DNA of 64,000 nucleotides. Origin: an uncultured Desulfobacteraceae bacterium. GTDB lineage: Bacteria; Desulfobacterota; Desulfobacteria; Desulfobacterales; Desulfatirhabdiaceae. A program made the position numbers and the translations under genes. The notes under the pieces were generated by a model that was not told the DNA's origin, did not search any database, and worked only from the letters and a program-made list of their open reading frames with translations. Each line of letters opens with the position of its first letter. The stretch's first letter is position 1. This document shows, in pieces, positions 1 through 64,000 of the stretch. The stretch is taken from the NCBI GenBank assembly GCA_903953895.1, contig CAJBLH010000070.1:49839-113838 (forward strand), in the 5' to 3' direction.

Positions 1-913
1 GAATCGGCATGACGACAGCACCAGAAAAAATGCCAAGCACAAAGGCGGCGGCGGCGTAAAGCCCTCGGCTCCAGGCCGCGTGAAACGAAAACAGCCCCGG
101 GCCGAAGCCGGAAATCAAAAAGACGGCTGCCAGAACCCGGACCAGTGGTTTTGCGAGCAGATACAGCTCGACCGGGGTCAAAACCAGCCGTTCGGTCGTT
201 GAAAACGTAACCCGGCGCATGGTTTCATCCGCAGTCATGCCGTTTTTCAGAAACCGGGTGATATCCTCAGCCCGGATCGGCCCCCATACCACTTCAAATC
301 CACAGAGTTGTTTCACTTTCTGAGCAGACACTCCGGTTGCAGATAGCTGCGGCAGAACAAGCTGGCGGTGACGAACGAGCTGGGTCAGGTTGCAGCGGAC
401 AGCGCGATCGGCTACTTCCTGGCTGGAGAACGTTTTTTTGCCGGCAGCGCACCACACATTGATTCCCCGGGTGTCGCAGACCATGATCCATGCATCGACC
501 GATCCCAACTGCCGGCGAAGGGTGTCGAAACTGAGTTTGTAATTGGCTGTCACCAGAACCGGCGAATCCGGACCCGGAGAGCCGGCGCCGTAGATCCCCG
601 GAGCGACCTGATAGGCATCACGGAAAATTCCCAGCCTGACTCGGAAGGCGCCCAGCCAATCCCGGCCGGTCAGCCGGGTGTCGATTATCGGAACCCGGCC
701 CGTTGGTGTTTCCGTAAAATTTCGAACAAATTGGCAGATGGTGTATCCCGGCATTTCATGAGGGCCGGCAGGCTTTGTAATCGGAGAACCACAGCAGGGA
801 ATGTCTTTCGGTGCGGCAGCCGGCAGAGGAACAAACGGGCTCGATATTTTTTCACAGCCTGCGGGTGCGCCTTGTGTGCAGCAGTCCGGGCGGCAGGAGC
901 AGGGATTTGTCAT
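1..913 (-). CDS. hgcA: HgcA mercury-methylation corrinoid protein (3' end beyond window edge)
   Basis: HgcA is the corrinoid methyl carrier that passes a methyl group to Hg(II), with the ferredoxin HgcB as electron donor. The frame is open for 304 codons from the ATG at 913 to the window edge. A Cys-rich N-terminus (C5, C7, C11, C12, C20, C40, C41) precedes the soluble corrinoid domain. The diagnostic cap-helix motif NVWCAAGK spans residues 152-159, with C155 as the cobalt-coordinating cysteine. Other family signatures are VLVTANYKLSFD, LPQLSATGV and CGFEVVWGP. Hydrophobic membrane segments begin near residue 257 and run to the edge, as expected for the membrane-anchored C-terminus. A GGGAG Shine-Dalgarno sequence sits about 9 bases before the ATG. 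The ArsR-family gene lies 77 bases upstream on the same strand, so the two are probably cotranscribed. hgcB would be expected just left of the window. Family assignment is very firm; activity in this organism is inference. Confidence 0.96.
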   Translation of the reverse strand, partial: MTNPCSCRPDCCTQGAPAGCEKISSPFVPLPAAAPKDIPCCGSPITKPAGPHEMPGYTICQFVRNFTETPTGRVPIIDTRLTGRDWLGAFRVRLGIFRDAYQVAPGIYGAGSPGPDSPVLVTANYKLSFDTLRRQLGSVDAWIMVCDTRGINVWCAAGKKTFSSQEVADRAVRCNLTQLVRHRQLVLPQLSATGVSAQKVKQLCGFEVVWGPIRAEDITRFLKNGMTADETMRRVTFSTTERLVLTPVELYLLAKPLVRVLAAVFLISGFGPGLFSFHAAWSRGLYAAAAFVLGIFSGAVVMPI

Positions 914-990
914 GTTCTTTTCTCCCGAATCATCTTGTTTTTGGGATTCAGCGGTGATGAAAGTATCGGCAATGAGGTGTTGTCAATCGA

Positions 991-1314
991 TTATACGGTC
1001 AATTCGTCGATACCCTGCCGGAATCGTTCCAGCACATCCTTGTTCAGACAGTAACAGGTTCGGGGGCCGTCCACATTGCCCTGTATCAATCCGGCATTTT
1101 TCAAACACTTCAGATGCTGGCTGACCGTCGACTGGGCCAGCGGCAGCATCTCCACAATATTGCCGCAGATACAGCCGTCCATCGATCGGAGGTGCTGGAT
1201 AATCCGGACCCGCGCCGGATGTCCCAGTGCCTTGCAAATCCGAGCAAAATCAACTATATTCAAGTTGTTGGACCCGGAAAAGGCTTTTTCCGGATGCGGA
1301 GAAACCTGTATCAT
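991..1314 (-). CDS. ArsR/SmtB-family metal- or thiol-responsive repressor upstream of hgcA
   Basis: A winged-helix repressor of 107 residues, the usual ArsR length. The HTH reads LAQSTVSQHLKCLKNAGLI (about residues 59-77). A C-x-C pair (C48, C50) sits where thiol-metalloid-sensing ArsR proteins carry their alpha-3 ligands, and a second pair (C87, C89) lies in the wing. The start at 1314 has AAGGAG six bases upstream, and that Shine-Dalgarno sequence overlaps the end of a 14-bp inverted repeat, the probable autoregulatory operator. It is the first gene of a leftward unit with hgcA. ArsR-type regulators are known beside hgcAB in several methylators. Whether this one senses As(III), Hg(II) or something else cannot be told from sequence. 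Confidence 0.93.
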   Translation of the reverse strand: MIQVSPHPEKAFSGSNNLNIVDFARICKALGHPARVRIIQHLRSMDGCICGNIVEMLPLAQSTVSQHLKCLKNAGLIQGNVDGPRTCYCLNKDVLERFRQGIDELTV

Positions 1315-1321
1315 ATCGACT

Positions 1322-1358
1322 CCTTTTTATCGTATTTTTACGATATACGATAAAAAGG
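1322..1358. promoter_or_regulatory. Perfect 14-bp inverted repeat: probable ArsR operator
   Basis: Arms CCTTTTTATCGTAT (1322-1335) and its exact reverse complement (1345-1358) are separated by 9 bases. The element covers the -10 region and runs to the Shine-Dalgarno sequence of the ArsR gene, the usual place for an autoregulatory ArsR operator. In RNA it could also fold and hide the ribosome-binding site. Confidence 0.8.
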
Positions 1359-1368
1359 CTGGCGTCAA
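1340..1368 (-). promoter_or_regulatory. Sigma-70-type promoter of arsR-hgcA
   Basis: On the minus strand TTGACG (1363-1368) is followed after exactly 17 bases by TATCGT (1340-1345). The -10 lies inside the inverted repeat, so repressor binding would block polymerase. Matches are 5/6 and 4/6. Confidence 0.65.
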
Positions 1369-1445
1369 TGGAGAAAACAGCGTGAAACGCCTGTCTTTGC
1401 ATTGGTGGATCACAGTGACCAGGGTGGCTATTCTGTCGATCGGAA

Positions 1446-1474
1446 TTGACACCCGAATTCATTTGGCCTACTAT
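1446..1474 (+). promoter_or_regulatory. Sigma-70-type promoter for fabH-ubiB
   Basis: TTGACA (1446-1451), 17-base spacer, TACTAT (1469-1474). It lies about 75 bases before the fabH start in the divergent gap between arsR and fabH. Confidence 0.6.
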
Positions 1475-1550
1475 AAAACAGATGCAGGGAACGGCCCTGC
1501 CATTTACGAATTGATACCATGCCATTAAAACAGGAGATAAGTGAATTCCG

Positions 1551-2564
1551 TTGGAATATGCAGCTAAAATTACCGGAACAGGCTCGGCCTTTCCCCAGAA
1601 CCGGGTCTCAAATATAGATATTTCTGAAAAACTGGCGCTATCCGGAATCGAAACAAACGATTCGTGGATACGGGAACGAACCGGGATTGCCGAAAGACGC
1701 ATGTCCATGCCCGGAAATTCGGAAGAACACAACTCGTCTTTAGGGCTTGCCGCTGCCTGGAACGCCTTGAAGATGGCAGAAAAAACCCCTCTGGATATCG
1801 ATCAGATCATCTATTCCACCTGTACACCAGATACCATCCTGCCGTCAACCGCCTGCTGGCTGCAGCACAAGCTGGGAGCCGCCAAAGCCTGGGGAATGGA
1901 TTTGAATGCCGCCTGCTCAGGCTTTATCTATGGTCTGAGCATTGCCGATCAGTTCATCTGTTCCGGCAAGGCCAAAACCACATTGGTGATCGGCGCCGAA
2001 GTCCTGAGCTCCATCATCAACTGGAGCGACCGCTCCTCTTGCATTCTGTTCGGAGACGGGGCCGGGGCAGCCGTTGTCGAGCGCACTCAGGCGACCTCGG
2101 ATCAGCGCATTCTTTCCACCCATCTGCTCTCCGACGGCGCTCTCTGGGAAATGCTGCATGTTCCTGCAGGCGGATCGGCCCTGCCGGCCACACCCGAGAT
2201 AGCTTTGCAGCATCTTAATAAAATCCAGATGAATGGTCGGGAAATATTCAAGGTTGCCGTTCGAACCCTCAGTAGTTTTGCACTGAAGGCTTTGAAAAAA
2301 AACCAGATGACGGTGGATATGCTGGACTGGTTCATTCCCCATCAGGCCAATTTTCGAATTATCGAAGCGGTGGCCAAACGGCTGAATCTGCCCATGGAAA
2401 AAGTCCTGATCAATGTGGACCGCTATGGAAACACATCCTCTGCGACTGTACCGACCATGCTGGATGAGGCGGTTCGGGACGGCCGGATCCAAAAAGGTCA
2501 GACCGTTCTTCTGGATGCTTTCGGCGCCGGTCTCACCTACGGGTCCGTGCTTCTGAGATGGTAA
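1551..2564 (+). CDS. fabH: 3-oxoacyl-ACP synthase III (FabH-like)
   Basis: A thiolase-fold condensing enzyme of 337 residues; FabH joins an acyl-CoA starter to malonyl-ACP to begin fatty-acid synthesis. The complete Cys-His-Asn triad is visible: C122 in NAACSGF, H264 in IPHQANFRI and N294 in YGNTSSATVP. The glycine-rich end GAGLTYGSVLLRW is typical. The start is TTG at 1551; the nearby GTG at 1541 is in another frame and soon hits a stop. An AGGAG sequence lies about 15 bases upstream, rather far. A UbiB-like gene follows 10 bases later, so the two look like an operon. With no other fab genes nearby, a specialised FabH homologue (secondary lipid or quinone-linked) is possible. Confidence 0.9.
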   Translation: MEYAAKITGTGSAFPQNRVSNIDISEKLALSGIETNDSWIRERTGIAERRMSMPGNSEEHNSSLGLAAAWNALKMAEKTPLDIDQIIYSTCTPDTILPSTACWLQHKLGAAKAWGMDLNAACSGFIYGLSIADQFICSGKAKTTLVIGAEVLSSIINWSDRSSCILFGDGAGAAVVERTQATSDQRILSTHLLSDGALWEMLHVPAGGSALPATPEIALQHLNKIQMNGREIFKVAVRTLSSFALKALKKNQMTVDMLDWFIPHQANFRIIEAVAKRLNLPMEKVLINVDRYGNTSSATVPTMLDEAVRDGRIQKGQTVLLDAFGAGLTYGSVLLRW

Positions 2565-2574
2565 TTTCACATCT

Positions 2575-4272
2575 ATGCTGAGCATCCGGAAAATCGGCGT
2601 TCTGGGAAGAACCTACCGTCACCTGAACCGGTATCGCCAGATTCTGGCAATCCTGTTCAGCTACGGATTCGGCGAAGTCATCGAACTTCTCAGAATCGAT
2701 CAGTATCTGGATATCGGTCTGCAGATGATTTCGAAAAACCGTGGAGAGCGCGTGGAAAAACTCTCCCGCGCCGAAAGAATCCGAATGGCCATCGAAGAGC
2801 TTGGGCCGACGTACATCAAGCTGGGCCAAGTGCTTTCCACCCGCCCGGATCTGATTCCGGCCGAGTTCATCCTGGAGCTGTCCCGGCTTCAAGACAATGT
2901 TCCGCCCTTTGGTTTCTGTGAAACCGAAAAAATCATTCAATCCGAATTTGGCGTACCCATCGATGAGATATTTGATTTTCCGGATAAAACACCGGTGGCG
3001 TCGGCATCCATTGCCCAGGTTTATCGGACCGTATCCCGGGACGGGGAACTGCTGGCCGTCAAGGTTCAGCGGCCGGGCATCCGGCGGATAATCGAGGTCG
3101 ATCTGGAAATCATGCTTCATCTGGCCATGCTGATGGAGCGCCATATCGAAGAATTCGCTTTGCACCGCCCGGTTCGCATCGTGGAAGAATTCGCCAAAGT
3201 GCTTGAAAACGAAATCGATTTTACGCTCGAAGCAGCCAGCATGGAGCGGATCGCCGCGATGTTTCTGAATGATCCGGCAGTGTATGTTCCCAAAGTGTAT
3301 CGCGACAAATCCTGTGCAGTGGTGCTGACCATGGAAATGGTTGAAGGCATTAAAATCACCCACATCGAAGCTATTGAAAAGGCCGGACTGGATCGAAAAC
3401 TGTTGACGGTAAGGGGGGCGGATGTCTGTTTGAAACAAATTTTCCAATACGGATTTTTTCATGCCGATCCCCATCCCGGCAATATCTATGCGCTGGCGGG
3501 GAATGTGATCTGTCTGCTGGATTTCGGAATGGTCGGCACCGTAGACCAAAGAACCCGCGAAGATATCGTCGAGCTGGTGGACAGTATCGTCCACCATCAC
3601 CCGGCCCGGGCCGCCCAGGTGCTTCTGAGAATTACCGAATGGGATAAGGAGCCCGATTTGAGATCGTTTGAAAAAGATGTGTCTGAATTCATGGGGATGC
3701 ATCTTTTCAAGCCTCTCCGGGATATCAAAATCGGCAGGCTGCTTCAGCATCTTCTGGAGATTTCAGCGGAACATCGCCTGCGGATTCCGGCGGACATCTT
3801 TCTGATGTTGAAGGCCCTGGGAACGGTGGAAGGGATTGCCATGGTGCTGGATCCGGAATTTGACATGATATCACACGCCACCCCGTATATTCAAAAAGTC
3901 AAACTGGCCCGCCTGCATCCAGAAAGAATCGCCGGGGATGCGATGCAGTTGGCGTCTCAATTCATGGATTTTCTGGGCCAGTTTCCGCAGGACGTTCTGG
4001 AGATTGCCCGGCTCCTTCGCCAGCAGAAGCTGACAGTGAAAATTGAACAGACAGGGCTCTCAACACTTCTTGCCACCCAGGATCAGATCAGCAACCGGAT
4101 CGCCTTTTCCATCGTCATCGCATCGCTGATTATCGGCTCGGCCCTCATCGTCATTTCCGAAACACCGCCGCTGGTTTACGGGATATCTTTCATCGGCTTC
4201 ATCGGTTTTATCGCAGCCGCCCTGATGGGAATATGGCTTCTGGTTGCCATCATCCGAAAAGGAAAACTATAG
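2575..4272 (+). CDS. ubiB: UbiB/ABC1/AarF-family atypical kinase, membrane anchored
   Basis: A 565-residue protein of the UbiB (ABC1/COQ8) family, atypical ATPases/kinases needed for isoprenoid-quinone synthesis or lipid homeostasis. Signatures present are the KxGQ-containing stretch YIKLGQVLSTRPDLIP (near residue 85), the catalytic-loop-like HADPHPGN and the DFG-like LLDFGMVG. Two hydrophobic helices at about 510-562 form the usual C-terminal membrane anchor. It starts 10 bases after fabH and probably shares its promoter. The gene ends 10 bases before the convergent PilB-like gene. In a menaquinone-using anaerobe the exact substrate is unknown; the family assignment is secure. Confidence 0.9.
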   Translation: MLSIRKIGVLGRTYRHLNRYRQILAILFSYGFGEVIELLRIDQYLDIGLQMISKNRGERVEKLSRAERIRMAIEELGPTYIKLGQVLSTRPDLIPAEFILELSRLQDNVPPFGFCETEKIIQSEFGVPIDEIFDFPDKTPVASASIAQVYRTVSRDGELLAVKVQRPGIRRIIEVDLEIMLHLAMLMERHIEEFALHRPVRIVEEFAKVLENEIDFTLEAASMERIAAMFLNDPAVYVPKVYRDKSCAVVLTMEMVEGIKITHIEAIEKAGLDRKLLTVRGADVCLKQIFQYGFFHADPHPGNIYALAGNVICLLDFGMVGTVDQRTREDIVELVDSIVHHHPARAAQVLLRITEWDKEPDLRSFEKDVSEFMGMHLFKPLRDIKIGRLLQHLLEISAEHRLRIPADIFLMLKALGTVEGIAMVLDPEFDMISHATPYIQKVKLARLHPERIAGDAMQLASQFMDFLGQFPQDVLEIARLLRQQKLTVKIEQTGLSTLLATQDQISNRIAFSIVIASLIIGSALIVISETPPLVYGISFIGFIGFIAAALMGIWLLVAIIRKGKL

Positions 4273-4282
4273 CTTTTCCATA

Positions 4283-6523
4283 TCACTCGGTTTCATCTGG
4301 CGGGCGGTTTAAAATCCGGTTGATCCGGGCAACAAGCCGTTTGGGATTGACCGGTTTGGTCAGATAATCATCAGCGCCGGCGTTGATGACTGCAACTTCG
4401 GCATCCACTTCATCCTTTGACGTCAGCATAATGATGGGAATAAAGCGGGTGGTCAGTTGGGACTTGAGTTTGGTAATCAACTCCATGCCGTCCATTTCCG
4501 GCATCAGGTAATCGGTGATGATGAGATCCGGCTTTTCCTGAACGGCGATCTTCAGGGCATCGTTGCCGTTATGGGCGGATACGGTCAGATAATTCTGGGA
4601 TTCAAGAATATTTTTTAAAATCTTTAAAATAACCGGGTTGTCATCCACGACCAGTATTTTTTCCGGATGAATGCTGGCAATGGAGGAATGCGAATCGGGT
4701 TGCTGAGATTGGCCTTTCTCGTATGTTGAAACCGGTTCCTGGCTCTCCACGGCTTTGTCCAAATATTCCTGTGCCGCATCATCATACTCCGGAGGCGCCA
4801 CGCGGAATACCTCCTCGATCGTTGTCAAGCCCATGAATGCCTTGCTGATGCCATCCATGCTCAATGCCATAAATCCATCCTTTTCCGCCGCTTTTTTGAT
4901 GGCGACTGCGGAAATGTTTCTGGAAAGGATTTCCCTGATGGCAGGCGTGATCAGCAGGATTTCAAATATCCCAAGTCTGCCGGTGTATCCGGAATACTGA
5001 CAGAGCTCACAACCGGAACCCTTCCAGAATTTTTTGGTGCGGTCCGGTTTGATGATGGATTCCAGTTGCTCAAAAACCTGAGGGGTCATCGGGTCGGGTA
5101 TCTTGCATTTCGTGCATATCCCCCGGACCAGGCGTTGCCCGATCACAGCGATCAGGGAATCCGCGATGACAAAGGAATCAACGCCCATATCCAGAAGTCG
5201 GCTGATTGCCGAGGGCGAATCATTGGTATGAAGGGTGGAAAGTACGAGGTGACCTGTTTGAGCCGCCTGAAATGCAATCTTGGCCGTTTCACCGTCCCGG
5301 ATTTCCCCAACCATGACGATATCCGGATCTTGCCTTAAAATCGATCTGAGACCATCGGCAAAGGTGATTCCCGCCTTCGGGTTGATCTGCACCTGATTGA
5401 TTCCGGGAATATCGAATTCCACGGGATCTTCAACCGTTACGATGTTGACCCTGGAAGAATTCAGGTGCTTCAATGCCGTGTACAAGGTCGAGGATTTGCC
5501 ACTGCCGGTCGGGCCCGTTACCAGAATGATCCCCTGGGGTCTGACAATGGCCTCCATAAAATGCCGCAGATCATTTTCCGAGAACCCCAATTGGGCGATT
5601 TCCAAACCGGCGGCACTGGGATTTAAAATACGGATGGTCACTTTTTCTCCGTAGGAAGCCGGAAGGGTGGAAATCCGAAGATCATAGCGGGTATCGGCCA
5701 TCTTGACCTGGGCCCTTCCATCCTGAGGCTTTCGGCGAATGGATATATCCATGTTGGAGATAATCTTGATCCGGGAAACCAGCGACAAATGAATTTGTTT
5801 GTCGATCTGCATGATTTCCCGCATGATGCCGTCTATCCGGTACCGGATGACCACGTTGTCTTTTTGTGGTTCAATGTGAATGTCACTGGCTTTCATTTTG
5901 ATGGCATCGGCCAGGACCGTATTGGTAAAACGCACCACCGGCGGCAGTTTGGTTAAATTCAGCAGATCCTGCACATTGTGTTCTTTTTCCTTGACATGGC
6001 CGATAATCTCGAAGTTATCGATAATCCCCATATCTGACTTCAGCGCATTCTCAAGGTTTCGTTTGGGATAGAATTTCTGGATTGCGAACAGGATGTCGCT
6101 CTGGGGGGCGATCGTGGTGAAAATATCCATCTGGGTGATAAACCGCAGATCGTCGAGTGCATAAAATTCCAGCGGATTCGCCATGACAATGATCAGTTGC
6201 TTTTTGACCACCTTGATCGGAAGCAGCAGATAATTTTCAGCCATATCATGCGGTATGAGATCGATCACATCCTTCGGTATGTCGATGTCGTTCAGTCGCA
6301 GAAAGGGGATTTTAAGCTGGCTGGCCAGAGCTTTGGCGATCTTTTCATCATCGGTAACCCCCATATCTATGAGAATCTGACCAATTTTCTTTTTTTGGGT
6401 TTTTTGGATTTCCAGGGCGTTTTCCAGCGTTTTCTGATCGATCAGATTGGCCTGAAGCAACAGTTCTCCCAGTTTTTTACGTCTTTCTGGGGCGTTGGGT
6501 GGATTTTCCGGCGGTGTGTTCAT
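4283..6523 (-). CDS. PilB/GspE-type secretion or pilus ATPase fused to a C-terminal receiver domain
   Basis: A 746-residue hexameric traffic ATPase of the type II secretion/type IV pilus class with an unusual C-terminal response-regulator domain. Order: MshEN/GSPII_E N-terminal domain (about 15-155), ATPase core with Walker A GPTGSGKSS (about 337-345), Asp box, Walker B DPDIVMVGEIRD, and a Zn site formed by CTKC and CELC. A linker leads to a receiver domain from about residue 615 (ILVVDD, phospho-acceptor Asp in ITDYLMPEMDG, Lys in LTKPVNP). The ATG at 6523 is preferred over one ten codons upstream because GAGGA lies four bases before it. An Hpt gene lies 116 bases upstream on the same strand. 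Phosphorylation control of assembly or retraction is inference. No other pilus gene is close. Confidence 0.93.
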   Translation of the reverse strand: MNTPPENPPNAPERRKKLGELLLQANLIDQKTLENALEIQKTQKKKIGQILIDMGVTDDEKIAKALASQLKIPFLRLNDIDIPKDVIDLIPHDMAENYLLLPIKVVKKQLIIVMANPLEFYALDDLRFITQMDIFTTIAPQSDILFAIQKFYPKRNLENALKSDMGIIDNFEIIGHVKEKEHNVQDLLNLTKLPPVVRFTNTVLADAIKMKASDIHIEPQKDNVVIRYRIDGIMREIMQIDKQIHLSLVSRIKIISNMDISIRRKPQDGRAQVKMADTRYDLRISTLPASYGEKVTIRILNPSAAGLEIAQLGFSENDLRHFMEAIVRPQGIILVTGPTGSGKSSTLYTALKHLNSSRVNIVTVEDPVEFDIPGINQVQINPKAGITFADGLRSILRQDPDIVMVGEIRDGETAKIAFQAAQTGHLVLSTLHTNDSPSAISRLLDMGVDSFVIADSLIAVIGQRLVRGICTKCKIPDPMTPQVFEQLESIIKPDRTKKFWKGSGCELCQYSGYTGRLGIFEILLITPAIREILSRNISAVAIKKAAEKDGFMALSMDGISKAFMGLTTIEEVFRVAPPEYDDAAQEYLDKAVESQEPVSTYEKGQSQQPDSHSSIASIHPEKILVVDDNPVILKILKNILESQNYLTVSAHNGNDALKIAVQEKPDLIITDYLMPEMDGMELITKLKSQLTTRFIPIIMLTSKDEVDAEVAVINAGADDYLTKPVNPKRLVARINRILNRPPDETE

Positions 6524-6639
6524 GGGGTCCTCGCTAACAGCCAGGTTGCGCATGGGTTAATCGATAGCGTGAGGAATTGACCGACACTTTTCTATACCCT
6601 TTTGCCGTCGATAGTGCAAGGAGTTCCACGGTGGTGATG

Positions 6640-6972
6640 TTACCTGTTTTTAAGGACTTCCTCAAGTTCTGAAAGCAACGCCTGCATTTGTTTCTGGAAT
6701 GAGAGAACCGTCCGGGTCAGATCTTCTATTTTATTTTCACGGGACTGCTGCATGATCAGTTGAGCATAGTTGGAAATGTCCATGAATCCCAAGGTGCCGG
6801 TAGACCCTTTCAGGGAGTGGGCAGCCGCTCCGACCTGCGTCATGTCCTGTCTGTCGAATGCCGCCATCATCGATATGAGATCGGAAGGCGCAGTCTGGAT
6901 AAAGAGCTCCAGAACACTGTAGATATCGTCTTCTTCCAGCCCAAGTTGTGAAGCCACCTGTTTAACGTTCAT
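6640..6972 (-). CDS. Histidine phosphotransfer (Hpt) domain protein
   Basis: A stand-alone 110-residue Hpt protein that would shuttle a phosphoryl group between receiver domains. The phosphorylatable histidine is H52 in AAAHSLKGSTGTLGF, the canonical HxxKG Hpt motif; the rest is predicted helical bundle. A GAGGA Shine-Dalgarno sequence precedes the ATG. It lies directly upstream of the PilB-REC gene on the same strand, so the fused receiver is a natural candidate partner. nth ends nearby: its first base after the gap is 44 bases beyond this gene's start on the same strand. Partner assignment is inference; the domain call is firm. Confidence 0.9.
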   Translation of the reverse strand: MNVKQVASQLGLEEDDIYSVLELFIQTAPSDLISMMAAFDRQDMTQVGAAAHSLKGSTGTLGFMDISNYAQLIMQQSRENKIEDLTRTVLSFQKQMQALLSELEEVLKNR

Positions 6973-7016
6973 GATTTCCTCATATGTTTTAAATCATTCG
7001 GCTTTGTTCATTTTTT

Positions 7017-7661
7017 TCAGGCACCGGCGTTTTCTACGGCGGAGGGGCACAGATGCGGGAGCGGACATGACGGGCATCCGGGTTTTCTGGCCCGGCAAAT
7101 TTCTCTGCCGAAATAAATCAGCCGCTGACAAAATGCATTCCATGATCTTTCAGGGATAAGCACCATTAGATCCAACTCGATTTTTTCCGGGTTCTGGTTT
7201 TGGGTCAGCCCCAGGCGTCTGGATATCCTGATTACATGGGTATCCACGACAATTCCGGGTTTTCCAAAGGCAGCGCCCAAAACCACATTGGCTGTTTTTC
7301 GCCCGACACCGGGCAATTGAACGAGTTCCTCGATTGTATCCGGCACCCTGCCTTGAAACCGGTTGATCAGCATTTCGGAACAGCGTTTAATGTTTCTGGC
7401 CTTGTTGTGATAGAACCCAGTAGAATGAATCAGGTTTTCGATGGTTTCGGTATCGGCCCGGGCAAAATCCTGCGGGCTGGACAGCCGATCAAAAAGAACC
7501 GGCGTTACCTGGTTCACCTGTTTATCCGTACACTGGGCTGATAACTGGGTGGCGACCAGCAACTGGAAAGGGCTCCTGAAATCCAGTTGAGTCTTGACAT
7601 CGGGATAGGCGGTACTTAGTATCTGACGAATTTTGCCGGCTTTTTCTTTCAGTGTCATCAT
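7017..7661 (-). CDS. nth: Endonuclease III, DNA glycosylase/AP lyase
   Basis: A 214-residue base-excision-repair enzyme that removes oxidised pyrimidines and cuts the abasic site. The HhH motif LPGVGRKTANVVL holds the catalytic Lys; the catalytic Asp is in VVDTHVIRISRRLGL. The C-terminus has the [4Fe-4S] ligand pattern C-x6-C-x2-C-x5-C (CRARKPGCPSCPLPHLC). The ATG at 7661 matches the usual N-terminus (MTLKEKAGKIRQIL); the frame stays open further upstream, but that would overlap the divergent gene at 7703. It starts back to back with the PP-loop gene, leaving a 41-base shared promoter region. Confidence 0.95.
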   Translation of the reverse strand: MMTLKEKAGKIRQILSTAYPDVKTQLDFRSPFQLLVATQLSAQCTDKQVNQVTPVLFDRLSSPQDFARADTETIENLIHSTGFYHNKARNIKRCSEMLINRFQGRVPDTIEELVQLPGVGRKTANVVLGAAFGKPGIVVDTHVIRISRRLGLTQNQNPEKIELDLMVLIPERSWNAFCQRLIYFGREICRARKPGCPSCPLPHLCPSAVENAGA

Positions 7662-7702
7662 CTTTGAACTCGCTAAAATTAAACTTATGAAAAAACCATA
7701 CC

Positions 7703-8701
7703 ATGAATCACCATGAAAATAAAGTCCGGGCATTGGGGCTGTGTTCCGGTGGACTGGACAGCATTCTGGCGGCCGTCGTTCTCAGAAATCAGGGGATTGC
7801 CGTCGAGTGGATCACCTTTGAAACTCCGTTTTTCTCCGCAGAAAAGGCCCGCCGAGCTTCGGAACGGTTTCATATTCCGCTGATCGTTGAAAACATCACC
7901 CGGCCCTACCTGGAGATGCTGCGCGATCCGCCGTGCGGGTACGGCCAGCACATGAACCCCTGTATGGATTGTCATGCCCTCATGTTTCGACTGGCCGGCC
8001 GGGTGTTGGAAGACAGGGGGATGGATTTTTTGTTCAGCGGCGAAGTCCTGGGACAGCGGCCCATGTCACAGACCCGTTCATCACTCCGCTATGTCGAAAA
8101 ACATTCCGGATGCCGCCAGGTGATTGTCCGTCCGCTGAGTGCAAGGCTTCTTGAGGAGACCCTTCCGGAGAAAAACGGGCTTGTGAACCGGGGGCTGCTG
8201 CTGGGGCTGTCCGGCAGATCGCGGAAACCGCAAATTTCCATGGCCCGGGCGTGGGGGATTGTCGATTATCCGGCGCCTGCAGGCGGTTGTCTTCTGACGG
8301 AAAAGGTTTACAGCCTCCGTTTGAAAGATCTTTTCGACCACCGGACGGACTGCACGGAAAATGCGCTTCATCTGCTCAAATACGGCCGACATATCCGCCT
8401 GAGCGCGGATGTGAAGATCATTGTGGGCCGGACCCTGCAGGACAATACCGCCATCCTGAGCCACCGGGATCCGTTACAGGATATGGTATTGAAAACAGTA
8501 AATATCCCAGGCCCTGTCGTTTTGATTCCATCTGAGGCGGGAAACGACGATATCCGGCTAGCGGCATCCATCTGCGCTGGCTATACCAAGGCTCTGGATG
8601 ATGTGCCGGTGGCTGTCGATGCGGTATCACCGGAAGATGTCAGCTCCTTTCAGGTTATCCCAATACGTCCTGAATCCGTTCAGTCCATGCTGATCGGCTG
8701 A
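7703..8701 (+). CDS. PP-loop ATPase (ThiI/MnmA-like, tRNA-thiolation type) with NFACT-R-like C-terminus
   Basis: A 332-residue member of the adenine-nucleotide alpha-hydrolase superfamily. The PP-loop is SGGLDSILAA near residue 14, followed by a CMDC pair and the conserved GEVLGQRPMSQ. In MnmA/ThiI relatives these elements adenylate a tRNA base before sulfur transfer. After the ATPase part, PAPAGGCLLTEKVYSLRLKD begins a region resembling the NFACT-R/DUF814-type RNA-binding module. The natural substrate of this subgroup is not established. It is divergent from nth and is followed by a weak hairpin. Family call good, exact reaction uncertain. Confidence 0.78.
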   Translation: MNHHENKVRALGLCSGGLDSILAAVVLRNQGIAVEWITFETPFFSAEKARRASERFHIPLIVENITRPYLEMLRDPPCGYGQHMNPCMDCHALMFRLAGRVLEDRGMDFLFSGEVLGQRPMSQTRSSLRYVEKHSGCRQVIVRPLSARLLEETLPEKNGLVNRGLLLGLSGRSRKPQISMARAWGIVDYPAPAGGCLLTEKVYSLRLKDLFDHRTDCTENALHLLKYGRHIRLSADVKIIVGRTLQDNTAILSHRDPLQDMVLKTVNIPGPVVLIPSEAGNDDIRLAASICAGYTKALDDVPVAVDAVSPEDVSSFQVIPIRPESVQSMLIG

Positions 8702-8720
8702 TCGAGATTTCTGTTTGATT

Positions 8721-8760
8721 CCCCACAGCGATCATGATAAACATCACATGTTGTGTGGGG
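8721..8760 (+). terminator. Hairpin after the PP-loop gene, possible weak terminator
   Basis: CCCCACA (8721-8727) pairs with TGTGGGG (8754-8760) across a 26-base loop. An A-rich rather than T-rich stretch follows, so intrinsic termination rightward is doubtful. Confidence 0.3.
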
Positions 8761-8823
8761 CAAAAAATAAAACAAAGCCCATGAGATCGGTCTGAACCGA
8801 CTCAAAGGATAACCTTTCTGTCT

Positions 8824-10062
8824 ATGCTTTTCGATTTCATCATATTGAGTTTTCTGCTGTGTTTATCTGCTTTTTTTTCAGCAGCCGAAACCGCCTTTTT
8901 TACCCTCAGCCGCACCAAGGCAAGGCACCTGGCCAAAGATAACGAGCAGCCCTATGTACTGATTCATCAGTTGAAAGAAAACCCTCACCGGCTGCTGACC
9001 ACCCTTCTGATCGGAAACAATGCGGCCAATATCGGTGCATCCGCTCTTGCCACATCTGTCGCCCTGCAGGTATTTCCCGATTACGCACTCGGCGTTGCAA
9101 CCGGAATCATGACGCTGCTCATTCTGGTTTTCGGTGAGGTGTTCCCCAAGTCGCTGGCCACCCGAAACAATGTGGCCGTTGCCGGATTCACAGTGTATCC
9201 GGTTTACTGGTGCTCCATCCTGTTCTTTCCTTTTTCGACATTCCTGAACTTCATCCCGCTGCTGACCGGAAAAGCCAAAAAAACATCCATTGTCACCGAA
9301 GAAGAGCTGATGACAATCGTTGAGGTGGTCGAGGAAGAAGGGGAAATCAAGGAAGAAGAACGGGAACTGATTCACAATATCTTTGAATTCGACAATACCA
9401 ATGCCTCTGAAATCATGACTCCCCGGGCAGACATGTTCGTTGTGGATGCTGGTCAGCCCCTGGACCTGCAAGCAGTCGCCAACTCCGGATTTACCCGGAT
9501 TCCGGTGATTGAAGCCGATATCGATCATGTGATCGGCATTGTCAACATCAAGGATATATTCGTTCAGCAATCCATTCCGAATCCGTCCATCGATATTCGA
9601 CATATCATGCGGTTGCCCTACTTCGTTCCGGAAAATAAGAAGCTGGATTCACTTCTCCGCCAGTTCAAGAAGCGAAAAAATCATATTGCTATCGTGGTGG
9701 ATGAACACGGCGGGGTTTCCGGCCTGATCACCCTTGAGGATGTACTCGAAGAACTCGTGGGGGAGATCAGCGATGAAACCGATATGGAAGAACCTCATAT
9801 CATCAAGGTTCAGAATGACGAATGGATCGTGCCTGGAAAATCCGATATCGATGAAGTCAATGAACTCATTCCCATGAACATTCCGGATTCCAAGGAATTC
9901 GACACGTTTTCCGGATATGTTCTGGATCAGACCGGTAGAATCCCCAAGGTGAACGAGGAAATTCCCATCGGCGATTTTCTGGTGATCGTTCAGGAAATGG
10001 ATGGCAACCGCGTGAAGCAATACCGGATCAAACTCCTTTCTCCTCCCGCTTCTCCAAGCTGA
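8824..10062 (+). CDS. CNNM/CorC-HlyC family membrane protein with CBS pair
   Basis: A 412-residue integral membrane protein of the DUF21-CBS-CorC_HlyC family, linked to divalent-cation (Mg/Co) efflux. Residues about 1-140 hold the hydrophobic CNNM/DUF21 domain (ETAFFTLSRTKARHLA is typical). A tandem CBS pair follows at about 190-310, starting at IMTPRADMFVVDA and containing VDEHGGVSGLITLEDVLEELVG. The acidic CorC_HlyC domain (WIVPGKSDIDEVNELI) ends the protein. Bacterial members were first misnamed haemolysins; no toxin role is implied. priA follows after 12 bases and may be cotranscribed. Confidence 0.9.
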   Translation: MLFDFIILSFLLCLSAFFSAAETAFFTLSRTKARHLAKDNEQPYVLIHQLKENPHRLLTTLLIGNNAANIGASALATSVALQVFPDYALGVATGIMTLLILVFGEVFPKSLATRNNVAVAGFTVYPVYWCSILFFPFSTFLNFIPLLTGKAKKTSIVTEEELMTIVEVVEEEGEIKEEERELIHNIFEFDNTNASEIMTPRADMFVVDAGQPLDLQAVANSGFTRIPVIEADIDHVIGIVNIKDIFVQQSIPNPSIDIRHIMRLPYFVPENKKLDSLLRQFKKRKNHIAIVVDEHGGVSGLITLEDVLEELVGEISDETDMEEPHIIKVQNDEWIVPGKSDIDEVNELIPMNIPDSKEFDTFSGYVLDQTGRIPKVNEEIPIGDFLVIVQEMDGNRVKQYRIKLLSPPASPS

Positions 10063-10074
10063 CGTAACGACGGT

Positions 10075-12504
10075 ATGACAGGGCATCTTGTCAAAATCGC
10101 CGTAGCGCTTCCAGTTGCCGGAACGTTTACATACCGGATTCCGGATCACCTGTCTTTTTTGGCTGCGCCGGGGATGCGCGTGCTGGTGCCTTTCGGCCAG
10201 CGCCGGGTTACCGGATATCTTCTCGGCGAAAGTGCGGAAATGGCGGGGGATGCCGTGAAGTTCATCCTGGATATCCTGGATGAATCGCCGCTGTTTCCGG
10301 CTGCCATGATCCCGTTTTTTGAATGGATTGCCGATTATTATTTTTACCCCCTGGGCCAGGTGATCCAGTCCGCCCTGCCCGGCGGATTGACCCGAAAGGA
10401 TGTCACCCGCTATGCCGTAACCCCGGCCGGTACAAGCCATCTAACCGATGTTTCTCTGCCGGCCCTGCAACGGGATGTGTTGGCACTTCTTACAGATAAG
10501 CCGCGAAGCGGCAAGGACATTTCCGGAGCTGCCGGAACCCGCGTGCCGCCATCGCTCTTGCTGTCCATGGAAAAAACCGGATGGATCGAAAAAGTCCGGC
10601 AGATCAAAACCGAAACCACCCGGCACTTACAGGAACTCTATGTGACACCTGCTGATGAAATCGGCACGGTGTCTCTTTCCCGGTCACAGAAACGCATTCT
10701 GGAGACTGTTCGGTCTTATGGCGGTATGCCGGTCCGGGAACTGAACCGCCGCATCCCGTCTGCATCCCGAAAACTTCCCGCCATGAAAGAGGCCGGTTGG
10801 ATTCATGTCCGCACCCGGACCCTGTATCGGGACCCTTTTGGGGAGACGGTTCGACCGGATCAGCCGCCGGAGTTGACATCAGAGCAGCAGGACGTGGTTA
10901 TCGCGGTGGAAGAGGCCATGGGAAAGGGGTACAAGCCTTTTTTGCTGAAAGGGGTCACGGCCAGCGGCAAAACAGAGGTGTATCTGCAGCTTGCGGACCG
11001 GATGATTCAGAAAAACCGCTCGGTTCTGGTGCTGGTTCCCGAAATTGCCTTGATTTCCCAGATCGAGCGCTGTTTTCGGGCCCGGTTCGGAGAATGTGTG
11101 GCGATTCTTCACAGCGGGCTTTCCGCCGGCGAACGACTCGATCAGTGGGATCGCATCCTGCGGCGTCTGACGCCCATCGTCATCGGCACCCGTTCGGCGA
11201 TTTTTGCACCCGTTCAGGGCTTGGGGCTCATCGTGGTGGATGAGGAGCATGATACCTCATACAAACAGGACAGCGGTCTTCACTACCATGCGCGGGACCT
11301 GGCGCTGGTCCGGGCAAAAATGGACGGTGCTGTGGCCCTTCTGGGGTCTGCAACGCCTTCCATCCAGTCCTACCATCATGTGCTGACCCAAAAATTTTAC
11401 GGATTGACCCTGCTGCGGCGCATCGAAGATCGCCCGCTTCCCGAAACCGTTGTCGTGGATCTGCGCGGGCTTCGGGACCAGCGGGGTATCTGGAAGCTCA
11501 TCACGCCGCAACTGCATGAAGCGATGAAAGCAACACTGGCCAGAGGCGAGCAGGTGCTGCTGTTTCTCAATCGCCGGGGATTTGCCAGTTTTCCGGTATG
11601 TGCTGCCTGCGGCGAGGTGATCCGGTGTAAAAACTGCTCCATATCCCTGACCCTGCACCAGAAAGATCAGGCATACCGATGTCATTACTGCGGGTTTTCC
11701 AGACCGTCGGTAACGTGCTGTGGAGCTTGCGGCTCTTCCCGGATCAAGCTTCTGGGAATGGGAACCGAAAAAATCGAAGCCGCCATCACATCGCTGTTTC
11801 CGGAGGCGGCAGTGGCCCGGATGGATCGTGATACAGTGGGTCCCAAAGGGGCGCTTCTGAAAATGCTCAAGGACCTGAGAAACCGGACAACGGATATTTT
11901 GATCGGAACGCAGATGGTGGCAAAAGGCCATGATTTTCCTTACATCACCCTGGTGGGAATCATCTGCGCTGATTTGTCCTTCAATTTTCCGGATTTCAGG
12001 TCAAGCGAGCGCATGTTTCAGTTGCTGCTTCAGGTTTCCGGACGCGCCGGCAGAGGGGAGTCTCCCGGACAGGTCATTCTCCAGACCTACAATCCGGAAC
12101 ATTTTGTCATTGCCGCCGCCACCCGGCAGGACTATGCCTCTTTTTACGAAAAAGAGATCCAGTTTCGTGAAAAACTGAAATATCCCCCGTTTTCCCGGCT
12201 GATCCAGATCAAAATCTCCGGAAAAGATGCGGAGAAAACCCGCATTCATGCGCTGAAACTCGGCGAACTCTGCCGCGGCCTGAAAAACGCTGATCCGTCC
12301 TTTCACCCTGTTGAAACACTCGGGCCCATCGAATCCTATCTTCCCAGAATCGCCCGCTATTACCGCTGGCAGATCCTTCTGAAAAGCCCCCGGACCGCAC
12401 CCCTTCGCCGGATGGCCCGTGAATTGATCACCACTTACCGAAAAGAGATATACCACCCGCAGGTATCGGTGGTCTTTGATGTTGATCCGGTATCCATGCT
12501 GTGA
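10075..12504 (+). CDS. priA: Primosomal replication-restart helicase PriA
   Basis: An 809-residue superfamily 2 helicase that reloads the replisome at stalled forks. The N-terminal 3'-end-binding domain (KIAVALPVAGTFTYRIP) is followed by a winged helix. The helicase core has Walker A GVTASGKTEVY (A where most PriA proteins have G) and the DEEH box VVDEEHDTSYKQ. An eight-cysteine Zn region is inserted between the helicase lobes (CAACGEVIRCKNC, then CHYC, then CGAC). The late motif QVSGRAGRG is intact. Length and domain order are normal. It starts 12 bases after the CorC gene. Confidence 0.95.
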   Translation: MTGHLVKIAVALPVAGTFTYRIPDHLSFLAAPGMRVLVPFGQRRVTGYLLGESAEMAGDAVKFILDILDESPLFPAAMIPFFEWIADYYFYPLGQVIQSALPGGLTRKDVTRYAVTPAGTSHLTDVSLPALQRDVLALLTDKPRSGKDISGAAGTRVPPSLLLSMEKTGWIEKVRQIKTETTRHLQELYVTPADEIGTVSLSRSQKRILETVRSYGGMPVRELNRRIPSASRKLPAMKEAGWIHVRTRTLYRDPFGETVRPDQPPELTSEQQDVVIAVEEAMGKGYKPFLLKGVTASGKTEVYLQLADRMIQKNRSVLVLVPEIALISQIERCFRARFGECVAILHSGLSAGERLDQWDRILRRLTPIVIGTRSAIFAPVQGLGLIVVDEEHDTSYKQDSGLHYHARDLALVRAKMDGAVALLGSATPSIQSYHHVLTQKFYGLTLLRRIEDRPLPETVVVDLRGLRDQRGIWKLITPQLHEAMKATLARGEQVLLFLNRRGFASFPVCAACGEVIRCKNCSISLTLHQKDQAYRCHYCGFSRPSVTCCGACGSSRIKLLGMGTEKIEAAITSLFPEAAVARMDRDTVGPKGALLKMLKDLRNRTTDILIGTQMVAKGHDFPYITLVGIICADLSFNFPDFRSSERMFQLLLQVSGRAGRGESPGQVILQTYNPEHFVIAAATRQDYASFYEKEIQFREKLKYPPFSRLIQIKISGKDAEKTRIHALKLGELCRGLKNADPSFHPVETLGPIESYLPRIARYYRWQILLKSPRTAPLRRMARELITTYRKEIYHPQVSVVFDVDPVSML

Positions 12505-12573
12505 TAGTTGTATACAGACTTTTCAAATTCCGGAACACATAAAAAAGCAGGTGAAATAATGGAGGGTTTGAAC

Positions 12574-13116
12574 ATGACCGATTTTATGACGATTCTCAAG
12601 GAAAGAAGAAGCGTTCGGAAATATGAGGAAAAAGAGGTACCGCAGGAGGTTCTCGACCAGATTCTGGAAGCCGTGCGGTGGTCTCCTTCCTGGGCCAACA
12701 CCCAGTGCTGGGAAGTGGTGGTCGTTACAGATCCGGCGGTCAAGGTAAGGCTTCAGGAAACCCTGTCGGCCAAAAACCCCGCCACCAAGGCAGTGGTAAA
12801 CGCACCGGTTCTGTTGGCCCTTTGCGGCAAAAAGAACAGTTCAGGCTATTACGGCGGACAGGTCACCACAAAATTCGGCGACTGGTTCCTGTTCGACCTG
12901 GGGATCGCCACCCAGAGTATCTGTCTGGCCGCGCACCATTTCGGGCTGGGTACCGTGATCGTTGGTCTTTTCGATCATGATCGCGCCAAAACGGTTCTGA
13001 ATGTTCCCGCCGAATATGAATTGGTGGCTCTGATTCCGCTCGGATATCCGGCTAAAATTTCATCTCCACCGGCACGAAGGGAAATTCAGGAGTTTACCCA
13101 CCTGAATATGTTTTGA
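12574..13116 (+). CDS. Nitroreductase-family flavoprotein
   Basis: A 180-residue FMN-dependent nitroreductase-fold protein. ILKERRSVRKYEEKEV at the start is the classic FMN-phosphate-binding segment (RRSxRxY), WSPSWANTQCWEVVVV is the conserved second motif, and GLGTVIVGLF plus LIPLGYP are the late ones. The ATG at 12574 is chosen because GGAGG lies 9 bases upstream; an in-frame ATG at 12559 is weaker. The substrate cannot be inferred. It sits alone between priA and a CDF transporter, reading the same way. Confidence 0.87.
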   Translation: MTDFMTILKERRSVRKYEEKEVPQEVLDQILEAVRWSPSWANTQCWEVVVVTDPAVKVRLQETLSAKNPATKAVVNAPVLLALCGKKNSSGYYGGQVTTKFGDWFLFDLGIATQSICLAAHHFGLGTVIVGLFDHDRAKTVLNVPAEYELVALIPLGYPAKISSPPARREIQEFTHLNMF

Positions 13117-13171
13117 TGAAAGGTGCCGGCAGATCGGCGATAAGATCGGCCAAGGAGATAGGATTGTCGAT

Positions 13172-14230
13172 ATGAAAAGCCCCTCTGACCCCACTGTTTC
13201 AAATTCCAGCGGGAAACGCGAAGTCCGGATGCGGATTACGGCAATCTCCCTGTCCTTGGTGGTGGGCGCTCTGCTCATGGCCGCCAAATTCTACATTTAC
13301 CACATCACATTATCCACAGCCATCCTCTCCGATGCGCTGGAGTCCATCATCAACGTGGTGGCCAGCGCATTTGCCCTGGGAAGCATTCTGCTGGCGGCCG
13401 TTCCTCCAGACGATAACCATCCCTACGGCCATGGCAAAATCGAGTATTTTTCGGCGGGGTTCGAAGGTGCGCTCATCATTCTGGCGGCAATCGGGATATT
13501 TAAAACCGGCTGGCCCCGGATTTTTGAACCCGCGCCCCTGCCCAATCTTCAGCAAGGTCTCTGGCTGCTGCTGGGGGCAAGTCTGGTCAACCTGATTCTG
13601 GGCATGGGGCTGATTCGAGCGGGCCGGAAAACCCGGTCTCTGACGCTTGTTGCAGACGGCAGGCACATTCTGACCGATGTCTATACGTCCGCCGGGGTCA
13701 TCCTGGGGCTGTTTCTGGTCAACCTGACCGGGTGGTTCTGGATGGACGGGGCTGTTGCCTGTCTGGTGGGGGCCAATATTCTCTATACCGGAGGGCTGCT
13801 ACTGCACCAGTCTTTTGCTGGCCTGATGGATGCCTCGGACCCGAAACTCCTTCAGGAAATCTGCAATCTTCTGGATAACAACCGGAAAGAGGCCTGGATC
13901 GATATTCATCAACTGCGCGCCTGGACGTCGGGCAATCTTGTTCACATCGATTTTCATCTGATTCTGCCCCGCAGCTTTTCTCTGGAAGATGCCCACATAG
14001 AGGCCAAGGCGCTTGAAAGCATTCTGCTCTGTCATTTTAAGGAGAATGCCGGGGTACTGATCCACCTGGATCCCTGCATCGAACCGAACTGTCCGATATG
14101 CGCCAGATATCTGTGTGGGGAGCGGGTTCTGCCACTGGCGGAAAAGACGGTCTGGACCGTTGAAAACACGACGAAAAAAGGCAGGGGAGATGAGCGGTTG
14201 GCTGTGCACCCGCCGGTGAACAATTCCTGA
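13172..14230 (+). CDS. Cation diffusion facilitator (CDF) transporter with Cys-containing tail
   Basis: A 352-residue CDF antiporter for divalent metals. Several hydrophobic helices fill about 20-215. SDALESIINVVAS in TM2 and ADGRHILTDVYTSAG in TM5 supply the metal-site acidic and His residues (HxxxD in TM5). A cytoplasmic dimerisation domain follows (about 225-300). The tail is unusual: DPCIEPNCPICARYLC contains four cysteines that could bind metal, extending past the common CDF end. The metal is unknown; the tail would suit a soft or thiophilic metal (inference). The 3' end lies close to the convergent SRP RNA gene. Confidence 0.87.
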   Translation: MKSPSDPTVSNSSGKREVRMRITAISLSLVVGALLMAAKFYIYHITLSTAILSDALESIINVVASAFALGSILLAAVPPDDNHPYGHGKIEYFSAGFEGALIILAAIGIFKTGWPRIFEPAPLPNLQQGLWLLLGASLVNLILGMGLIRAGRKTRSLTLVADGRHILTDVYTSAGVILGLFLVNLTGWFWMDGAVACLVGANILYTGGLLLHQSFAGLMDASDPKLLQEICNLLDNNRKEAWIDIHQLRAWTSGNLVHIDFHLILPRSFSLEDAHIEAKALESILLCHFKENAGVLIHLDPCIEPNCPICARYLCGERVLPLAEKTVWTVENTTKKGRGDERLAVHPPVNNS

Positions 14231-14249
14231 AATTCGGACCTGAAAGCAA

Positions 14250-14422
14250 AACCGGGATCGATCCATGACACAGACGCCATCACTTATCGCTGCTTCCTTC
14301 CGGACCTGACGAGGTTCACGAGTGTCTGTTGCATGGCGGCCGGCCAGCCAAAAGGCCGTGGATTCCCGGATGTTATCCATCAGCGGGAGTTCAGCCCCGC
14401 ATGAAACGGAGCCTAGCACAAC
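14250..14422 (-). ncRNA. ffs: Signal recognition particle RNA (4.5S-type), ends approximate
   Basis: The minus strand carries the near-invariant SRP RNA apical motif GTCAGGTCCGGAAGGAAGCA (around 14290-14312), with the GGAA tetraloop and Ffh-binding internal loops. Flanking bases pair outward: ACAGAC with GTCTGT, CCATG with CATGG, then CCGGGAATCC (14360-14369) with GGAT-CGA-TCCCGG near 14252. The pairing core is 14252-14369. The 5' leader with GTGCTAGGC resembles the start of longer bacterial SRP transcripts. With protein Ffh the RNA targets nascent membrane proteins. It fills most of a 380-base protein-free gap; 14460-14612 shows nothing more. Confidence 0.93.
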
Positions 14423-14429
14423 CTTTCGA

Positions 14430-14457
14430 AGTATACCCCAAATCCAGCCATTAGCAA
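14430..14457 (-). promoter_or_regulatory. ffs: Promoter of the SRP RNA gene
   Basis: On the minus strand TTGCTA (14452-14457), 16-base spacer and TATACT (14430-14435, 5/6 match) place the transcription start about 7 bases downstream. That coincides with the GTTGTGCTAGG leader of the RNA. Confidence 0.65.
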
Positions 14458-14612
14458 GAAAAAAATAGGTGTTGTCCGTATTGTCAATTTGGCTGTATAT
14501 TGCAGCGTTAACTTTAAAGTGATGAGGGTCGAAACTTTGATGTGAAGCCTTCAAGCTTTCCTCAGAATGCATTCCGAAACGGTGTCCACGCCGTTTGATA
14601 TGAAGGAGAAAA

Positions 14613-16508
14613 ATGGATTTACAGGCATATTGCCCACATAAGGTCATGGGGGCCGCGGCAGCGATTTCCCATATACGCAAAGGCAGCAGAGTGTTTATCG
14701 GCACCGGGTGTGGAGAGCCCCAGCACCTGATCCGGGCCATGGTCATGGATCTTTCCCTGCAAGACATTATGGTCTACCAGATGCTTTCCTATACACTGGC
14801 CGAATTTATCAATGATCCGGGGTTTACCAGCCGGTTTTCGCTCAAGCTTTTTTTTATCAGCAGGACCATGCGAAAAGCGGCCTTTGAAGGCAAAATCGAT
14901 TATATTCCCGCTTATCTGTCCCAGATTCCCAGGCTTTTCGCCAGCCACCGCATCGGTCTGGATGTAGCGCTGATTCAGGTGAGTCCTCCGGATCAGTTCG
15001 GGTATTGCAGTCTCGGGGTTTCGGTGGACATCACCCGCTCCGGCATGGAAAACGCATCCATGGTCATTGCCCAGGTCAATCCCCTGATGCCCAGAACCTG
15101 GGGAGACAGCTTTGTGCATGTGGATGATATCGATTTTCTGGTCATCCATGAGGAACCTATTGTTTCCACCCCGTCGCGACGCCCAGACACGGAAGTGATC
15201 CAACGCATCGCACATTATATTTCTCAGCTTGTCGACGACGGGGCAACGCTTCAGGTCGGGTTCGGCAATCTTCCCGATGCGATTCTGCCGTATCTGGACA
15301 CAAAAAACGATCTGGGAATTCATACGCAGCTCATTACAGACGGTATGCTGCCCTTGTTCGAGAAAAAAGTCATCACGAACAAGAAAAAAACGCTTTTGCC
15401 CGGAAGGGTCGTGGCATCCCTGTGCATGGGCACAGAGGCCATTTACCGATATGTAGACAACAATCCTTTTTTTTATTTCCGGTCATCGGAATTTGTGAAT
15501 GATCCCACGGTCATTGCCCGAAACGACAATCTGATTTCCATCAGCTCTGCTCTGGAGGTGGATCTGACCGGCCAGGTCTGTACGGATTCCATGGGGTATC
15601 TGTTTTACAGTGGCATCGGCGATCAGGTCGATTTTCTGCGGGGCAGCGCCATGTCGAAAGGCGGTTTTTCCATTGTCGCCCTGCCGTCCACCGCCCAGAA
15701 CGGAAAAGTCTCCCGGATTGTTTCCCATCTCAGCGAAGGCGCAGGCGTTGCCACCACACGCGGGGACGTCAATTTCATCGTTACCGAATACGGCATTGCC
15801 GAACTGAAAGGAAAGGGCATTTACCAGCGGGTCATGGAGCTGGCCCAGGTGGCCCACCCCAAATTCCGTGAAGAACTGATCGACATCGCCAAGTCGCGGC
15901 ATTATATTTTCGCCGATCAACTGCCCCCGTCACAGGACGATCTGCTGTTTCTGGAGGGCTATAAATCCACTCTGACGCTCAGAAACGGCAAAACCGTCGA
16001 ATTCCGGCCCCTGCTGCCTTCCGATGAATTTTCTTACCGCAATTTTTTCTATTCGCTTCAGGAAGAAACCATCTACCGTCGATTTTTTTACAAAATGAAG
16101 GTTTTTTCCCATGAAGTGGTTCAAAAACAGTGGGCCAGCGTGGATTATCACAAGAATATGTCGCTCATCGGGCTTTCTCAGAAAGGCGGCAGCCGTGAAA
16201 TCATGGCCATCGGCTCGTATGCCGAAGAAGAAGCGGGCCGCGCGGAGGTGGCGTTTGTGGTCCGGGAAGATTACCAGGGAAAAGGTATATCCACTTATCT
16301 GTTGAAGGAACTTGAAAAAATCGCCAAGGGAAATGATTACAAAGGATTTTCGGCAACGGTGCTTCGCGAGAATTCTTCTATGCTCCACGTCTTTAAAAAA
16401 CGCTATCCCCATGCGATCGTCAGTATGAGCGGGGGAGATCTGACCATTCAGATGGATTTCACCGACGCAGCCGAACCACAGAAAAAAGAGAACGTCTGTG
16501 CCTGCTGA
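14613..16508 (+). CDS. Acetyl-CoA hydrolase/CoA-transferase fused to a GNAT acetyltransferase domain
   Basis: A 631-residue two-domain protein. Residues 1 to about 455 form an acetyl-CoA hydrolase/4-hydroxybutyrate CoA-transferase-type class I CoA-transferase; FRSSEFVND holds the probable catalytic Glu, and GFGNLPDAI and GAGVATTRGDVNFIVTEYG are family blocks. From about 470 to 610 follows a GNAT fold (RPLLPSDEFSYRNFFYSL; acetyl-CoA loop near VREDYQGKGISTYLLKELE). Such fusions occur in sulfate reducers and relatives. The GNAT part may acetylate a protein or control the CoA-transferase (inference). A GAAGGAG ribosome-binding site lies 9 bases before the ATG. rsmG overlaps the 3' end by 11 bases. 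Confidence 0.9.
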   Translation: MDLQAYCPHKVMGAAAAISHIRKGSRVFIGTGCGEPQHLIRAMVMDLSLQDIMVYQMLSYTLAEFINDPGFTSRFSLKLFFISRTMRKAAFEGKIDYIPAYLSQIPRLFASHRIGLDVALIQVSPPDQFGYCSLGVSVDITRSGMENASMVIAQVNPLMPRTWGDSFVHVDDIDFLVIHEEPIVSTPSRRPDTEVIQRIAHYISQLVDDGATLQVGFGNLPDAILPYLDTKNDLGIHTQLITDGMLPLFEKKVITNKKKTLLPGRVVASLCMGTEAIYRYVDNNPFFYFRSSEFVNDPTVIARNDNLISISSALEVDLTGQVCTDSMGYLFYSGIGDQVDFLRGSAMSKGGFSIVALPSTAQNGKVSRIVSHLSEGAGVATTRGDVNFIVTEYGIAELKGKGIYQRVMELAQVAHPKFREELIDIAKSRHYIFADQLPPSQDDLLFLEGYKSTLTLRNGKTVEFRPLLPSDEFSYRNFFYSLQEETIYRRFFYKMKVFSHEVVQKQWASVDYHKNMSLIGLSQKGGSREIMAIGSYAEEEAGRAEVAFVVREDYQGKGISTYLLKELEKIAKGNDYKGFSATVLRENSSMLHVFKKRYPHAIVSMSGGDLTIQMDFTDAAEPQKKENVCAC

Positions 16509-17220
16509 GATGCAGACAGGGGATCCGGAGTGGAACCGGCTGATCGTCAATGGCTCCGAAATCCTGGGGGTTCATGTTTCAGAATTTCAGGTGGCGAAGT
16601 TTGGCGTCCACATCCGGGAACTCCTGCTGTGGAACCGGAAAACCAATGTGACCGCCATTACCGAGCCGATGGAGGCGGCCATCAAACATGTGGTGGATTC
16701 TCTATCCATAAGCAGGTGGATTCCCCCGGAAGCTTCCATGCTGGATGTCGGCTCCGGCGGCGGTTTTCCGGGGATTCCCCTCAAGATTCTGATGCCTTCC
16801 CTGTCGGTCACGCTGATCGATGCGTCCCGCAAAAAAAACAGTTTTCAGCGCCATGTCATCCGCACGTTGGGGCTGGTTGATATCGACGCCCGGCAAATCC
16901 GGATCGAGGAGATTTCCAAAGAGCCGAACTGTCTGCATACCTTTTCGGTCATCGTCTGCCGAGCCTTTACGGATCTGGCGCGTTTTATCGAGGCAGCGCT
17001 CCCGCTGCTGGCGCCGTCCGGCAGGCTGCTGGCCATGAAAGGCAGGATCGACGACAAAGAGCTGGATGCGGCAGCGGACATGGTTTCCCGGCAGAAGGGC
17101 GACTTTCGCAGCCGGATTCTTTTCTATACGCTTCCCGTTATCCATGCCGAGCGCTGTGTCTATATGCTGGAGTCTGTATCGCCCGTACCGACCGGGGGGC
17201 CATGTTCTCTTCCCGCCTGA
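16498..17220 (+). CDS. rsmG: 16S rRNA (guanine527-N7)-methyltransferase
   Basis: A 240-residue SAM-dependent Rossmann methyltransferase (GidB/RsmG) that methylates G527 of 16S rRNA. Motif I LDVGSGGGFPGIPLKIL (about 82-98) and the preceding NVTAITEPMEAAIKHVVDSL block are diagnostic. The GTG at 16498 overlaps the upstream gene by 11 bases, suggesting translational coupling; an in-frame ATG at 16510 is an alternative. The aminotransferase begins 19 bases before its stop, so three genes in a row overlap. rsmG is often near the origin with mnmE and mnmG; here it is far from mnmE within the window. Confidence 0.93.
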   Translation: MPAEMQTGDPEWNRLIVNGSEILGVHVSEFQVAKFGVHIRELLLWNRKTNVTAITEPMEAAIKHVVDSLSISRWIPPEASMLDVGSGGGFPGIPLKILMPSLSVTLIDASRKKNSFQRHVIRTLGLVDIDARQIRIEEISKEPNCLHTFSVIVCRAFTDLARFIEAALPLLAPSGRLLAMKGRIDDKELDAAADMVSRQKGDFRSRILFYTLPVIHAERCVYMLESVSPVPTGGPCSLPA

Positions 17221-18374
17221 GCTGGAACCCGGCCAGCAATCGCATCACCTGCCTGATCGACGATCTGAATCGCTCCGGCGTCACATTGGTGGATCTTACC
17301 GGAACAAATCCGACCGCAGCCGGTTTTGATATGGATGCGGCGGCGGTTTGCAACGCCATCTCTCATCCGTCCATTCTGGAATATCACCCGGACCCCAGGG
17401 GACTGATTTCCGCCCGTCAGGCAGTCGTGGATTATTACCACTGTCATGACAGAAATGTAGATCCAGAAACGGTTTTTTTAACAGCCAGCACCAGCGAATC
17501 CTACGCCTGTCTCTTGAAGCTGCTCTGCGATCCCGGAGATACGGTTCTGGTACCCCGGCCCAGCTATCCGCTTTTCGATTTTCTGGCCGGACTCGAGGCC
17601 GTCCATCTGGAGCCCTACCGGATAAACTGCCTGCCGGATACCGGCTGGCGGATCGATCTGGCCCACATCCGATCGCTGGCCACATCCCGAACCCGGGCCG
17701 TCATTCTGGTGAACCCCAACAACCCCACGGGATCCTATGTTCGGCCCGATGAATGGAACGATCTTTGCCGGTGGTGCCGGGATCATGATCTGGCCCTGAT
17801 CGTGGATGAGGTGTTTCTGGACTATGTCTCGGCGCACCATCCCGCAGCCAGGGAGTCTACTGCCGGAAATTCGGCGGCGCTGACCTTTACACTGTCCGGA
17901 ATTTCCAAGGTGCTGGGCCTGCCCCAGCTCAAGCTCGGATGGATACAGGTGAGCGGGCCACCGTCTCTTTGCCGGCCTGCCTGCCGCCATCTGGAATTGA
18001 TTTCCGACACCTATCTGTCAGCATCCACCCCGGTTCAGACAGCATTGCCGATCTTGATGGCGCAGCGGGATTTTTTTCAGCATCAGGTACAGGACAGGAT
18101 CCACACCAACGAGATATTTCTGAAGACCGCCTGTGATCGGCTGACGTCTGGCCGGATGCTTTCGCGAGAAGGCGGATGGGCTGCCATCCTGGCCATGCAG
18201 AACGGAATTTCAGATGAAGACATGGTCTGCCGGCTCCTCGAATCCGACCATGTTCTGGTGCATCCCGGATATTTCTATGATTTCGATGCAGACGACTGCC
18301 TGGTCGCCAGCCTCCTGAGCCGACCGGATGATTTTGCAACCGGCATCGACCGTCTAATTGCCCGTTTTCGCTAA
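17202..18374 (+). CDS. Class I/II PLP-dependent aminotransferase
   Basis: A 390-residue fold-type I aminotransferase. Visible motifs: TASTSESYACLLKLLCDPGD (cofactor phosphate region), VNPNNPTGSYV, IVDEVFLDY with the PLP-ring Asp, and the Schiff-base Lys in SGISKVLGLPQLKLGW. Substrate specificity (alanine, aspartate, methionine or another amino acid) cannot be assigned. It overlaps rsmG by 19 bases, with a G-rich ribosome-binding site before the ATG. It converges with smc, separated by a 52-base gap that contains half of a large inverted repeat. Confidence 0.88.
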   Translation: MFSSRLSWNPASNRITCLIDDLNRSGVTLVDLTGTNPTAAGFDMDAAAVCNAISHPSILEYHPDPRGLISARQAVVDYYHCHDRNVDPETVFLTASTSESYACLLKLLCDPGDTVLVPRPSYPLFDFLAGLEAVHLEPYRINCLPDTGWRIDLAHIRSLATSRTRAVILVNPNNPTGSYVRPDEWNDLCRWCRDHDLALIVDEVFLDYVSAHHPAARESTAGNSAALTFTLSGISKVLGLPQLKLGWIQVSGPPSLCRPACRHLELISDTYLSASTPVQTALPILMAQRDFFQHQVQDRIHTNEIFLKTACDRLTSGRMLSREGGWAAILAMQNGISDEDMVCRLLESDHVLVHPGYFYDFDADDCLVASLLSRPDDFATGIDRLIARFR

Positions 18375-18399
18375 AGGGTGCAGTGGAGTGGGCAGATGA

Positions 18400-18441
18400 C
18401 AGGATGCAGGATTTAGGCGGGTTTTTTTATCCTGCCTCCTG
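18400..18441. repeat. Inverted repeat between convergent aminotransferase and smc genes
   Basis: CAGGATGCAGGAT (18400-18412) pairs 12/13 with ATCCTGCCTCCTG (18429-18441), and a T-run lies inside the loop. The right arm overlaps the smc stop codon and last codons. The related text CCTGCCTCCTGCT recurs at 39130, so it may be a dispersed element. Confidence 0.5.
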
Positions 18442-21400
18442 CTCCCCGCTCCCCGCCCCCTGTTTTTCCAGATTCACCGAAACCACCTTGGACACCCCTT
18501 TTTTTTCCATGGTGATTCCCAGCAGCGTATCTGCAAACGACATGCTGTGCTTGTTGTGAGTGATCATCACGATCTGGGAGTTCTGGCCGATCAACTTCAG
18601 GAGATGATTAAACCGGAACACATTCGATTCATCAAGAGGCGCATCGATTTCATCCATCAGGCAGAAGGCTGCGGGTTTGATCAAAAAAATGGAAAAAATA
18701 AAGGCGATCGCGGACAGGGCTTTTTCACCGCCGGAAAGCAGGCTGATCCGCGTCAGTTTTTTTCCGGGCGGCTGGATCAGAAACTCAACACCGGTCTCCA
18801 GCGGTTTGCCCGGATCCGTCAGCACCAACTGCGCGCTGCCACCTTCAAAAAGCCGGGGAAAGATGTCCTGAATTTTTTCATTGATCGCCAGAAATGTTTC
18901 CATGAACCGTTCCTGGGTGACCCGGTTGATTTTTTGAATCAATTTGTGAAGGTCATCCATGGCCTTGTTCAGGTCTTCGCGCTGGGCTTCCAGGAAATCA
19001 AACCGGGTTTTCAGGCCTTCATATTCGGAGATGGCTTCCAGATTGACATCCCCGATTCCGGCAATCCGGGCGCGAAGCCGGCTCAGTTCATTTTCCATGT
19101 CCGGCACAGATGGATGTTCCTCAGATTCGGCAGCATCTGCCGCTTCCCGGCGGATTTCAGGAAACGGCCGGTGGTAGGTTTCGGTCAGTCGGGTCTGAAT
19201 GCTTTCCTGCTTAAGGCTCATGCGGGATATGTCGAGTTCCAGCAGGCGGATATGTTCGAGCGTTTTTTCCCGCTCCTGGTGAATGCTGTCGAGCCTGGCG
19301 CTGCTGTCGGCCATCTCCTGGTCCAAGGCGTCATACTCAGCCTGATGGCGTTGGAGCTCTTCGTCGAGTATGTGAATCTGTGCAGATGCCTGCTGGAGAC
19401 GATCTTCGTCCGTCTCGATTCGGAGCGCGCCGTCAGAGAGTTTTTTGCCGTTTTTTTCGATTTTCTGCAAAGTTTCCGTGTTCCGCTGCAGAGCGTCTTC
19501 ACGGAAATTCATCAGCCGATCGAGCGTGCTGCGGGCATTTTCCAGCTCGGCGTTCAGGGCGGTTTGTTGAAGCCGGCATTCCATCCACCGCTGGTTGGCG
19601 GCTTCCGTTTCCCGGGAAAGAGACTGGATGGCCTCTGCCGTATCGGTTATCTCGGCCTGCACGGCCGATATTTCCTGCCGGATCTCCAGCAGGATGGTTT
19701 CGTTTCGGGCGACATCCGCTTCCATGTCTGTATCTTCGCCGCCGATCTGCTCCTGCTCGAGTTGGGCTGTCTCCAGTCGCCGTCTAACCTGTTTGAGCAT
19801 TTCCACGGCTTTGTAGGCCAGTTTTTCAGCCTCGGCTTCTTCTTGAGCCGCGGTTTGCTTTTGAGCGGTGCATTCCTGAAGCATGCCCTCCTGCCGCCGG
19901 ACATCGGCTTCCATGGCGGACTGGGTGTTGTGCGCCGCATCGAGCGCCTGCGTGATCCGGCTGATTTCCATCTCCAGGGCGGATAGTTCGTTTTTTTTTG
20001 CCAGAATTCCCGATGCAGCATCGCTGCTGCCGCCGATCACGATTCTTATGGGCGAAACCACGTGACCTTCACGGGTAACGGCCAGTTGGCCGGATGGGGC
20101 ATCGCCCTGAATCCGTACGGCGTCCTCCAGGCTTTCCGCCAGAACCACATGACCGATCAGCGCCTCTGCAACAGCGCCGTATTCGGGCCGGACATGCACA
20201 TGCCGGATCAGCCGGTCTGCCGGCGACTCGATGTCTGTCTGCGGTGTGACGACGGCATCCATGGGGATGAATCCGCATCGGCCAGCCTGTCTGTCTTCCA
20301 GAAAAGAAATGGCCCGGAGTCCGGACGGAACATCGGATGCCAGAAGATACTGAAGGGATTCACCCATCGCCGCCTCCAGGGCCGCCTCGTAGGCGGGCTC
20401 CGGATTCAGGATGTCGGCGACCGGGCCGATGATGCCGCTCAGTTCCGGCGAATCGGCGCCGGATGTCCGGTTGACCTCTTTCATGACGGCCCGAACCCCG
20501 CCGTGATACCACTCGAAATTATCCGCCATTTTTTTGAGCGCCCCGTATCGGGAAGCAGTGCGGGTTTTCTCCATATCCAGGCTCCGGGTCGTTTTCATCT
20601 GAAGACTCAGTTCATGGCGGGATGCATCCAGCCGCTGTTTCTGCGCGTCCACACACGCTGTGAGCCGAATAACTTCATCTTTGTGGAACTGGAGAGCGTT
20701 TCTTGCCGTACATTCCGCTTTTTCAGATTCGGTCAAAGCTTTTCTGGCAGTGAGTTCTTCTTCGTCAGCGCGTTTCAGTCGTCGTTTCAAAGTTTCCCGG
20801 CTCGAGCAGGCGTGTTGAAAGGCGTGCTGATGTCTGGCTTCCCGGCCCGTCAAGTCCACCAGACGGGCATGGGCGGCGTCACGGGCTTTTTTCATGACCG
20901 TCAATTGGGACTGCGTGCTTTGAGAGGCGATTTTTTCGGCATCCAGGGTCGCAGAAAAGGTGTCAAAATCTATTTGCGCACGATCGGCCTGCTGCTCCAG
21001 ATCGGAAATTTCCTGTGTGATCGAGGCGGTTTTTTCCGCCAGCTTGCAGCGGGAGGTTTCCATGTTTTCATTTTCCGCGGTCAGTCGCAGCATATCCTGT
21101 TTCACATGAGCAAGATCATTTTCGAGCTTGTCGATCTGCCGCCGGCATTCGAATTTGCGGGTCCGGCAGCCGGAAAGGGTTTCATGAAGTTGCGTATGAC
21201 GGATTTTGATTGCCGCAATGTCGGCTTCCAACTGGTTGAATCGGGACTGGCAGGAGGCATTTAGGTCGCTGGCTTCGGTCAGAAGTGACTGGTGACGCTG
21301 AATGTCGGTTGAAAGACTGTCGTGAGAGTGAAGTCCCAGTCGGATATCCAGGCGCCTGACTTTTTTCTGAGTTTTACGATAGCGCTCGGCTTTTTGGACC

Positions 21401-22032
21401 TGTCGCTCCAGAGTTTTCATCTGGCGGCTGACTTCAGACAGAATGTCCATGAGCCGCAACATGTCCTGCTGGGTGGATTCCAGCTTTCGCAGGGCTTCCG
21501 CCTTGCTGGCTTTATACCGGGTGGTGCCGGCCGCCTCTTCAATAAACCCTCTTCTTTCTTCCGGGCTGGCCTCGGTGATGGCGCCGATATTTCCCTGCTG
21601 GATGAGAGCATAGGATTTGGCGCCCATGCCGCTTCCCATGAAAACATTGTGAATGTCCTTTAGACGACAAGGCTGCTTGTTGATCAGGTACGCAGTGTCT
21701 CCGGAGCGGTAAATCCGCCGGGTCAGCATGATTTCCGAGAAATCCCGCAGCGATTCCGGCGCCGAACCGTTGTCGTTGATAAGTGTCAGAGATACTTCGG
21801 CCATGTTCATCATCGGGATACCGGAAGTTCCGGCAAAGATGACATCTTCCATGGATTTGCCGCGAAGCTGCCGAACACTCTGCTCTCCCATGACCCACCG
21901 CAGCGCATCCATGACATTGCTCTTGCCGCACCCGTTCGGTCCGACAACCGCCGATATGCCCGGCGGAAAATGCAGGCTGGTTTTTTCGTGAAAGGATTTG
22001 AATCCTGTCAGTTCCAATTTTTTGAGCTTCAT
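18427..22032 (-). CDS. smc: Chromosome segregation ATPase SMC
   Basis: A 1201-residue SMC protein, the normal length. It forms the condensin-like complex with ScpA/ScpB that organises and segregates the chromosome. The N-terminal head has Walker A GPNGCGKSN. Two long coiled coils flank a hinge (about 500-660, containing GIIGPVADIL). The C-terminal head has the ABC signature LLSGGEKALSAIAF and Walker B FCLMDEIDAPLDE. The ATG at 22032 (MKLKKLELTGFKSF) is preferred over an upstream in-frame extension because GGAAAG precedes it. The last ten residues (GAGSGEQEAG) are low-complexity and coded by repeat-like DNA. Confidence 0.96.
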   Translation of the reverse strand: MKLKKLELTGFKSFHEKTSLHFPPGISAVVGPNGCGKSNVMDALRWVMGEQSVRQLRGKSMEDVIFAGTSGIPMMNMAEVSLTLINDNGSAPESLRDFSEIMLTRRIYRSGDTAYLINKQPCRLKDIHNVFMGSGMGAKSYALIQQGNIGAITEASPEERRGFIEEAAGTTRYKASKAEALRKLESTQQDMLRLMDILSEVSRQMKTLERQVQKAERYRKTQKKVRRLDIRLGLHSHDSLSTDIQRHQSLLTEASDLNASCQSRFNQLEADIAAIKIRHTQLHETLSGCRTRKFECRRQIDKLENDLAHVKQDMLRLTAENENMETSRCKLAEKTASITQEISDLEQQADRAQIDFDTFSATLDAEKIASQSTQSQLTVMKKARDAAHARLVDLTGREARHQHAFQHACSSRETLKRRLKRADEEELTARKALTESEKAECTARNALQFHKDEVIRLTACVDAQKQRLDASRHELSLQMKTTRSLDMEKTRTASRYGALKKMADNFEWYHGGVRAVMKEVNRTSGADSPELSGIIGPVADILNPEPAYEAALEAAMGESLQYLLASDVPSGLRAISFLEDRQAGRCGFIPMDAVVTPQTDIESPADRLIRHVHVRPEYGAVAEALIGHVVLAESLEDAVRIQGDAPSGQLAVTREGHVVSPIRIVIGGSSDAASGILAKKNELSALEMEISRITQALDAAHNTQSAMEADVRRQEGMLQECTAQKQTAAQEEAEAEKLAYKAVEMLKQVRRRLETAQLEQEQIGGEDTDMEADVARNETILLEIRQEISAVQAEITDTAEAIQSLSRETEAANQRWMECRLQQTALNAELENARSTLDRLMNFREDALQRNTETLQKIEKNGKKLSDGALRIETDEDRLQQASAQIHILDEELQRHQAEYDALDQEMADSSARLDSIHQEREKTLEHIRLLELDISRMSLKQESIQTRLTETYHRPFPEIRREAADAAESEEHPSVPDMENELSRLRARIAGIGDVNLEAISEYEGLKTRFDFLEAQREDLNKAMDDLHKLIQKINRVTQERFMETFLAINEKIQDIFPRLFEGGSAQLVLTDPGKPLETGVEFLIQPPGKKLTRISLLSGGEKALSAIAFIFSIFLIKPAAFCLMDEIDAPLDESNVFRFNHLLKLIGQNSQIVMITHNKHSMSFADTLLGITMEKKGVSKVVSVNLEKQGAGSGEQEAG

Positions 22033-22081
22033 GTCTTTCCGTTGTTCATAACCATCTTGAAACGATAATAATTGAAATATA

Positions 22082-22163
22082 TTCACCGCAAAGGCGCAAA
22101 GATCGCAAAGAGAATTCGGTGAAAACCATCTGAGTCATTGCGTCCTTTGGCCTTTGCAGTGAA
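22082..22163. repeat. Intergenic GCAAAG-type hairpin repeat, copy 1
   Basis: TTCACCGCAAAGGC (22082-22095) pairs 13/14 with GCCTTTGCAGTGAA (22150-22163). Inside are further GCGCAAAG and CGCAAAG units. The same word family recurs at 24653 and 46617. Confidence 0.7.
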
Positions 22164-22503
22164 ACAGAGTAGGGTGGTTGGAGCATGATTTCCAACAAGG
22201 TCAGTTTATCAATAACCTTTTGAAATGTAAAGTATAAACGCTATAGAAAGGGGATGCGCCGGTGTTCTTCCACAACATATGGTAGCATGTTTTCCGTAAA
22301 TTCCGGATAAAATGAGTCGCCCGAGCCGGCGTTGGCGGTTTGATCTTGACATCCTGGCTTGCTGGCAGTTATTGTCTCAGCGGCAGTTATGGCATTCCGG
22401 CCAGTCCCGAACGTGAAAAAAATCCTGGAAGCACGCATTTTCTGCCCGCAGAAGGCAGGGCGTCCGTGCGCCAGCCCAAAACAGACCGATGAGGAGGACC
22501 CGC
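22164..22503. other. Non-coding gap upstream of PPi-PFK
   Basis: No supported gene. A weak promoter-like pair, TTGACA (22346-22351) and TTATTG after 17 bases, is the only candidate for driving the downstream kinase gene rightward. Confidence 0.35.
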
Positions 22504-24594
22504 ATGTCAGCACCCGATGGAATTGTAGCCCTACTCGGCAAACCGGAAGTTCAGAAAATGACCAGCAAGATCAATTCGGAGCTTGTCAGTCACAGAAAAA
22601 TGGCGCCCGCCCTGTGCGCGGTGTTTGCTTCTCCCGTAACCCGGTTGCAGAAAAAAGAGGGTTTTGTATTTGAAATCGACAATGAGGCGAGAAAGCAGCT
22701 TCCCAATATAATCCACAACAAGGTTCATGCGGTTGAAAGCGCAGATCCTGCGGACGAAGCGCTTTCCGGCGATTACCGGAAAGAACGGCGGATCGGCATC
22801 GTCTTTTCCGGCGGGCCTGCGCCTGGCGGCCATAACGTGATTGCCGGGATCTTCGATGCCGCCAAAAAAGCCAATCCCAATACCCGGCTGTGGGGATTTT
22901 TGATGGGCCCGGACGGGGTCATTGAAAACAGGGCCGTGGAGCTGACCGAGGAGCGGATACGGCAGTACCTGAATCTGGGAGGGTTCGGCATGATCAAGAC
23001 CGGCCGCACCAAGATCGACACGCCCAAAAAAATGTCTCTTTCCCGGGAAACCTGCAAGGGCCTGGGCCTGACTGCCTTGATCATCGTTGGCGGAGACGAC
23101 TCCAATACCAATGCGGCGTTTATGGCTCAGGAATTCTACAGTGACGGCATTCAGGTCATCGGCGTTCCCAAGACCATCGATGGCGATGTTCAGGTGCGGG
23201 ACGCTACCGGCAAAGTCCTCTGCGCCATATCTTTCGGATTTCATTCGGCAGCCAGGGCTTTTGCCCAGGAAGTCAGCAATTTATGCACGGATTGCAGTTC
23301 GGATATGAAATACTGGCACATCTGCAAGGTTATGGGCCGAACGGCCAGTCACCTGGCCCTGGAAGTGGCTCTTCAAACCCATGCCAACATCACCCTGATC
23401 GGAGAGGATGTGGCGGATTATGTCGATCATAAACGAATCGAAGCCGCCGAAAAGGCCGGTACCGTCGATTATACGGCATACGGCATCACCCTTCGCCACC
23501 TGTCCCGGGTGGTCTGCGATGCCATCGTCCGCCGGGCCGCGGTGGGCAAGAATTGCGGGGTAATGGTCATTCCGGAGGGCGTTCTGGAATTCATCAATGA
23601 AATTCAAGTATTTATCATCAAACTGAACACCATTATCGGCGAATACAACCGCACCCACGATACGGATTTTCATTCGGACTTTCCTGTTCTCGAGGATAAA
23701 AGAGAATACTTGCGGCGACTGGCCAAGGCCCACCGGGAGAACGGCCATTTTTCGGCATGGAACACGCGCGATGACGATCTGTTCAACGATATTCCGGATT
23801 TTTTCCAGGAAGGGCTGCTGCTGGAACGGGACAGTCATGGCAATTTCCAGTTTTCGCTGGTTGAAACCGATAAAGTCGTGATGGGGCTGGTGAAGGATTA
23901 TCTCAATATTCTCAAGGAAAAAGGCATCTATAAGATGGGGATCGAGCGTGAGTATTATCGCAGAACGCTCAATGGCGCAGGCATGGACCCCGATGTTTTC
24001 GGCCCGGTTATCTTCAAGAATTATGACGATTCCCTGTATCTTCTGATCAAAGAGAGCATCATGTCCCACAAGACCCTGAAGCAGGCCCTGATCAAAGCCG
24101 GCCTGACGGAAGACGACCAGAAGATTCCAACGGCGATCGAAAAAATTTATAACAAATCCGTTCCCCAGTTCAAGACACAGACGCACTTTTATGGATATGA
24201 CGGCAGGGGGAGCATCCCCACGGAATTCGACTGCGTGTATACCTATAACCTGGGCTGGACGGTTTTCAGTCTGATCGCCAACGGCGCCACTGGGCAGATG
24301 GCAGCCATCCGGAATCTGGAGAAAAAATTCACTGACTGGGAGCCGGTTGGCCTTCCCATTGCGCCGCTGATGCATCTTGAGGAACGAAACGGCAGGCTGG
24401 CGCTGGTTCTGGAAAAAAGCCTGGTGGATGTTCGCTCACCGGCTTTTCTCGTGGCCAAGGCCCTTCGGGAGAAATGGCTTGCCGCCACTGCCGGAGACGA
24501 TGATTACCGGATCCCCGAACCCGTGCATTTTACCGGAAATGTGGATGACGACCGGCCCATTACCCTGGTGCTGAACGATATCGGCAGCAAATGA
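22504..24594 (+). CDS. pfp: Pyrophosphate-dependent 6-phosphofructokinase (long clade)
   Basis: A 696-residue PPi-PFK that reversibly phosphorylates fructose 6-phosphate with pyrophosphate, serving glycolysis and gluconeogenesis. GGDDSNTNA is the PPi-type nucleotide-site variant (a second D where ATP enzymes have G). PKTIDGD carries the catalytic Asp and MGRTASHLALE binds sugar phosphate. The phosphate-loop region is IVFSGGPAPGGHNVI. The length matches the long, plant-like clade. The ATG at 22504 has GAGGAGG 8 bases upstream; an ATG five codons earlier is less likely. It is monocistronic, with hairpin repeats on both sides. Confidence 0.93.
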   Translation: MSAPDGIVALLGKPEVQKMTSKINSELVSHRKMAPALCAVFASPVTRLQKKEGFVFEIDNEARKQLPNIIHNKVHAVESADPADEALSGDYRKERRIGIVFSGGPAPGGHNVIAGIFDAAKKANPNTRLWGFLMGPDGVIENRAVELTEERIRQYLNLGGFGMIKTGRTKIDTPKKMSLSRETCKGLGLTALIIVGGDDSNTNAAFMAQEFYSDGIQVIGVPKTIDGDVQVRDATGKVLCAISFGFHSAARAFAQEVSNLCTDCSSDMKYWHICKVMGRTASHLALEVALQTHANITLIGEDVADYVDHKRIEAAEKAGTVDYTAYGITLRHLSRVVCDAIVRRAAVGKNCGVMVIPEGVLEFINEIQVFIIKLNTIIGEYNRTHDTDFHSDFPVLEDKREYLRRLAKAHRENGHFSAWNTRDDDLFNDIPDFFQEGLLLERDSHGNFQFSLVETDKVVMGLVKDYLNILKEKGIYKMGIEREYYRRTLNGAGMDPDVFGPVIFKNYDDSLYLLIKESIMSHKTLKQALIKAGLTEDDQKIPTAIEKIYNKSVPQFKTQTHFYGYDGRGSIPTEFDCVYTYNLGWTVFSLIANGATGQMAAIRNLEKKFTDWEPVGLPIAPLMHLEERNGRLALVLEKSLVDVRSPAFLVAKALREKWLAATAGDDDYRIPEPVHFTGNVDDDRPITLVLNDIGSK

Positions 24595-24652
24595 ACCATT
24601 CGGCAGTATATGCCGTTTCACCCACAATGGTCATTGACTGCAGTTGGTAATC

Positions 24653-24714
24653 ACCGCAAAGAACGCAAAGAAAAAAATGCGATCAATCAGATTTGTTCTG
24701 GCGTTCTTTGCGGT
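24653..24714. repeat. Intergenic GCAAAG-type hairpin repeat, copy 2 (perfect)
   Basis: ACCGCAAAGAACGC (24653-24666) and its perfect reverse complement GCGTTCTTTGCGGT (24701-24714) flank a 34-base loop between pfp and yqgE. It could act as an mRNA stabiliser or attenuator; no T-run follows. Confidence 0.75.
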
Positions 24715-24742
24715 AAAATAAACGATGAGAGTGTAACCCCAT

Positions 24743-25306
24743 ATGGACGAAGCATCTTCATTGAAAGGGCAGTTTCTGATTGCCATGCCGAACCTGGCGG
24801 ATCCGAATTTTTTTCAGACTGTTGTCTGTATCTGCGAACATACGCCGCAGGGAGCTGTTGGCATTGTTGTCAACCGGCCTCATCTCTTTTTGATGGAAAA
24901 GGATGTTTTCGAAGAACTCCGGATTGAAACCCTACCGGCCAGGACGCCCCGCCCCATTCATTCCGGAGGTCCGGTGCTGACCGGCGAAATTTTTGTCCTG
25001 CATGGCCGGCCGTTCGGATGGAAGGGATGTGTGAGTATCACAGCGACCCTGGCCATGAGCAATACGATAGATATTCTTATGGAGATTGCACGGAACAGCG
25101 GGCCGCTATCATACCTGCTGTCTCTGGGATGCGCTGGCTGGGGGCCGGGTCAACTCGATGCGGAAATTCGGGAAAATGTCTGGCTGACCTGTGCCGTGTG
25201 GGAGGAAATTATTTTTGACATCAATGATGGGGATCGGTGGAGCGCTGCCTTGAAGAAAATGGGGATCGATCCGCTGCTGTTGTCTGCAGCGGCCGGCCAT
25301 GCATAG
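24743..25306 (+). CDS. yqgE: YqgE/AlgH family protein (UPF0301)
   Basis: A 187-residue UPF0301 protein. Family blocks are LKGQFLIAMPNLADPNFFQTVVCICEH split across the first strands, GAVGIVVNRP, HSGGPVL and SLGCAGWGPGQLDAEI. The family was linked to alginate regulation in Pseudomonas (AlgH), but its biochemical role is unsettled. Length is standard. It stands alone between the perfect hairpin repeat and a small leftward gene that it nearly meets at the 3' end (5-base gap). Confidence 0.9.
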   Translation: MDEASSLKGQFLIAMPNLADPNFFQTVVCICEHTPQGAVGIVVNRPHLFLMEKDVFEELRIETLPARTPRPIHSGGPVLTGEIFVLHGRPFGWKGCVSITATLAMSNTIDILMEIARNSGPLSYLLSLGCAGWGPGQLDAEIRENVWLTCAVWEEIIFDINDGDRWSAALKKMGIDPLLLSAAAGHA

Positions 25307-25311
25307 GGTCG

Positions 25312-25503
25312 TCATGGCAGTAGCTGCTGCTCTTCTTTTTCTTCCGGGGATTCTTCGACGGCATCCTCCCGGCTTTTGGACTTGGGCTTTTTTTTCTTCA
25401 GACATACCCGGTCTTTTCTGACAAAAGCACAGAGCTTGGGATTGTAATATTCTTTGCAGTTCAAGGGATTGTACAGCGGACATTCAGGATTTTTTTCAGA
25501 CAT
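25312..25503 (-). CDS. Small Cys-containing conserved hypothetical protein
   Basis: A 63-residue protein of unrecognised family. The N-terminal half holds four cysteines (CPLYNPLNCKEYYNPKLC and one in VCLKKKK), which could form a metal site. The C-terminal half is highly charged and Lys/Glu-rich. The ATG at 25503 follows a strong GAGGGGGG ribosome-binding site; the frame also opens with a TTG one codon earlier. The clear ribosome-binding site and Cys spacing argue that it is real. Function unknown. Confidence 0.6.
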   Translation of the reverse strand: MSEKNPECPLYNPLNCKEYYNPKLCAFVRKDRVCLKKKKPKSKSREDAVEESPEEKEEQQLLP

Positions 25504-25709
25504 CAAATTTTTCCCCCCTCAATATCTTATTCTGTTTAGAATACCATAAACGCATGGATTTTACAAGATTTTATGTCTGATTCTCTTCTTTTCCGTGAAT
25601 TTCCACAAAACAGAATCCGGTTTTCAAATCGTTTTGACAATGAATCGAATAACATGTTACACATATTCCCATTTAAACAGGATTAATGCCACTCGGATAA
25701 CACCCATCG

Positions 25710-27944
25710 ATGCGCTCATTTCATAAGCTTCAAGAAGATCTGCTGCAGGCTGCCGGAAACATGGCGGAACTGCTCGCCACGGCCCGGAGCATTCCAGGAC
25801 TTTCCGGAACCATTCAAAACGACTGGGAAAAAACATGCCATCACATTTCATGCGCGTCCGGGGACCGGGTGCGTGTGGCTGTGGTCGGATCCATCAAGTC
25901 CGGCAAAAGCACGTTCATCAATGCGTTTCTGAAAGGAGATTATCTCAAACGGGGGGCAGGTGTCGTCACTTCCATTGTCACGCGGGTACAAAAAGGCCCG
26001 GGGCTGAAGGCGACACTGGTTTTTAAATCCTGGGAAGAGATTCATTCGGACCTGGAGCATGCCATGGTGCTGCTGCCGCCCATGCAGATCGTCTCCGATA
26101 CCGCATCCTTTGATTTCCGGAAGGCCGAATGCCGCTCGGCCCTTCAGGCGGCTCTGGCCGCGCTGGGCCCGGATCGGCTGATCAGCAGCGGCGCGCGAAA
26201 CGAAAACAGCGTGCTGATGGCCTCGTATCTGAACGGCTATGACAGGGTTCAGCACATCGTTTCAACCGAAACCGTGATCCAGCATTATGAAAATGAAGCA
26301 TTTGCACGGCACCGCGATTTTGTCGGCGACGATTCTCTGGCGGTGTATTTAAAGGATATCCAGATTGAAATCAACGCCGATGTGCTGGACGGCAATCTGG
26401 AGGTGGCCGACTGTCAGGGCAGCGACTCTCCCAATCCCCTGCATCTGGCCATGATCCAGGATTATCTGCTTCTGACCCATCTGATTATCTATGTGATCAG
26501 CAGCCGAACCGGACTGCGGCGAGCAGACATCCGGTTCCTGTCCATGATTCAGAAAATGGGTCTGGCCGAGCAAATTCTCTTTGTTGTAAACTGCGATTTC
26601 AGCGAACATGAGTCGCTGGAGAGCCTGCTGCCGCTGGTCGAGCGCATTCGGGAAGAAATATCGCTGATCAAACCCTCTCCCTGCATCTATACACTGTCTT
26701 CCCTGTATAATCTTTTTGTGCATACGGAATCCGGCCTAAGCGAAAAAGACAGCATGCGGCTTCTCCAGTGGCGGAAAGAACAGGCGTTTGCAGCATTTTC
26801 AGACAGCCAGACCCGGCGGTTCCTCGATGACTTCGAGGCGATGCTGCTTCATGAACGCTTCGGGCTGCTGCTGCGCAACCCGGTGGAGCGTCTGCGGGTG
26901 ATATCTGCCGGCATGGATTACTGGATCGACATCAATGTGGATATGTTGAGCCGGGATGCGGTCGGCGCATCCGAAATGCTGGAGAGAATCAAGCGCCATG
27001 AAGCCAGAATCCTTCAACTGAAAATCATGGTGAAAAGCACGCTGGACGGGGCGCTTCAGAAAATCAGGCAGGAGCTGAAAACGGATGTGAACCGGTTTTT
27101 TGACAGGCATGACGGAGAAGTTCTTTCCAGCATGCTGCATTTCATCCGCCGGTACGCGGGGGTACTGGATCCGTTTCAGGAAAAAACCCCGAAAATCGGC
27201 TTTACCCAGGCCCTTTTTCTGGTGTTTCAGGAATTCAAGCACAGCCTGGATATTTTTGTAACCGAATCCATCATGCCGGAGATGGTTCGTTTCGTCAGAG
27301 AAGAGGAAGCCAAGATCTCAGCCTATCTGCAGACCATCGCCGCCCCCTACGATGGCTTGCTCCAGGATGCCCTGTCCGACTACAATAAATCCATGAGCAG
27401 TATCGGGGTGATGCCGATCCAAAACCCCATGGACCCTTTACGCATCCCGGAACTGGACGCCGTTAAATCCCAAACCGGTCTCCGGTTGCCATCCGTTGGC
27501 ATCACGCTGCAATATTCCGCCCGAATCAAAACCGAAGCGGTTGCCAAGCTCGGGTGCTATACGGTGATATCGCTGATAAAGCGGATGCTGAAGAAGCCGA
27601 TGCAGACCCGACAGGCCGATGAGATACTTGCGCTTAAAGACGGGGTGGATCGTATGAAACGGGAAACCGAACGCTCCATCATCTCGCATTTTATGGATTA
27701 TCGGGAGAATCTGAAGTTCCAGTACATTGACAAACTGGCGGGTGCGGCCTTTCAGTCGCTGCTGGAATGCCTGCTGGACCGCTTCGATGCCTATTCCATG
27801 GATATGACCCGGATCTCACAGCGGGCCGATGGGCAGCAAAGCGACAAGGAGCGGGTTGCCCAGGCACTGAACAAGATGCGGCGGACGTCCCGTGAAATCG
27901 CCGAACAGATCAAAAGCATCCGGGAAGAGATGGAGAGGGGCTAG
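25710..27944 (+). CDS. Dynamin-like large GTPase
   Basis: A 744-residue protein with an N-terminal dynamin-superfamily GTPase domain and a long helical remainder. G1 is GSIKSGKST (residues 60-68), threonines for G2 follow in [13 protein letters not shown]3 is DCQGSDSP, and the G4 position reads VVNCDFSE, keeping N and D but with Cys in place of Lys. An insert of about 120 residues lies between G2 and G3. No transmembrane paddle is evident, unlike BDLP, so membrane binding would have to be peripheral. Bacterial dynamins remodel or repair membranes and some act in phage defence; which applies here is unknown. The gene overlaps the convergent tatA end by 4 bases. No partner dynamin is adjacent. 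Confidence 0.8.
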
Positions 27945-28123
27945 GCTTCCGGCTTTTTATCGTCTTCGATCTTGCTGGGTTCTTTTGAATCATGGGTGGC
28001 GTCCTTGAAATTTCTGATGGCTTTTCCGATGCCGCCGCCGATTTCCGGAAGCTTGCCTGCGCCGAAAATGATCAGGATGATCACCAGGATGACGATAAGT
28101 TCCGAGATTCCCAAACCAAACAT
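27941..28123 (-). CDS. tatA: Twin-arginine translocase subunit TatA/TatE
   Basis: A 60-residue TatA-type subunit that forms the variable pore for folded-protein export. One N-terminal transmembrane helix ([20 protein letters not shown], residues 8-27) is followed by the [21 protein letters not shown] hinge and amphipathic helix and a short acidic-basic tail. No tatB or tatC gene is adjacent, which is common for extra or stand-alone tatA in delta-proteobacteria. The next gene upstream on the same strand ends 9 bases away and may be cotranscribed. Confidence 0.93.
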
Positions 28124-28132
28124 ATATGTCTC

Positions 28133-28546
28133 CTATTCCTCAAGACGGTTTTGCTTTAATTCCTGTATGAGCTGAAAAAATTCGGGGGTTTTCAGATAGC
28201 GATCCATGGCCGCCTGGTAGTCGATCCACCTTCGCCAGCTTTCGAACCAGGCATCGTTATGCCAGTAACAGGTCGGGTCTCCTCCGCCTTTCAACCGATT
28301 GATGAAATCCCGGTACTCGTCCTGGCAACTGTCGCAGAACCGGTAGGGGCAGCCGACTGAATGATCGTGATCCATGCGTGTTTCAGGCGTCAGTTCGGTG
28401 TGAACCCCGCATTTTTCGCATTTCTGAGTGCAGCGGGTGCAATGAAAGACTTTTTGCACCGCCAGAATTTTTCGTTTCCGGATGAGTGCATCCCGTTTGT
28501 CCTGAGAGAGCTGGAGTTTGGCGTTCAGTGAGATGATTTCGGCCAT
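28133..28546 (-). CDS. Conserved hypothetical protein with Zn-ribbon-like Cys pairs
   Basis: A 137-residue cytoplasmic protein, family not recognised. The centre is cysteine-rich: CTRCTQKCEKCGVH followed about 30 residues later by GCPYRFCDSCQDE, enough for one or two zinc knuckles. The C-terminal third is helical and Trp-rich (WFESWRRWIDYQ). It lies 9 bases upstream of tatA on the same strand. Regular codon use and position suggest a real lineage-restricted gene. Function unknown. Confidence 0.7.
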   Translation of the reverse strand: MAEIISLNAKLQLSQDKRDALIRKRKILAVQKVFHCTRCTQKCEKCGVHTELTPETRMDHDHSVGCPYRFCDSCQDEYRDFINRLKGGGDPTCYWHNDAWFESWRRWIDYQAAMDRYLKTPEFFQLIQELKQNRLEE

Positions 28547-28598
28547 AGCGGATTTGTCCTGGCGATAGCTAATGGGTTACAGTGAAAAAAGGTTTAAC

Positions 28599-28634
28599 CA
28601 CGAAATACACGAAAAAAAAAGTAATAATTTCGTG
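28599..28634. repeat. Intergenic ACGAAA-type hairpin repeat
   Basis: CACGAAAT (28599-28606) pairs with ATTTCGTG (28627-28634); the left side includes the word CACGAAATACACGAAAAAA, found again at 46557. The whole stretch 28547-28871 has no supported gene beyond this element. Confidence 0.65.
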
Positions 28635-28871
28635 AAAGAAGTCTATTTCATCCATGGATGTGTAGCGAATTGTCTGGTTTTTATATCACCCGACCGCCGC
28701 ACTGTCAATGAGAACCCGCCGCAGCCGCTGGCCCACATAAGTATTGATTTTGAATATGGGAATGCGTATACGTTAAAAAAATATCTTTGTTTCGGCCTGC
28801 TGGTGGAAACAGAGAAACTGCGCTGAAAACACCTGAAAAAGTAGCCTGATCGCCATTCACGGAGAATGCAT

Positions 28872-29279
28872 ATGTCCACGTTTTTCGAGCATAAACCAAC
28901 CATTACCCCCGAATCCCCGAGCCACATCCGGGTCGATGTTCTAGATCCCATCGAATATGCCTACCAGAAGAAAAGGGATATCGACATCACCATTTCCCAG
29001 CCAGAATATACATCGCTCTGTCCCATGACCGGTCTGCCGGATGTCGGCTGCGTTACGATCCGCTATTGTCCGAACGAACGGATCATCGAGCTGAAATCAC
29101 TGAAATATTATTTGTTGCAGTACCGCAATGTCGGCATTTTTTATGAACACATCGTCAACCGGATTCTGGAGGATCTGGTGCAGGTACTCGAACCCAAACG
29201 CATGGCGGTTACCGGGGATTTTACATCGCGAGGCGGTATCACCTCATCTGTTACCGCAGCTTACGAGAGGATGTCATGA
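28872..29279 (+). CDS. queF: NADPH-dependent 7-cyano-7-deazaguanine (preQ0) reductase, short type
   Basis: A 135-residue unimodular QueF that reduces the nitrile of preQ0 to preQ1 in queuosine synthesis. The catalytic Cys is in YTSLCPMTGLPD and the QueF motif is ELKSLKYYLLQYRN. The T-fold pattern and length fit the YkvM-type homodecamer. The ATG at 28872 is chosen because GGAG lies 7 bases upstream; an ATG two codons earlier is too close to it. Its stop overlaps the start of the downstream lipoprotein gene by 4 bases, making queF the first gene of an unusual operon. Confidence 0.95.
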   Translation: MSTFFEHKPTITPESPSHIRVDVLDPIEYAYQKKRDIDITISQPEYTSLCPMTGLPDVGCVTIRYCPNERIIELKSLKYYLLQYRNVGIFYEHIVNRILEDLVQVLEPKRMAVTGDFTSRGGITSSVTAAYERMS

Positions 29280-30205
29280 CTCGGTTCAGATTTCTTCCGG
29301 CCTGTGTCCTGATTGCGGCAGCATTGCTCTTGAGCGGATGCGGGACCTATTCGAATCTGAAAAAATCCACGGGAAACATGGTCCGGGATTTCAGAGCCCC
29401 GGACGATGATCTGAAGAAAACGGTTTTCAGAGCTGCGTTGAACAACCATGCGGCGGCTGCCCAGCAGGACATGGGTTCTGCCATCGACAGTCGCTATCTG
29501 GAGTCTCTGCCCCAATCCTGCCCGGCTGTTTTTCTAACGGGGCCGGACAGCTCACCGGCCTCCCAGGCCCTGAACCAGCTCTTTCAGAAATCCGTCGGCC
29601 CGACAGACAATCTGGCTCTGGTTCGGATCGGCAAGCAGTTGGGGCTGTCGGCTGTTGTGACCAGCCGCTTTTACGCCATTGCGGTGCGGCAGCAGGACGC
29701 AGGCGTTTTATGGTTTCGCAAAAAACTGCCCTTTGCCTGGATCAGCGCTTCCACTGAAGTTTACGATACGGAAACCGGCGCCAAATATCTGGATCAGACC
29801 TTTACCCGCGAACTGAAAATAGATGATGAAACCGCTGAAAGTGTCCGCAAAGGCAATGTCGCTTCGGTTCCGGTGATTGAAAAGGCGGTGGATGAAATCA
29901 TTCAGGAAATGGCGGATGTTGTCTGCGACATTCTGGTTCGAAAGCCCTGGAAAGGCTTTGTGGCTAAGGTATCCGGAGACACCCTGACCCTTTCCTCCGG
30001 CAGCAGCTCGGGTCTTTCCGCCGGACGGGTGCTGAAGGTCTATGAACCCGGCGCCCGAATCCAGGGGGCTGAAGGGCAGACATATCTGCTTCCCGGGAAA
30101 AAGATCGGCGACATCCGAATCACGGCGGTTTCTTCAGACAGCGCCGATGCAGAGATCATTTCCGGCAGCGGCATACAGGTGGATCATGTTGTCAAAACAA
30201 AATAG
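29276..30205 (+). CDS. Outer-membrane-type lipoprotein with FlgT-C/CsgG-associated-like end
   Basis: A 309-residue lipoprotein. The signal peptide ends in the lipobox LLSGC (Cys at about residue 22). The middle part (LVRIGKQLGLSAVVTSRFYAI) resembles CsgG/TolB-N-like putative outer-membrane factors. The C-terminal stretch, with SGSSSGLSAGRVLKVYEP and IGDIRITAVSSDSADAEI, looks like the beta module at the end of FlgT-type flagellar or secretion proteins. Both comparisons are by eye. It overlaps queF by 4 bases and is followed after 23 bases by an ExeA-like ATPase, hinting at a role in envelope assembly or secretion. Confidence 0.7.
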   Translation: MTRFRFLPACVLIAAALLLSGCGTYSNLKKSTGNMVRDFRAPDDDLKKTVFRAALNNHAAAAQQDMGSAIDSRYLESLPQSCPAVFLTGPDSSPASQALNQLFQKSVGPTDNLALVRIGKQLGLSAVVTSRFYAIAVRQQDAGVLWFRKKLPFAWISASTEVYDTETGAKYLDQTFTRELKIDDETAESVRKGNVASVPVIEKAVDEIIQEMADVVCDILVRKPWKGFVAKVSGDTLTLSSGSSSGLSAGRVLKVYEPGARIQGAEGQTYLLPGKKIGDIRITAVSSDSADAEIISGSGIQVDHVVKTK

Positions 30206-30228
30206 ACACTGGCCGGTTCAATCTATCC

Positions 30229-31689
30229 ATGTATAATAACTATTTCGGATTTACAGACTCCCCTTTTGAAAACAATCTGGATCAGCGGTTCCTGTTTTTC
30301 AGCGCCAATCACAAGGAAGTATCAGCGGCACTTCTCTATTTCATCAAGATGAAAAAAGGGTTTGCCCTGGTCTGCGGCGATGTGGGAACGGGCAAGACCA
30401 TGCTGATCAATTACCTGCTGAACAAGCTGCCCGCCGCCGTTCATCCGATCATGATCATGAATCCCGATGTCGGTTACATCGAGATTCTGCGTTATGTTGC
30501 GGGGATATTAAAGATTGACGCCAAAGGCAAGCGGGTACTCGATCTGGTTGATCATGTCAAAGCGGCGTTGGAGGAGGCCAGCCGTCAGGGGCAGCGTTTT
30601 GTTTTGATTATCGATGAGGCCCATCTGCTGTCCGACAGAAGCATCGAACAGATCCGGCTGCTATCCAATATCGAAACCCAGGAGTACAAGCTTTTTCAGA
30701 TTCTGCTGCTGGGGCAGTATGAACTCAGCTATAAACTCAACCGTCCCGAGCTGCGGCAATTGCGTCAGCGGATCAATGTCAACCGCTTTCTGGCGCCCAT
30801 GGATGCCACTGAAACCATCCGGTATATCGATCATCGGCTCAAAATGGCAGGCTCTGGTTTTGATGCCTGTTTCGAATCCAACTGCAAAAATCTCATTTAT
30901 AAAATGACAAACGGTGTGCCGCGCAGCATCAACCAGCTCTGTGACAGCGCCCTTCTGGCCTGCATGGCCGAAAAACACAAAAAGGTAAACCGGAAAATTC
31001 TGAAAACCGCGGGTACGGTCCTGCGAAGTGATGTCATCTTCACCCCCAGAACGCATGCCCGCAGCTCCAGGCTTCCCTGGAGAACGATGACGCCATGGAT
31101 CGCTTTTGGCGCGTTCGCCCTGATCCTGGCGCTGCTGTGGATGACCGGATATCGTGGCGGGCTGGGCGAAAAGGCTCAGCTTTTTCTGCACGGGATGTAT
31201 CCCCCGATGCTGAAGTCTGCGCCCTCCGTTTTGGCGCCTGGGGTGCATCTGCCGGTTCTTGTGCCTGTCGCCCCTGTGGAAACGCCGACAACTGAAAGAC
31301 AGGTTTCTAAGCCACAAATACTTGAAAACAAAACACCATCCACCGATTCCGGGTCAGTTTCTCCGGAAATGAGGCCCCCCTCTCAGCAAGTCGAAGTGAA
31401 GGCGTTACCATCTGAAGTTGCCGGCAATGTCGATAAGTCATCCCTGCCGGCTGGAAAAGACATTCAATCGGAGAAACAGACGTCTGCACAGAAAGAGCCG
31501 ATCATCGTCGTGGTGAAAGACGGCGACACACTGATGGGGATTGCTTCCCGGTTTTTTCCGGATGACAAAGCCGAGGGGGTGAAAAAAATCCTTGCACTCA
31601 ATCCCATGATCGACAACAGGAACCGGATTTATAAAGGTCAGGAACTGATCATTCCGAACACGGATCCCAAGAGAGAGGTTCCCAATTGA
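30229..31689 (+). CDS. ExeA/GspA-type AAA ATPase with transmembrane helix and C-terminal LysM
   Basis: A 486-residue protein. The AAA domain (about 1-265) begins with the ExeA hallmark YFGFTDSPFENN, has Walker A GDVGTGKT and Walker B LIIDEAHLLS, and ends in the ExeA-like VPRSINQLCDSALL. One transmembrane helix (about 285-304, WIAFGAFALILALLWMTGY) leads to a Pro/Ser/Thr-rich periplasmic linker and a LysM domain at the end (VVVKDGDTLMGIASRFF). In Aeromonas, GspA/ExeA uses a peptidoglycan-binding domain to help the secretin cross the wall; LysM would serve the same purpose here (inference). Its stop overlaps the start of the next gene. Confidence 0.85.
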   Translation: MYNNYFGFTDSPFENNLDQRFLFFSANHKEVSAALLYFIKMKKGFALVCGDVGTGKTMLINYLLNKLPAAVHPIMIMNPDVGYIEILRYVAGILKIDAKGKRVLDLVDHVKAALEEASRQGQRFVLIIDEAHLLSDRSIEQIRLLSNIETQEYKLFQILLLGQYELSYKLNRPELRQLRQRINVNRFLAPMDATETIRYIDHRLKMAGSGFDACFESNCKNLIYKMTNGVPRSINQLCDSALLACMAEKHKKVNRKILKTAGTVLRSDVIFTPRTHARSSRLPWRTMTPWIAFGAFALILALLWMTGYRGGLGEKAQLFLHGMYPPMLKSAPSVLAPGVHLPVLVPVAPVETPTTERQVSKPQILENKTPSTDSGSVSPEMRPPSQQVEVKALPSEVAGNVDKSSLPAGKDIQSEKQTSAQKEPIIVVVKDGDTLMGIASRFFPDDKAEGVKKILALNPMIDNRNRIYKGQELIIPNTDPKREVPN

Positions 31690-32720
31690 AGCTGTTGCGG
31701 CAGAAACAGAAACCGTTTTTTTCAACGCTTGAAGAGATGGAACTCGATACATCCTCTTCCCCGCTTGAGTTTTATCTGCAACCACCGTCGGAGCCTCTTC
31801 CAGAGCGCCCATCAAAGCGTGAGCCTGAACCAGTCATAGAGCCGGCTACTGAAACTGCCCCGGAGACAGTTCCTGAGTCCATACCGGAGCCTGATCTGAA
31901 ATTTGTTTCCAAACCGGCCGCGGTAACGCCGACATGGCCATCTCCGTTGCCGCCATTACCCGCAACCACCGCCAGGCCGATTTCAGAGCCGCATCGGAAA
32001 CCCGACACCGGAAATTTCGATGCAATTTTTGTAGATATCGCACCCGGAACGTTTATCATGGGAAGTCCGGAAGATGAGCCGGGTCGCCGGGACGATGAAA
32101 CACACCATGAAGTCACGATAACCAGAGGATTCTGCATTCAGGCGACTCCGGTCACCCAGGGCCAGTGGAAATCCGTGATGGGGACCAACCCATCCAACTT
32201 TGTGAAAGAGGGGCTGGATTGCCCGGTTGAAGGGGTCAGTTGGAACGATTGTCAGGAATTCATCAGAAAACTCAATCAGAAAGGGGAATATGGGTATCGC
32301 CTGCCGACTGAGGCCGAATGGGAGTATGCCTGCAGGGCGAGAACAAATACCGCTTTTTATGATGGTGAAATTATCAAAAAGCGATTCGGTCGCAAAGATA
32401 CATGCTTGGAAGCAATCGGCTGGTATACGGCCAATTCCGACGGAAAGACGCATCCGGTCGCCGATAAGAAGCCGAATGCCTGGGGCCTCTTCGACATGCA
32501 CGGCAATGTCTGTGAATGGTGTCAGGATTGGTACGGCATGTATCCCCTGATGCCGCAGCGCGATCCCCGCGGTGTGATGATCGGTCCAGGATGTTTGGTG
32601 CGCGGCGGCTCCTGGACCAGTACTTCGCAGGATTGCCGCTCGGCTCGCCGGCTTTACCACTCACCCAATTCCAGAAGCAAGTTTGTCGGCCTTCGACTGG
32701 TGCGGGAACCAAAGTATTGA
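31686..32720 (+). CDS. FGE-sulfatase-fold (SUMF1-like) protein with Pro/Glu-rich N-terminal linker
   Basis: A 344-residue protein with a roughly 110-residue Pro/Glu/Thr-rich start and an FGE-type C-type-lectin-like domain (about 115-342). The domain shows GTFIMGSPEDEPGRRDDE, TPVTQGQWKSVMG, YRLPTEAEWEYACRA, WGLFDMHGNVCEWCQDW and RGGSW. True formylglycine-generating enzymes have a Cys soon after RGGSW; here it reads RGGSWTSTSQDC, so oxidase activity is doubtful and a binding or structural role is likelier. It starts with TTG at 31686 inside the previous stop codon, preceded by GAGAGG, so translation is coupled to the ExeA-like gene. Confidence 0.85.
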   Translation: MKLLRQKQKPFFSTLEEMELDTSSSPLEFYLQPPSEPLPERPSKREPEPVIEPATETAPETVPESIPEPDLKFVSKPAAVTPTWPSPLPPLPATTARPISEPHRKPDTGNFDAIFVDIAPGTFIMGSPEDEPGRRDDETHHEVTITRGFCIQATPVTQGQWKSVMGTNPSNFVKEGLDCPVEGVSWNDCQEFIRKLNQKGEYGYRLPTEAEWEYACRARTNTAFYDGEIIKKRFGRKDTCLEAIGWYTANSDGKTHPVADKKPNAWGLFDMHGNVCEWCQDWYGMYPLMPQRDPRGVMIGPGCLVRGGSWTSTSQDCRSARRLYHSPNSRSKFVGLRLVREPKY

Positions 32721-32775
32721 GAATCGTGAGAGCGTAAGATGAAATTGAAAGAAATCCTTTTTTATCGTTGAATGA

Positions 32776-33786
32776 TCAAGTTTGAGGCCGCAACCAGGGC
32801 TTGACCCGATAAGTGGTAACCAATGCCTCGATTCCCTTGATGGCCACAGGCGGCAGGGCTTCTGTTTGAAATTGTTCAAGCACCTTGATCCGGGTGGCGC
32901 TGCAGATAAGTATCTCGTCGGCGCCGGCGATGCGCTGCAGTCTGGAGGCCATGTTGACGGCCATACCAATGGATGTGAATTCTCTTTTGCGAATCGACCC
33001 CAGAATTCCCGAAAACACCTTTCCTGTGGAAATCCCGATGCCGATATTCAACCGGAACCCGTTTTTCCGATCCAGCGCCCGGTTGATCCGATCGGCTGTA
33101 TCCTGCATGTCGACAGCCGTTTGAACCGCATGGACGGCATCATCGGGATGCAGTATCGGCGCGCCGAAAACCGCCATGATGCTGTCGCCGATGTGTTTGT
33201 CCGTGGTGCCGTGGTGCTGGTGGATGATTTCGGCCATGGGCGTGAAATAATGTTGGTTTAAAAACGCGGCGATATGATGGGCCTCGGCCTTCCCGGACAT
33301 TTGCGTGAAATTTCGGATATCCGAAAACAAAATCGTGGCCTCATGAAGGCGGGGTTTCAATGCATCGGGGGAATCGGTGATTTCTTGATAAATCGGATCC
33401 GATACGAATTGCCTCAGTCGTTTGCGAACCGTGATTTCGTGGATTTTGGCCCGCAGTTCGCGGTTGTCGAACGGCTTGGTCAAAAACCCGTCGATGCCTT
33501 CGTTGGTGGCCTGAATGGCCGATTCTACGGTGGCATAGCCGCTGAGAATGATGCGGGTAATATCCGGATTTAGATTTCTGACGACGGCCAGGGCCTCGAG
33601 CCCGTCCATACCTGGCATCTTCAGGTCGGAAATCACGGTGCCGATATCCGGTAGATGGTCTTTAACGAATTGCACCCCGGCTTCTCCGGATTCTGCGGTG
33701 AAAATCGGGTAGGATTCCCGCTGGAGAGCCCGCGCGACCGACCGCCGCATGCCTTCCTCATCATCAATAAACAGCAGCCCGTTCAT
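32776..33786 (-). CDS. Response regulator with class III nucleotide cyclase output
   Basis: A 336-residue two-domain signalling protein. An N-terminal receiver (FIDDEEG acidic pocket, phospho-acceptor Asp in VISDLKMPGMDG, Lys in LTKPFDN) is joined by a short helix to a class III adenylate/guanylate cyclase domain. There, both metal-binding Asps (LFSDIRNFT, KHIGDSIMAVFG) and the transition-state Asn/Arg of VNMASRLQ are present, so it should be active. Phosphorylation of the receiver would tune cAMP production. No cognate kinase is adjacent. xerD lies 6 bases upstream on the same strand. Confidence 0.92.
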   Translation of the reverse strand: MNGLLFIDDEEGMRRSVARALQRESYPIFTAESGEAGVQFVKDHLPDIGTVISDLKMPGMDGLEALAVVRNLNPDITRIILSGYATVESAIQATNEGIDGFLTKPFDNRELRAKIHEITVRKRLRQFVSDPIYQEITDSPDALKPRLHEATILFSDIRNFTQMSGKAEAHHIAAFLNQHYFTPMAEIIHQHHGTTDKHIGDSIMAVFGAPILHPDDAVHAVQTAVDMQDTADRINRALDRKNGFRLNIGIGISTGKVFSGILGSIRKREFTSIGMAVNMASRLQRIAGADEILICSATRIKVLEQFQTEALPPVAIKGIEALVTTYRVKPWLRPQT

Positions 33787-33792
33787 AGCGAA

Positions 33793-34668
33793 TCACCCCC
33801 TGGGATGATATTTTTCATGCATGCGTTTTAAATGATCTTTAGCCACATGGGTATAGATCTGGGTGGTGGAGATATCCACATGCCCCAGCATGATCTGGAC
33901 GGACCGCAAGTCCGCACCGCCTTCCAAAAGGTGGCTGGCAAAGGAATGACGCAGGCTGTGGGGCGAGATGGGTTTTAAAATGCCGGCAATCTGCACCTGC
34001 TGCTTGAGAATTTTCCAGAACCCCTGCCGGGTCATGGGGCTGCCGGCCCTGGCGATAAACAGAAAGGGGCTGAGATGCGGCCGAAGAAGAATCGGCCTTG
34101 CCGTTGTGATATAAAAATCGATTTTTCGCCGGCACGGTTGCCCGAAGGGCACCATGCGCTCCTTGGCGCCTTTACCGAAAACGCGAACCCAGCAGCCGTC
34201 CAGGTTGATGTCTTGAAGTTTTACGGTGATCAGCTCAGATACCCGGAGCCCGGCTGCATACATCAGCTCGATCATGGCGGCGTTGCGGATGCCCGTGGGT
34301 TTGTTGCCGTCCGGCACGTTTAAAATGCGGTCGATTTCCTGAACCGAGAGTACATCCGGCAGCTTCAGGCCGCTTTTGGGCAGATCGATCCGGGTGGCCG
34401 GATTTTTCTCCAGAATCTTTTCCCTTACCAGAAATCCAAAAAACCCCCTCAGGGCCACCAGATGCCGGGCCCGGGATCGAGCGGCCATGCCAGCCCCACG
34501 TAACGCAATCAAGTGTTTCAAAAGCACGGCCGAATCTGTATCGTAAAGGCTCTGAACACCGCCTGCCTCCAGAAAATCCGCAAACCGGCTCAAATCCGCC
34601 CGGTAAGATTCTATCGTGTTTGCGGAAAGCCCTTTTTCGATCAGCAGATAATTCAGGTACTGATCCAT
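33793..34668 (-). CDS. xerD: Tyrosine recombinase XerD
   Basis: A 291-residue site-specific recombinase that resolves chromosome dimers at dif with XerC and FtsK. The N-terminal SAM-like core-binding domain (YLLIEKGLSANTIESYRADL) is followed by the catalytic domain with R in AAGLRVSEL, HSLRHSFASHLLEGGAD, and the nucleophile Tyr in ISTTQIYTHV. STTQIYTHVA favours XerD over XerC. The ATG at 34668 matches the usual XerD N-terminus and has AAGG 6 bases upstream; an upstream TTG at 34713 would overlap glgP. It is the second gene after glgP. Confidence 0.92.
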   Translation of the reverse strand: MDQYLNYLLIEKGLSANTIESYRADLSRFADFLEAGGVQSLYDTDSAVLLKHLIALRGAGMAARSRARHLVALRGFFGFLVREKILEKNPATRIDLPKSGLKLPDVLSVQEIDRILNVPDGNKPTGIRNAAMIELMYAAGLRVSELITVKLQDINLDGCWVRVFGKGAKERMVPFGQPCRRKIDFYITTARPILLRPHLSPFLFIARAGSPMTRQGFWKILKQQVQIAGILKPISPHSLRHSFASHLLEGGADLRSVQIMLGHVDISTTQIYTHVAKDHLKRMHEKYHPRG

Positions 34669-34696
34669 CTGGGGCCTTGGCAGGAGGGGTACGGCG

Positions 34697-37201
34697 TCAT
34701 TTGGCACGGACAACGTCCCGTTTGCATCGAATCACCGATAACTGCTCGGCTTTCCAGATATCCCGGTTGTATTCCAGAACCGTACGATCCGAAGAGAATT
34801 TTCCGGCCCTGGCCACATTCAGGATGGATGCACGGGCCCAGGCGGATCGGTTCCGATACAGGTCGTCCACCTTCATCTGGCACTGGCGGTAGGCGTCAAA
34901 ATCCGCCAGCACCAGATAGCGGTCTTCGCTCAGCAGGCTGTCCATCAGGGGCTTGAACAGATCCGGCTCTTCGGGGCAGAAAAACCCTTCCCGGATCAGG
35001 TCGATCGTCTGTTTCAGGACTGGATCTATCTGATAGTAATCCAATGGGTTGTAGGTCGGGCGGATGGCGGTGACTTCATCGGCGGTAAGCCCGAAAATAA
35101 AGATGTTCTCCGGCCCCACCTCTTCTTGAATCTCCACATTGGCGCCGTCCAACGTTCCGACAGTGATCGCGCCGTTCAAGGCGAATTTCATGTTGGAGGT
35201 GCCGGACGCTTCATAGCCGGCCGTTGAGATCTGCTCGGACACATCGGATGCCGGAAATATCTTTTCAGCCAGAGATACCCGGTAATTGGGCAGGAAAACC
35301 ACCTGGATGCAGTTTTCGGTCAAATTATCCCGGTTGAGCATCTCGCCGACATGGCAGATCAGCCGGATGATGGTTTTGGCCGTGGCGTAACTGGGAGCGG
35401 CCTTACCGCCGAAGAAAAAAGTTCGGGGATAAAACGTCGGATCAGGCTGCTGTCGGATTTTCAGCCAGCAGTACACCACATGCAGGATGTTCATCAACTG
35501 GCGTTTGTATTCGTGGATGCGTTTGACCTGAATATCGAAGATGGAACCGGTATCCACCGAAATGCCGGTAAGATTCTGCGTGATTTTTGCCAGACAGTCC
35601 TTGTTTTTCTGTTTGACCGACTGCCAGGCCAGAACAAAATCCGGATCATCGGCCAGAGGCTCCAGGTCTCGAAGCTGGTTCAAGTCTTTAATCCATGCAT
35701 TCCCGATATGTCCGGTAATCAGGGCGGCCAGGTCGGGATTGGAGGCCAGTACCCATCGCCGAGGGGTGACGCCGTTGGTTTTGTTGCTGAATTTTCCCGG
35801 ATACAGGGCATCGAAATCCCTCAGCGCTCTTTCGCGCAGCAGCCGGCTGTGCAACTGCGCCACGCCATTTACCGCGTGGGAGCCGACAATGGCCAGATGG
35901 GCCATGCGGATCTGTTTTTCCGGACCTTCCTCGACCACGGACATGCGGCCCATGATCTCTTCGTTTCCCAGATACCGTACCGACACATCCCGCAGAAACC
36001 GTCGGTTGATTTCGTAGATGATCAGAAGATGCCGGGGGAGCAGGGTTTCAAACAGCCGGACCGGCCATTTTTCCAGGGCTTCTGCCAGCAGGGTGTGATT
36101 GGTATAGGCGCAGGTCCGGTTAGTGATATCCCACGCTTTTTCCCAGGCAAGCCCGTGTACATCCATAAGAATCCGCATCAGCTCGGGAATGGCCAGAGAC
36201 GGATGGGTGTCGTTCATCTGGATGGCGACCTTGTCGGGAAATTCGTCAAACGTCGTGTGGGTGACCAGATACCGGCGCACGATGTCTTGAATCGAGCAGG
36301 AAACAAAAAAATACTGCTGCTTTAACCGAAGCTCCCGGCCTTCATAGAGCTGGTCGTTGGGATACAGTACTTTGGAAATATTCTCGGAGATGTTTTTTTC
36401 CTCGACTGCTTTTAGATAATCGCCGCCCTGAAAATATTTAAGATCGAATTCCTTGGAAGCCCGTGCCGACCACAGCCGGAGTGTATTCACCGTCTCGTTG
36501 CCGTATCCGTCGATGGGCGTATCATAAGCAATGCCAATGACATCACTCGTATCCGTCCATTCGGTTTTAAGTGTTCCGTCCGGCAGCGTGATCTGCTTGA
36601 CCTTGCCATAAAAGTGAACCGTCAAGGTGTATTCGGGTCGGGGAATTTCCCAGGGATTGCCGTATTTCAGCCAGATTTCCGGAAGCTCCACCTGCCCCAG
36701 ATCCCGGATGGCCTGATCGAAAATACCGAACTCATAACGGATGCCGTATCCATACGCCGGAATTTCAAGGGTTGCCATGGATTCCATGAAACATGCAGCC
36801 AACCGTCCCAAACCGCCGTTTCCCAGCCCCATATCCGGCTCGTTTTGGGAAAGCTCTTCCAGGTCGATATGAAGCCCTTCCATGGCTTTCTGCGCTTCCG
36901 GGTAAATCCCCAGGCTGATCAAATTGCTGATCAGAAGCCTGCCCATCAAAAATTCGGCCGACAGGTAATAGACCCGCTTGGCGTCGTGCTGGTAGTAGCA
37001 CTGTTGGGTGTGTATCCACCGCTCCACCAGTCGATCCCGAGCGGTAAGGGCCAGCGAATAATACAGGTCCCGGCTGGTTGCCGTGTATTGGTCTTTGGAA
37101 AGCGAATATTCCAGATGATTGGCAAACGACATCTGAATGCTGTCGGCATTCATGCCCTTATGAAACGTACCCCAGTTGTCGAACAGACTGCATTTTTGCA
37201 T
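34697..37201 (-). CDS. glgP: Glycogen/alpha-glucan phosphorylase
   Basis: An 834-residue GT35 phosphorylase releasing glucose 1-phosphate from glycogen. Signatures include the N-terminal RVYYLSAEFLMGRLLISNL and GNGGLGRLAACF, the mid-protein IQMNDTHPSLAIPELMR, and the PLP-Lys region EASGTSNMKFALNGA. Length is normal. The ATG at 37201 is preceded by GGGAGAG; a longer in-frame start upstream lacks support. With a PPi-PFK also in the window, the organism appears to store and mobilise glycogen. xerD starts 28 bases after its stop. Confidence 0.95.
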   Translation of the reverse strand: MQKCSLFDNWGTFHKGMNADSIQMSFANHLEYSLSKDQYTATSRDLYYSLALTARDRLVERWIHTQQCYYQHDAKRVYYLSAEFLMGRLLISNLISLGIYPEAQKAMEGLHIDLEELSQNEPDMGLGNGGLGRLAACFMESMATLEIPAYGYGIRYEFGIFDQAIRDLGQVELPEIWLKYGNPWEIPRPEYTLTVHFYGKVKQITLPDGTLKTEWTDTSDVIGIAYDTPIDGYGNETVNTLRLWSARASKEFDLKYFQGGDYLKAVEEKNISENISKVLYPNDQLYEGRELRLKQQYFFVSCSIQDIVRRYLVTHTTFDEFPDKVAIQMNDTHPSLAIPELMRILMDVHGLAWEKAWDITNRTCAYTNHTLLAEALEKWPVRLFETLLPRHLLIIYEINRRFLRDVSVRYLGNEEIMGRMSVVEEGPEKQIRMAHLAIVGSHAVNGVAQLHSRLLRERALRDFDALYPGKFSNKTNGVTPRRWVLASNPDLAALITGHIGNAWIKDLNQLRDLEPLADDPDFVLAWQSVKQKNKDCLAKITQNLTGISVDTGSIFDIQVKRIHEYKRQLMNILHVVYCWLKIRQQPDPTFYPRTFFFGGKAAPSYATAKTIIRLICHVGEMLNRDNLTENCIQVVFLPNYRVSLAEKIFPASDVSEQISTAGYEASGTSNMKFALNGAITVGTLDGANVEIQEEVGPENIFIFGLTADEVTAIRPTYNPLDYYQIDPVLKQTIDLIREGFFCPEEPDLFKPLMDSLLSEDRYLVLADFDAYRQCQMKVDDLYRNRSAWARASILNVARAGKFSSDRTVLEYNRDIWKAEQLSVIRCKRDVVRAK

Positions 37202-37336
37202 GATCGTATCTCTCCCTGAATCCTCTGTATCAGAAGATAGCCGACGATGCACGCTTTTTTTCGGCCCAACACCCTGCCCACATGTTCACCTGCCCAGCGG
37301 TACATGCGGTTCCCCTGTGCGCCCTATTTACGAAGA

Positions 37337-37365
37337 TTGACATGTGGCTGCATAACTGTTATCAT
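37337..37365 (+). promoter_or_regulatory. Promoter of the RHH/PIN toxin-antitoxin operon
   Basis: TTGACA (37337-37342), exactly 17 bases, TATCAT (37360-37365): 6/6 and 5/6 matches, ending 34 bases before the antitoxin start. Confidence 0.7.
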
Positions 37366-37399
37366 TCTTAAAAAAGTGTAATCGCTATCGGGGGTATTT

Positions 37400-37648
37400 A
37401 TGGTAAGAACACAGATACAGTTGCCGGAAGAACAGGTGATTTTGCTGAAAAAAATGGCAGCAGCCCAGCATAAATCAATGGCTGAAATTATCAGGCAGGC
37501 TGTTGATTATTTTGCCAGGGCGAAGCAGCCAGGAGGGGAGGAACAGCGTCGAAAGCGGGCAATGGCAGCCGTTGGTCTCTTCAGGTCCGGTGTCAAGGAC
37601 CTGGCGGCTTCTCACGATTCCTACCTGGCAGAGATTTATGACAGATGA
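37400..37648 (+). CDS. Ribbon-helix-helix (CopG-type) antitoxin
   Basis: An 82-residue RHH DNA-binding protein (VRTQIQLPEEQVILLKKMAA at the start forms the beta strand and first helix). Its end overlaps the PIN-domain gene by 4 bases (ATGA), the standard antitoxin-toxin arrangement. It would neutralise the toxin and repress the operon from the strong promoter at 37337. Downstream of the DNA-binding domain, residues about 60-82 (FRSGVKDLAASHDSYLAEIY) probably thread into the toxin. Confidence 0.88.
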   Translation: MVRTQIQLPEEQVILLKKMAAAQHKSMAEIIRQAVDYFARAKQPGGEEQRRKRAMAAVGLFRSGVKDLAASHDSYLAEIYDR

Positions 37649-38046
37649 GCATTTTTATCGACACGTCGGGCTTCATTGCGGTTTTGGATATGGACGATGC
37701 GAGTCATACCGTGGCGGCAAAAGCCTGGACAGAGATGTTGACATCTGAGGAAACCCTCGTGTCCACCAATTATGTTCTTGTGGAAACTTGCGCCATTGTT
37801 CAGAACCGGCTCGGCATGAAAGCGATAACTCTGTTTCAGGAAGATATTGTGCCTGTCCTCCGGATTGAATGGATTGACAGCGTGGTGCATCATGCAGCAA
37901 TGGGGATCATGCTTGCTGCCCATCGGAAAAAACTGAGTCTTGTTGACTGCGTGAGTTTTGAAATCATGCGGCTCTTGGGGCTTACAACTGCCTTTACCCT
38001 CGACAGGCATTTCAAAGAACAGGGATTCATCTGTCTCCCCACCTGA
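37645..38046 (+). CDS. vapC: VapC-type PIN-domain ribonuclease toxin
   Basis: A 133-residue PIN nuclease. The four acidic residues of the Mg site are visible: D in FIDTSGF, E in VLVETCAIV, D in LVDCVSF and D in FTLDRHF. It is likely active as an RNase (VapC toxins cut tRNA or rRNA). It is translationally coupled to the RHH antitoxin. This is the intact toxin-antitoxin pair of the window; a degraded vapBC lies at 44076-44364. Confidence 0.9.
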   Translation: MSIFIDTSGFIAVLDMDDASHTVAAKAWTEMLTSEETLVSTNYVLVETCAIVQNRLGMKAITLFQEDIVPVLRIEWIDSVVHHAAMGIMLAAHRKKLSLVDCVSFEIMRLLGLTTAFTLDRHFKEQGFICLPT

Positions 38047-38051
38047 TAACT

Positions 38052-38072
38052 CCTCCCCCCAGCGGGGGGAGG
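38052..38072. repeat. GC-rich hairpin after vapC
   Basis: CCTCCCCCC (38052-38060) and GGGGGGAGG (38064-38072) pair perfectly around a 3-base loop, followed by another G-rich run. No T-run follows; it may block 3' exonucleases. A similar TCCCTCC hairpin is at 47487. Confidence 0.6.
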
Positions 38073-38150
38073 CCGGGAGGGGGACAGCCGAAACAACCGA
38101 TCAAACCCAAAAATATTGTGATTGACCGCAACATTCGCTATACTGAGATC

Positions 38151-38384
38151 ATGAAGCCAACCATCCAGATCAAGCTATTTGCCTCTCTTGCCCAGTACAT
38201 GCCGGATAACGCCGCTGTCTTTTCAATCGATCCGGGACTGCCCATTGGCGATCTGGCCCAGACTCTGGGTATCCCCCTGGAATCCGCCCGCCTGATATTT
38301 GTCAACGGTGTTAAATGCGATCTTGCCACCCCGCTTTCTGGCGGCGAGCGTGTGGCCATTTTCCCGCCGGTTGGCGGCGGATGA
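38151..38384 (+). CDS. MoaD/ThiS-family sulfur-carrier protein
   Basis: A 77-residue beta-grasp protein ending in PPVGGG, the C-terminal Gly-Gly that is adenylated and thiocarboxylated in MoaD/ThiS. IFVNGVKCDLATPLSGGERVAIFPPVGGG-type ordering of strands is typical (conserved NG and L..GD/E turns). The ATG at 38151 is taken; a GTG 11 codons earlier lacks a ribosome-binding site. It overlaps the E1-like gene by 4 bases, so the two form an activation pair, probably for molybdopterin/tungstopterin or another thiolated product (inference). Confidence 0.85.
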   Translation: MKPTIQIKLFASLAQYMPDNAAVFSIDPGLPIGDLAQTLGIPLESARLIFVNGVKCDLATPLSGGERVAIFPPVGGG

Positions 38385-39112
38385 AAGGAAATGGCGTGTT
38401 GCCAGACAACAGCCCCCCCAACCGATACGCCCGAAACCAGAGTACGTTATCCGTCCAAGACCAGAAAACACTGACAGACGCCCACGTCTGCATCGTGGGC
38501 CTGGGCGGCCTGGGCGGTGCAGTGGTTGAAATTCTGGCCCGCCTGGGTGTTGGCAATCTGACCCTGATCGATGGGGATATTTTTGAAGAAAGCAATTTAA
38601 ACCGCCAGCTCCTCAGCACAACGCAAAACCTGGGTACATCCAAGCCGGAGGCCGCCGCAGACCGGGTCCGCCTGATCAACCCATCGGTTTTTACCCGCGT
38701 TCACCCCATGTTTCTAAAATCCGCTAATGCCGCATCCCTGATCGACGGCGCCGATGTGGTCGCGGACTGTCTGGATAACCTGAAAACCCGCTTTCTTCTT
38801 GAAAAGGTCGCCAAAGCCGCCGGCATCCCCCTGGTGTCTGCGGCCGTTGCCGGAACCTACGGGCAGATTACCACCATTTTTCCGGAAGATCCGGGCCTTG
38901 GCCAGATATACGGCCCGGAAAACACGGTGCCGGATCGGGGGGCGGAAGCGGCTCTCGGAACACTTGCCTATACCGCCCTGGCCCTGGCTGCGATGGAGTG
39001 TTCGGAAATTGCCAAAATCCTGTTGAATCGGGGTAATCTGCTGAGAAATAAGCTATTTATCATGGATTTTATGGACAATATCCTGGAGGTTCTGCCCCTG
39101 TCCTCCCCGTGA
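38381..39112 (+). CDS. ThiF/MoeB/HesA-family E1-like adenylating enzyme
   Basis: A 243-residue activating enzyme for the adjacent sulfur carrier. The Rossmann ATP site is VGLGGLGGAVVEILARLGVGN; further hallmarks are LIDGDIFEESNLNRQLL, the catalytic Asp in DCLDNLKTRFLL, and AAVAGTYGQITT. The two CxxC pairs of zinc-binding MoeB are absent, which fits the shorter HesA-type group. The ATG overlaps the MoaD-like stop. In some anaerobes such pairs accompany tungsten aldehyde oxidoreductases, but none is in view. Confidence 0.87.
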   Translation: MKGNGVLPDNSPPNRYARNQSTLSVQDQKTLTDAHVCIVGLGGLGGAVVEILARLGVGNLTLIDGDIFEESNLNRQLLSTTQNLGTSKPEAAADRVRLINPSVFTRVHPMFLKSANAASLIDGADVVADCLDNLKTRFLLEKVAKAAGIPLVSAAVAGTYGQITTIFPEDPGLGQIYGPENTVPDRGAEAALGTLAYTALALAAMECSEIAKILLNRGNLLRNKLFIMDFMDNILEVLPLSSP

Positions 39113-39157
39113 TTATATATGAATACATGCCTGCCTCCTGCTGCTGATCCCATAAAT

Positions 39158-39173
39158 GGGTATACACATACCT
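39158..39173. promoter_or_regulatory. Module palindrome GGGTAT-N4-ATACCT, copy 1
   Basis: GGGTAT, ACAC, ATACCT. It lies 204 bases before the first PilZ gene and is followed by a conserved AAAAATTCCCCCTTA block and a GTTTATC/GATAAAC hairpin (39209-39227). The same palindrome heads all three modules. Confidence 0.6.
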
Positions 39174-39376
39174 ACTTATTGACTAAAAAATTCCCCCTTA
39201 TATTTTATGTTTATCAGTGCGATAAACGCATCAACATAAAAATCAATTCGTCCTACCGGCTGCGTCAACTTGTTCGGCAGGGGATTGACGGTTTTTTTAA
39301 AGATATTTTGTATAATCCCCTACCAAAATGATGATGTGTTCCGACAGAAAGGAACTGTTTTCGAAAGGAGGAGAAA

Positions 39377-39763
39377 ATGGTTACAGAAAGTAAAGGTCGT
39401 GAACGGCGCCGGCATGAACGCTTTGAAACAAAAGACCATATTTTTATAACCTTCAGGCCCCATTTTGACCGCATCGGCTCGATATCGGACATCAGCAAAG
39501 GGGGTGTGTCGCTTGAATATTCGGTTATTCAGGAATATACCGAATTGACTGACAGCCTGTGGGTGGATATTTTCTGTTCATCGAAAAAGCTGGAACTGTC
39601 CAATGTACCCTGCCGTCTGATCTACGATGAGCGGGTTGATAACACCAAAGGATTTCTTAAAACCATTGAAACTCGGCGCTGCGGGCTGGAGTTTGCGGGG
39701 TTGTCGCAGTATCAGACTGCCAGACTCGAAGCCGAATTAAGTGCTTGCAAATCGATACAATAA
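39377..39763 (+). CDS. PilZ-domain c-di-GMP-binding protein, copy 1
   Basis: A 128-residue single PilZ domain. Both ligand motifs are intact: RRRHERF (the RxxxR arm) near residue 10 and DISKGG (DxSxxG) near residue 38. It would bind c-di-GMP and relay it to a partner. A strong AAAGGAGGAG ribosome-binding site precedes the ATG. It is about 86% identical to the second copy at 41456 (some 18 differences, none in the ligand motifs), so the pair arose by duplication. It lies 180 bases before a VPxPA-CTERM surface-protein gene, likely the same functional unit. PilZ control of synthesis or sorting of that protein is inference. Confidence 0.92.
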   Translation: MVTESKGRERRRHERFETKDHIFITFRPHFDRIGSISDISKGGVSLEYSVIQEYTELTDSLWVDIFCSSKKLELSNVPCRLIYDERVDNTKGFLKTIETRRCGLEFAGLSQYQTARLEAELSACKSIQ

Positions 39764-39943
39764 TATATAGACAAAAAGTTATGCTTAAGAATATTCAAGA
39801 GATTGGAAATGTTTTCATTAATTAATAAATTAGGGTTATTGCGGGTAGTAAGTAAGGCTTTTATCTTTAATAACGTGAGAAAAAATTACGTTTTTTGATG
39901 TTTATTAATTGGATTGCAAATATTTTAAATTCGGAGGTGCTAT

Positions 39944-40486
39944 ATGAAAAAATCATTGTTACTGCTGTCTCTTGTGGTGTTTTGTTTCGGTGCTGCCGGT
40001 ATGGCAATTGCTGGTGGAGAGTTTCCTGATGACGTTTTCTCAAAGGGTTACGGTCTACCTCCAGCCACAGGTATTTACATCGGCAATGACACTCAGATTG
40101 AAAACATCGACGTTAACCATGTTACTATGGTTGGCAAGGTTGATATTGATGAACCGGATAAATCTTTTGGGGGTTTTACATCCACTACTGGAAAGTTAGG
40201 CACTTGGACAGCCCCTGCGGGCGTTAATGTTGATTATATCTCAATCAAAGCTGGTACAGGCTTTATTGTTTATGATGTTCATTCATCAACTTATCTTGCT
40301 CTTGCCGGTGGAACAAATTGGTGGTCTACATCAGGTCTATCGACCAACGGTGGTCAACAGCCTGAACTTTCACACATAAGTTTCTGGAGCAAAACACAAA
40401 CACCTGTTCCAGCGCCTGCTGCCTTATGGTTACTTGGAACCGGCCTTGCCGGACTGGTTGGTGTCAGACGTAAAATGAAAAAATAG
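39944..40486 (+). CDS. VPxPA-CTERM (exosortase-type) secreted protein 1
   Basis: A 180-residue exported protein. Signal peptide at 1-23 (KKSLLLLSLVVFCFGAAGMA), a Gly/Thr-rich beta-type body, then the tripartite sorting tail: VPAPAAL motif, hydrophobic helix and basic end GVRRKMKK. This fits the PEP-CTERM/VPLPA-CTERM class, anchored and processed by an exosortase. GGAGGTG precedes the ATG. The body shows no family I recognise and differs strongly from proteins 2 and 3, while the tails are alike. A clean intrinsic terminator follows. Confidence 0.9.
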   Translation: MKKSLLLLSLVVFCFGAAGMAIAGGEFPDDVFSKGYGLPPATGIYIGNDTQIENIDVNHVTMVGKVDIDEPDKSFGGFTSTTGKLGTWTAPAGVNVDYISIKAGTGFIVYDVHSSTYLALAGGTNWWSTSGLSTNGGQQPELSHISFWSKTQTPVPAPAALWLLGTGLAGLVGVRRKMKK

Positions 40487-40504
40487 GTCTTATTCTGCTT
40501 GCAC

Positions 40505-40541
40505 AAAAAGCAGGGTTCCTTCCAAAGAATCCTGCTTTTTT
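40505..40541 (+). terminator. Intrinsic terminator of module 1
   Basis: AAAAAGCAGG (40505-40514) pairs with CCTGCTTTTT (40531-40540), followed by more T. The structure is repeated almost exactly at 42433. Confidence 0.9.
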
Positions 40542-40960
40542 ATTGATTCAAGTTCACGCTTGAAGTTTGTTGCATCACGCATCGGTTCAGTCGCCCCGTT
40601 TGACAACAACCCCAGTCGCTATCCCTCTCTTCCTTAATTTTCATAATTTCCAACATTAACGGCTTTGCAGCAACTCAGGGAACGATTCTCGCCATCTCCA
40701 CGAAAAACCGAGTTCATTTGTTTTAAGAAATGACAGATTCCACCCTGCTGGACTAAGGAATGGTTGATTGGAATTGGTACTCATCCAAGGTAATTTTTCC
40801 AAACGTTATTATTCTCGATTTTCTCTCCAATCTCCGAGTTTCGCGTTATTTTGCCATTTTCGAGATCAACATACCCCGGCTGAATTTTGATGTTTCTGCT
40901 GTCTCAGCGGTATTCTCTGTTCGGCTGTCATTGCAATTTGCAATTGACATATAATCCAGT
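40542..40960. other. Duplicated conserved non-coding spacer, copy 1
   Basis: From the CTERM stop to the next palindrome is 474 bases here and 470 in copy 2. The two align nearly throughout (for example CAGGGAACGATTCTCGCCAT, GACAGATTCCACCCTGC, GCTGTCTCAGCGGTATTCTC). No long frame is shared; a short frame reading GTILAIS-KNRVHLF is kept in both. It could be an ncRNA, an old gene remnant or a regulatory region. Confidence 0.6.
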
Positions 40961-40976
40961 GGGTATCTCCATACCT
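40961..40976. promoter_or_regulatory. Module palindrome GGGTAT-N4-ATACCT, copy 2
   Basis: GGGTAT, CTCC, ATACCT, preceded by TGACATATAATCCAGT and followed by AATGTTCAGCC and a CCCCTTA block. It is identical to copy 3 over the palindrome and its flanks. Confidence 0.6.
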
Positions 40977-41056
40977 AATGTTCAGCCAAAAAAATACCCC
41001 TTACGCTCTATTTTTATTGATGATATAGGTTTCCAAAAAGAACGCCTTTATGTCTA

Positions 41057-41087
41057 ATATTTGAATTGCATTATGCAATTCAAATAT
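41057..41087. promoter_or_regulatory. Perfect 15-bp inverted repeat in the module 2 leader
   Basis: ATATTTGAATTGCAT (41057-41071), one base, then its exact complement (41073-41087). At the same distance after the CCCCTTA block, module 3 has a different but equally self-complementary repeat (42987-43007). Confidence 0.65.
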
Positions 41088-41215
41088 CGCTATTTGTTAT
41101 GATCATAGAGATTATAGGTGATCGTTGTATTTTGCATCATTTTAAAGGCACTGAAATACTTATCTGGTACTTGATCGTATTGAAAAAAATCTGCTCTTCC
41201 AACGAAAGGGGGTGG

Positions 41216-41266
41216 ATGTCTGAGATGCCTGAGAAAAACAAGATGCCTTCAGCAAGTACAGGATAA
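41216..41266 (+). CDS. Possible 16-residue leader ORF in module 2
   Basis: ATG behind an AAAGGGGGTGG Shine-Dalgarno-like sequence opens a 16-codon frame (MSEMPEKNKMPSASTG). The ribosome-binding-like site is retained in module 3 (GAAAGGAGGTGG), but there the ATG is ATA, so coding is doubtful. Confidence 0.25.
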   Translation: MSEMPEKNKMPSASTG

Positions 41267-41455
41267 GAACAAAATCCAACTGCGAATGCTGATGCTGTGT
41301 ATCCTCAGAGTGCGGAAGGCGCATAAGATTCTTTATCTGCCAAAATAGTTGAGTCGGCAGGGGGACTGACGGTTTTTTGGCTGCTTTCTAAAAGTTCCCT
41401 ATCAATATGATGATGTGTTCCGACAAAAAGGAACTGTTTTCGAAAGGAGGAGAAA

Positions 41456-41842
41456 ATGGTTACAGAGAATAAAGGTCGTGAACGGCGCCGGCACGAACGT
41501 TTTGCAACAAATGACCATATTTTTGTAACGTTCAGGCCACATTTTGACCGCATTGGGTCGATCTCTGACATCAGCAAGGGGGGGGTATCTCTCGAGTACC
41601 CTGTCATTCAGGAATATGCTGCATTGACAGACAATCTGAGGGTGGACATTTTCTGTTCAACGAAAAAGCTGGAGTTGTCCAATGTGCCCTGCCGGTTGAT
41701 ATATGATGAGCGGGTCAATAACGGCAAGGGCTTTCTGAAAACAATTGAGACTAGGCGCTGTGGGCTGGAATTTGCGGGGTTATCGCAGTGGCAGGCGGCG
41801 AGGCTAGATGCAGAGTTAAAAGAATGTAGATCAATTCAATAA
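41456..41842 (+). CDS. PilZ-domain c-di-GMP-binding protein, copy 2
   Basis: A 128-residue paralogue of the gene at 39377. The ligand motifs RRRHERF and DISKGG are unchanged. Differences cluster at the surface and the C-terminus (for example AELKECRSIQ against AELSACKSIQ). The roughly 100 bases upstream, including the AAAGGAGGAG ribosome-binding site, are also nearly identical to copy 1, so gene and leader were duplicated together. Protein 2 of the CTERM group follows after 96 bases. Retention of both c-di-GMP motifs suggests both copies are functional. Confidence 0.92.
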   Translation: MVTENKGRERRRHERFATNDHIFVTFRPHFDRIGSISDISKGGVSLEYPVIQEYAALTDNLRVDIFCSTKKLELSNVPCRLIYDERVNNGKGFLKTIETRRCGLEFAGLSQWQAARLDAELKECRSIQ

Positions 41843-41938
41843 TTATTTGTCTGATCAGCATTGGCTTTTTGTAGAAGTCCTAATTTAATTTGGTATAAAC
41901 AGACGAGATAGTTAAAACTGATGTCAAAGGAGGTTATT

Positions 41939-42415
41939 ATGACAACACACAAAATAAGTAAAATGTTGGTTATGGTTGCAGCCTTGGTTCTGTTTTCCTT
42001 GAACGCATGGGCTTCAGCGATTTTTGTAGATGAGATTACTCACACTGTTTTAGGAAATCCCGGCGAGCCAAATCTCACACCATGGCTAAATACAGCTATT
42101 GATAATTACGTTGGTCCCCCGAGCCTTCCCGGTGGTCCGGTTTATGAATCATCTAGAACTAACTACGAAAACGAAGACCTTGGGACGATTCACATTGACT
42201 ATACTGGTTATGTCGTACTCCATTGGGGAGGGACAGGCGGTGGTATATATCAGGCGTATTACGTTAATGGCTCGGCAGATTTTGACCAACCTTCTGGATA
42301 TGGTGCCCTTTCCTTCGTTGCTGAATACAAACAAGTTCCCATTCCGGGCGCAGGTCTGTTACTTGGATCCGGTATTGTCGGGCTGGTCGGTGTCAGACGT
42401 AAAATGAAAAAATAG
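41939..42415 (+). CDS. VPxPA-CTERM (exosortase-type) secreted protein 2
   Basis: A 158-residue exported protein with signal peptide (about 1-26, MLVMVAALVLFSLNAWASA) and the C-terminal sorting signal VPIPGAGLLLGSGIVGLVG followed by VRRKMKK. The body is short, Gly/Tyr/Asn-rich and not recognisable. The ATG at 41939 has AAAGGAGG 6 bases upstream; the frame opens six codons earlier without a site. Only the sorting tail and 3' region resemble protein 1, so the passenger domain has diverged or been exchanged while the module frame stayed. An intrinsic terminator follows. Confidence 0.88.
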   Translation: MTTHKISKMLVMVAALVLFSLNAWASAIFVDEITHTVLGNPGEPNLTPWLNTAIDNYVGPPSLPGGPVYESSRTNYENEDLGTIHIDYTGYVVLHWGGTGGGIYQAYYVNGSADFDQPSGYGALSFVAEYKQVPIPGAGLLLGSGIVGLVGVRRKMKK

Positions 42416-42432
42416 GTTATATTCTGCATGAC

Positions 42433-42469
42433 AAAAAGCAGGGTTCCTTCCGAAGAATCCTGCTTTTTT
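42433..42469 (+). terminator. Intrinsic terminator of module 2
   Basis: AAAAAGCAGG pairs with CCTGCTTTTTT, a near-identical copy of the terminator at 40505. Confidence 0.9.
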
Positions 42470-42885
42470 ATTGATTCAAATTTCATTCTTGAAATCTGTT
42501 GCATCACATCTCGATTCAAACGGCGCGTTTATCAGCAATCCAGTTCACCCTTGCTTCATCAATTTTCATAATTTCTAACAATGACAGCTCCTCTGCAATT
42601 CAGGGAACGATTCTCGCCATCTCCGCGAAAAACCGAGTCCATTTGTTTTATGAGATGACAGATTCCACCCTGCCAGACTGAGGAATGGTTGATTGGGATT
42701 GTTGTTTATTCAAGGTAATTTTTCCAAAAGCAATTATCCTCTATTTTTTCTCTGATCTTTGAGTTTCGCGTTATGTTGATATTTTCGAGATTACCAAACC
42801 CCGGCTGAAATTTGATATTTCTGCTGTCTCAGCGGTATTCTCTGCTCGACTACCGTTGCAATTTGCAATTGATATATAATCCAGT
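42470..42885. other. Duplicated conserved non-coding spacer, copy 2
   Basis: Counterpart of 40542-40960, with almost the same length and long shared words. Small frames seen in copy 1 are interrupted here, arguing against protein coding. The conservation rivals that of the PilZ genes and exceeds that of the CTERM bodies. Confidence 0.6.
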
Positions 42886-42901
42886 GGGTATCTCCATACC
42901 T
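42886..42901. promoter_or_regulatory. Module palindrome GGGTAT-N4-ATACCT, copy 3
   Basis: GGGTAT, CTCC, ATACCT, with flanks as in copy 2. In this module it precedes the CTERM gene directly (342 bases), as no PilZ gene is present. Confidence 0.6.
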
Positions 42902-42986
42902 AATGTTCAGCCAAAAAATTCCCCCTTATGTTGTAATTTTATTTATGATACTAAGATAGGAGAAGAACGGTGATATGTATAATATG

Positions 42987-43007
42987 TAAATTGCAAAACG
43001 CAATTTA
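42987..43007. promoter_or_regulatory. Inverted repeat in the module 3 leader
   Basis: TAAATTGC, AAAAC, GCAATTTA: 8-bp perfect arms about 59 bases after the CCCCTTA block, matching the position (54 bases) of the 15-bp repeat of module 2 but with different sequence. Confidence 0.55.
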
Positions 43008-43045
43008 ATAGTCGAAAAATGATATGAGGGTAAAATACATTAGTT

Positions 43046-43066
43046 AACGTTATACCTTGTAACGTT
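43046..43066. promoter_or_regulatory. Second inverted repeat in the module 3 leader
   Basis: AACGTTA, 7 bases, TAACGTT. It precedes a stretch (ACTTATCTG onward) shared with the module 2 leader. Operator or leader-RNA hairpin. Confidence 0.4.
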
Positions 43067-43243
43067 TTAAAGCTTCACTGGAATACTTATCTGCGACGTA
43101 ATTGCATTGAAGGAAATTCGGCGATTTTAAGGAAAGGAGGTGGATATCTGAGATACTCGATAAATTGCTTATAGAAATGCTGATACCCATAGTGTTCGTA
43201 AGCCCATCTAAGTTTTATTAAATATAATGAAAGGAGCTATTAT

Positions 43244-43849
43244 ATGAAAATGAAACATGCACTAAAAACTAAAGGCCTGTTTATTGTATTTGGCCTGCTT
43301 TTGTTATTGGCTGCGCCGGGTGTGTTATTTGCAACTTCGGTTAGTTTTAATGTATCAGAAGACACGGCCCTTATTGTGGGTGGGACGACCCTAAGTGGTT
43401 CGCTTAATATTTCTGAATCAATGGGTCATTCAACTCCTCTACACACAGGTTCCAACGATGTACGTGATACGGTTAATACTGTGGGTAGTTTTGGAACGAT
43501 GTCTTTTAGCGGTAATTCTTTCACTATGACCGGTACTGTGTTGACGAGATTAGGTGCTGATCCCACTGCTTTTACTGTGACTGGCAATTATGGTGATATT
43601 ACCGTTAAGTCTGATGGATATTTTGACATAGCACTGACAGATTTAACATATACGACTACAGGTATTAATGGTTACTATGGAGTAACTCTTGCAGAAACTG
43701 GTTTGTTATCTATTCATATGGAACCTGGTACGACAAAAATTTTGGGTGGGACCGTTTCTTTGGCTGTTGTTCCAATCCCAGCCGCTGGATGGCTTCTGGG
43801 TTCCGGCCTCGTCGGGCTTGTCGGGCTTAGGAGAAAGATTCGCAAATAA
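43244..43849 (+). CDS. VPxPA-CTERM (exosortase-type) secreted protein 3
   Basis: A 201-residue exported protein. Signal peptide about 1-30 (LFIVFGLLLLLAAPGVLFA), a Thr/Gly/Ser-rich beta body, and the tail VPIPAAGWLLGSGLVGLVG plus LRRKIRK. AAAGGAG lies 8 bases before the ATG. The body is not recognisably related to proteins 1 and 2. Unlike them it has no PilZ gene in front, although the leader keeps the module palindrome and other shared words. It ends the repeated locus, with a different terminator. Confidence 0.9.
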   Translation: MKMKHALKTKGLFIVFGLLLLLAAPGVLFATSVSFNVSEDTALIVGGTTLSGSLNISESMGHSTPLHTGSNDVRDTVNTVGSFGTMSFSGNSFTMTGTVLTRLGADPTAFTVTGNYGDITVKSDGYFDIALTDLTYTTTGINGYYGVTLAETGLLSIHMEPGTTKILGGTVSLAVVPIPAAGWLLGSGLVGLVGLRRKIRK

Positions 43850-43873
43850 TCTGTTTTCAGTTTTCAAGATAAT

Positions 43874-43906
43874 GAGGCAGGGTCTGCGACAGTCTCTGCC
43901 TCTTAT
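43874..43906 (+). terminator. Terminator-like hairpin after CTERM protein 3
   Basis: GAGGCAG (43874-43880) pairs with CTGCCTC (43896-43902), followed by TTATT. Not related to the terminators of modules 1 and 2. Confidence 0.6.
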
Positions 43907-44075
43907 TACCATTCGCCCTCCCCCAGACAGGCTGATCAAATCCAGCACCCCATAATAATCCCTTACCTATTTCCCTTTACCTGTTACCTCTATTGTTCCA
44001 TTTTTACTCGATATTTCCGACAGTAAGGTATCTGCATCACGTATATACTTTATCAGAAATGGAGATGAAAAGATC

Positions 44076-44270
44076 ATGAAGACAGCCAGGGTGTTCAAAT
44101 CGGGTAATTCTCAGGCAGTCAGATTGCTCAGAGACTTCAATCTGGATGTGGGAAAAGTTCAGGTTTTCTGGAAAGATGGCGATGTGGTTCTGCGGCCTTT
44201 AAAAAAAGAATTGGCCTTGCGAGGCATCCCCCTCTTTAGGGTCAGATTCGTACAAAACTTCAGAAGATAG
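44076..44270 (+). CDS. vapB: VapB-type AbrB-fold antitoxin, C-terminus altered
   Basis: A 64-residue swapped-hairpin (SpoVT/AbrB) antitoxin: TARVFKSGNSQAVRLLRDFNL and VFWKDGDVVLRPL are the classic VapB blocks. After residue 48 the sequence (RGIPLFRVRFVQNFRR) no longer resembles the toxin-binding end, so a frameshift or deletion has replaced it. The following DNA holds only fragments of a vapC gene. It may still bind its operator, but it is probably a remnant. Confidence 0.7.
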   Translation: MKTARVFKSGNSQAVRLLRDFNLDVGKVQVFWKDGDVVLRPLKKELALRGIPLFRVRFVQNFRR

Positions 44271-44364
44271 GAAACGCCGATTGGCGACATGGATCCGCTC
44301 ATTGCTTCCCATGCCCTGTCCCATCAATACGGTACTGGTGACAAACAACACCAGAGAATTTGAA
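44271..44364 (+). pseudogene. Degraded vapC (PIN toxin) fragment
   Basis: Two frames in succession encode parts of the VapC C-terminal half: ETPIGDMDPLIASHALSHQ from 44271, then after a frameshift INTVLVTNNTREFE (to 44364). Intact toxins read (T)PIGDMDLLIAAHAL...LVTNNTREFERV. The N-terminal half is missing between this and the antitoxin. A toxin lost by deletion and frameshift. Confidence 0.75.
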
Positions 44365-44396
44365 GTGGTAGCTATGGATGATTCAGGCAAAACCAT

Positions 44397-44942
44397 TCAC
44401 AACAAATGGGCCCGAGTCATCAACTCCTTTAAATCTGGGGTTTTTTCGGCAAATTTTCTCATCACTTCAACCAATCGATGCAGTGTCGCCATGTTTTCCC
44501 GAATATCCTCTGTGACATCTTCCACTTTTTCCATCGCCGCCTTTCTGCCACTTACCAGCACCGTGCGTCGATCCCACCATGCAAATCCGAATACCGCTAC
44601 AAACAAGGATGTAAAAATGGCAGATAGTGTGTAAAACATATTGGTCATTTGCTCGAAGCGTTTATCCACCTGCTCGAAGCGTTTATCCACCTGCTCGAAG
44701 CGTGAATTCATATCGGAACGCAGTTCCTCAAAACGTTTATCCACCTGCTCGAAGCGTTTGTCCACTTGCTCGAAACGTTTGTCCACCTGCTGCATGAATA
44801 CCGTCTGGGTGGCCTCCATGCGCACCAGCCGTTCGCGGTCGGCCTGTGTGAAATTGTCTTCGGCACAGACAGACGATATGCAGCCGGCAATCAAAAGAAA
44901 GACTATTGTTACGCAGATAGTCGTTTTGCCACGATTCATCAT
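44397..44942 (-). CDS. Exported membrane protein with QVDKRFE heptad repeats
   Basis: A 181-residue protein. The N-terminus is a signal peptide (VTIVFLLIAGCISSVCA), where IAGC could be a lipobox. The centre has five QVDKRFE heptads and one variant, forming a coiled coil, and is coded by 21-base tandem repeats at 44650-44800. A transmembrane helix (MFYTLSAIFTSLFVAVFGFAWW) and a charged C-terminal helix follow. Similar Bdr/DUF-type proteins are common but functionally obscure. The ATG at 44942 or 44939 follows AGGGGGTGG. The DNA repeats are prone to copy-number change. Confidence 0.8.
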   Translation of the reverse strand: MMNRGKTTICVTIVFLLIAGCISSVCAEDNFTQADRERLVRMEATQTVFMQQVDKRFEQVDKRFEQVDKRFEELRSDMNSRFEQVDKRFEQVDKRFEQMTNMFYTLSAIFTSLFVAVFGFAWWDRRTVLVSGRKAAMEKVEDVTEDIRENMATLHRLVEVMRKFAEKTPDLKELMTRAHLL

Positions 44943-45362
44943 CCACCCCCTGTGTTTCAGCATGTCTTCCATGACATTTCCATCGAAATATCAGCAGAAT
45001 ATGCATCTGATCGTTTAAAAGCTAATCGATAATCCAATATACATGAATTCGATACCTATCAACAGTTTAACCCATTATCGACAGTTGTCAATCTGATTTC
45101 CATCCAGCAGCGTATCGACCGGCCATATGGCCGCTACGGTGCTTTTCCGTAATATTTATGCAAGCCACAGCGGGAAACGCAAGATGTTTTTGGTTGCGGT
45201 TTTCTCGAAAAAAACGCATAACACTCAAGAGATGGGACGCAGGCACAGGAGAATGGGGTGCGGGGTTCATTTTGAGTTTCACGAAACCGTTAGCCTGTCT
45301 GCAGAAACTCTGCATGCTCTGAGTATTGATGCTCGATGAACCCGGGATGCTTATTTGAAACC

Positions 45363-46505
45363 ATGTATGACTATCAACTGAATCAAGAATATTTTGCACA
45401 GATCGCTGATGACATTCTAAATATTGGATGTGAAGAACTGGCGAATCTGGGGGCGGAAAATATCCGTCCATCATATCGAGGCGTTTATTTTACCGCCGAC
45501 CGGGCAGTCATGTATCGCATCAATTACGAATCCCGGTATATCACACGGGTGATAGCGCCGCTCAGCAATTTCACCTGCCGAAACGCCGACCACCTCTACC
45601 GGAAAGGTTATGACATCGAGTGGCGCAATTTTTTTTCTGCGGATCACACATTCGCCGTTTTTGCTAGTGTATCGAAAAGTACTGCGATCAATCATTCGGA
45701 GTTTGCCGCGCTTCGTTTGAAAGACGCTATCGTAGACTACTTCAGAAACCTGTCTGGAAGTCGCCCGACCGTTGAAAAAATCAATCCTGATATCTGGATC
45801 AATCTTCATATCGAAAACAATCAGGCCGTTATCGGCATCGATACTTCAGGCGGATCGCTTCACCGCAGGGGCTACCGGAAACAAACAGTCAAGGCTCCGA
45901 TTCAGGAAACGCTGGCGGCCGCTATCATCCGGCTTTCCGAATGGAACGGTGATCGCCCGCTGTATGATCCAACCTGTGGTTCCGGAACATTTATAACAGA
46001 AGCTCTGATGCACTATTGCCGCATTCCTGCCGGTATTCTACGCAAACGATTCGGATTCGAGTTCCTTCCCGATTATGAAAGAAAAATCTGGAAACAAGTC
46101 AAGGCTACTGCGGATCGCCGGATTCGCAGTCTGCCGGATGGGCTGATCGCTGCCAGCGATATTTCTGATAAGGCCGTTGCCGCAACCCTTACAAACCTTC
46201 GAGAGCTTCCCCATGGCGAACGGGTTGTTGTGATCGTTAAAGATTTTCAGCAGATATCACGGCTTGAAAATCGGCTCATCGTCTGTAATCCGCCCTATGG
46301 TATCCGCCTAGACAATCCTGCCGAGCTTGCGGCATGGTATAAGAATTTCGGCGATTTTTTGAAGCAAAGATGCCTCAACTCCCAGGCGTATGTCTATGTC
46401 GGGAATCGGGACCTGATTTCTCATATCGGTCTGAAGCCGTCCATGAAAATGCCGTTGAAAAACGGCGGATTGGACGGACGGCTGCTTAAATTCGACATCT
46501 ATTGA
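45363..46505 (+). CDS. THUMP-domain rRNA (guanine-N2) methyltransferase, RlmL/YpsC type
   Basis: A 380-residue methyltransferase. A ferredoxin-like/THUMP N-terminal part (about 1-155) is joined to a UPF0020 Rossmann domain with motif I YDPTCGSGTFITEA and the catalytic motif IV CNPPYGIRLDN (N-P-P-Y, amino-directed methylation). This group methylates guanines of 23S rRNA at N2. The ATG at 45363 (MYDYQLNQEYFAQIADDIL) fits the family start; an in-frame ATG nine codons earlier is possible. No ribosome-binding site is convincing for either. The 390 bases upstream (44973-45362) show nothing else. Confidence 0.88.
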   Translation: MYDYQLNQEYFAQIADDILNIGCEELANLGAENIRPSYRGVYFTADRAVMYRINYESRYITRVIAPLSNFTCRNADHLYRKGYDIEWRNFFSADHTFAVFASVSKSTAINHSEFAALRLKDAIVDYFRNLSGSRPTVEKINPDIWINLHIENNQAVIGIDTSGGSLHRRGYRKQTVKAPIQETLAAAIIRLSEWNGDRPLYDPTCGSGTFITEALMHYCRIPAGILRKRFGFEFLPDYERKIWKQVKATADRRIRSLPDGLIAASDISDKAVAATLTNLRELPHGERVVVIVKDFQQISRLENRLIVCNPPYGIRLDNPAELAAWYKNFGDFLKQRCLNSQAYVYVGNRDLISHIGLKPSMKMPLKNGGLDGRLLKFDIY

Positions 46506-46556
46506 AAAAATCTCTCCCTAACGATCAAAAGTATATTCTTGCCATGAAGATATATT

Positions 46557-46676
46557 AAATCACGAAATACACGAAAAAAATGCATGGTGCGGCCCTGCGT
46601 TTTACTTTACCACAAAGGCGCAATGGACACAAAGGCATCGTCGGTTTTTCTTTGCGCTTTTGCGGTGAAGATTACA
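46557..46676. repeat. Compound intergenic ACGAAA and GCAAAG repeats
   Basis: The word CACGAAATACACGAAAAAA (as at 28599) is followed by CACAAAGGCGCA, which pairs with TGCGCTTTTGCGGTG near 46660. It fills the gap between the methyltransferase and rpe. Confidence 0.65.
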
Positions 46677-46703
46677 TCAATTGCTGTCTGACAGGAGAAA
46701 TGC

Positions 46704-47381
46704 ATGAAATATATTGCCCCTTCCATATTGTCGGCTGATTTTTCCAGATTGGGAGAAGAAATCAAGGCGGTTGAGGCGGCCGGCGTCGACTGGATTCATG
46801 TGGATGTTATGGACGGTCATTTTGTACCCAACATCACGATGGGTCCGATGGTGGTCAAAGCGGTCCGAAAGGTGACAGGCCTTCCTATCGATGTTCATTT
46901 GATGATCGAAAATCCGGACCGGTTTGTTTCGGAATTTGCCGATGCCGGCGCTTCTCTGATTTCCGTGCAGGTTGAAACATGTCCGCACCTGCACCGTACA
47001 ATTCATTTAATTCGCGACTGCAACTGCCGGGCCGGCGCCGTACTGAACCCGGCGACTCCAGTGTCGGCTTTGGAATGGGTTCTGGAAGATCTCGATTTTG
47101 TTCTTGTCATGAGTGTGAACCCAGGCTTTGGAGGCCAGAAATTCATTCAAAGCGCACTTCAGAAAATTGCGGATTTACGCAGATGCATTCAAAGTAAAAA
47201 CCTGTCTACTTTGATTGAAATCGATGGCGGCGTCAATGAAATTACCATTTCTAAAATCGCCGAGGCAGGGGTCGATGTCTTTGTGGCTGGCTCTGCCATT
47301 TTTGAAAGTCCGGACTATCGGAAAACCATTTCCAATTTCAAACAGCTCATCAATCGTCATTCCGACAGCAACCACTCATGA
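46704..47381 (+). CDS. rpe: Ribulose-phosphate 3-epimerase
   Basis: A 225-residue TIM-barrel enzyme interconverting ribulose 5-phosphate and xylulose 5-phosphate. Hallmarks: APSILSADFSRLGEE at the N-terminus, HVDVMDGHFVPNITMGP with metal-ligand His and Asp, DVHLMIENPD, VNPGFGGQKFI, and LIEIDGGVNEITI. GGAG lies 6 bases before the ATG. It stands alone, preceded by a compound repeat and followed by a small gap with a TCCCTCC hairpin. It serves the non-oxidative pentose phosphate pathway. Confidence 0.96.
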   Translation: MKYIAPSILSADFSRLGEEIKAVEAAGVDWIHVDVMDGHFVPNITMGPMVVKAVRKVTGLPIDVHLMIENPDRFVSEFADAGASLISVQVETCPHLHRTIHLIRDCNCRAGAVLNPATPVSALEWVLEDLDFVLVMSVNPGFGGQKFIQSALQKIADLRRCIQSKNLSTLIEIDGGVNEITISKIAEAGVDVFVAGSAIFESPDYRKTISNFKQLINRHSDSNHS

Positions 47382-47486
47382 AAATTTCTGGCATTCTCCC
47401 CGAATATGAATGTTAATGTCTTCCCCCTTTGGATAAACGAGATCGAGGGAGATTTTGTTGGTAGATAGCTGCTTAAATCTTCCCTG

Positions 47487-47512
47487 TCCCTCCTTTTTTT
47501 CAAAGGGAGGGA
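47487..47512. repeat. Hairpin between rpe and aroQ
   Basis: TCCCTCC (47487-47493) pairs with GGAGGGA (47506-47512); the T-rich loop and CAAAG extend it by a few pairs. Similar in style to the G/C-run hairpin at 38052. Confidence 0.45.
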
Positions 47513-47573
47513 TGCTATCAGGGAATATTCTTGGTTTGCTTTGAATTCTTCTTTTTACAGCAAAGAGGTGATG

Positions 47574-48035
47574 ATGGAACCCCTGTCTGAACTGCGAAAA
47601 ATTCTGGTGATTCATGGCCCCAATTTGAATATGTTGGGAAAAAGAGAGCCGGAAGTTTATGGAAATGTCTCGCTCGATGATATTAACGCTGAGCTGCATG
47701 AAACCGGAAACCGTCTGGGTTTTCGTGTGGACACATTCCAATCCAATCATGAAGGCGCCATCGTGGATAAGATTCAGGAAATCATGCATTCCCATCGCGG
47801 TCTGATCATCAATCCCGGCGCTTATACCCATACCAGCGTGGCGATCCGCGATGCACTGCTGCTTCTCAACATCCCGGTGGTCGAAGTTCATCTTTCCAAT
47901 ATTTACAAGAGAGAACCTTTTCGCCACCATTCGATGGTTGCGGGGGTTGCACTCGGGCAAATTTCAGGACTGGGCAGCGACGGCTATATTCTGGCCCTGG
48001 AATTTCTTGCCCGCCGCTGCCAGTCTGTTGATTGA
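47574..48035 (+). CDS. aroQ: 3-dehydroquinate dehydratase, type II
   Basis: A 153-residue dodecameric enzyme of the shikimate pathway. [21 protein letters not shown] carries the active-site Arg and Tyr; [29 protein letters not shown] and [17 protein letters not shown] (catalytic His) complete the set. GAGGTG precedes the start; ATG codons at 47571 and 47574 are both usable. No other aro gene is adjacent. tex follows after 34 bases and could be cotranscribed. Confidence 0.95.
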
Positions 48036-48069
48036 TCCTATTTTATTTGCTGTTATAACTTGAGGTTTC

Positions 48070-50343
48070 ATGAACGCATCCCATATTTCACAGATTGCAG
48101 ATGAACTGAATCTGAGTTATTTGCAGGTTCAGGCAGTGGCGTCACTTTTGGAAGAAGACGCCAGTATTCCTTTTATCGCCAGATACCGCAAAGAGGCCAC
48201 CGGAAGCCTTGATGAGGTTTTAATCGCATCCATTCGAGACCGGCTCGGTCAGCTTCAGGATCTGGATTCCCGAAGATCCGCCATTCTGAACTCTCTGGAA
48301 CAGCATGGCCATTTGACCGATGAACTGAACCAGCGTGTTATGGCTGCCCAGACCCTTTCCGAGCTGGAGGATATCTATCTTCCCTTTCGTCCCAAGCGTC
48401 GTACCCGGGCCACCATGGCCAGGGAAAAAGGGCTTGAAGCCCTTGCACTCCTGCTCCTGGAGCAGAACGGTACAGACCCGAGCTTGGCGGCGGCGGCGGC
48501 TTATGTAGATCCTGAAAAAGGGGTGAACAGTTCCGAAGAAGCGCTTTCCGGAGCCAGAGACATTCTGGCCGAACGCTTTGGCGAAGATTCTGAGTCCAGG
48601 GGCCGCATGCGGCGGTTGTTCGCCGAGAAAGGAAAGTTTGTCTGTCAGGTCGCCACCGGCAAAGAGACCGAAGGCATCAAATACAAGGATTATTTCGATT
48701 GGAAAGAACCTGTTCCCCATGCCCCTTCTCATCGCATTCTGGCCATGCGCCGGGGGGAAAATGAGGACATATTGAATCTGTCTGTGATACCGCCCGAAAC
48801 AGACGCCATTCAGATATTGGAAAGCCTTTTTGTTACTGGCGCCGGTGAAGATGCCAACCAGGTTAGGCTGGCGATTCAGGACGGATACAAACGCCTGCTT
48901 TCCCGGTCCATGGAAACCGAGATTCGGCTTGTCACCAAAGAGCGGGCCGATGTCGAGGCCATCCGGATTTTTGCAGACAACCTGAAGCAGCTCCTGCTGG
49001 CCCCGCCCCTGGGTGCAAAAAAGACCATAGGCCTGGATCCAGGTTTTCGAACCGGGTGCAAGCTGGTATGTCTGGATCGTCAGGGAAAAATCATTTACCA
49101 CGACACCATTTATCCGCATTTGTCCGATTCGCAAACTCGCCTTGCTGCGGAGAAGGTCATGGAGTTATGCAGCCGTTTCGATATCGAAGCCATTGCTGTC
49201 GGAAACGGCACGGCCGGCCGGGAAACGGAAACGTTTCTTCGGTCCATCGGGTTGCCCAGACAGATTTCTGTCATCATGGTGAATGAAAGCGGGGCTTCGA
49301 TCTATTCGGCATCGGAAGTTGCCAGAGAAGAATTTCCCGATCTGGATTTGACGGTCCGCGGTGCGGTATCCATCGCCCGCCGGTTGATGGACCCACTTTC
49401 GGAACTGGTCAAGATCGATCCCAAATCCATCGGTGTCGGGCAGTATCAGCATGATGTGGATCAAACGGCCTTGAAACAGGCCCTCGATGACGTGGTAATC
49501 AATTGCGTCAATCATGTGGGCGTGGATGTCAATCAGGCCAGCGCTCAGCTCCTGACTTATATTTCGGGGTTGGGGCCCCAGCTTGCCAGAAATATCGTTC
49601 TGCATCGAAACGAAAATGGCCCGTTTGAATCACGTCAGGCCTTGAAAAAAGTCAAGCGCCTGGGGCCGAAAGCATTTGAGCAGGCCGCAGGGTTTTTAAG
49701 AATCCGAGAAGGAAAAAACCCCTTGGATGCCAGCGCCGTTCACCCGGAAAGCTATCCGATCGTGGATGCCATGGCAAAGGATATGGACTGCACGGTTCCA
49801 GACCTGATCAAAAATCCTGAGCTTCGCAGCCGGATCGATATATCACGGTATGTCTCTGAATCTGTTGGGCTCCCGACTCTGAAAGATATTCTGAATGAAC
49901 TGGCCAAGCCTGGGCGGGATCCGAGGGAGCCGTTCGAAACCGCGTTTACCAGTGGTGTCGAAAAAATGGAGGACCTTCGCGTCGGCATGAAACTGCCTGG
50001 AATCATCACCAATGTTACGGCCTTTGGAGCGTTTGTGGATATCGGCGTGCATCAGGACGGCCTGATTCATGTCAGTGAACTGTCCGACAGGTTTGTTAAA
50101 AATCCCCTGGATGTGGTCAAGGTCACCCAGAAAGTGCAGGTAACAGTGCTTGACGTGGACCTGGACCGGAAGCGGATTTCGCTTTCCTTGAAATCCACTC
50201 CGGAATCGGCGGCGACATCCCGGCGGCCTGTTTCCGGACCCCCGGTGCAACCGGTTTCGAAAAAAGGAGTAAAACGTCCTTCACGGGAAAAACCGGCGCC
50301 ATTCAACAACCCGTTTGCAGATATCTTCAATAATCATTCATGA
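48070..50343 (+). CDS. tex: Tex (YhgF) RNA-binding transcription-accessory protein
   Basis: A 757-residue Tex protein. Order: helical N-terminal region, YqgF-like RNase H-fold domain (GLDPGFRTGCKLVCLD, about residue 320), helix-hairpin-helix pair (LLTYISGLGPQLARNIV), and an S1 RNA-binding domain (GIITNVTAFGAFVDIGVHQDGLIHVSELS split over its strands, about 640-710). A basic Pro-rich tail ends it. Tex binds nucleic acids and affects transcription and stress tolerance; its exact reaction is unknown. Length and domain order are normal. Confidence 0.95.
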   Translation: MNASHISQIADELNLSYLQVQAVASLLEEDASIPFIARYRKEATGSLDEVLIASIRDRLGQLQDLDSRRSAILNSLEQHGHLTDELNQRVMAAQTLSELEDIYLPFRPKRRTRATMAREKGLEALALLLLEQNGTDPSLAAAAAYVDPEKGVNSSEEALSGARDILAERFGEDSESRGRMRRLFAEKGKFVCQVATGKETEGIKYKDYFDWKEPVPHAPSHRILAMRRGENEDILNLSVIPPETDAIQILESLFVTGAGEDANQVRLAIQDGYKRLLSRSMETEIRLVTKERADVEAIRIFADNLKQLLLAPPLGAKKTIGLDPGFRTGCKLVCLDRQGKIIYHDTIYPHLSDSQTRLAAEKVMELCSRFDIEAIAVGNGTAGRETETFLRSIGLPRQISVIMVNESGASIYSASEVAREEFPDLDLTVRGAVSIARRLMDPLSELVKIDPKSIGVGQYQHDVDQTALKQALDDVVINCVNHVGVDVNQASAQLLTYISGLGPQLARNIVLHRNENGPFESRQALKKVKRLGPKAFEQAAGFLRIREGKNPLDASAVHPESYPIVDAMAKDMDCTVPDLIKNPELRSRIDISRYVSESVGLPTLKDILNELAKPGRDPREPFETAFTSGVEKMEDLRVGMKLPGIITNVTAFGAFVDIGVHQDGLIHVSELSDRFVKNPLDVVKVTQKVQVTVLDVDLDRKRISLSLKSTPESAATSRRPVSGPPVQPVSKKGVKRPSREKPAPFNNPFADIFNNHS

Positions 50344-50455
50344 TACACCGGTGCTGGCTTCAATGGATGAGGCTTTCATGGTTTTTTATCGAAACGCTTT
50401 CAATGAAAACAGGTTGTTGTCAGTCATGGATAACGCAGCATCTTTCGATCTCGGG

Positions 50456-51991
50456 TCATCCCATCATCTTGCTGCGATCAAGCGAACGATATTGAATGGC
50501 TTCCGCCACATGTTCCATTTGGATATCTGTCGAGGCATCCAGATCGGCAATGGTGCGAGAAATCTTGAGTATCCGGTTGTAGGCCCGGGCCGAGAGCCCC
50601 AGCCGGTCAATGGCGGATTCAAGAAGCGCACCGGAAGACGCATCGGTCTGGCAATATTTTCGGATATGGCGGCTTGACATTTGGGCGTTACAGTAAATTG
50701 TAAGCGTTGAAAAACGCTCGGACTGAATCGCCCGGGCTGTGGCGACTCGGTACTGAATGGCTGCCGACGGTTCCTGAAGCCCGCCATCCATCAAATCTTT
50801 GTAAGGAACTGCCGGCACATTGACATGAATGTCGATCCGGTCCAGAAGGGGTCCGGAAATCTTGGAGCGGTATTTGCGAATCTGTTGGGAGGAGCATCCG
50901 CATTCGTGCATGCGATCTGAAAAATAGCCGCAGGGGCAGGGATTCATGGCAGCCACCAGCATGAAGCTGGAGGGATAGGTGATGGTGGTGGCTGCTCTGG
51001 AAATGGTGACATTATGATCTTCCAGAGGTTGCCTGAGAACTTCCAGAACATGTTTTTTGAATTCAGACAGCTCATCCAGAAACAGCACCCCGTTGTGTGC
51101 CAGACTGACCTCGCCTGGCTTGGGAAAATGTCCGCCCCCGATCAGTCCTGCATCGGAGATGGTGTGGTGGGGAGAGCGGAACGGCCGGTGGGTAATCATG
51201 GCCTGATCTTTGTTCAGCATACCGGATACACTGAATATTTTGGTGGTTTCGATGGATTCTTCAAAGCTTATGGGTGGAAGGATTGATGGAATTCTTTTGG
51301 CCAGCATGGTCTTGCCGGACCCCGGCGGGCCGATCATGATCAGGTTGTGCCCGCCGGCAGCGGCCACTTCCAGGGCGCGCTTGGCCAGCTCTTGCCCCAT
51401 GACCTCGGCATAATCGGATTCATGTTCGCTCGTTCTGTCAAACATGCGTGAAATATCGGATTTTTCCGGCTCTATCTGCGTGTAGCCCCGGAAAAAATCA
51501 ATGAGCTGGGTCAGGGTGGTAACTGGAAGGGCCGTGATATCCTGAACTACGGCTGCTTCCAGACGGTTCTCGAAGGGCACGATGATGGACGGGTATCCGG
51601 CCTGCCTGGCCGCAATCGCCATGGGAAGTGATCCGTTCACAGCTTTGATCCGGCCGTCCAGGGAAAGCTCTCCGAGAATCAAGCAGTTGGAGACGGCTTC
51701 AGCCGGAATCAGGCGGGATGCCGCCAGAATACCAACAGCTATGGGCAGGTCAAAACCGGTTCCTTCTTTCTTGATGCTGGCCGGCGCCAGGTTTACCGTT
51801 ATGCGGTCGTCTGGAAACGTGTATCCGGAATTGTGAATGGCGGATCGTACCCGCTCCTTGCTCTCCTTGACCGATATTTCAGGAAGCCCCACGATGGTGA
51901 AGCTGGGCAGGCCATAGGCGATATCCACCTCGACCTCTACCAGATAAGCATCCACTCCGATTACGGCGCTGCTCAATATTTTTGCCAGCAC
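50456..51991 (-). CDS. comM: YifB/ComM-family Mg-chelatase-like AAA+ ATPase
   Basis: A 511-residue ComM. An N-terminal Lon-protease-like fold ([19 protein letters not shown]) precedes the AAA+ core with Walker [14 protein letters not shown] and Walker B FLDELSEF, and a C-terminal chelatase-type domain ([18 protein letters not shown]). A four-Cys region ([14 protein letters not shown]) lies inside. In naturally transformable bacteria, ComM drives branch migration during uptake recombination; it is widespread in non-competent species too. It reads away from the convergent tex. Confidence 0.93.
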
Positions 51992-52022
51992 GGCGCCTCC
52001 CTATAAAAAGTCCTGCAGTTGA

Positions 52023-53030
52023 TCATCCAACGGGACGAACCATGGATGAAGCCGGAACGATGGTTACTTTTTTTTGAATTTCAGGAAGTTCTTCCCGAAG
52101 AATCTGCAACGTTATCGGATGCGGGTGCCCGATGGCCAAAGCTTGACCACTTGCAGCAGCTTTCTTTAGCAGCAGATGGAACTGATGACGAATCGATTCG
52201 GGTTCCTGAATATTGTCCAAAAAAATATCACGCTCGGCATAGGGCACTTGAAAAAGACGGGCGGATGAGCGTACCCGACTGTCAGCAGTGGTCCGACTAT
52301 CGATAAAAAATATATCTCTTTTCTTGATACTGGAAAAAATCTGATTCATCTGCTCCGATGACGCTGTCATTCTGGATCCCATATGATTATTGACGCCTTT
52401 GATGAAAGGCACCATATCCAGGTCAGCGTTGAGCTGACGGATCAAGGTATCGGGCGACATTGCGGTCAACAATGCGCCAGGGCCGGGATTGACCCCCGGA
52501 TACTCCAGCGGCTCCATGGGCAGGTGAAGCATGAGTTCCAACCCTTTTTCCCTGGCTTTTCGGACGATCTGCCGCTGATGCGGGCTGTGGGGCAGAACAG
52601 CCAGCGTGATTGCTGCATTCAGACCGATAAATTTTTCGGCGATCAGTTGATCATAACCGATATCATCGATGATGATGGCGATTCTGGGCAGTTTATCCGG
52701 ACGATGCGAAAGGATAGATTCTTTCCGAACAGGTGGTGGTAGCGGCGATTCGGTCTGAGGAAATATCTCAAAGTCCGGGAGAACTGTCCGGAGCGGTGGA
52801 TCAATCGGATGTTTTGGTACCTGCGGAATGGCCGCTATAGTAACCGGGTTCGACCCCTTGGAACTGTGCGTTTTTTTCAGTGCCTGATTCATCACCAGCC
52901 CAAGGATCAGCACCAGAGCAATCAGAATGATGATGCCGATCCCCCCCCGCTTGAGATGATGCTTCACCGGCGGTTTTTTAACGGTTTTCTTTGTGGCAGG
53001 TGCTTTATTTTTCCGGGCGCTTCCAGCCAT
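52023..53030 (-). CDS. YibQ-like divergent polysaccharide deacetylase, membrane anchored
   Basis: A 335-residue protein with one N-terminal transmembrane helix (GIIILIALVLILGLVMNQ, about 31-48), a Pro-rich linker, and a DUF610/divergent polysaccharide deacetylase domain from about residue 110 (IAIIIDDIGYD, LMLHLPMEP, GVNNHMGSRM, FFIDSRT, AIGHPHP). YibQ commonly sits next to envC and ctpA, as here. A periplasmic sugar-modifying role in envelope maintenance is likely but unproven. Its ATG overlaps the ctpA stop by one base, so expression is coupled. Confidence 0.88.
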   Translation of the reverse strand: MAGSARKNKAPATKKTVKKPPVKHHLKRGGIGIIILIALVLILGLVMNQALKKTHSSKGSNPVTIAAIPQVPKHPIDPPLRTVLPDFEIFPQTESPLPPPVRKESILSHRPDKLPRIAIIIDDIGYDQLIAEKFIGLNAAITLAVLPHSPHQRQIVRKAREKGLELMLHLPMEPLEYPGVNPGPGALLTAMSPDTLIRQLNADLDMVPFIKGVNNHMGSRMTASSEQMNQIFSSIKKRDIFFIDSRTTADSRVRSSARLFQVPYAERDIFLDNIQEPESIRHQFHLLLKKAAASGQALAIGHPHPITLQILREELPEIQKKVTIVPASSMVRPVG

Positions 53031-54427
53031 TATTTCTGCTGGAGTCCCTTGAAAATATCAAAGCTGATCAGGGTTTCCAGAGCTCTTTTGACCTGGGTGT
53101 CCATTTCCAGCCGTTCAGGATTCACCAACCCTTCCGGGACTTCCTCCTCGTGTGCCGGCTGTTCAAGTGGAGTTTTTTCTGAAGATTTATCTGCCGGCGG
53201 CTCCTTGGATTTTTTTATTCCCTTGCCTGGTTCGGCATCAAGGTGGTTTTCGAGATCCTTTTCCTTGGGCATCACCAGAGGCTCTCTGGTAGTTTTCTCT
53301 TTGGTTCGGGGCGGCTCCTGCTTCACCTCGATATCCGGCTCGATCCCCTTGGCCTGAATGGATCGGCCGTTCGGCGTATAATATCTGGCAATGGTCAGTT
53401 TCAATCCATATCCATCCCGAAGCGCTTCAACATTCTGTACTGAGCCTTTGCCGAAGGAAGTCGTTCCCATGACCACTGCTCGTTTATGATCCTGAAGTGC
53501 ACCGGCGACGATTTCCGATGCGCTGGCGCTGCCGCCGTTGATCAAGACAACCATCGGATAATTGCGTTTGACAACATTCGAGTGAGCGGTAAATACTTTG
53601 GTATTTTTTTCCTGCCGGCCTTTGATGGATAAAATGGTGCCTTTTTCCAGGAAAATATCCGACACATCGATGGCTTGATTCAATAATCCACCGGGGTTGT
53701 TCCGCAAATCCAGGACCAGACCCTTGATGGGTGCTGAACCGGATTCCATTTTCTCCAGTGCCGAAACAAGGTCCGGAGTGGTATTATCCCGAAAATTGGT
53801 GATCCAGATATAGCCATAGCCGGGCTTCAGAGTCAGGGATCGGACGCTTTCGATTGGAATGACATCTCGCACCATTACAAATTCCAGGGGTTCGGCCACA
53901 CCTTCGCGCATCAGGGTCACGGTAACCTTGCTGCCCTTGGGTCCACGGATACGGCTGACGGCATCGCGGAGGTTTTTAGTGGATTCGCCTCCGATCTTGA
54001 CGATAATATCTCCGGATTTGACGCCGGCCTTGTATGCCGGTGTGCCCTGAATGGCGGAAACCACTGTCACCATGCCATCCCGGGTGGTAATGCTGACCCC
54101 GATACCGGTAAATTCGCCTTGCGTATCCACTTGAAGCTCTTTGTAATCTTCTGGCGAAAGCAGGGATGAGTGCGGGTCAAGCCCGTGAACCATTCCCTGA
54201 ATGGCGTCTTCGATGAGTTTTTTAGTGTCTGCAGGTTCGACATAATTCTTTTCGATCAGCTCGATGACATCGGAAAAGAGTTTGAGTCCTTTATAGGTTT
54301 CGTCAGTGGTTGCAGAAAGATCACGGAAAAAACCGGCGCCAATGGTCCAAAAAACGACAGCAACTGCCACGGTCACCCATAATTTGATTTGACGCCTGAA
54401 TTGCATATTTTGGTGTCTTGTACTCAT
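53030..54427 (-). CDS. ctpA: C-terminal processing peptidase (CtpA/Prc, family S41)
   Basis: A 465-residue exported protease. An N-terminal membrane helix (about 13-30) is followed by a PDZ domain (GIGVSITTRDGMVTVVSAI) and the S41 catalytic domain with nucleophile Ser in GGSASASEIVAG and general-base Lys in TTSFGKGSVQ. A charged C-terminal extension of about 90 residues (Glu/Lys/Pro-rich) is longer than in minimal CtpA. Such proteases trim the C-termini of periplasmic proteins, including cell-wall hydrolases, which fits the next gene, an EnvC-like activator. Confidence 0.94.
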   Translation of the reverse strand: MSTRHQNMQFRRQIKLWVTVAVAVVFWTIGAGFFRDLSATTDETYKGLKLFSDVIELIEKNYVEPADTKKLIEDAIQGMVHGLDPHSSLLSPEDYKELQVDTQGEFTGIGVSITTRDGMVTVVSAIQGTPAYKAGVKSGDIIVKIGGESTKNLRDAVSRIRGPKGSKVTVTLMREGVAEPLEFVMVRDVIPIESVRSLTLKPGYGYIWITNFRDNTTPDLVSALEKMESGSAPIKGLVLDLRNNPGGLLNQAIDVSDIFLEKGTILSIKGRQEKNTKVFTAHSNVVKRNYPMVVLINGGSASASEIVAGALQDHKRAVVMGTTSFGKGSVQNVEALRDGYGLKLTIARYYTPNGRSIQAKGIEPDIEVKQEPPRTKEKTTREPLVMPKEKDLENHLDAEPGKGIKKSKEPPADKSSEKTPLEQPAHEEEVPEGLVNPERLEMDTQVKRALETLISFDIFKGLQQK

Positions 54428-54440
54428 GCAGATACTCCTT

Positions 54441-55868
54441 TTAACCCGTCTTGATCCATTCCGCTGGATTCATTGGTTTTCCCCGGTGTCTCAATTCAAA
54501 ATACAGTCCTGTGCCCGTGACTGATCCCGAATCGCCAGCGGTGCCGATGGTTTCTCCGGTGTCGATTTTCTCGCCTCTGAGTTTGAACCGTTCTTCCAGA
54601 TGGCCGTATACCGAATAATAATGACTGCCGTGATCGATGATCATCAAGTTTCCGTACCCTTTATACCATTCCGAAAAGAGAATTCGGCCGGAATAAACGG
54701 ACCGGACCGGCTCACCCCTGTCTGCCTGAATGTCGATACCGTTCCGGAACGTTTCCATGTTCAGGCGGTCGATCACGTTTCTGCCGTATGATACGATAAT
54801 TTTACCCTTCACCGGGATGGGAAGCAAGCCTTTGCTTGAAATAAAATTTTCCCCAACCTCGGATATCGGTGGGAGCTGTTCCACATCGTCCTGGCTCAGA
54901 GCTTCAATGGTGGCGTTCAGTTTGTCCGCTGCCTGGTTCAGTGCTTCGATAGTGCTGAACTCCATCGCTTTTTGATTGCGGATTTCCCCCAGCAGCTTCA
55001 ATCTTCTGCGTTTTTCCGTTTCGATGGACTGGATATGATCGGTGTAATTTTTTTCCAGGAACTCTTTGTCCGCATACTGGGATTTTTGTTTATCGTACAG
55101 AGCGTGCAGTCTTTTTTTATCTTCTGAAAGCTGAATCAGCAATCGTTCATCAGCCGACAAAATACGCCCTAATGCGTACTTTCGCCAGGCCCAGTCTTGA
55201 AGAGATTCTGCGGACATCAGAAAATTTGTTTTTCCGATACCGTCTAGTTTGAACAGCGCCTTCACACGTTTTCCGGCATAGTCTTCGCCGGTTTTGATCC
55301 GGACGGAAAGTTCTTCTGAGGCCGAAAGGGTTTCATCGATTTTCTGTTTCAACGAAGCGATGTCCCGATGTAATGTTTCTGTTTGTTTCCGGGATTGGTT
55401 CAGAGCTCGGTCGATTTGGTCGAGAATCGAGATTACCGAATTTTCTTTATGAGTGAAGGATTCCAGTTCTGTCCGGTGGTCTGCGATATTACGGGAGATT
55501 TTGGTGACTTTTTGCTGAATCCGCTGATAATATTTCTGCGATCGGCTCCGGGAGATATCTTCTTCATCCATTGTCTGCTGTACCGTAGCAAAACGGTCGC
55601 TGATAAACCCCCGCTGGTCGTCGAGCATGATTTCAAACCAGTTTTGCAAGTGATTGTGAACGGTAACTGTTGTTCCCTTCTGAAGTACGGCAATGACCGC
55701 ACTCTGTGTATCGGGTTTTTCACGAACCCGGAGACCGTTGATCGTAACGATTGCGGACAGGGTTATAGGCGCCGGATACAGGTCGACGGTACCCAGCGTC
55801 ACCAACAGACAGCAGACGGCAACGGTATGGATCAGTTTCGAAAAAACTGTTTCATGGAAAGAAAACAT
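54441..55868 (-). CDS. envC: EnvC-like amidase activator: SH3b, coiled coil, degenerate LytM (M23) domain
   Basis: A 475-residue exported protein. Signal sequence (LIHTVAVCCLLVTLGTV), bacterial SH3 domain (INGLRVREKPDTQSAVI, about 40-100), long coiled coil (about 110-345), and a C-terminal LytM fold (about 365-475). Zn ligands of active M23 peptidases are missing: the HxGxD position reads NGIDI and the HxH position reads GLYFEL. It should therefore regulate amidases instead of cutting itself, as EnvC does with FtsEX. Its start overlaps ftsX by 37 bases. The N-terminal SH3b domain is an addition to E. coli EnvC. Confidence 0.9.
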   Translation of the reverse strand: MFSFHETVFSKLIHTVAVCCLLVTLGTVDLYPAPITLSAIVTINGLRVREKPDTQSAVIAVLQKGTTVTVHNHLQNWFEIMLDDQRGFISDRFATVQQTMDEEDISRSRSQKYYQRIQQKVTKISRNIADHRTELESFTHKENSVISILDQIDRALNQSRKQTETLHRDIASLKQKIDETLSASEELSVRIKTGEDYAGKRVKALFKLDGIGKTNFLMSAESLQDWAWRKYALGRILSADERLLIQLSEDKKRLHALYDKQKSQYADKEFLEKNYTDHIQSIETEKRRRLKLLGEIRNQKAMEFSTIEALNQAADKLNATIEALSQDDVEQLPPISEVGENFISSKGLLPIPVKGKIIVSYGRNVIDRLNMETFRNGIDIQADRGEPVRSVYSGRILFSEWYKGYGNLMIIDHGSHYYSVYGHLEERFKLRGEKIDTGETIGTAGDSGSVTGTGLYFELRHRGKPMNPAEWIKTG

Positions 55869-56704
55869 CCGATCCACCCGATTCCGATGCTGCAGCCGAT
55901 TATGACGGCAATGGATTCTATGGAAATAAACCGAATCTGCCAGAAACCGGAGGCCAATTCGCTGGTCAGTCTTGCAGACATGTATAGATAGGCCGCATAG
56001 ATTACCGACAGGCCCATGCCGCAACCGCAGGCGCCCTGTATCAGGCTTTGAATATAAAAAGGGGCGGTGATGAATCTGTCTGTAGCGCCGATTAGCCTCA
56101 TGATCTCCACTTCTTCTCTGCGTGAATACAGAGCCAGCCGTGCGGTATTGGCGATAATCAATCCGGATGCGATAAAGAAAAGACTGCCGAGAATCACGCC
56201 TGCAAAGCGGAAAAGATTCAATAGCCCGGCAAATCGGCCCATCCACTGCTGGCCGTACTCCACGCTGTCAACGGCAGTCAGAGCGCCAATTTGCCCGGCG
56301 ATGGATGCTATCTGATTCACCTGGCCGGCTTTCAGGTCAACTTCCAGTGAATCCGGAAGCGGATTTTCTTCCAGTCCTTCAAGAAGCGATGCCTGCTGCC
56401 GAAGCTGTGATCGGAGCGATTCAAGCGCCTGGGCACGGGGAATAAATTTGACATCTAAAATGCCTTCCATTTCCTGAATGCGGTGCTGGATATCCTGCCG
56501 CTGTAGCGCTGAGGCGTCATCCTTTAAATAAACCAGCATCCGGATGCTGGTTTCGGATGTTTGTATCCAGTGGGTGACATTGGTCCAGATCAGTGAAAAA
56601 GCGCATGTGATCAGAACAGACAGTGCAACGGTCAGTACGGCAACACTGTTCAGGAAGCGATTGTCGTTAATATCCCTGATAGCCCGTCGCAGTGAGGGTA
56701 TCAT
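55832..56704 (-). CDS. ftsX: Cell-division permease FtsX
   Basis: A 290-residue membrane protein with four predicted helices (about 20-40, 168-190, 218-240, 262-284) and a periplasmic loop after the first (about 45-160) that binds EnvC-type activators. Family blocks: SIRMLVYLKDDAS, and REEVEIMRLIGATDRFITAPF. With FtsE it forms an ABC-type complex that gates septal cell-wall hydrolysis. It overlaps ftsE by 4 bases and envC by 37, so the three are translated together. Confidence 0.94.
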   Translation of the reverse strand: MIPSLRRAIRDINDNRFLNSVAVLTVALSVLITCAFSLIWTNVTHWIQTSETSIRMLVYLKDDASALQRQDIQHRIQEMEGILDVKFIPRAQALESLRSQLRQQASLLEGLEENPLPDSLEVDLKAGQVNQIASIAGQIGALTAVDSVEYGQQWMGRFAGLLNLFRFAGVILGSLFFIASGLIIANTARLALYSRREEVEIMRLIGATDRFITAPFYIQSLIQGACGCGMGLSVIYAAYLYMSARLTSELASGFWQIRFISIESIAVIIGCSIGIGWIGCFLSMKQFFRN

Positions 56705-57417
56705 GAAATCTGTCCATGTGATGCGACATCGTCGCTTTGATTGTTCGGCGACAACTGGCCCTGCACCAGGTGAATGTTTCTGCCGTGAGCGTTTTCAATA
56801 AGTGTTCGGTCGTGTGTGGCCAGGATTACCGTGGCTCCTTTCTGGTGAATGCCTTTCAACAAAGAAAGGATGATTTCCGCAGCGTCCGGATCCAGGCTTC
56901 CCGTGGGTTCATCAGCCAGAATGATGCGCGGGCTTCCTGCGATAGCTCGAGCCACAGCCACGCGCTGCTGTTCACCACCGGAGAGGCTGAGTGGAAACGC
57001 CCCCTGTTTGTGTTCCATTTCAACCGTTCTGAGTACGCTATTTACTTTTTTTTCTATCTGGCGCCGTTTTTCACCCATGGCTTCCAGCACCAATGCAACG
57101 TTATCAAAGACGGTGCGGGTTGGAATCAGTTTGTAGTCTTGAAAAATGATGCCGAAGCTGCGACGGAGATGGGGAATCTTGTTTCTGGAAATTCTATTCA
57201 AATTAACTCCATCCACAATTACCTGGCCCTGACTTACAGGCTCTGCAAGGTATAAAAGCTTTAAGAGCGTGGACTTTCCGGCCCCGCTGGGACCTGTGAC
57301 CAGGATAAACTCGTTGCGATAGATATCGAGGCTGATGTCAACCAGCGACTTCTGGGCGCCGTAAGCCTTGTGAACGTGAAACAAACGGATGACCGGAACG
57401 CTGCTGCTGTTTCCCAT
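56701..57417 (-). CDS. ftsE: Cell-division ATP-binding protein FtsE
   Basis: A 238-residue ABC ATPase. Walker [17 protein letters not shown] signature [14 protein letters not shown], Walker [13 protein letters not shown] and the H-loop ATHDRTL are all intact. [23 protein letters not shown] is typical of FtsE. It works with FtsX on the cytoplasmic face to transmit ATP hydrolysis to EnvC. It is the first of the ftsE-ftsX-envC-ctpA-yibQ series, all reading leftward. Confidence 0.95.
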
Positions 57418-57443
57418 CTTTATTGAACTCTAACCTAATATAA

Positions 57444-57797
57444 TTATGATGATTTCTGCCCTTCTTTCAGCAGCAGGTCGTGATACCAGCAGGAAAAATC
57501 GAACATGCCCACATATTTATCGTCTTCGTTGATGATTCCCAGTGCAATTTCCAGTACGCCGCTGCCATAAGCATTGCTGTATTTCTCATGAATTCGGGTT
57601 TGAAGAAATTCCCGTACAAGCATCTGGGTAGTGCGTTTGGTTTTGTCTTTTCGGATGTCGATGGGATCCTTGGGCTCAGAAAAAGGATCCCATGCGGCAT
57701 AGCCTTTTTTCTGGATGTGCGACTGTCGTCTTGGCGACATGCTGTCAAAAATCGCTTTTTTCCGGATATCGACTTCTTCTTTTGTAAACTCAGTCAT
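57444..57797 (-). CDS. Conserved hypothetical protein (117 residues)
   Basis: Cytoplasmic, hydrophilic, with no family I recognise. The N-terminal part is highly charged (EFTKEEVDIRKKAIFDSMSP, then SEPKDPIDIRKDKTKRT); the C-terminal half is helical and aromatic (FDFSCWYHDLLLKEG). Its start overlaps the stop of the next upstream gene by 4 bases, so it is cotranscribed with a Cys-rich YkgJ-like protein and lies 26 bases before ftsE. A lineage-specific partner is likely; function unknown. Confidence 0.7.
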   Translation of the reverse strand: MTEFTKEEVDIRKKAIFDSMSPRRQSHIQKKGYAAWDPFSEPKDPIDIRKDKTKRTTQMLVREFLQTRIHEKYSNAYGSGVLEIALGIINEDDKYVGMFDFSCWYHDLLLKEGQKSS

Positions 57798-58474
57798 GAG
57801 GTATGCCTTTCGTCGGTTTCATCAGGCTTTCGGATTCCCAGATATTCCTCATCGTAAATCGTGTTCAGGGCCATGGACAGGGGGACCAGCATTTCACCCA
57901 TCCGCAGGTATTTCGATCCGATCGCAGCAGCCAACTCTGCAGACAGTTGAAGCAGTCTGTTCTGAATTGTGTCGAGATTTGCCGTGGGGTATTTTTCGCC
58001 TTTTTCAAATGCAGACAGCCCGCAGGTATAGCCCTGGCCGCCGATGGCTGTAGGAATGCCGTAAAGTTTGCAGGTCAGGGGTCTGAATTCGTATATCTCA
58101 CACATCTGTTCATCATTCAACATGGGGCACCGAACTCGTGTTTCAGCCATTTCCATTAAAATCTCATTATCATCTTTTCCGGACTCGGCAGACTTGAATG
58201 CGTTTTTTTTCAGTTTGTAAATCGTACGATCAATCCGGTTGCATCCTTCCAAGAGTCGATCAAGTGTTGCCCCGCTGTATTTGTTCCGGAACCGTTCATT
58301 GATGTACAATGATTCAATCAGGGTCAGGTCAAACAGTGCATAACAGCAGTCCGAACACAGTGGCTTGCATTTCACACAGTCGGGGTACTGATTTTTTACG
58401 GTTTCAAAGGCTCGTTCGACGGATGCGGACAATGCTTCGTATTGCTTAAAAAACGGTTGGAAAGCATTTTTCAT
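57794..58474 (-). CDS. YkgJ-family Cys-cluster protein
   Basis: A 226-residue protein. The Fe/Zn-chelating YkgJ-type cysteines are present: CVKCKPLCSDCC near residue 33, then CPMLNDEQMCEIYEFRPLTC and a last Cys in GQGYTCGLSAF. The LxxxxxCxIYxxRPxxC arrangement is the family hallmark. Members are thought to bind iron or zinc, without known activity. The ATG at 58474 (MKNAFQPFFKQYEAL) is preferred; eight more in-frame codons precede it. It is coupled by a 4-base overlap to the small gene downstream. Confidence 0.85.
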   Translation of the reverse strand: MKNAFQPFFKQYEALSASVERAFETVKNQYPDCVKCKPLCSDCCYALFDLTLIESLYINERFRNKYSGATLDRLLEGCNRIDRTIYKLKKNAFKSAESGKDDNEILMEMAETRVRCPMLNDEQMCEIYEFRPLTCKLYGIPTAIGGQGYTCGLSAFEKGEKYPTANLDTIQNRLLQLSAELAAAIGSKYLRMGEMLVPLSMALNTIYDEEYLGIRKPDETDERHTS

Positions 58475-58537
58475 GGTTGTTCTACCTGTGTTGGACATGT
58501 GTCATGTAAAATATGTGGTTCGAACTGCTATAAGATG

Positions 58538-59938
58538 TCATTTGCCGATACAAAATGCATCAAAAATCCGGTCCAGAATTTCATCTGAAGCACGGGCGCC
58601 GGTAATTTCGTCGATCCGGTACAGAGCGTCTCGGATATCCAGGGCGATGATTTCCGCAGGGCTTTTCTGCCAGATCCCCTCCAGTGTCCGGTCGATGCAG
58701 ACCACGGCATCTTCGAGAGCGGTCGCCTGTCTGAGGTTGGGAATCCATCCGTCGGAAGGCAGTTCCGCAGTTTTTCGTTGGATTTCAAGAGCGATCCGAT
58801 CTGCCAGTATGTCCAGATTCAGTCGATTTATTACGGAGACCGGCACCACAGAAGGCAATGCCGATGCATCACTCCTTATAACATTATTATGATCCGGTGC
58901 AAGGTCAATTTTATTTAAAACCCGGATCACTGGAATCTCTCCGGTCTGTTCCAAAAGCTGGTCTTCGAGTGCGCCATCGTCGCAGGAAGCATCCATGACC
59001 ATCAGGATCAGATCCGATGTTCGGATACGCTCGTAGGTTTTTTTGATACCGAGCAGTTCAACGGTATTCTGGGTGATGTGAACTCCGGCAGTATCGAAAA
59101 AATTGACAGGTATCCCCCGAAAAATCACTGAGTCTGCCACAACATCCCGCGTGGTGCCTGGAATATCTGTGACAATGGATCGTTCTGCGCCGACCAGCCA
59201 GTTCATGAGGCTGGATTTTCCCGCATTCGGGCGGCCGATGATAGATATCCGATATCCGTCGCGGATAATGCGGCCATCATCATATTGACGGATCAGGGTC
59301 TGAATCGGTTCCAGTATTCGGGTTTCGAGAATCGGAATTACGGAAAGCGGCTGAAATTCGTCTGCTTCATCTGGAAAGTCGATGGCTGCGTCGATTCGAG
59401 CCAAAATATCACGCAGCTCGGCACCTATACGATCGAGATATTTCCGGAAACCGCCGGATAAATGGCTGGATGCGGAGGCAAGAGCTGTTTCTGTTTTGGA
59501 ATTGATAATATCGATCACCGCTTCGGCCTGTGTCAGATCGATGCGGCCGTTTAGAAACGCCCGGCGGGTAAATTCGCCGGGGCCCGCCTCCCTTGCGCCT
59601 TTCTGCAACACTGTATGCAAAATGGCTTTAAGAACGGCATATCCGGAATGAGCCTGAATTTCGACCACATCTTCCCGCGTATAGGAATGCGGGCCTTTCA
59701 TAAAGGCGATCAGTACCTCATCAAGGACAGCCAGCGTATCGGGCCGGACAAGGGTGCCGTAGTACAGATGATGAGAAATGATCCTGTTCGGGTGAAAGGA
59801 ACGGTCCATCATTGGGTGAGGTCGGAAAATGGAAAGAGCGATGTCATATGCCTGCTCCCCGGATATCCGAACGATGCCGATTCCACCGCGACCGGGCGGG
59901 GTGGCAATCGCCGCAATCGTATCCCCTTTCATGTCCAT
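58538..59938 (-). CDS. mnmE: tRNA uridine-34 modification GTPase MnmE
   Basis: A 466-residue GTPase that, with MnmG, installs the cmnm5 group on U34 of tRNAs using a folate one-carbon unit. N-terminal folate domain (IAAIATPPGRGGIGIVRISG), helical domain, and an inserted G domain with GRPNAGKSS, GTTRDVV, DTAG and NKID. The C-terminal CIGK box with its functional Cys is present at the very end. mnmG is not beside it. It is the last gene of the rpmH-rnpA-yidD-yidC-jag-mnmE cluster. Confidence 0.96.
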   Translation of the reverse strand: MDMKGDTIAAIATPPGRGGIGIVRISGEQAYDIALSIFRPHPMMDRSFHPNRIISHHLYYGTLVRPDTLAVLDEVLIAFMKGPHSYTREDVVEIQAHSGYAVLKAILHTVLQKGAREAGPGEFTRRAFLNGRIDLTQAEAVIDIINSKTETALASASSHLSGGFRKYLDRIGAELRDILARIDAAIDFPDEADEFQPLSVIPILETRILEPIQTLIRQYDDGRIIRDGYRISIIGRPNAGKSSLMNWLVGAERSIVTDIPGTTRDVVADSVIFRGIPVNFFDTAGVHITQNTVELLGIKKTYERIRTSDLILMVMDASCDDGALEDQLLEQTGEIPVIRVLNKIDLAPDHNNVIRSDASALPSVVPVSVINRLNLDILADRIALEIQRKTAELPSDGWIPNLRQATALEDAVVCIDRTLEGIWQKSPAEIIALDIRDALYRIDEITGARASDEILDRIFDAFCIGK

Positions 59939-59997
59939 TTTCCTTCAGGAATATAAGTGACCACCAAAACGAGTGAAATTTTCAAGCCCCCCTGTCC

Positions 59998-60759
59998 CTA
60001 CCGCGGTATCACTAAAAGTTTTTTCTGATACCCCTCCCCCTTGCTCTGGGTCTTGACCCTGATGTCATTTTTGAGCGCCAGGTGTATGGTTTTCCTGTCT
60101 TGGGGACTGAATCTGCCGACAGTGACTGCTTTTGCGTTGCAACAGGCATTTTCTGCAGACCGCTGAGCCAATGACTGCAGTTCCTCCTGCCGCTTTACGG
60201 CGTGGCCTGCGATCTCGACAACGATATGGGCACGGATTTCAGTGGACTTGTTAACGATTCTTTTCAATAAATACTGAATGGCCTCGATGGTCTGGCCCTT
60301 TTTGCCGATAAGTGCGGCCGGATCACCTCCGCTGATGGTGTATACGATCTGTCGAGAACTGCACAACACAGCGATTTCGGCGCCGCTGGTTACCGAATCC
60401 ACTAGCCGCTGCAGAGCCTGCCTGCCAAGTACTGCGCAAACATCGATGCTTGGCGGCAGTAATGCCGAGCAGTTATCCGTGTTGGTGACAAACGGAATTT
60501 CAGGTTCCCTGCATTCGTTCTGCAAATCGTCCGGCATCAATGACGATTTGTCAGGTGTGTCTATAACATCGACTTCAGAAATGACCGGCGTGGTCACGCG
60601 AATGCGGGCCTTCTTGAAGCCGACCAGTCCGAAGATTCCGGTGGCTCCGAAACAGACGACTTCATGTTTCAGGTGATCCCTGGAGATGTTCAATGCCTCG
60701 CATGCCTTGGTGACGGCCCCCTCCACATTTTTGCTCTCGAATTCGATAAAAGGCGACAT
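59998..60759 (-). CDS. jag: Jag/KhpB RNA-binding protein (Jag-N, KH, R3H)
   Basis: A 253-residue protein. Jag-N domain at the start (IEFESKNVEGAVTKACEAL), a linker of about 60 residues, KH domain with GxxG loop IGKKGQT, and C-terminal R3H domain (FSPQDRKTIHLALKNDIRV). It binds RNA and in other bacteria influences cell division and elongation. The ATG at 60759 has GGAGG 7 bases upstream; the frame is open far upstream but overlaps yidC. Its place next to yidC is classical. Confidence 0.93.
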   Translation of the reverse strand: MSPFIEFESKNVEGAVTKACEALNISRDHLKHEVVCFGATGIFGLVGFKKARIRVTTPVISEVDVIDTPDKSSLMPDDLQNECREPEIPFVTNTDNCSALLPPSIDVCAVLGRQALQRLVDSVTSGAEIAVLCSSRQIVYTISGGDPAALIGKKGQTIEAIQYLLKRIVNKSTEIRAHIVVEIAGHAVKRQEELQSLAQRSAENACCNAKAVTVGRFSPQDRKTIHLALKNDIRVKTQSKGEGYQKKLLVIPR

Positions 60760-60799
60760 CCCCATCCTCCGTGATGCGACCGGCGGAACAACCCGTCGA

Positions 60800-62428
60800 T
60801 CATGCATATTTTCTCTGAATGTAATACTGCTGACTGATGGACACGATGTTGTTGACCAGCCAGTACAGCACGAGGCCGGACGAAAAATTGATGAATATGA
60901 AGGTAAAGACAATAGGCATCATCATCATCATTTTGGCTTGGGCCGGATCTCCCATGGGAGGAGACATTTTCTGCTGAATAAACATGGTAGCTCCCATGAT
61001 GATCGTCAGTACCGGAATCCCGTATGGCGGTTCCATAAAAGGTATCGAAAATGAAAAATGCATCAGCCGGTCCGGTGCGGAAAGATCATTTATCCATCCG
61101 ATGAATGGGGCATGGCGGAGTTCGATCGCTTCGTAGAGCATACGGTACAGCGCAAAAAAAACAGGGATTTGAATCACCATAGGCAGACACCCTCCCAAAG
61201 GATTGACCTTGTATGTCTTGTATAGCGCCATGGTTTCTTCGTTCATCTTTTTTTTATCATCTTTGTATTTTTCGCGAATCTGCGCCATCAACGGCTGAAT
61301 CTTTTTCATTTCACTCATGGACTTGTAGCTTTTGGAGCCCAGGGGCCAGAGAACCGCCTTGATGATCAGGGTCAATACGATGATTGCTGCACCGTAATTC
61401 GGGATGAATCCGTGCAGAAAGTTCAATAGCTGCAGCAGGGGTTTTGCAAGAATATCAAAAAAACCAAAATGAATGGCCCGATCCAGTCCAATGTTGAGGC
61501 TGCTGAGGATGGACAGACTTTTGGGCCCCATGTAAACCTTATATGAATATTTTTGTTGGGCTCCGGAAGCAAGGTGTATCTCCGGCTCCTCAAGAGAGGT
61601 GTCGAGTCGGTTGTTTGTAAATGAAAGCCGGATATTGGCATCGGCCGGCGCCACCGGAACGATACTGGATAAAAAATATCGCTCTTCCAAGCAGGTCCAA
61701 TCGATTCTGCCCGTGTACACATTTTTCTTTTCAATATCCTTGACTGCAATCTGTTCCAGTGTTTTGTTGACATAAATGCTGGGGCCTTCAAACCCATAGC
61801 TGTTTTTGGCTTCAACGAATTTACCGGTTAGAGACAGAGCCGGATGATCCTGAATTATTTTGCCGGAATCGTTCTTAATGATGATGTCCAGACCAATCAG
61901 GTATGAGTCCGGATAAAAGGTAAAATGTTTTTCAATCACGATGCCGGTAGAAGATATCCATTGAAAGGACACTTCCTGTGAAACGCCTTGAATATCGAGA
62001 CTGTCGGCAGAGACAGTGGACAGAAATATCGCTTCATTGAAATCCGGTATGCTGTTGGACGTAAAAGATAGGTGAAGTGTACCAGTGCCAGGCAGACTGA
62101 CCATTTCTTTGTTTGGAGCGTCGGGTTGAACGGATTCCCGATAATTCTTCAGAACAAAATGCTTAAAAAAAGCGCCTTTGTCTGAAATGCTCACCGAATA
62201 CAGAGGCGTGTTTACCACAAGGTCTTTGGTTTTCTGAAAGGCCGGCAGTGATGTTTCCAGAATGGCGGATGCCGGGCCTGCGGCAGGCTTGTCTGCCGGC
62301 GATGGTGCTTCGGTGGGTGCCTGCACCGCTTGCTGCTGAGGCGGGGTATTATCCTGGAAAAAAAATCCCCAGATTGTAAAGACTAAAACAGAAAGCACGA
62401 TTGCAATGAGTAAACGACCTTGTTCCAT
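60800..62428 (-). CDS. yidC: Membrane protein insertase YidC
   Basis: A 542-residue Gram-negative YidC. TM1 (LLIAIVLSVLVFTIWGFFF, about 6-24), a large periplasmic P1 domain (about 55-325), and the conserved insertase core with five further helices, including GGCLPMVIQIPVFFALYRML and the C-terminal VLYWLVNNIVSISQQYY. It inserts inner-membrane proteins alone or with SecYEG. The ATG at 62428 follows GGGAG. The large P1 domain is evidence of a Gram-negative envelope. Confidence 0.96.
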   Translation of the reverse strand: MEQGRLLIAIVLSVLVFTIWGFFFQDNTPPQQQAVQAPTEAPSPADKPAAGPASAILETSLPAFQKTKDLVVNTPLYSVSISDKGAFFKHFVLKNYRESVQPDAPNKEMVSLPGTGTLHLSFTSNSIPDFNEAIFLSTVSADSLDIQGVSQEVSFQWISSTGIVIEKHFTFYPDSYLIGLDIIIKNDSGKIIQDHPALSLTGKFVEAKNSYGFEGPSIYVNKTLEQIAVKDIEKKNVYTGRIDWTCLEERYFLSSIVPVAPADANIRLSFTNNRLDTSLEEPEIHLASGAQQKYSYKVYMGPKSLSILSSLNIGLDRAIHFGFFDILAKPLLQLLNFLHGFIPNYGAAIIVLTLIIKAVLWPLGSKSYKSMSEMKKIQPLMAQIREKYKDDKKKMNEETMALYKTYKVNPLGGCLPMVIQIPVFFALYRMLYEAIELRHAPFIGWINDLSAPDRLMHFSFSIPFMEPPYGIPVLTIIMGATMFIQQKMSPPMGDPAQAKMMMMMPIVFTFIFINFSSGLVLYWLVNNIVSISQQYYIQRKYA

Positions 62429-62551
62429 GATAACTCCCATGACCTCCCTCTGGGGGAAATCAGTTGATGACCCCATGCAAAACGGGGTGGAAATATTGAT
62501 GCCATATCACGTGGATGAATAAAGTGGTAAAAAAGGGAAGATAATTCATGC

Positions 62552-62770
62552 TCAGGGAACGGGATCGTCGCCACCGGGGTTGAAAGGGTGGCATTTCAAC
62601 AAGCGCCTGCATGCCATCGCCCCGCCCTTCAATGGGCCGTATTTCTGGATTGCCTCGGAAGTATACGCAGAACACGAGGGATAAAACCGACAGCACGGCC
62701 CCAGAAAAGGTGAAACAGCAATCTGATACACCGTGATCGCAAAATTGATAAGATGTCGAATCGTATGCAA
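62552..62770 (-). CDS. yidD: YidD membrane-protein-insertion efficiency factor
   Basis: A 72-residue UPF0161 protein. YQIAVSPFLGPCCRFYPSCSAYTSEAI is the family signature (split here: SPFLGPCCRFYPSCSAY), with three conserved cysteines, followed by KGGAMACRRLLKCHPF. It assists YidC-dependent insertion. Its start is only 2 bases after the rnpA stop, so they are coupled; yidC follows after 123 bases. Confidence 0.95.
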   Translation of the reverse strand: MHTIRHLINFAITVYQIAVSPFLGPCCRFYPSCSAYTSEAIQKYGPLKGGAMACRRLLKCHPFNPGGDDPVP

Positions 62771-62772
62771 CC

Positions 62773-63183
62773 CTATTGAAATCCGATCGCCGAAACAACC
62801 TGTATCGCCGCGCCGGCGGTTTTTACGAATTTAGCGAACAAGCTTTCTAACATGGTGACAGTCTGTTGGAAAGTAAGAGAAGAGGCCGGCTTTTTGGCGA
62901 TTACATGAATATCCCAGGACACTGGCAATGCTGCACTGTGAAGGCGATAATACTCCCTGATGCGCCGCTTTACCCTGTTTCGAGTTACAGCATGACCTAC
63001 TTTTCGTGACACCGTAATTCCGATTCGGAACCTGCCGGATATTCCACGCTTATATACCAGTATAAACCCAGGGCTGTGCATCACCTTTCCAAGGGAATAA
63101 AACGCCAGGAATTCATGCCGTTTGAGAATACGGTCTGTTTTGGGAAAAGATAACGGCTTCAATGAAATGCTGCGACAGCGCAT
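62773..63183 (-). CDS. rnpA: Ribonuclease P protein component
   Basis: A 136-residue basic protein that binds RNase P RNA and helps mature tRNA 5' ends. The signature is the RNR motif region GITVSRKVGHAVTRNRVKRRIREYYR; also FPKTDRILKRHEFLAFY at the start (shown in part as DRILKRHEF). The C-terminus (AKFVKTAGAAIQVVSAIGFQ) is somewhat longer than usual. It lies 43 bases after rpmH and 2 before yidD. The RNA subunit gene (rnpB) is not in this window. Confidence 0.95.
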   Translation of the reverse strand: MRCRSISLKPLSFPKTDRILKRHEFLAFYSLGKVMHSPGFILVYKRGISGRFRIGITVSRKVGHAVTRNRVKRRIREYYRLHSAALPVSWDIHVIAKKPASSLTFQQTVTMLESLFAKFVKTAGAAIQVVSAIGFQ

Positions 63184-63226
63184 GGAAGGCGTACTCCAGA
63201 AGGAACCCCCTTCAAAATAAGGATTT

Positions 63227-63361
63227 TTAAACCGTCAATCGTTTACGGCCTTTAGCTCGCCTGCGATTGATCAACTTGCGGCCTTCCTTGGTAGCCATGC
63301 GCGACAAAAAGCCATGGGTCCGGGATTTTTTGATTTGACTGGGCTGATAAGTTCTTTTCAT
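63227..63361 (-). CDS. rpmH: 50S ribosomal protein L34
   Basis: A 44-residue, very basic ribosomal protein, too short for many gene tracks. It begins [19 protein letters not shown] and ends GRKRLTV, with the conserved [19 protein letters not shown] stretch between, a full match to the L34 pattern. AAAGGA lies 10 bases before the ATG. It is the first gene of the leftward rpmH-rnpA-yidD-yidC-jag-mnmE cluster. Confidence 0.97.
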
Positions 63362-63657
63362 ATAAAACGTATCCTTTTATAAAATGAATTTTTATCTATT
63401 ATGAGAATAATCTACCTCGCTGTTTATCACTATAACCCTTTCAATTAATCACAATATCGTTCTCAAGTCAATATAATTTCATTCCGCTGAGTTTTCGAAA
63501 ATTGTGCTTGCAATTTTCATCCGAATCGGTCTATAAAACACAATCAAAAGGTCATTGGGATGTGATCCATTACTGCTAAACGGCCTTGATAAATTGATGA
63601 AGCTGCTATTTACTTATTGACTTTTTTTATTTTTCATTATAGTAGCGCTTTCATTAC
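63362..63657. other. AT-rich divergent gap between rpmH and tRNA-Lys
   Basis: No gene seen. For rpmH, a minus-strand TTGACT (63466-63471) with TTAATT after 17 bases is a weak promoter candidate. dnaA often lies here in other genomes, but neither it nor clear DnaA boxes (TTATCCACA) are present. Confidence 0.5.
63617..63643 (+). promoter_or_regulatory. Promoter of the tRNA-Lys/tRNA-Glu unit
   Basis: TTGACT (63617-63622) and TATAGT (63638-63643) are 15 bases apart, somewhat short, with an overlapping TTATTG giving 18. The start would lie just before the tRNA. Confidence 0.5.
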
Positions 63658-63733
63658 GGGCCGTTAACTCAGTCGGTAGAGTATCTGCCTTTTAAGTAGA
63701 GAGTCGCTGGTTCGAGTCCAGCACGGCCCACCA
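63658..63733 (+). tRNA. tRNA-Lys (anticodon TTT)
   Basis: 76 bases including the encoded CCA. The acceptor arm GGGCCGT pairs with ACGGCCC, the anticodon loop is CTTTTAA with anticodon TTT, and the T arm is CTGGTTCGAGTCCAG. Structure complete. Confidence 0.97.
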
Positions 63734-63741
63734 CCATATGC

Positions 63742-63819
63742 GTCCCCATCGTCTAGCCCGGTCCAGGACATCGGCCTTTCACGCCGACGACAGGGGTTCG
63801 AATCCCCTTGGGGACGCCA
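63742..63819 (+). tRNA. tRNA-Glu (anticodon TTC)
   Basis: 78 bases with encoded CCA, 8 bases after tRNA-Lys. Acceptor GTCCCCA pairs with TGGGGAC, discriminator G, anticodon loop CTTTCAC with TTC, T arm AGGGGTTCGAATCCCCT. Cotranscribed with tRNA-Lys. Confidence 0.97.
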
Positions 63820-63883
63820 ATTATTTCAGGTAGTTATAGAAACAAAAAATATTTTTACACCCCGGACACAAGATCCGGACACA

Positions 63884-63921
63884 AGACCTTCGGAGATCCA
63901 ATCTCTGAGGGTCTTTTTTTT
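63884..63921 (+). terminator. Intrinsic terminator after the tRNA pair
   Basis: AGACCTTCGGAGAT pairs with ATCTCTGAGGGTCT (12 of 14, remaining G-T compatible), followed by eight T. A short direct repeat, CCGGACACAAGA twice, lies just before it. Confidence 0.85.
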
Positions 63922-64000
63922 AACTGTTTACTGCCACCGAAAACGGAATCACTTCCGCTGGTTTCTTGAATCCTTCCTCCAGGGCACTCCGGGTATCTTC
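63920..64000 (-). CDS. C-terminal end of an unidentified leftward gene (cut by window edge)
   Basis: The minus strand is open from the window edge for 26 codons to TAA at 63922-63920, ending EGFKKPAEVIPFSVAVNS. The stop sits right at the tRNA terminator, a typical convergent layout. Too short to identify. Confidence 0.5.
   Translation of the reverse strand, partial: EDTRSALEEGFKKPAEVIPFSVAVNS

What the first reader, a model, noticed from the sequence alone, without database searches (positions are those of the whole stretch)
1..1368. Mercury-methylation operon: ArsR regulator plus HgcA at the window edge
The frame 913 to 1 on the minus strand, open to the edge, carries NVWCAAGK with the cobalt-ligand Cys and the HgcA membrane domain. 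This marks the organism as a probable methylmercury producer. The regulator has thiol pairs C48/C50 and C87/C89.
Basis: partly seen in the sequence, partly recalled or inferred. Interest (0 to 1): 0.85.

Follow-up and report, generated by a model that had tools for sequence, protein, structure and literature searches.

The report
Arsenic-type switch on mercury-methylation genes
This bacterial genome carries hgcA and hgcB, the genes that mark likely methylmercury producers, led by a small arsenic-type regulator gene whose predicted DNA switch recurs in related genomes almost only in front of hgcAB and of arsenic-methylation or arsenic-permease-type genes, which suggests that arsenic likely turns mercury methylation on.

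Summary
The frame at 913-1 (-) is residues 1-304 of a 396-residue HgcA (NCBIfam equivalog, 416 bits, cut-off 275); an intact hgcB (124.6 bits, cut-off 99) starts 13 bp after its stop, outside the window. Upstream lies an ArsR-family gene (here "HgcR") with C48/C50 and C87/C89.

Beyond the known: the HgcR promoter carries an operator, ATCGTnTATCGTnnnnTnACGAT, behind a -35 box and over the predicted -10. It occurs once in this 5.5-Mb genome. In 395 phylum genomes all 8 matches lie upstream of hgcA. In 360 order genomes 41 of 50 lie at hgcAB, 3 beside HgcR at contig ends, 2 before arsM, 1 before an ArsP_1 permease, 3 at nothing (reversed-pattern control 3). Five non-hgc HgcR relatives adjoin arsM, one arsD-arsA-acr3. 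HgcR is thus likely a thiol/arsenic-responsive repressor shared by mercury and arsenic methylation.

ArsR control of hgcAB is known from ND132, and arsR/arsM near hgcAB has been noted; this operator and its arsM/ArsP_1 sharing I did not find in print. Only a minority of hgcA genomes have the switch. No binding, expression or methylation was tested.

The parts
1..913 (-). hgcA, 5' part (residues 1-304 of 396); the gene ends outside the window at G000:C70:49561, and hgcB (C70:49257-49547, -) starts 13 bp after its stop
   Evidence: NF040863 equivalog 416.3 bits over cut-off 275; full frame in L006
437..460 (-). cap-helix motif NVWCAAGK with predicted cobalt-ligand Cys155
   Evidence: same motif in 138 of 147 HgcA loci read; ND132 equivalent Cys93 in PMC7305189 (passages)
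743..913 (-). Cys-rich N-terminal tail of HgcA (residues 1-57; CSC, CC, CC) ending at PGY
   Evidence: function unknown, inferred thiol tail
1..172 (-). start of HgcA transmembrane domain (hydrophobic segments from residue 248)
   Evidence: Kyte-Doolittle scan
991..1314 (-). hgcR (my label): ArsR-family regulator, 107 aa, CxC pairs C48/C50 and C87/C89
   Evidence: PF01022 44.6 bits over 22, NF033788 71.4 over 55; clade support 95/93
1329..1351 (-). predicted operator ATCGTATATCGTAAAAATACGAT (1 mismatch to ATCGTNTATCGTNNNNTNACGAT); 14 bp before the hgcR start
   Evidence: only match with up to 2 mismatches in the own genome; recurs at hgcAB
1322..1358 (-). perfect inverted repeat around the operator, two 14-bp arms and a 9-bp spacer
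1363..1368 (-). predicted -35 box TTGACG; a 17-bp spacer puts the predicted -10 (TATCGT, 1340-1345) inside the operator
   Evidence: 14 of 15 loci have TTGACA at 5/6 or better 8-24 bp before the operator, shuffled mean 1.2, highest 7 in 2000

Best explanation
This is an hgcR-hgcA-hgcB gene cluster, likely one operon, in which an ArsR-family protein (HgcR) is predicted to repress its own promoter by sitting on a predicted operator that covers the predicted -10 region, and likely lets go when its cysteines bind arsenite or a similar thiol-seeking metal, so that HgcA and HgcB would be made and would methylate mercury. Shown by calls: gene order and identity; the motif, its place behind a -35-like box, its near-exclusive occurrence at hgcAB and arsM/ArsP_1 genes; the clade of HgcR with arsenic-operon regulators. 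Inferred: DNA binding, repression, the inducer, co-transcription, and methylation itself.
For: HgcA and HgcB pass curated equivalog cut-offs; HgcB has the ND132 cysteine pattern. Operator: one match at up to 2 mismatches in 5.47 Mb; 8 of 8 matches at up to 1 mismatch in 395 phylum genomes lie 571-1114 bp upstream of the hgcA match, reversed-pattern control 2; in 360 order genomes 40 of 50 matches lie 236-814 bp before a listed hgcA, one more (G540) at an hgcR-hgcA-hgcB with a damaged hgcA, 3 beside HgcR at or near a contig end, 2 before arsM, 1 before an ArsP_1 permease, 3 at nothing, control 3. A -35-like box stands 11-22 bp before the operator in 14 of 15 loci. HgcR profile in 395 genomes (E 1e-15, at most 12 candidates scored a genome): 12 matches at 109 bits or more, then 69.6; 8 of the 12 are at hgcA, the other 4 in arsenic loci of genomes with no hgcA match; five arsM and one arsD pass NCBIfam cut-offs. 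Clade of 19 supported 95/93; a single hgc-linked clade is rejected, p-AU 0.00019. In ND132 an ArsR controls hgcAB and answers to arsenic (passages of PMC10349881).
Against: Only a minority of hgcA genomes have the switch: 39 genomes with the operator at a listed hgcA among 149 hgcA genomes of the order (40 with G540), 8 of 117 of the phylum sample. On the HgcA tree HgcR presence needs 11 changes, at least 6 forced, so it is not a fixed partner. Cysteines vary: C87 is lost in 4 of 32 HgcR read beside operators, C50 or C48 in the As-linked L187 and L188; the unlinked f29 homologues keep two (G035, G476) or three (G553). Other ArsR types also stand directly before hgcA (L076, L094, L138, L172). 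PMC12953829 (passages) reports arsR genes not near hgcAB and suggests other regulation there. The inducer could be SAH or another thiol reagent. No binding, expression or methylation data.
Confidence: 0.75

Rival explanations
1. HgcR senses S-adenosylhomocysteine (SAH) or methyl-group status like SahR, not metals; arsenic acts indirectly.
For: SahR regulators of methionine genes exist in Proteobacteria (listing of PMC4239095); I recall, from no call, that the ND132 abstract reports a response to SAH too. SAM is named as methyl donor of HgcAB in the title of PMC11588087 (listing).
Against: CxC at 48/50 and C89 are kept in 32 of 32 HgcR read beside operators; the non-hgc relatives seen stand in arsM, arsD-arsA-acr3 and ArsP_1 loci, not methionine genes (G035's stands beside neither).
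Confidence: 0.2
2. HgcR is a mercury (Hg(II)/MeHg) sensor that induces hgcAB on mercury exposure, a mer-like response.
For: Thiol pairs suit Hg(II); the target is a mercury-methylation pair.
Against: The regulator's relatives outside hgc mostly stand at arsenic genes; no MerB match in the genome, though the control of that search rang nowhere. I recall that hgcAB is not induced by Hg in tested methylators (no call).
Confidence: 0.15
3. The gene pair is ordinary hgcAB, and the ArsR and the repeat are unrelated neighbours carried along by shared ancestry.
For: Close relatives share much sequence; some hits are from the same genus.
Against: 35 of the 41 hgcAB sites of the order scan and 6 of 8 of the phylum scan come from genomes not used to write the pattern; HgcA sequences beside HgcR are dispersed on the tree and the HgcR clade mixes hgc and arsM members; the motif is kept at hgcA where no hgcR is near (f29 genomes).
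Confidence: 0.05

Closest known systems
Pseudodesulfovibrio mercurii ND132 arsR-hgcAB (Gionfriddo et al. 2023, AEM; text not held, known through passages of PMC10349881 and PMC13362967)
   Same: ArsR-family gene upstream of hgcA, reported to regulate hgcAB and to answer to arsenic
   Different: Whether the ND132 protein belongs to this clade or has this operator was not testable here; sharing of the switch with arsM/ArsP_1 genes is not mentioned in the passages seen
arsR, arsM and other ars genes near hgcAB in methylator genomes (PMC7438021, passages)
   Same: Already reports ArsR-like genes and arsM close to hgcAB, and a putative regulator directly upstream of hgcAB in 112 genomes
   Different: The passages give no operator and no regulator sequence; identity with HgcR not tested
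ArsR1-type As(III) repressors with CxC in alpha3 (class names from passages of PMC9213503, residues recalled)
   Same: Fold, wHTH, CxC at the same place (18 of 20 background rows have it), first gene of its operon
   Different: Second CxC (CYC) on the last strand, in 19 of 19 clade rows and 0 of 20 background ArsRs
HgcAB of ND132 (PMC7305189, passages)
   Same: Cap Cys, membrane domain, HgcB cluster Cys, Cys73 and C-terminal Cys pair
   Different: HgcA here has a 57-residue Cys-rich N-terminal tail (cap Cys at 155, not 93)

Membership tests
HgcA | HgcA equivalog model over its cut-off | tested here: met
   NF040863 416.3 bits, cut-off 275
HgcA | cap-helix NVWCAAGK with cobalt-ligand Cys | tested here: met
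   motif and Cys155 present; cobalt binding itself not tested
HgcA | C-terminal transmembrane domain | tested here: met
   hydrophobic segments within 248-396; number of helices not resolved by this scan
HgcA | mercury methylation with HgcB | not testable with these tools
   no assay
HgcB | equivalog model, two 4Fe-4S Cys motifs, Cys73, C-terminal Cys | tested here: met
   NF040864 124.6 bits, cut-off 99; Cys list
CFeSP / CdhD-CdhE (rejected) | CFeSP gamma equivalog over its cut-off | tested here: not met
   PRK04165 75.8 bits against 306
ArsR/SmtB metalloregulator | ArsR wHTH model | tested here: met
   PF01022 44.6 over 22; NF033788 71.4 over 55; AF2 model pLDDT 80.9, PDB hits SrnR, CadC, CzrA and As(III) repressors
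ArsR/SmtB metalloregulator | metal-released binding to its own operator | not testable with these tools
   only the recurring motif was shown
As(III)-responsive ArsR | at least three Cys able to bind As(III) | tested here: inconclusive
   four Cys here, mostly three or four in the clade, two in two distant relatives; strands 48-50 and 85-90 in the model, but no coordinates to measure distances
SahR | SAH binding, control of methionine genes | not tested
   -

The most novel reading that the evidence does not exclude
hgcAB belongs to an ancient arsenic-methylation regulon: one repressor family and one operator run hgcAB, arsM and an ArsP-type permease, and HgcAB's native job is handling arsenic or a like metalloid, with methylmercury as a by-product.
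Probability: 0.25. Interest if true: 0.88.

Novelty: new variant of a known kind. Interest (0 to 1): 0.62.

Why it matters
Methylmercury is made by HgcAB, yet why cells keep these genes and what turns them on is open. A 23-bp operator that occurs almost only at hgcAB and at arsenic-methylation or permease genes gives a direct, testable handle: it would predict which methylators are switchable, names arsenic as the first inducer to try, and offers a DNA marker that can be read from metagenomes. It also links mercury and arsenic methylation through one regulator family, beyond the single ND132 case.

Tried and rejected
Rejected: HgcA as a CFeSP subunit. A further PF03599 piece on C36 (L003) is a 208-aa protein without the cap Cys motif, not a second HgcA. 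The rhomboid frame behind hgcB is not kept in the congener L007, so it was left out. No convincing ArsM was found in the own genome: the best match to an ArsM query is 33% identical, in a 202-aa methyltransferase frame with few Cys. MerB: no match, but the control of that search rang nowhere, so absence is not shown. Sulfate-reduction genes and the organism's name were not searched.

Errors met: one search seemed to show no operator in L032 and a degenerate one in L022; reading both strands of the whole locus found both (0 and 2 mismatches; in L032 it stands 214 bp before the start). In the tree two background rows (L190, L193) were wrong frames; one search replaced them and is the one cited. 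The strict pattern CxCG/CYC gave 30 and 28 of 32; one search read the exceptions: CxC is present in all, C87 is lost in four. Those 32 come from 37 operator loci held (of 58 matches in the two scans, own and G010 counted in both); four have no HgcR and one (L235) a short frame of 67 bits. Two of the 32 are the arsM loci L216 and L217. One search read 147 of 153 HgcA loci; six without a matched cap motif were dropped (L031, L123, L166, L173, L174, L176); L007/L042 are one locus and L017/L168 one contig; the choice of the first start makes tail lengths rough. In the HgcA tree L017 carries the other label than L168, so one of the 11 changes may be spurious. In one search some hgcA places were not listed (G540 was resolved by fetching it). 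Operators with 2 mismatches were not scanned beyond the own genome because chance matches would swamp them.

Papers: searches. Seen as passages only: PMC7438021, PMC10349881, PMC13362967, PMC7305189, PMC9213503, PMC12953829; PMC6205960 was searched and held none of the terms; PMC11588087 and PMC4239095 seen as listings. The ND132 regulator paper is not held; what I say of its SAH result is recalled.

Full report
Observation. The frame at 913-1 (-) is real and is the N-terminal three quarters of hgcA. The window is G000:C70:49839-113838, so the contig continues to the left; L006 shows hgcA complete at 396 aa and, 13 bp after its stop, hgcB of 96 aa. Both pass the curated NCBIfam equivalog cut-offs (HgcA 416.3 against 275, HgcB 124.6 against 99). 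HgcB has Cys 20, 23, 26, 30, 50, 53, 56, 60, 73, 90, 95 and 96; PMC7305189 gives 20, 23, 26, 30, 50, 53, 56, 60, 73, 94, 95 for ND132 (passages). HgcA has cap Cys155 in NVWCAAGK and hydrophobic segments from residue 248. Two further PF03599 matches over the Pfam cut-off lie on contig C61. Activity is untested.

Distribution. NF040863 is over its cut-off in 23 of 57 relatives, own included; of the seven genomes of the genus, own included, two have it (G000, G001). It matches at E 1e-60 in 117 of 395 phylum genomes and 149 of 360 order genomes.

The regulator. The 107-aa ArsR protein (called HgcR here; my label) has CxC at 48/50 and 87/89. Nine such genes found upstream of hgcA (eight from the relatives, and L011) share 29 invariant columns, the four Cys among them. 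With the profile of these nine, 395 phylum genomes give 12 matches at 109 bits or more and then a gap to 69.6 bits (at most 12 candidates were scored in a genome). Eight of the 12 stand next to hgcA; the other four lie in genomes without an hgcA match and stand beside arsM (L184, L185, L187) or before arsD-arsA-acr3-type genes (L188) (families, where the cut piece of acr3 reaches 225 bits against 282.8). A tree of 15 hgc-linked, 4 ars-linked and 20 background ArsRs puts the 19 in one clade (95/93); holding the hgc-linked ones together is rejected (p-AU 0.00019), and L022 and L167 group with the arsM-linked L184 and L185 (100/99). So the link between this regulator family and hgcAB was likely made or switched more than once. 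Two As-linked rows sit on long branches, so their exact place is unsure.

The operator. Upstream sequences of the nine genes showed a shared motif, written as ATCGTNTATCGTNNNNTNACGAT. In all 15 hgc-linked HgcR loci examined it is present with at most 2 mismatches. In the own genome (up to 2 mismatches) there is one match, 14 bp before the hgcR start. In 395 phylum genomes (up to 1 mismatch) there are 8 matches, and all 8 lie 571-1114 bp upstream of an hgcA match; the pattern read backwards gives 2. In 360 order genomes there are 50 matches in 47 genomes, control 3. Of the 50, 40 lie 236-814 bp before a listed hgcA on the same contig, in 39 genomes. The ten others were fetched: G540 has hgcR and hgcB around a damaged hgcA; in G026 HgcR runs off the contig, and in G506 and G724 it ends 27 and 202 bp from a contig end, so the next gene is not seen; G616 and G558 have arsM directly behind the operator (16 bp to its start) and a HgcR gene next; G476:C2 has a HgcR relative and, 13 bp behind the operator, an ArsP_1-family permease (PF03773, 165.2 bits; no NCBIfam cut-off reached); G463, G732 and G476:C9 have nothing of the kind and equal the control in number. 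The eight sites that defined the motif come from own, G001, L011, G044, G009, G010, G024 and G053, so 35 of the 41 hgcAB sites in the order scan and 6 of 8 in the phylum scan are independent of its making.

Promoter architecture. In 14 of 15 loci a TTGACA-like box (5 of 6 or better) stands 11-22 bp before the operator; shuffling the same stretches gives 1.2 on average, at most 7 in 2000 trials. In the window the -35 is TTGACG (1363-1368), and 17 bp further TATCGT (1340-1345), the middle repeat of the operator, would be the -10. A repressor on the operator would shut RNA polymerase out. This is predicted, not shown.

Trans control. In f29 genomes G035, G476, G569 and G553 the operator stands 236-308 bp before the hgcA profile start with no HgcR match in the 3.9-5.5 kb fetched around it. 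Three of them (G035, G476, G553) have one unlinked HgcR relative at 98-104 bits. In G553 and G476 it adjoins an ArsP_1-like permease with operator-like sites of 1-2 mismatches before both genes; in G035 only a 3-mismatch site is seen and no such permease (the G553 permease was recognised by its likeness to the G476 one, not by a scan). G569, G509 and G533 gave no match. So hgcAB may share a regulator with a putative organoarsenical permease.

Cysteines and ligand. CxC at 48/50 is the usual ArsR place (18 of 20 background rows have it); CYC at 87-89 is in 19 of 19 clade rows and 0 of 20 background rows. In the 32 HgcR genes read beside operators (37 loci held), CxC is in 32 and C89 in 32; C87 is lost in 4. 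L187 lacks C50 and L188 lacks C48, but both keep CYC. Members thus mostly keep three or more thiols, as an As(III) S3 site would need; the G035 and G476 relatives keep only two, the G553 one three. An AlphaFold2 model (pLDDT 80.9) puts 48-50 and 85-90 in strands; in the winged-helix fold these strands are expected side by side (recalled), but no coordinates were at hand to measure it. The inducer is thus inferred: arsenite or methylarsenite first, because the non-hgc relatives mostly sit at arsenic genes and an ArsR controls hgcAB in an arsenic-dependent way in ND132 (passages of PMC10349881).

HgcA tail. Residues 1-57 hold CSC, CC and CC. A tail with two or more Cys stands before the core in 74 of 147 HgcA loci read, with a CC pair in 60 (two loci are there twice, and start codons were not checked one by one). 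Between own and L042 the tail's dN/dS is 0.29 against 0.18 for the core, which suggests that it is under constraint. It may be a thiol tail that hands over metal, like the HgcB C-terminus; this is a guess. Searches showed no paper on it.

Known or new. hgcAB with an upstream ArsR gene is known, arsenic response is reported for ND132 (passages), and PMC7438021 already notes ArsR-like genes and arsM close to hgcAB and a putative upstream regulator in 112 genomes (passages). Searches showed no paper on this operator or on a switch shared by hgcAB with arsM and an ArsP_1 permease; subscription papers are mostly not held. Hence 'new variant of a known kind'. Against generality: 39 of 149 hgcA genomes in the order (40 with G540) and 8 of 117 in the phylum sample have the operator at hgcA; HgcR comes and goes on the HgcA tree (11 changes); four loci have another ArsR type directly before hgcA; and PMC12953829 found arsR genes away from hgcAB in its genomes (passages).

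Noticed in passing
L003:1249-1875 (G000:C36:20018-20644): 208-aa protein with a Fe-S motif (CGVCGLGNC) and the C-terminal CdhD-type domain but no cap Cys, beside a 4Fe-4S protein and a CobW-like GTPase frame (the last two judged by eye).
   Followed up: no
L006:10533-11402: Rhomboid protease frame overlapping the end of hgcB on the same strand; not conserved in the congener L007.
   Followed up: partly
L248:1869-2585: In G540 the operator, hgcR and hgcB are intact but the hgcA frame lacks the corrinoid cap region: decayed gene or assembly fault.
   Followed up: partly
L235 (G679): HgcR frame short and broken-looking next to a partial hgcA.
   Followed up: no
L021, L041, L033, L026: Other regulators before hgcA: MarR-like (L021, L041), HTH/WYL-like (L033), AbrB-like (L026), judged by eye; hgcAB seems to swap regulators.
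   Followed up: no
G590:C76 and G590:C233: One genome with two contigs that each hold the operator and a partial hgcA: two copies or assembly redundancy.
   Followed up: no
window 1551-2564 (+): KASIII/FabH-like gene divergent from hgcR, with an UbiB-like kinase (2575-4272) behind it, judged by eye.
   Followed up: no
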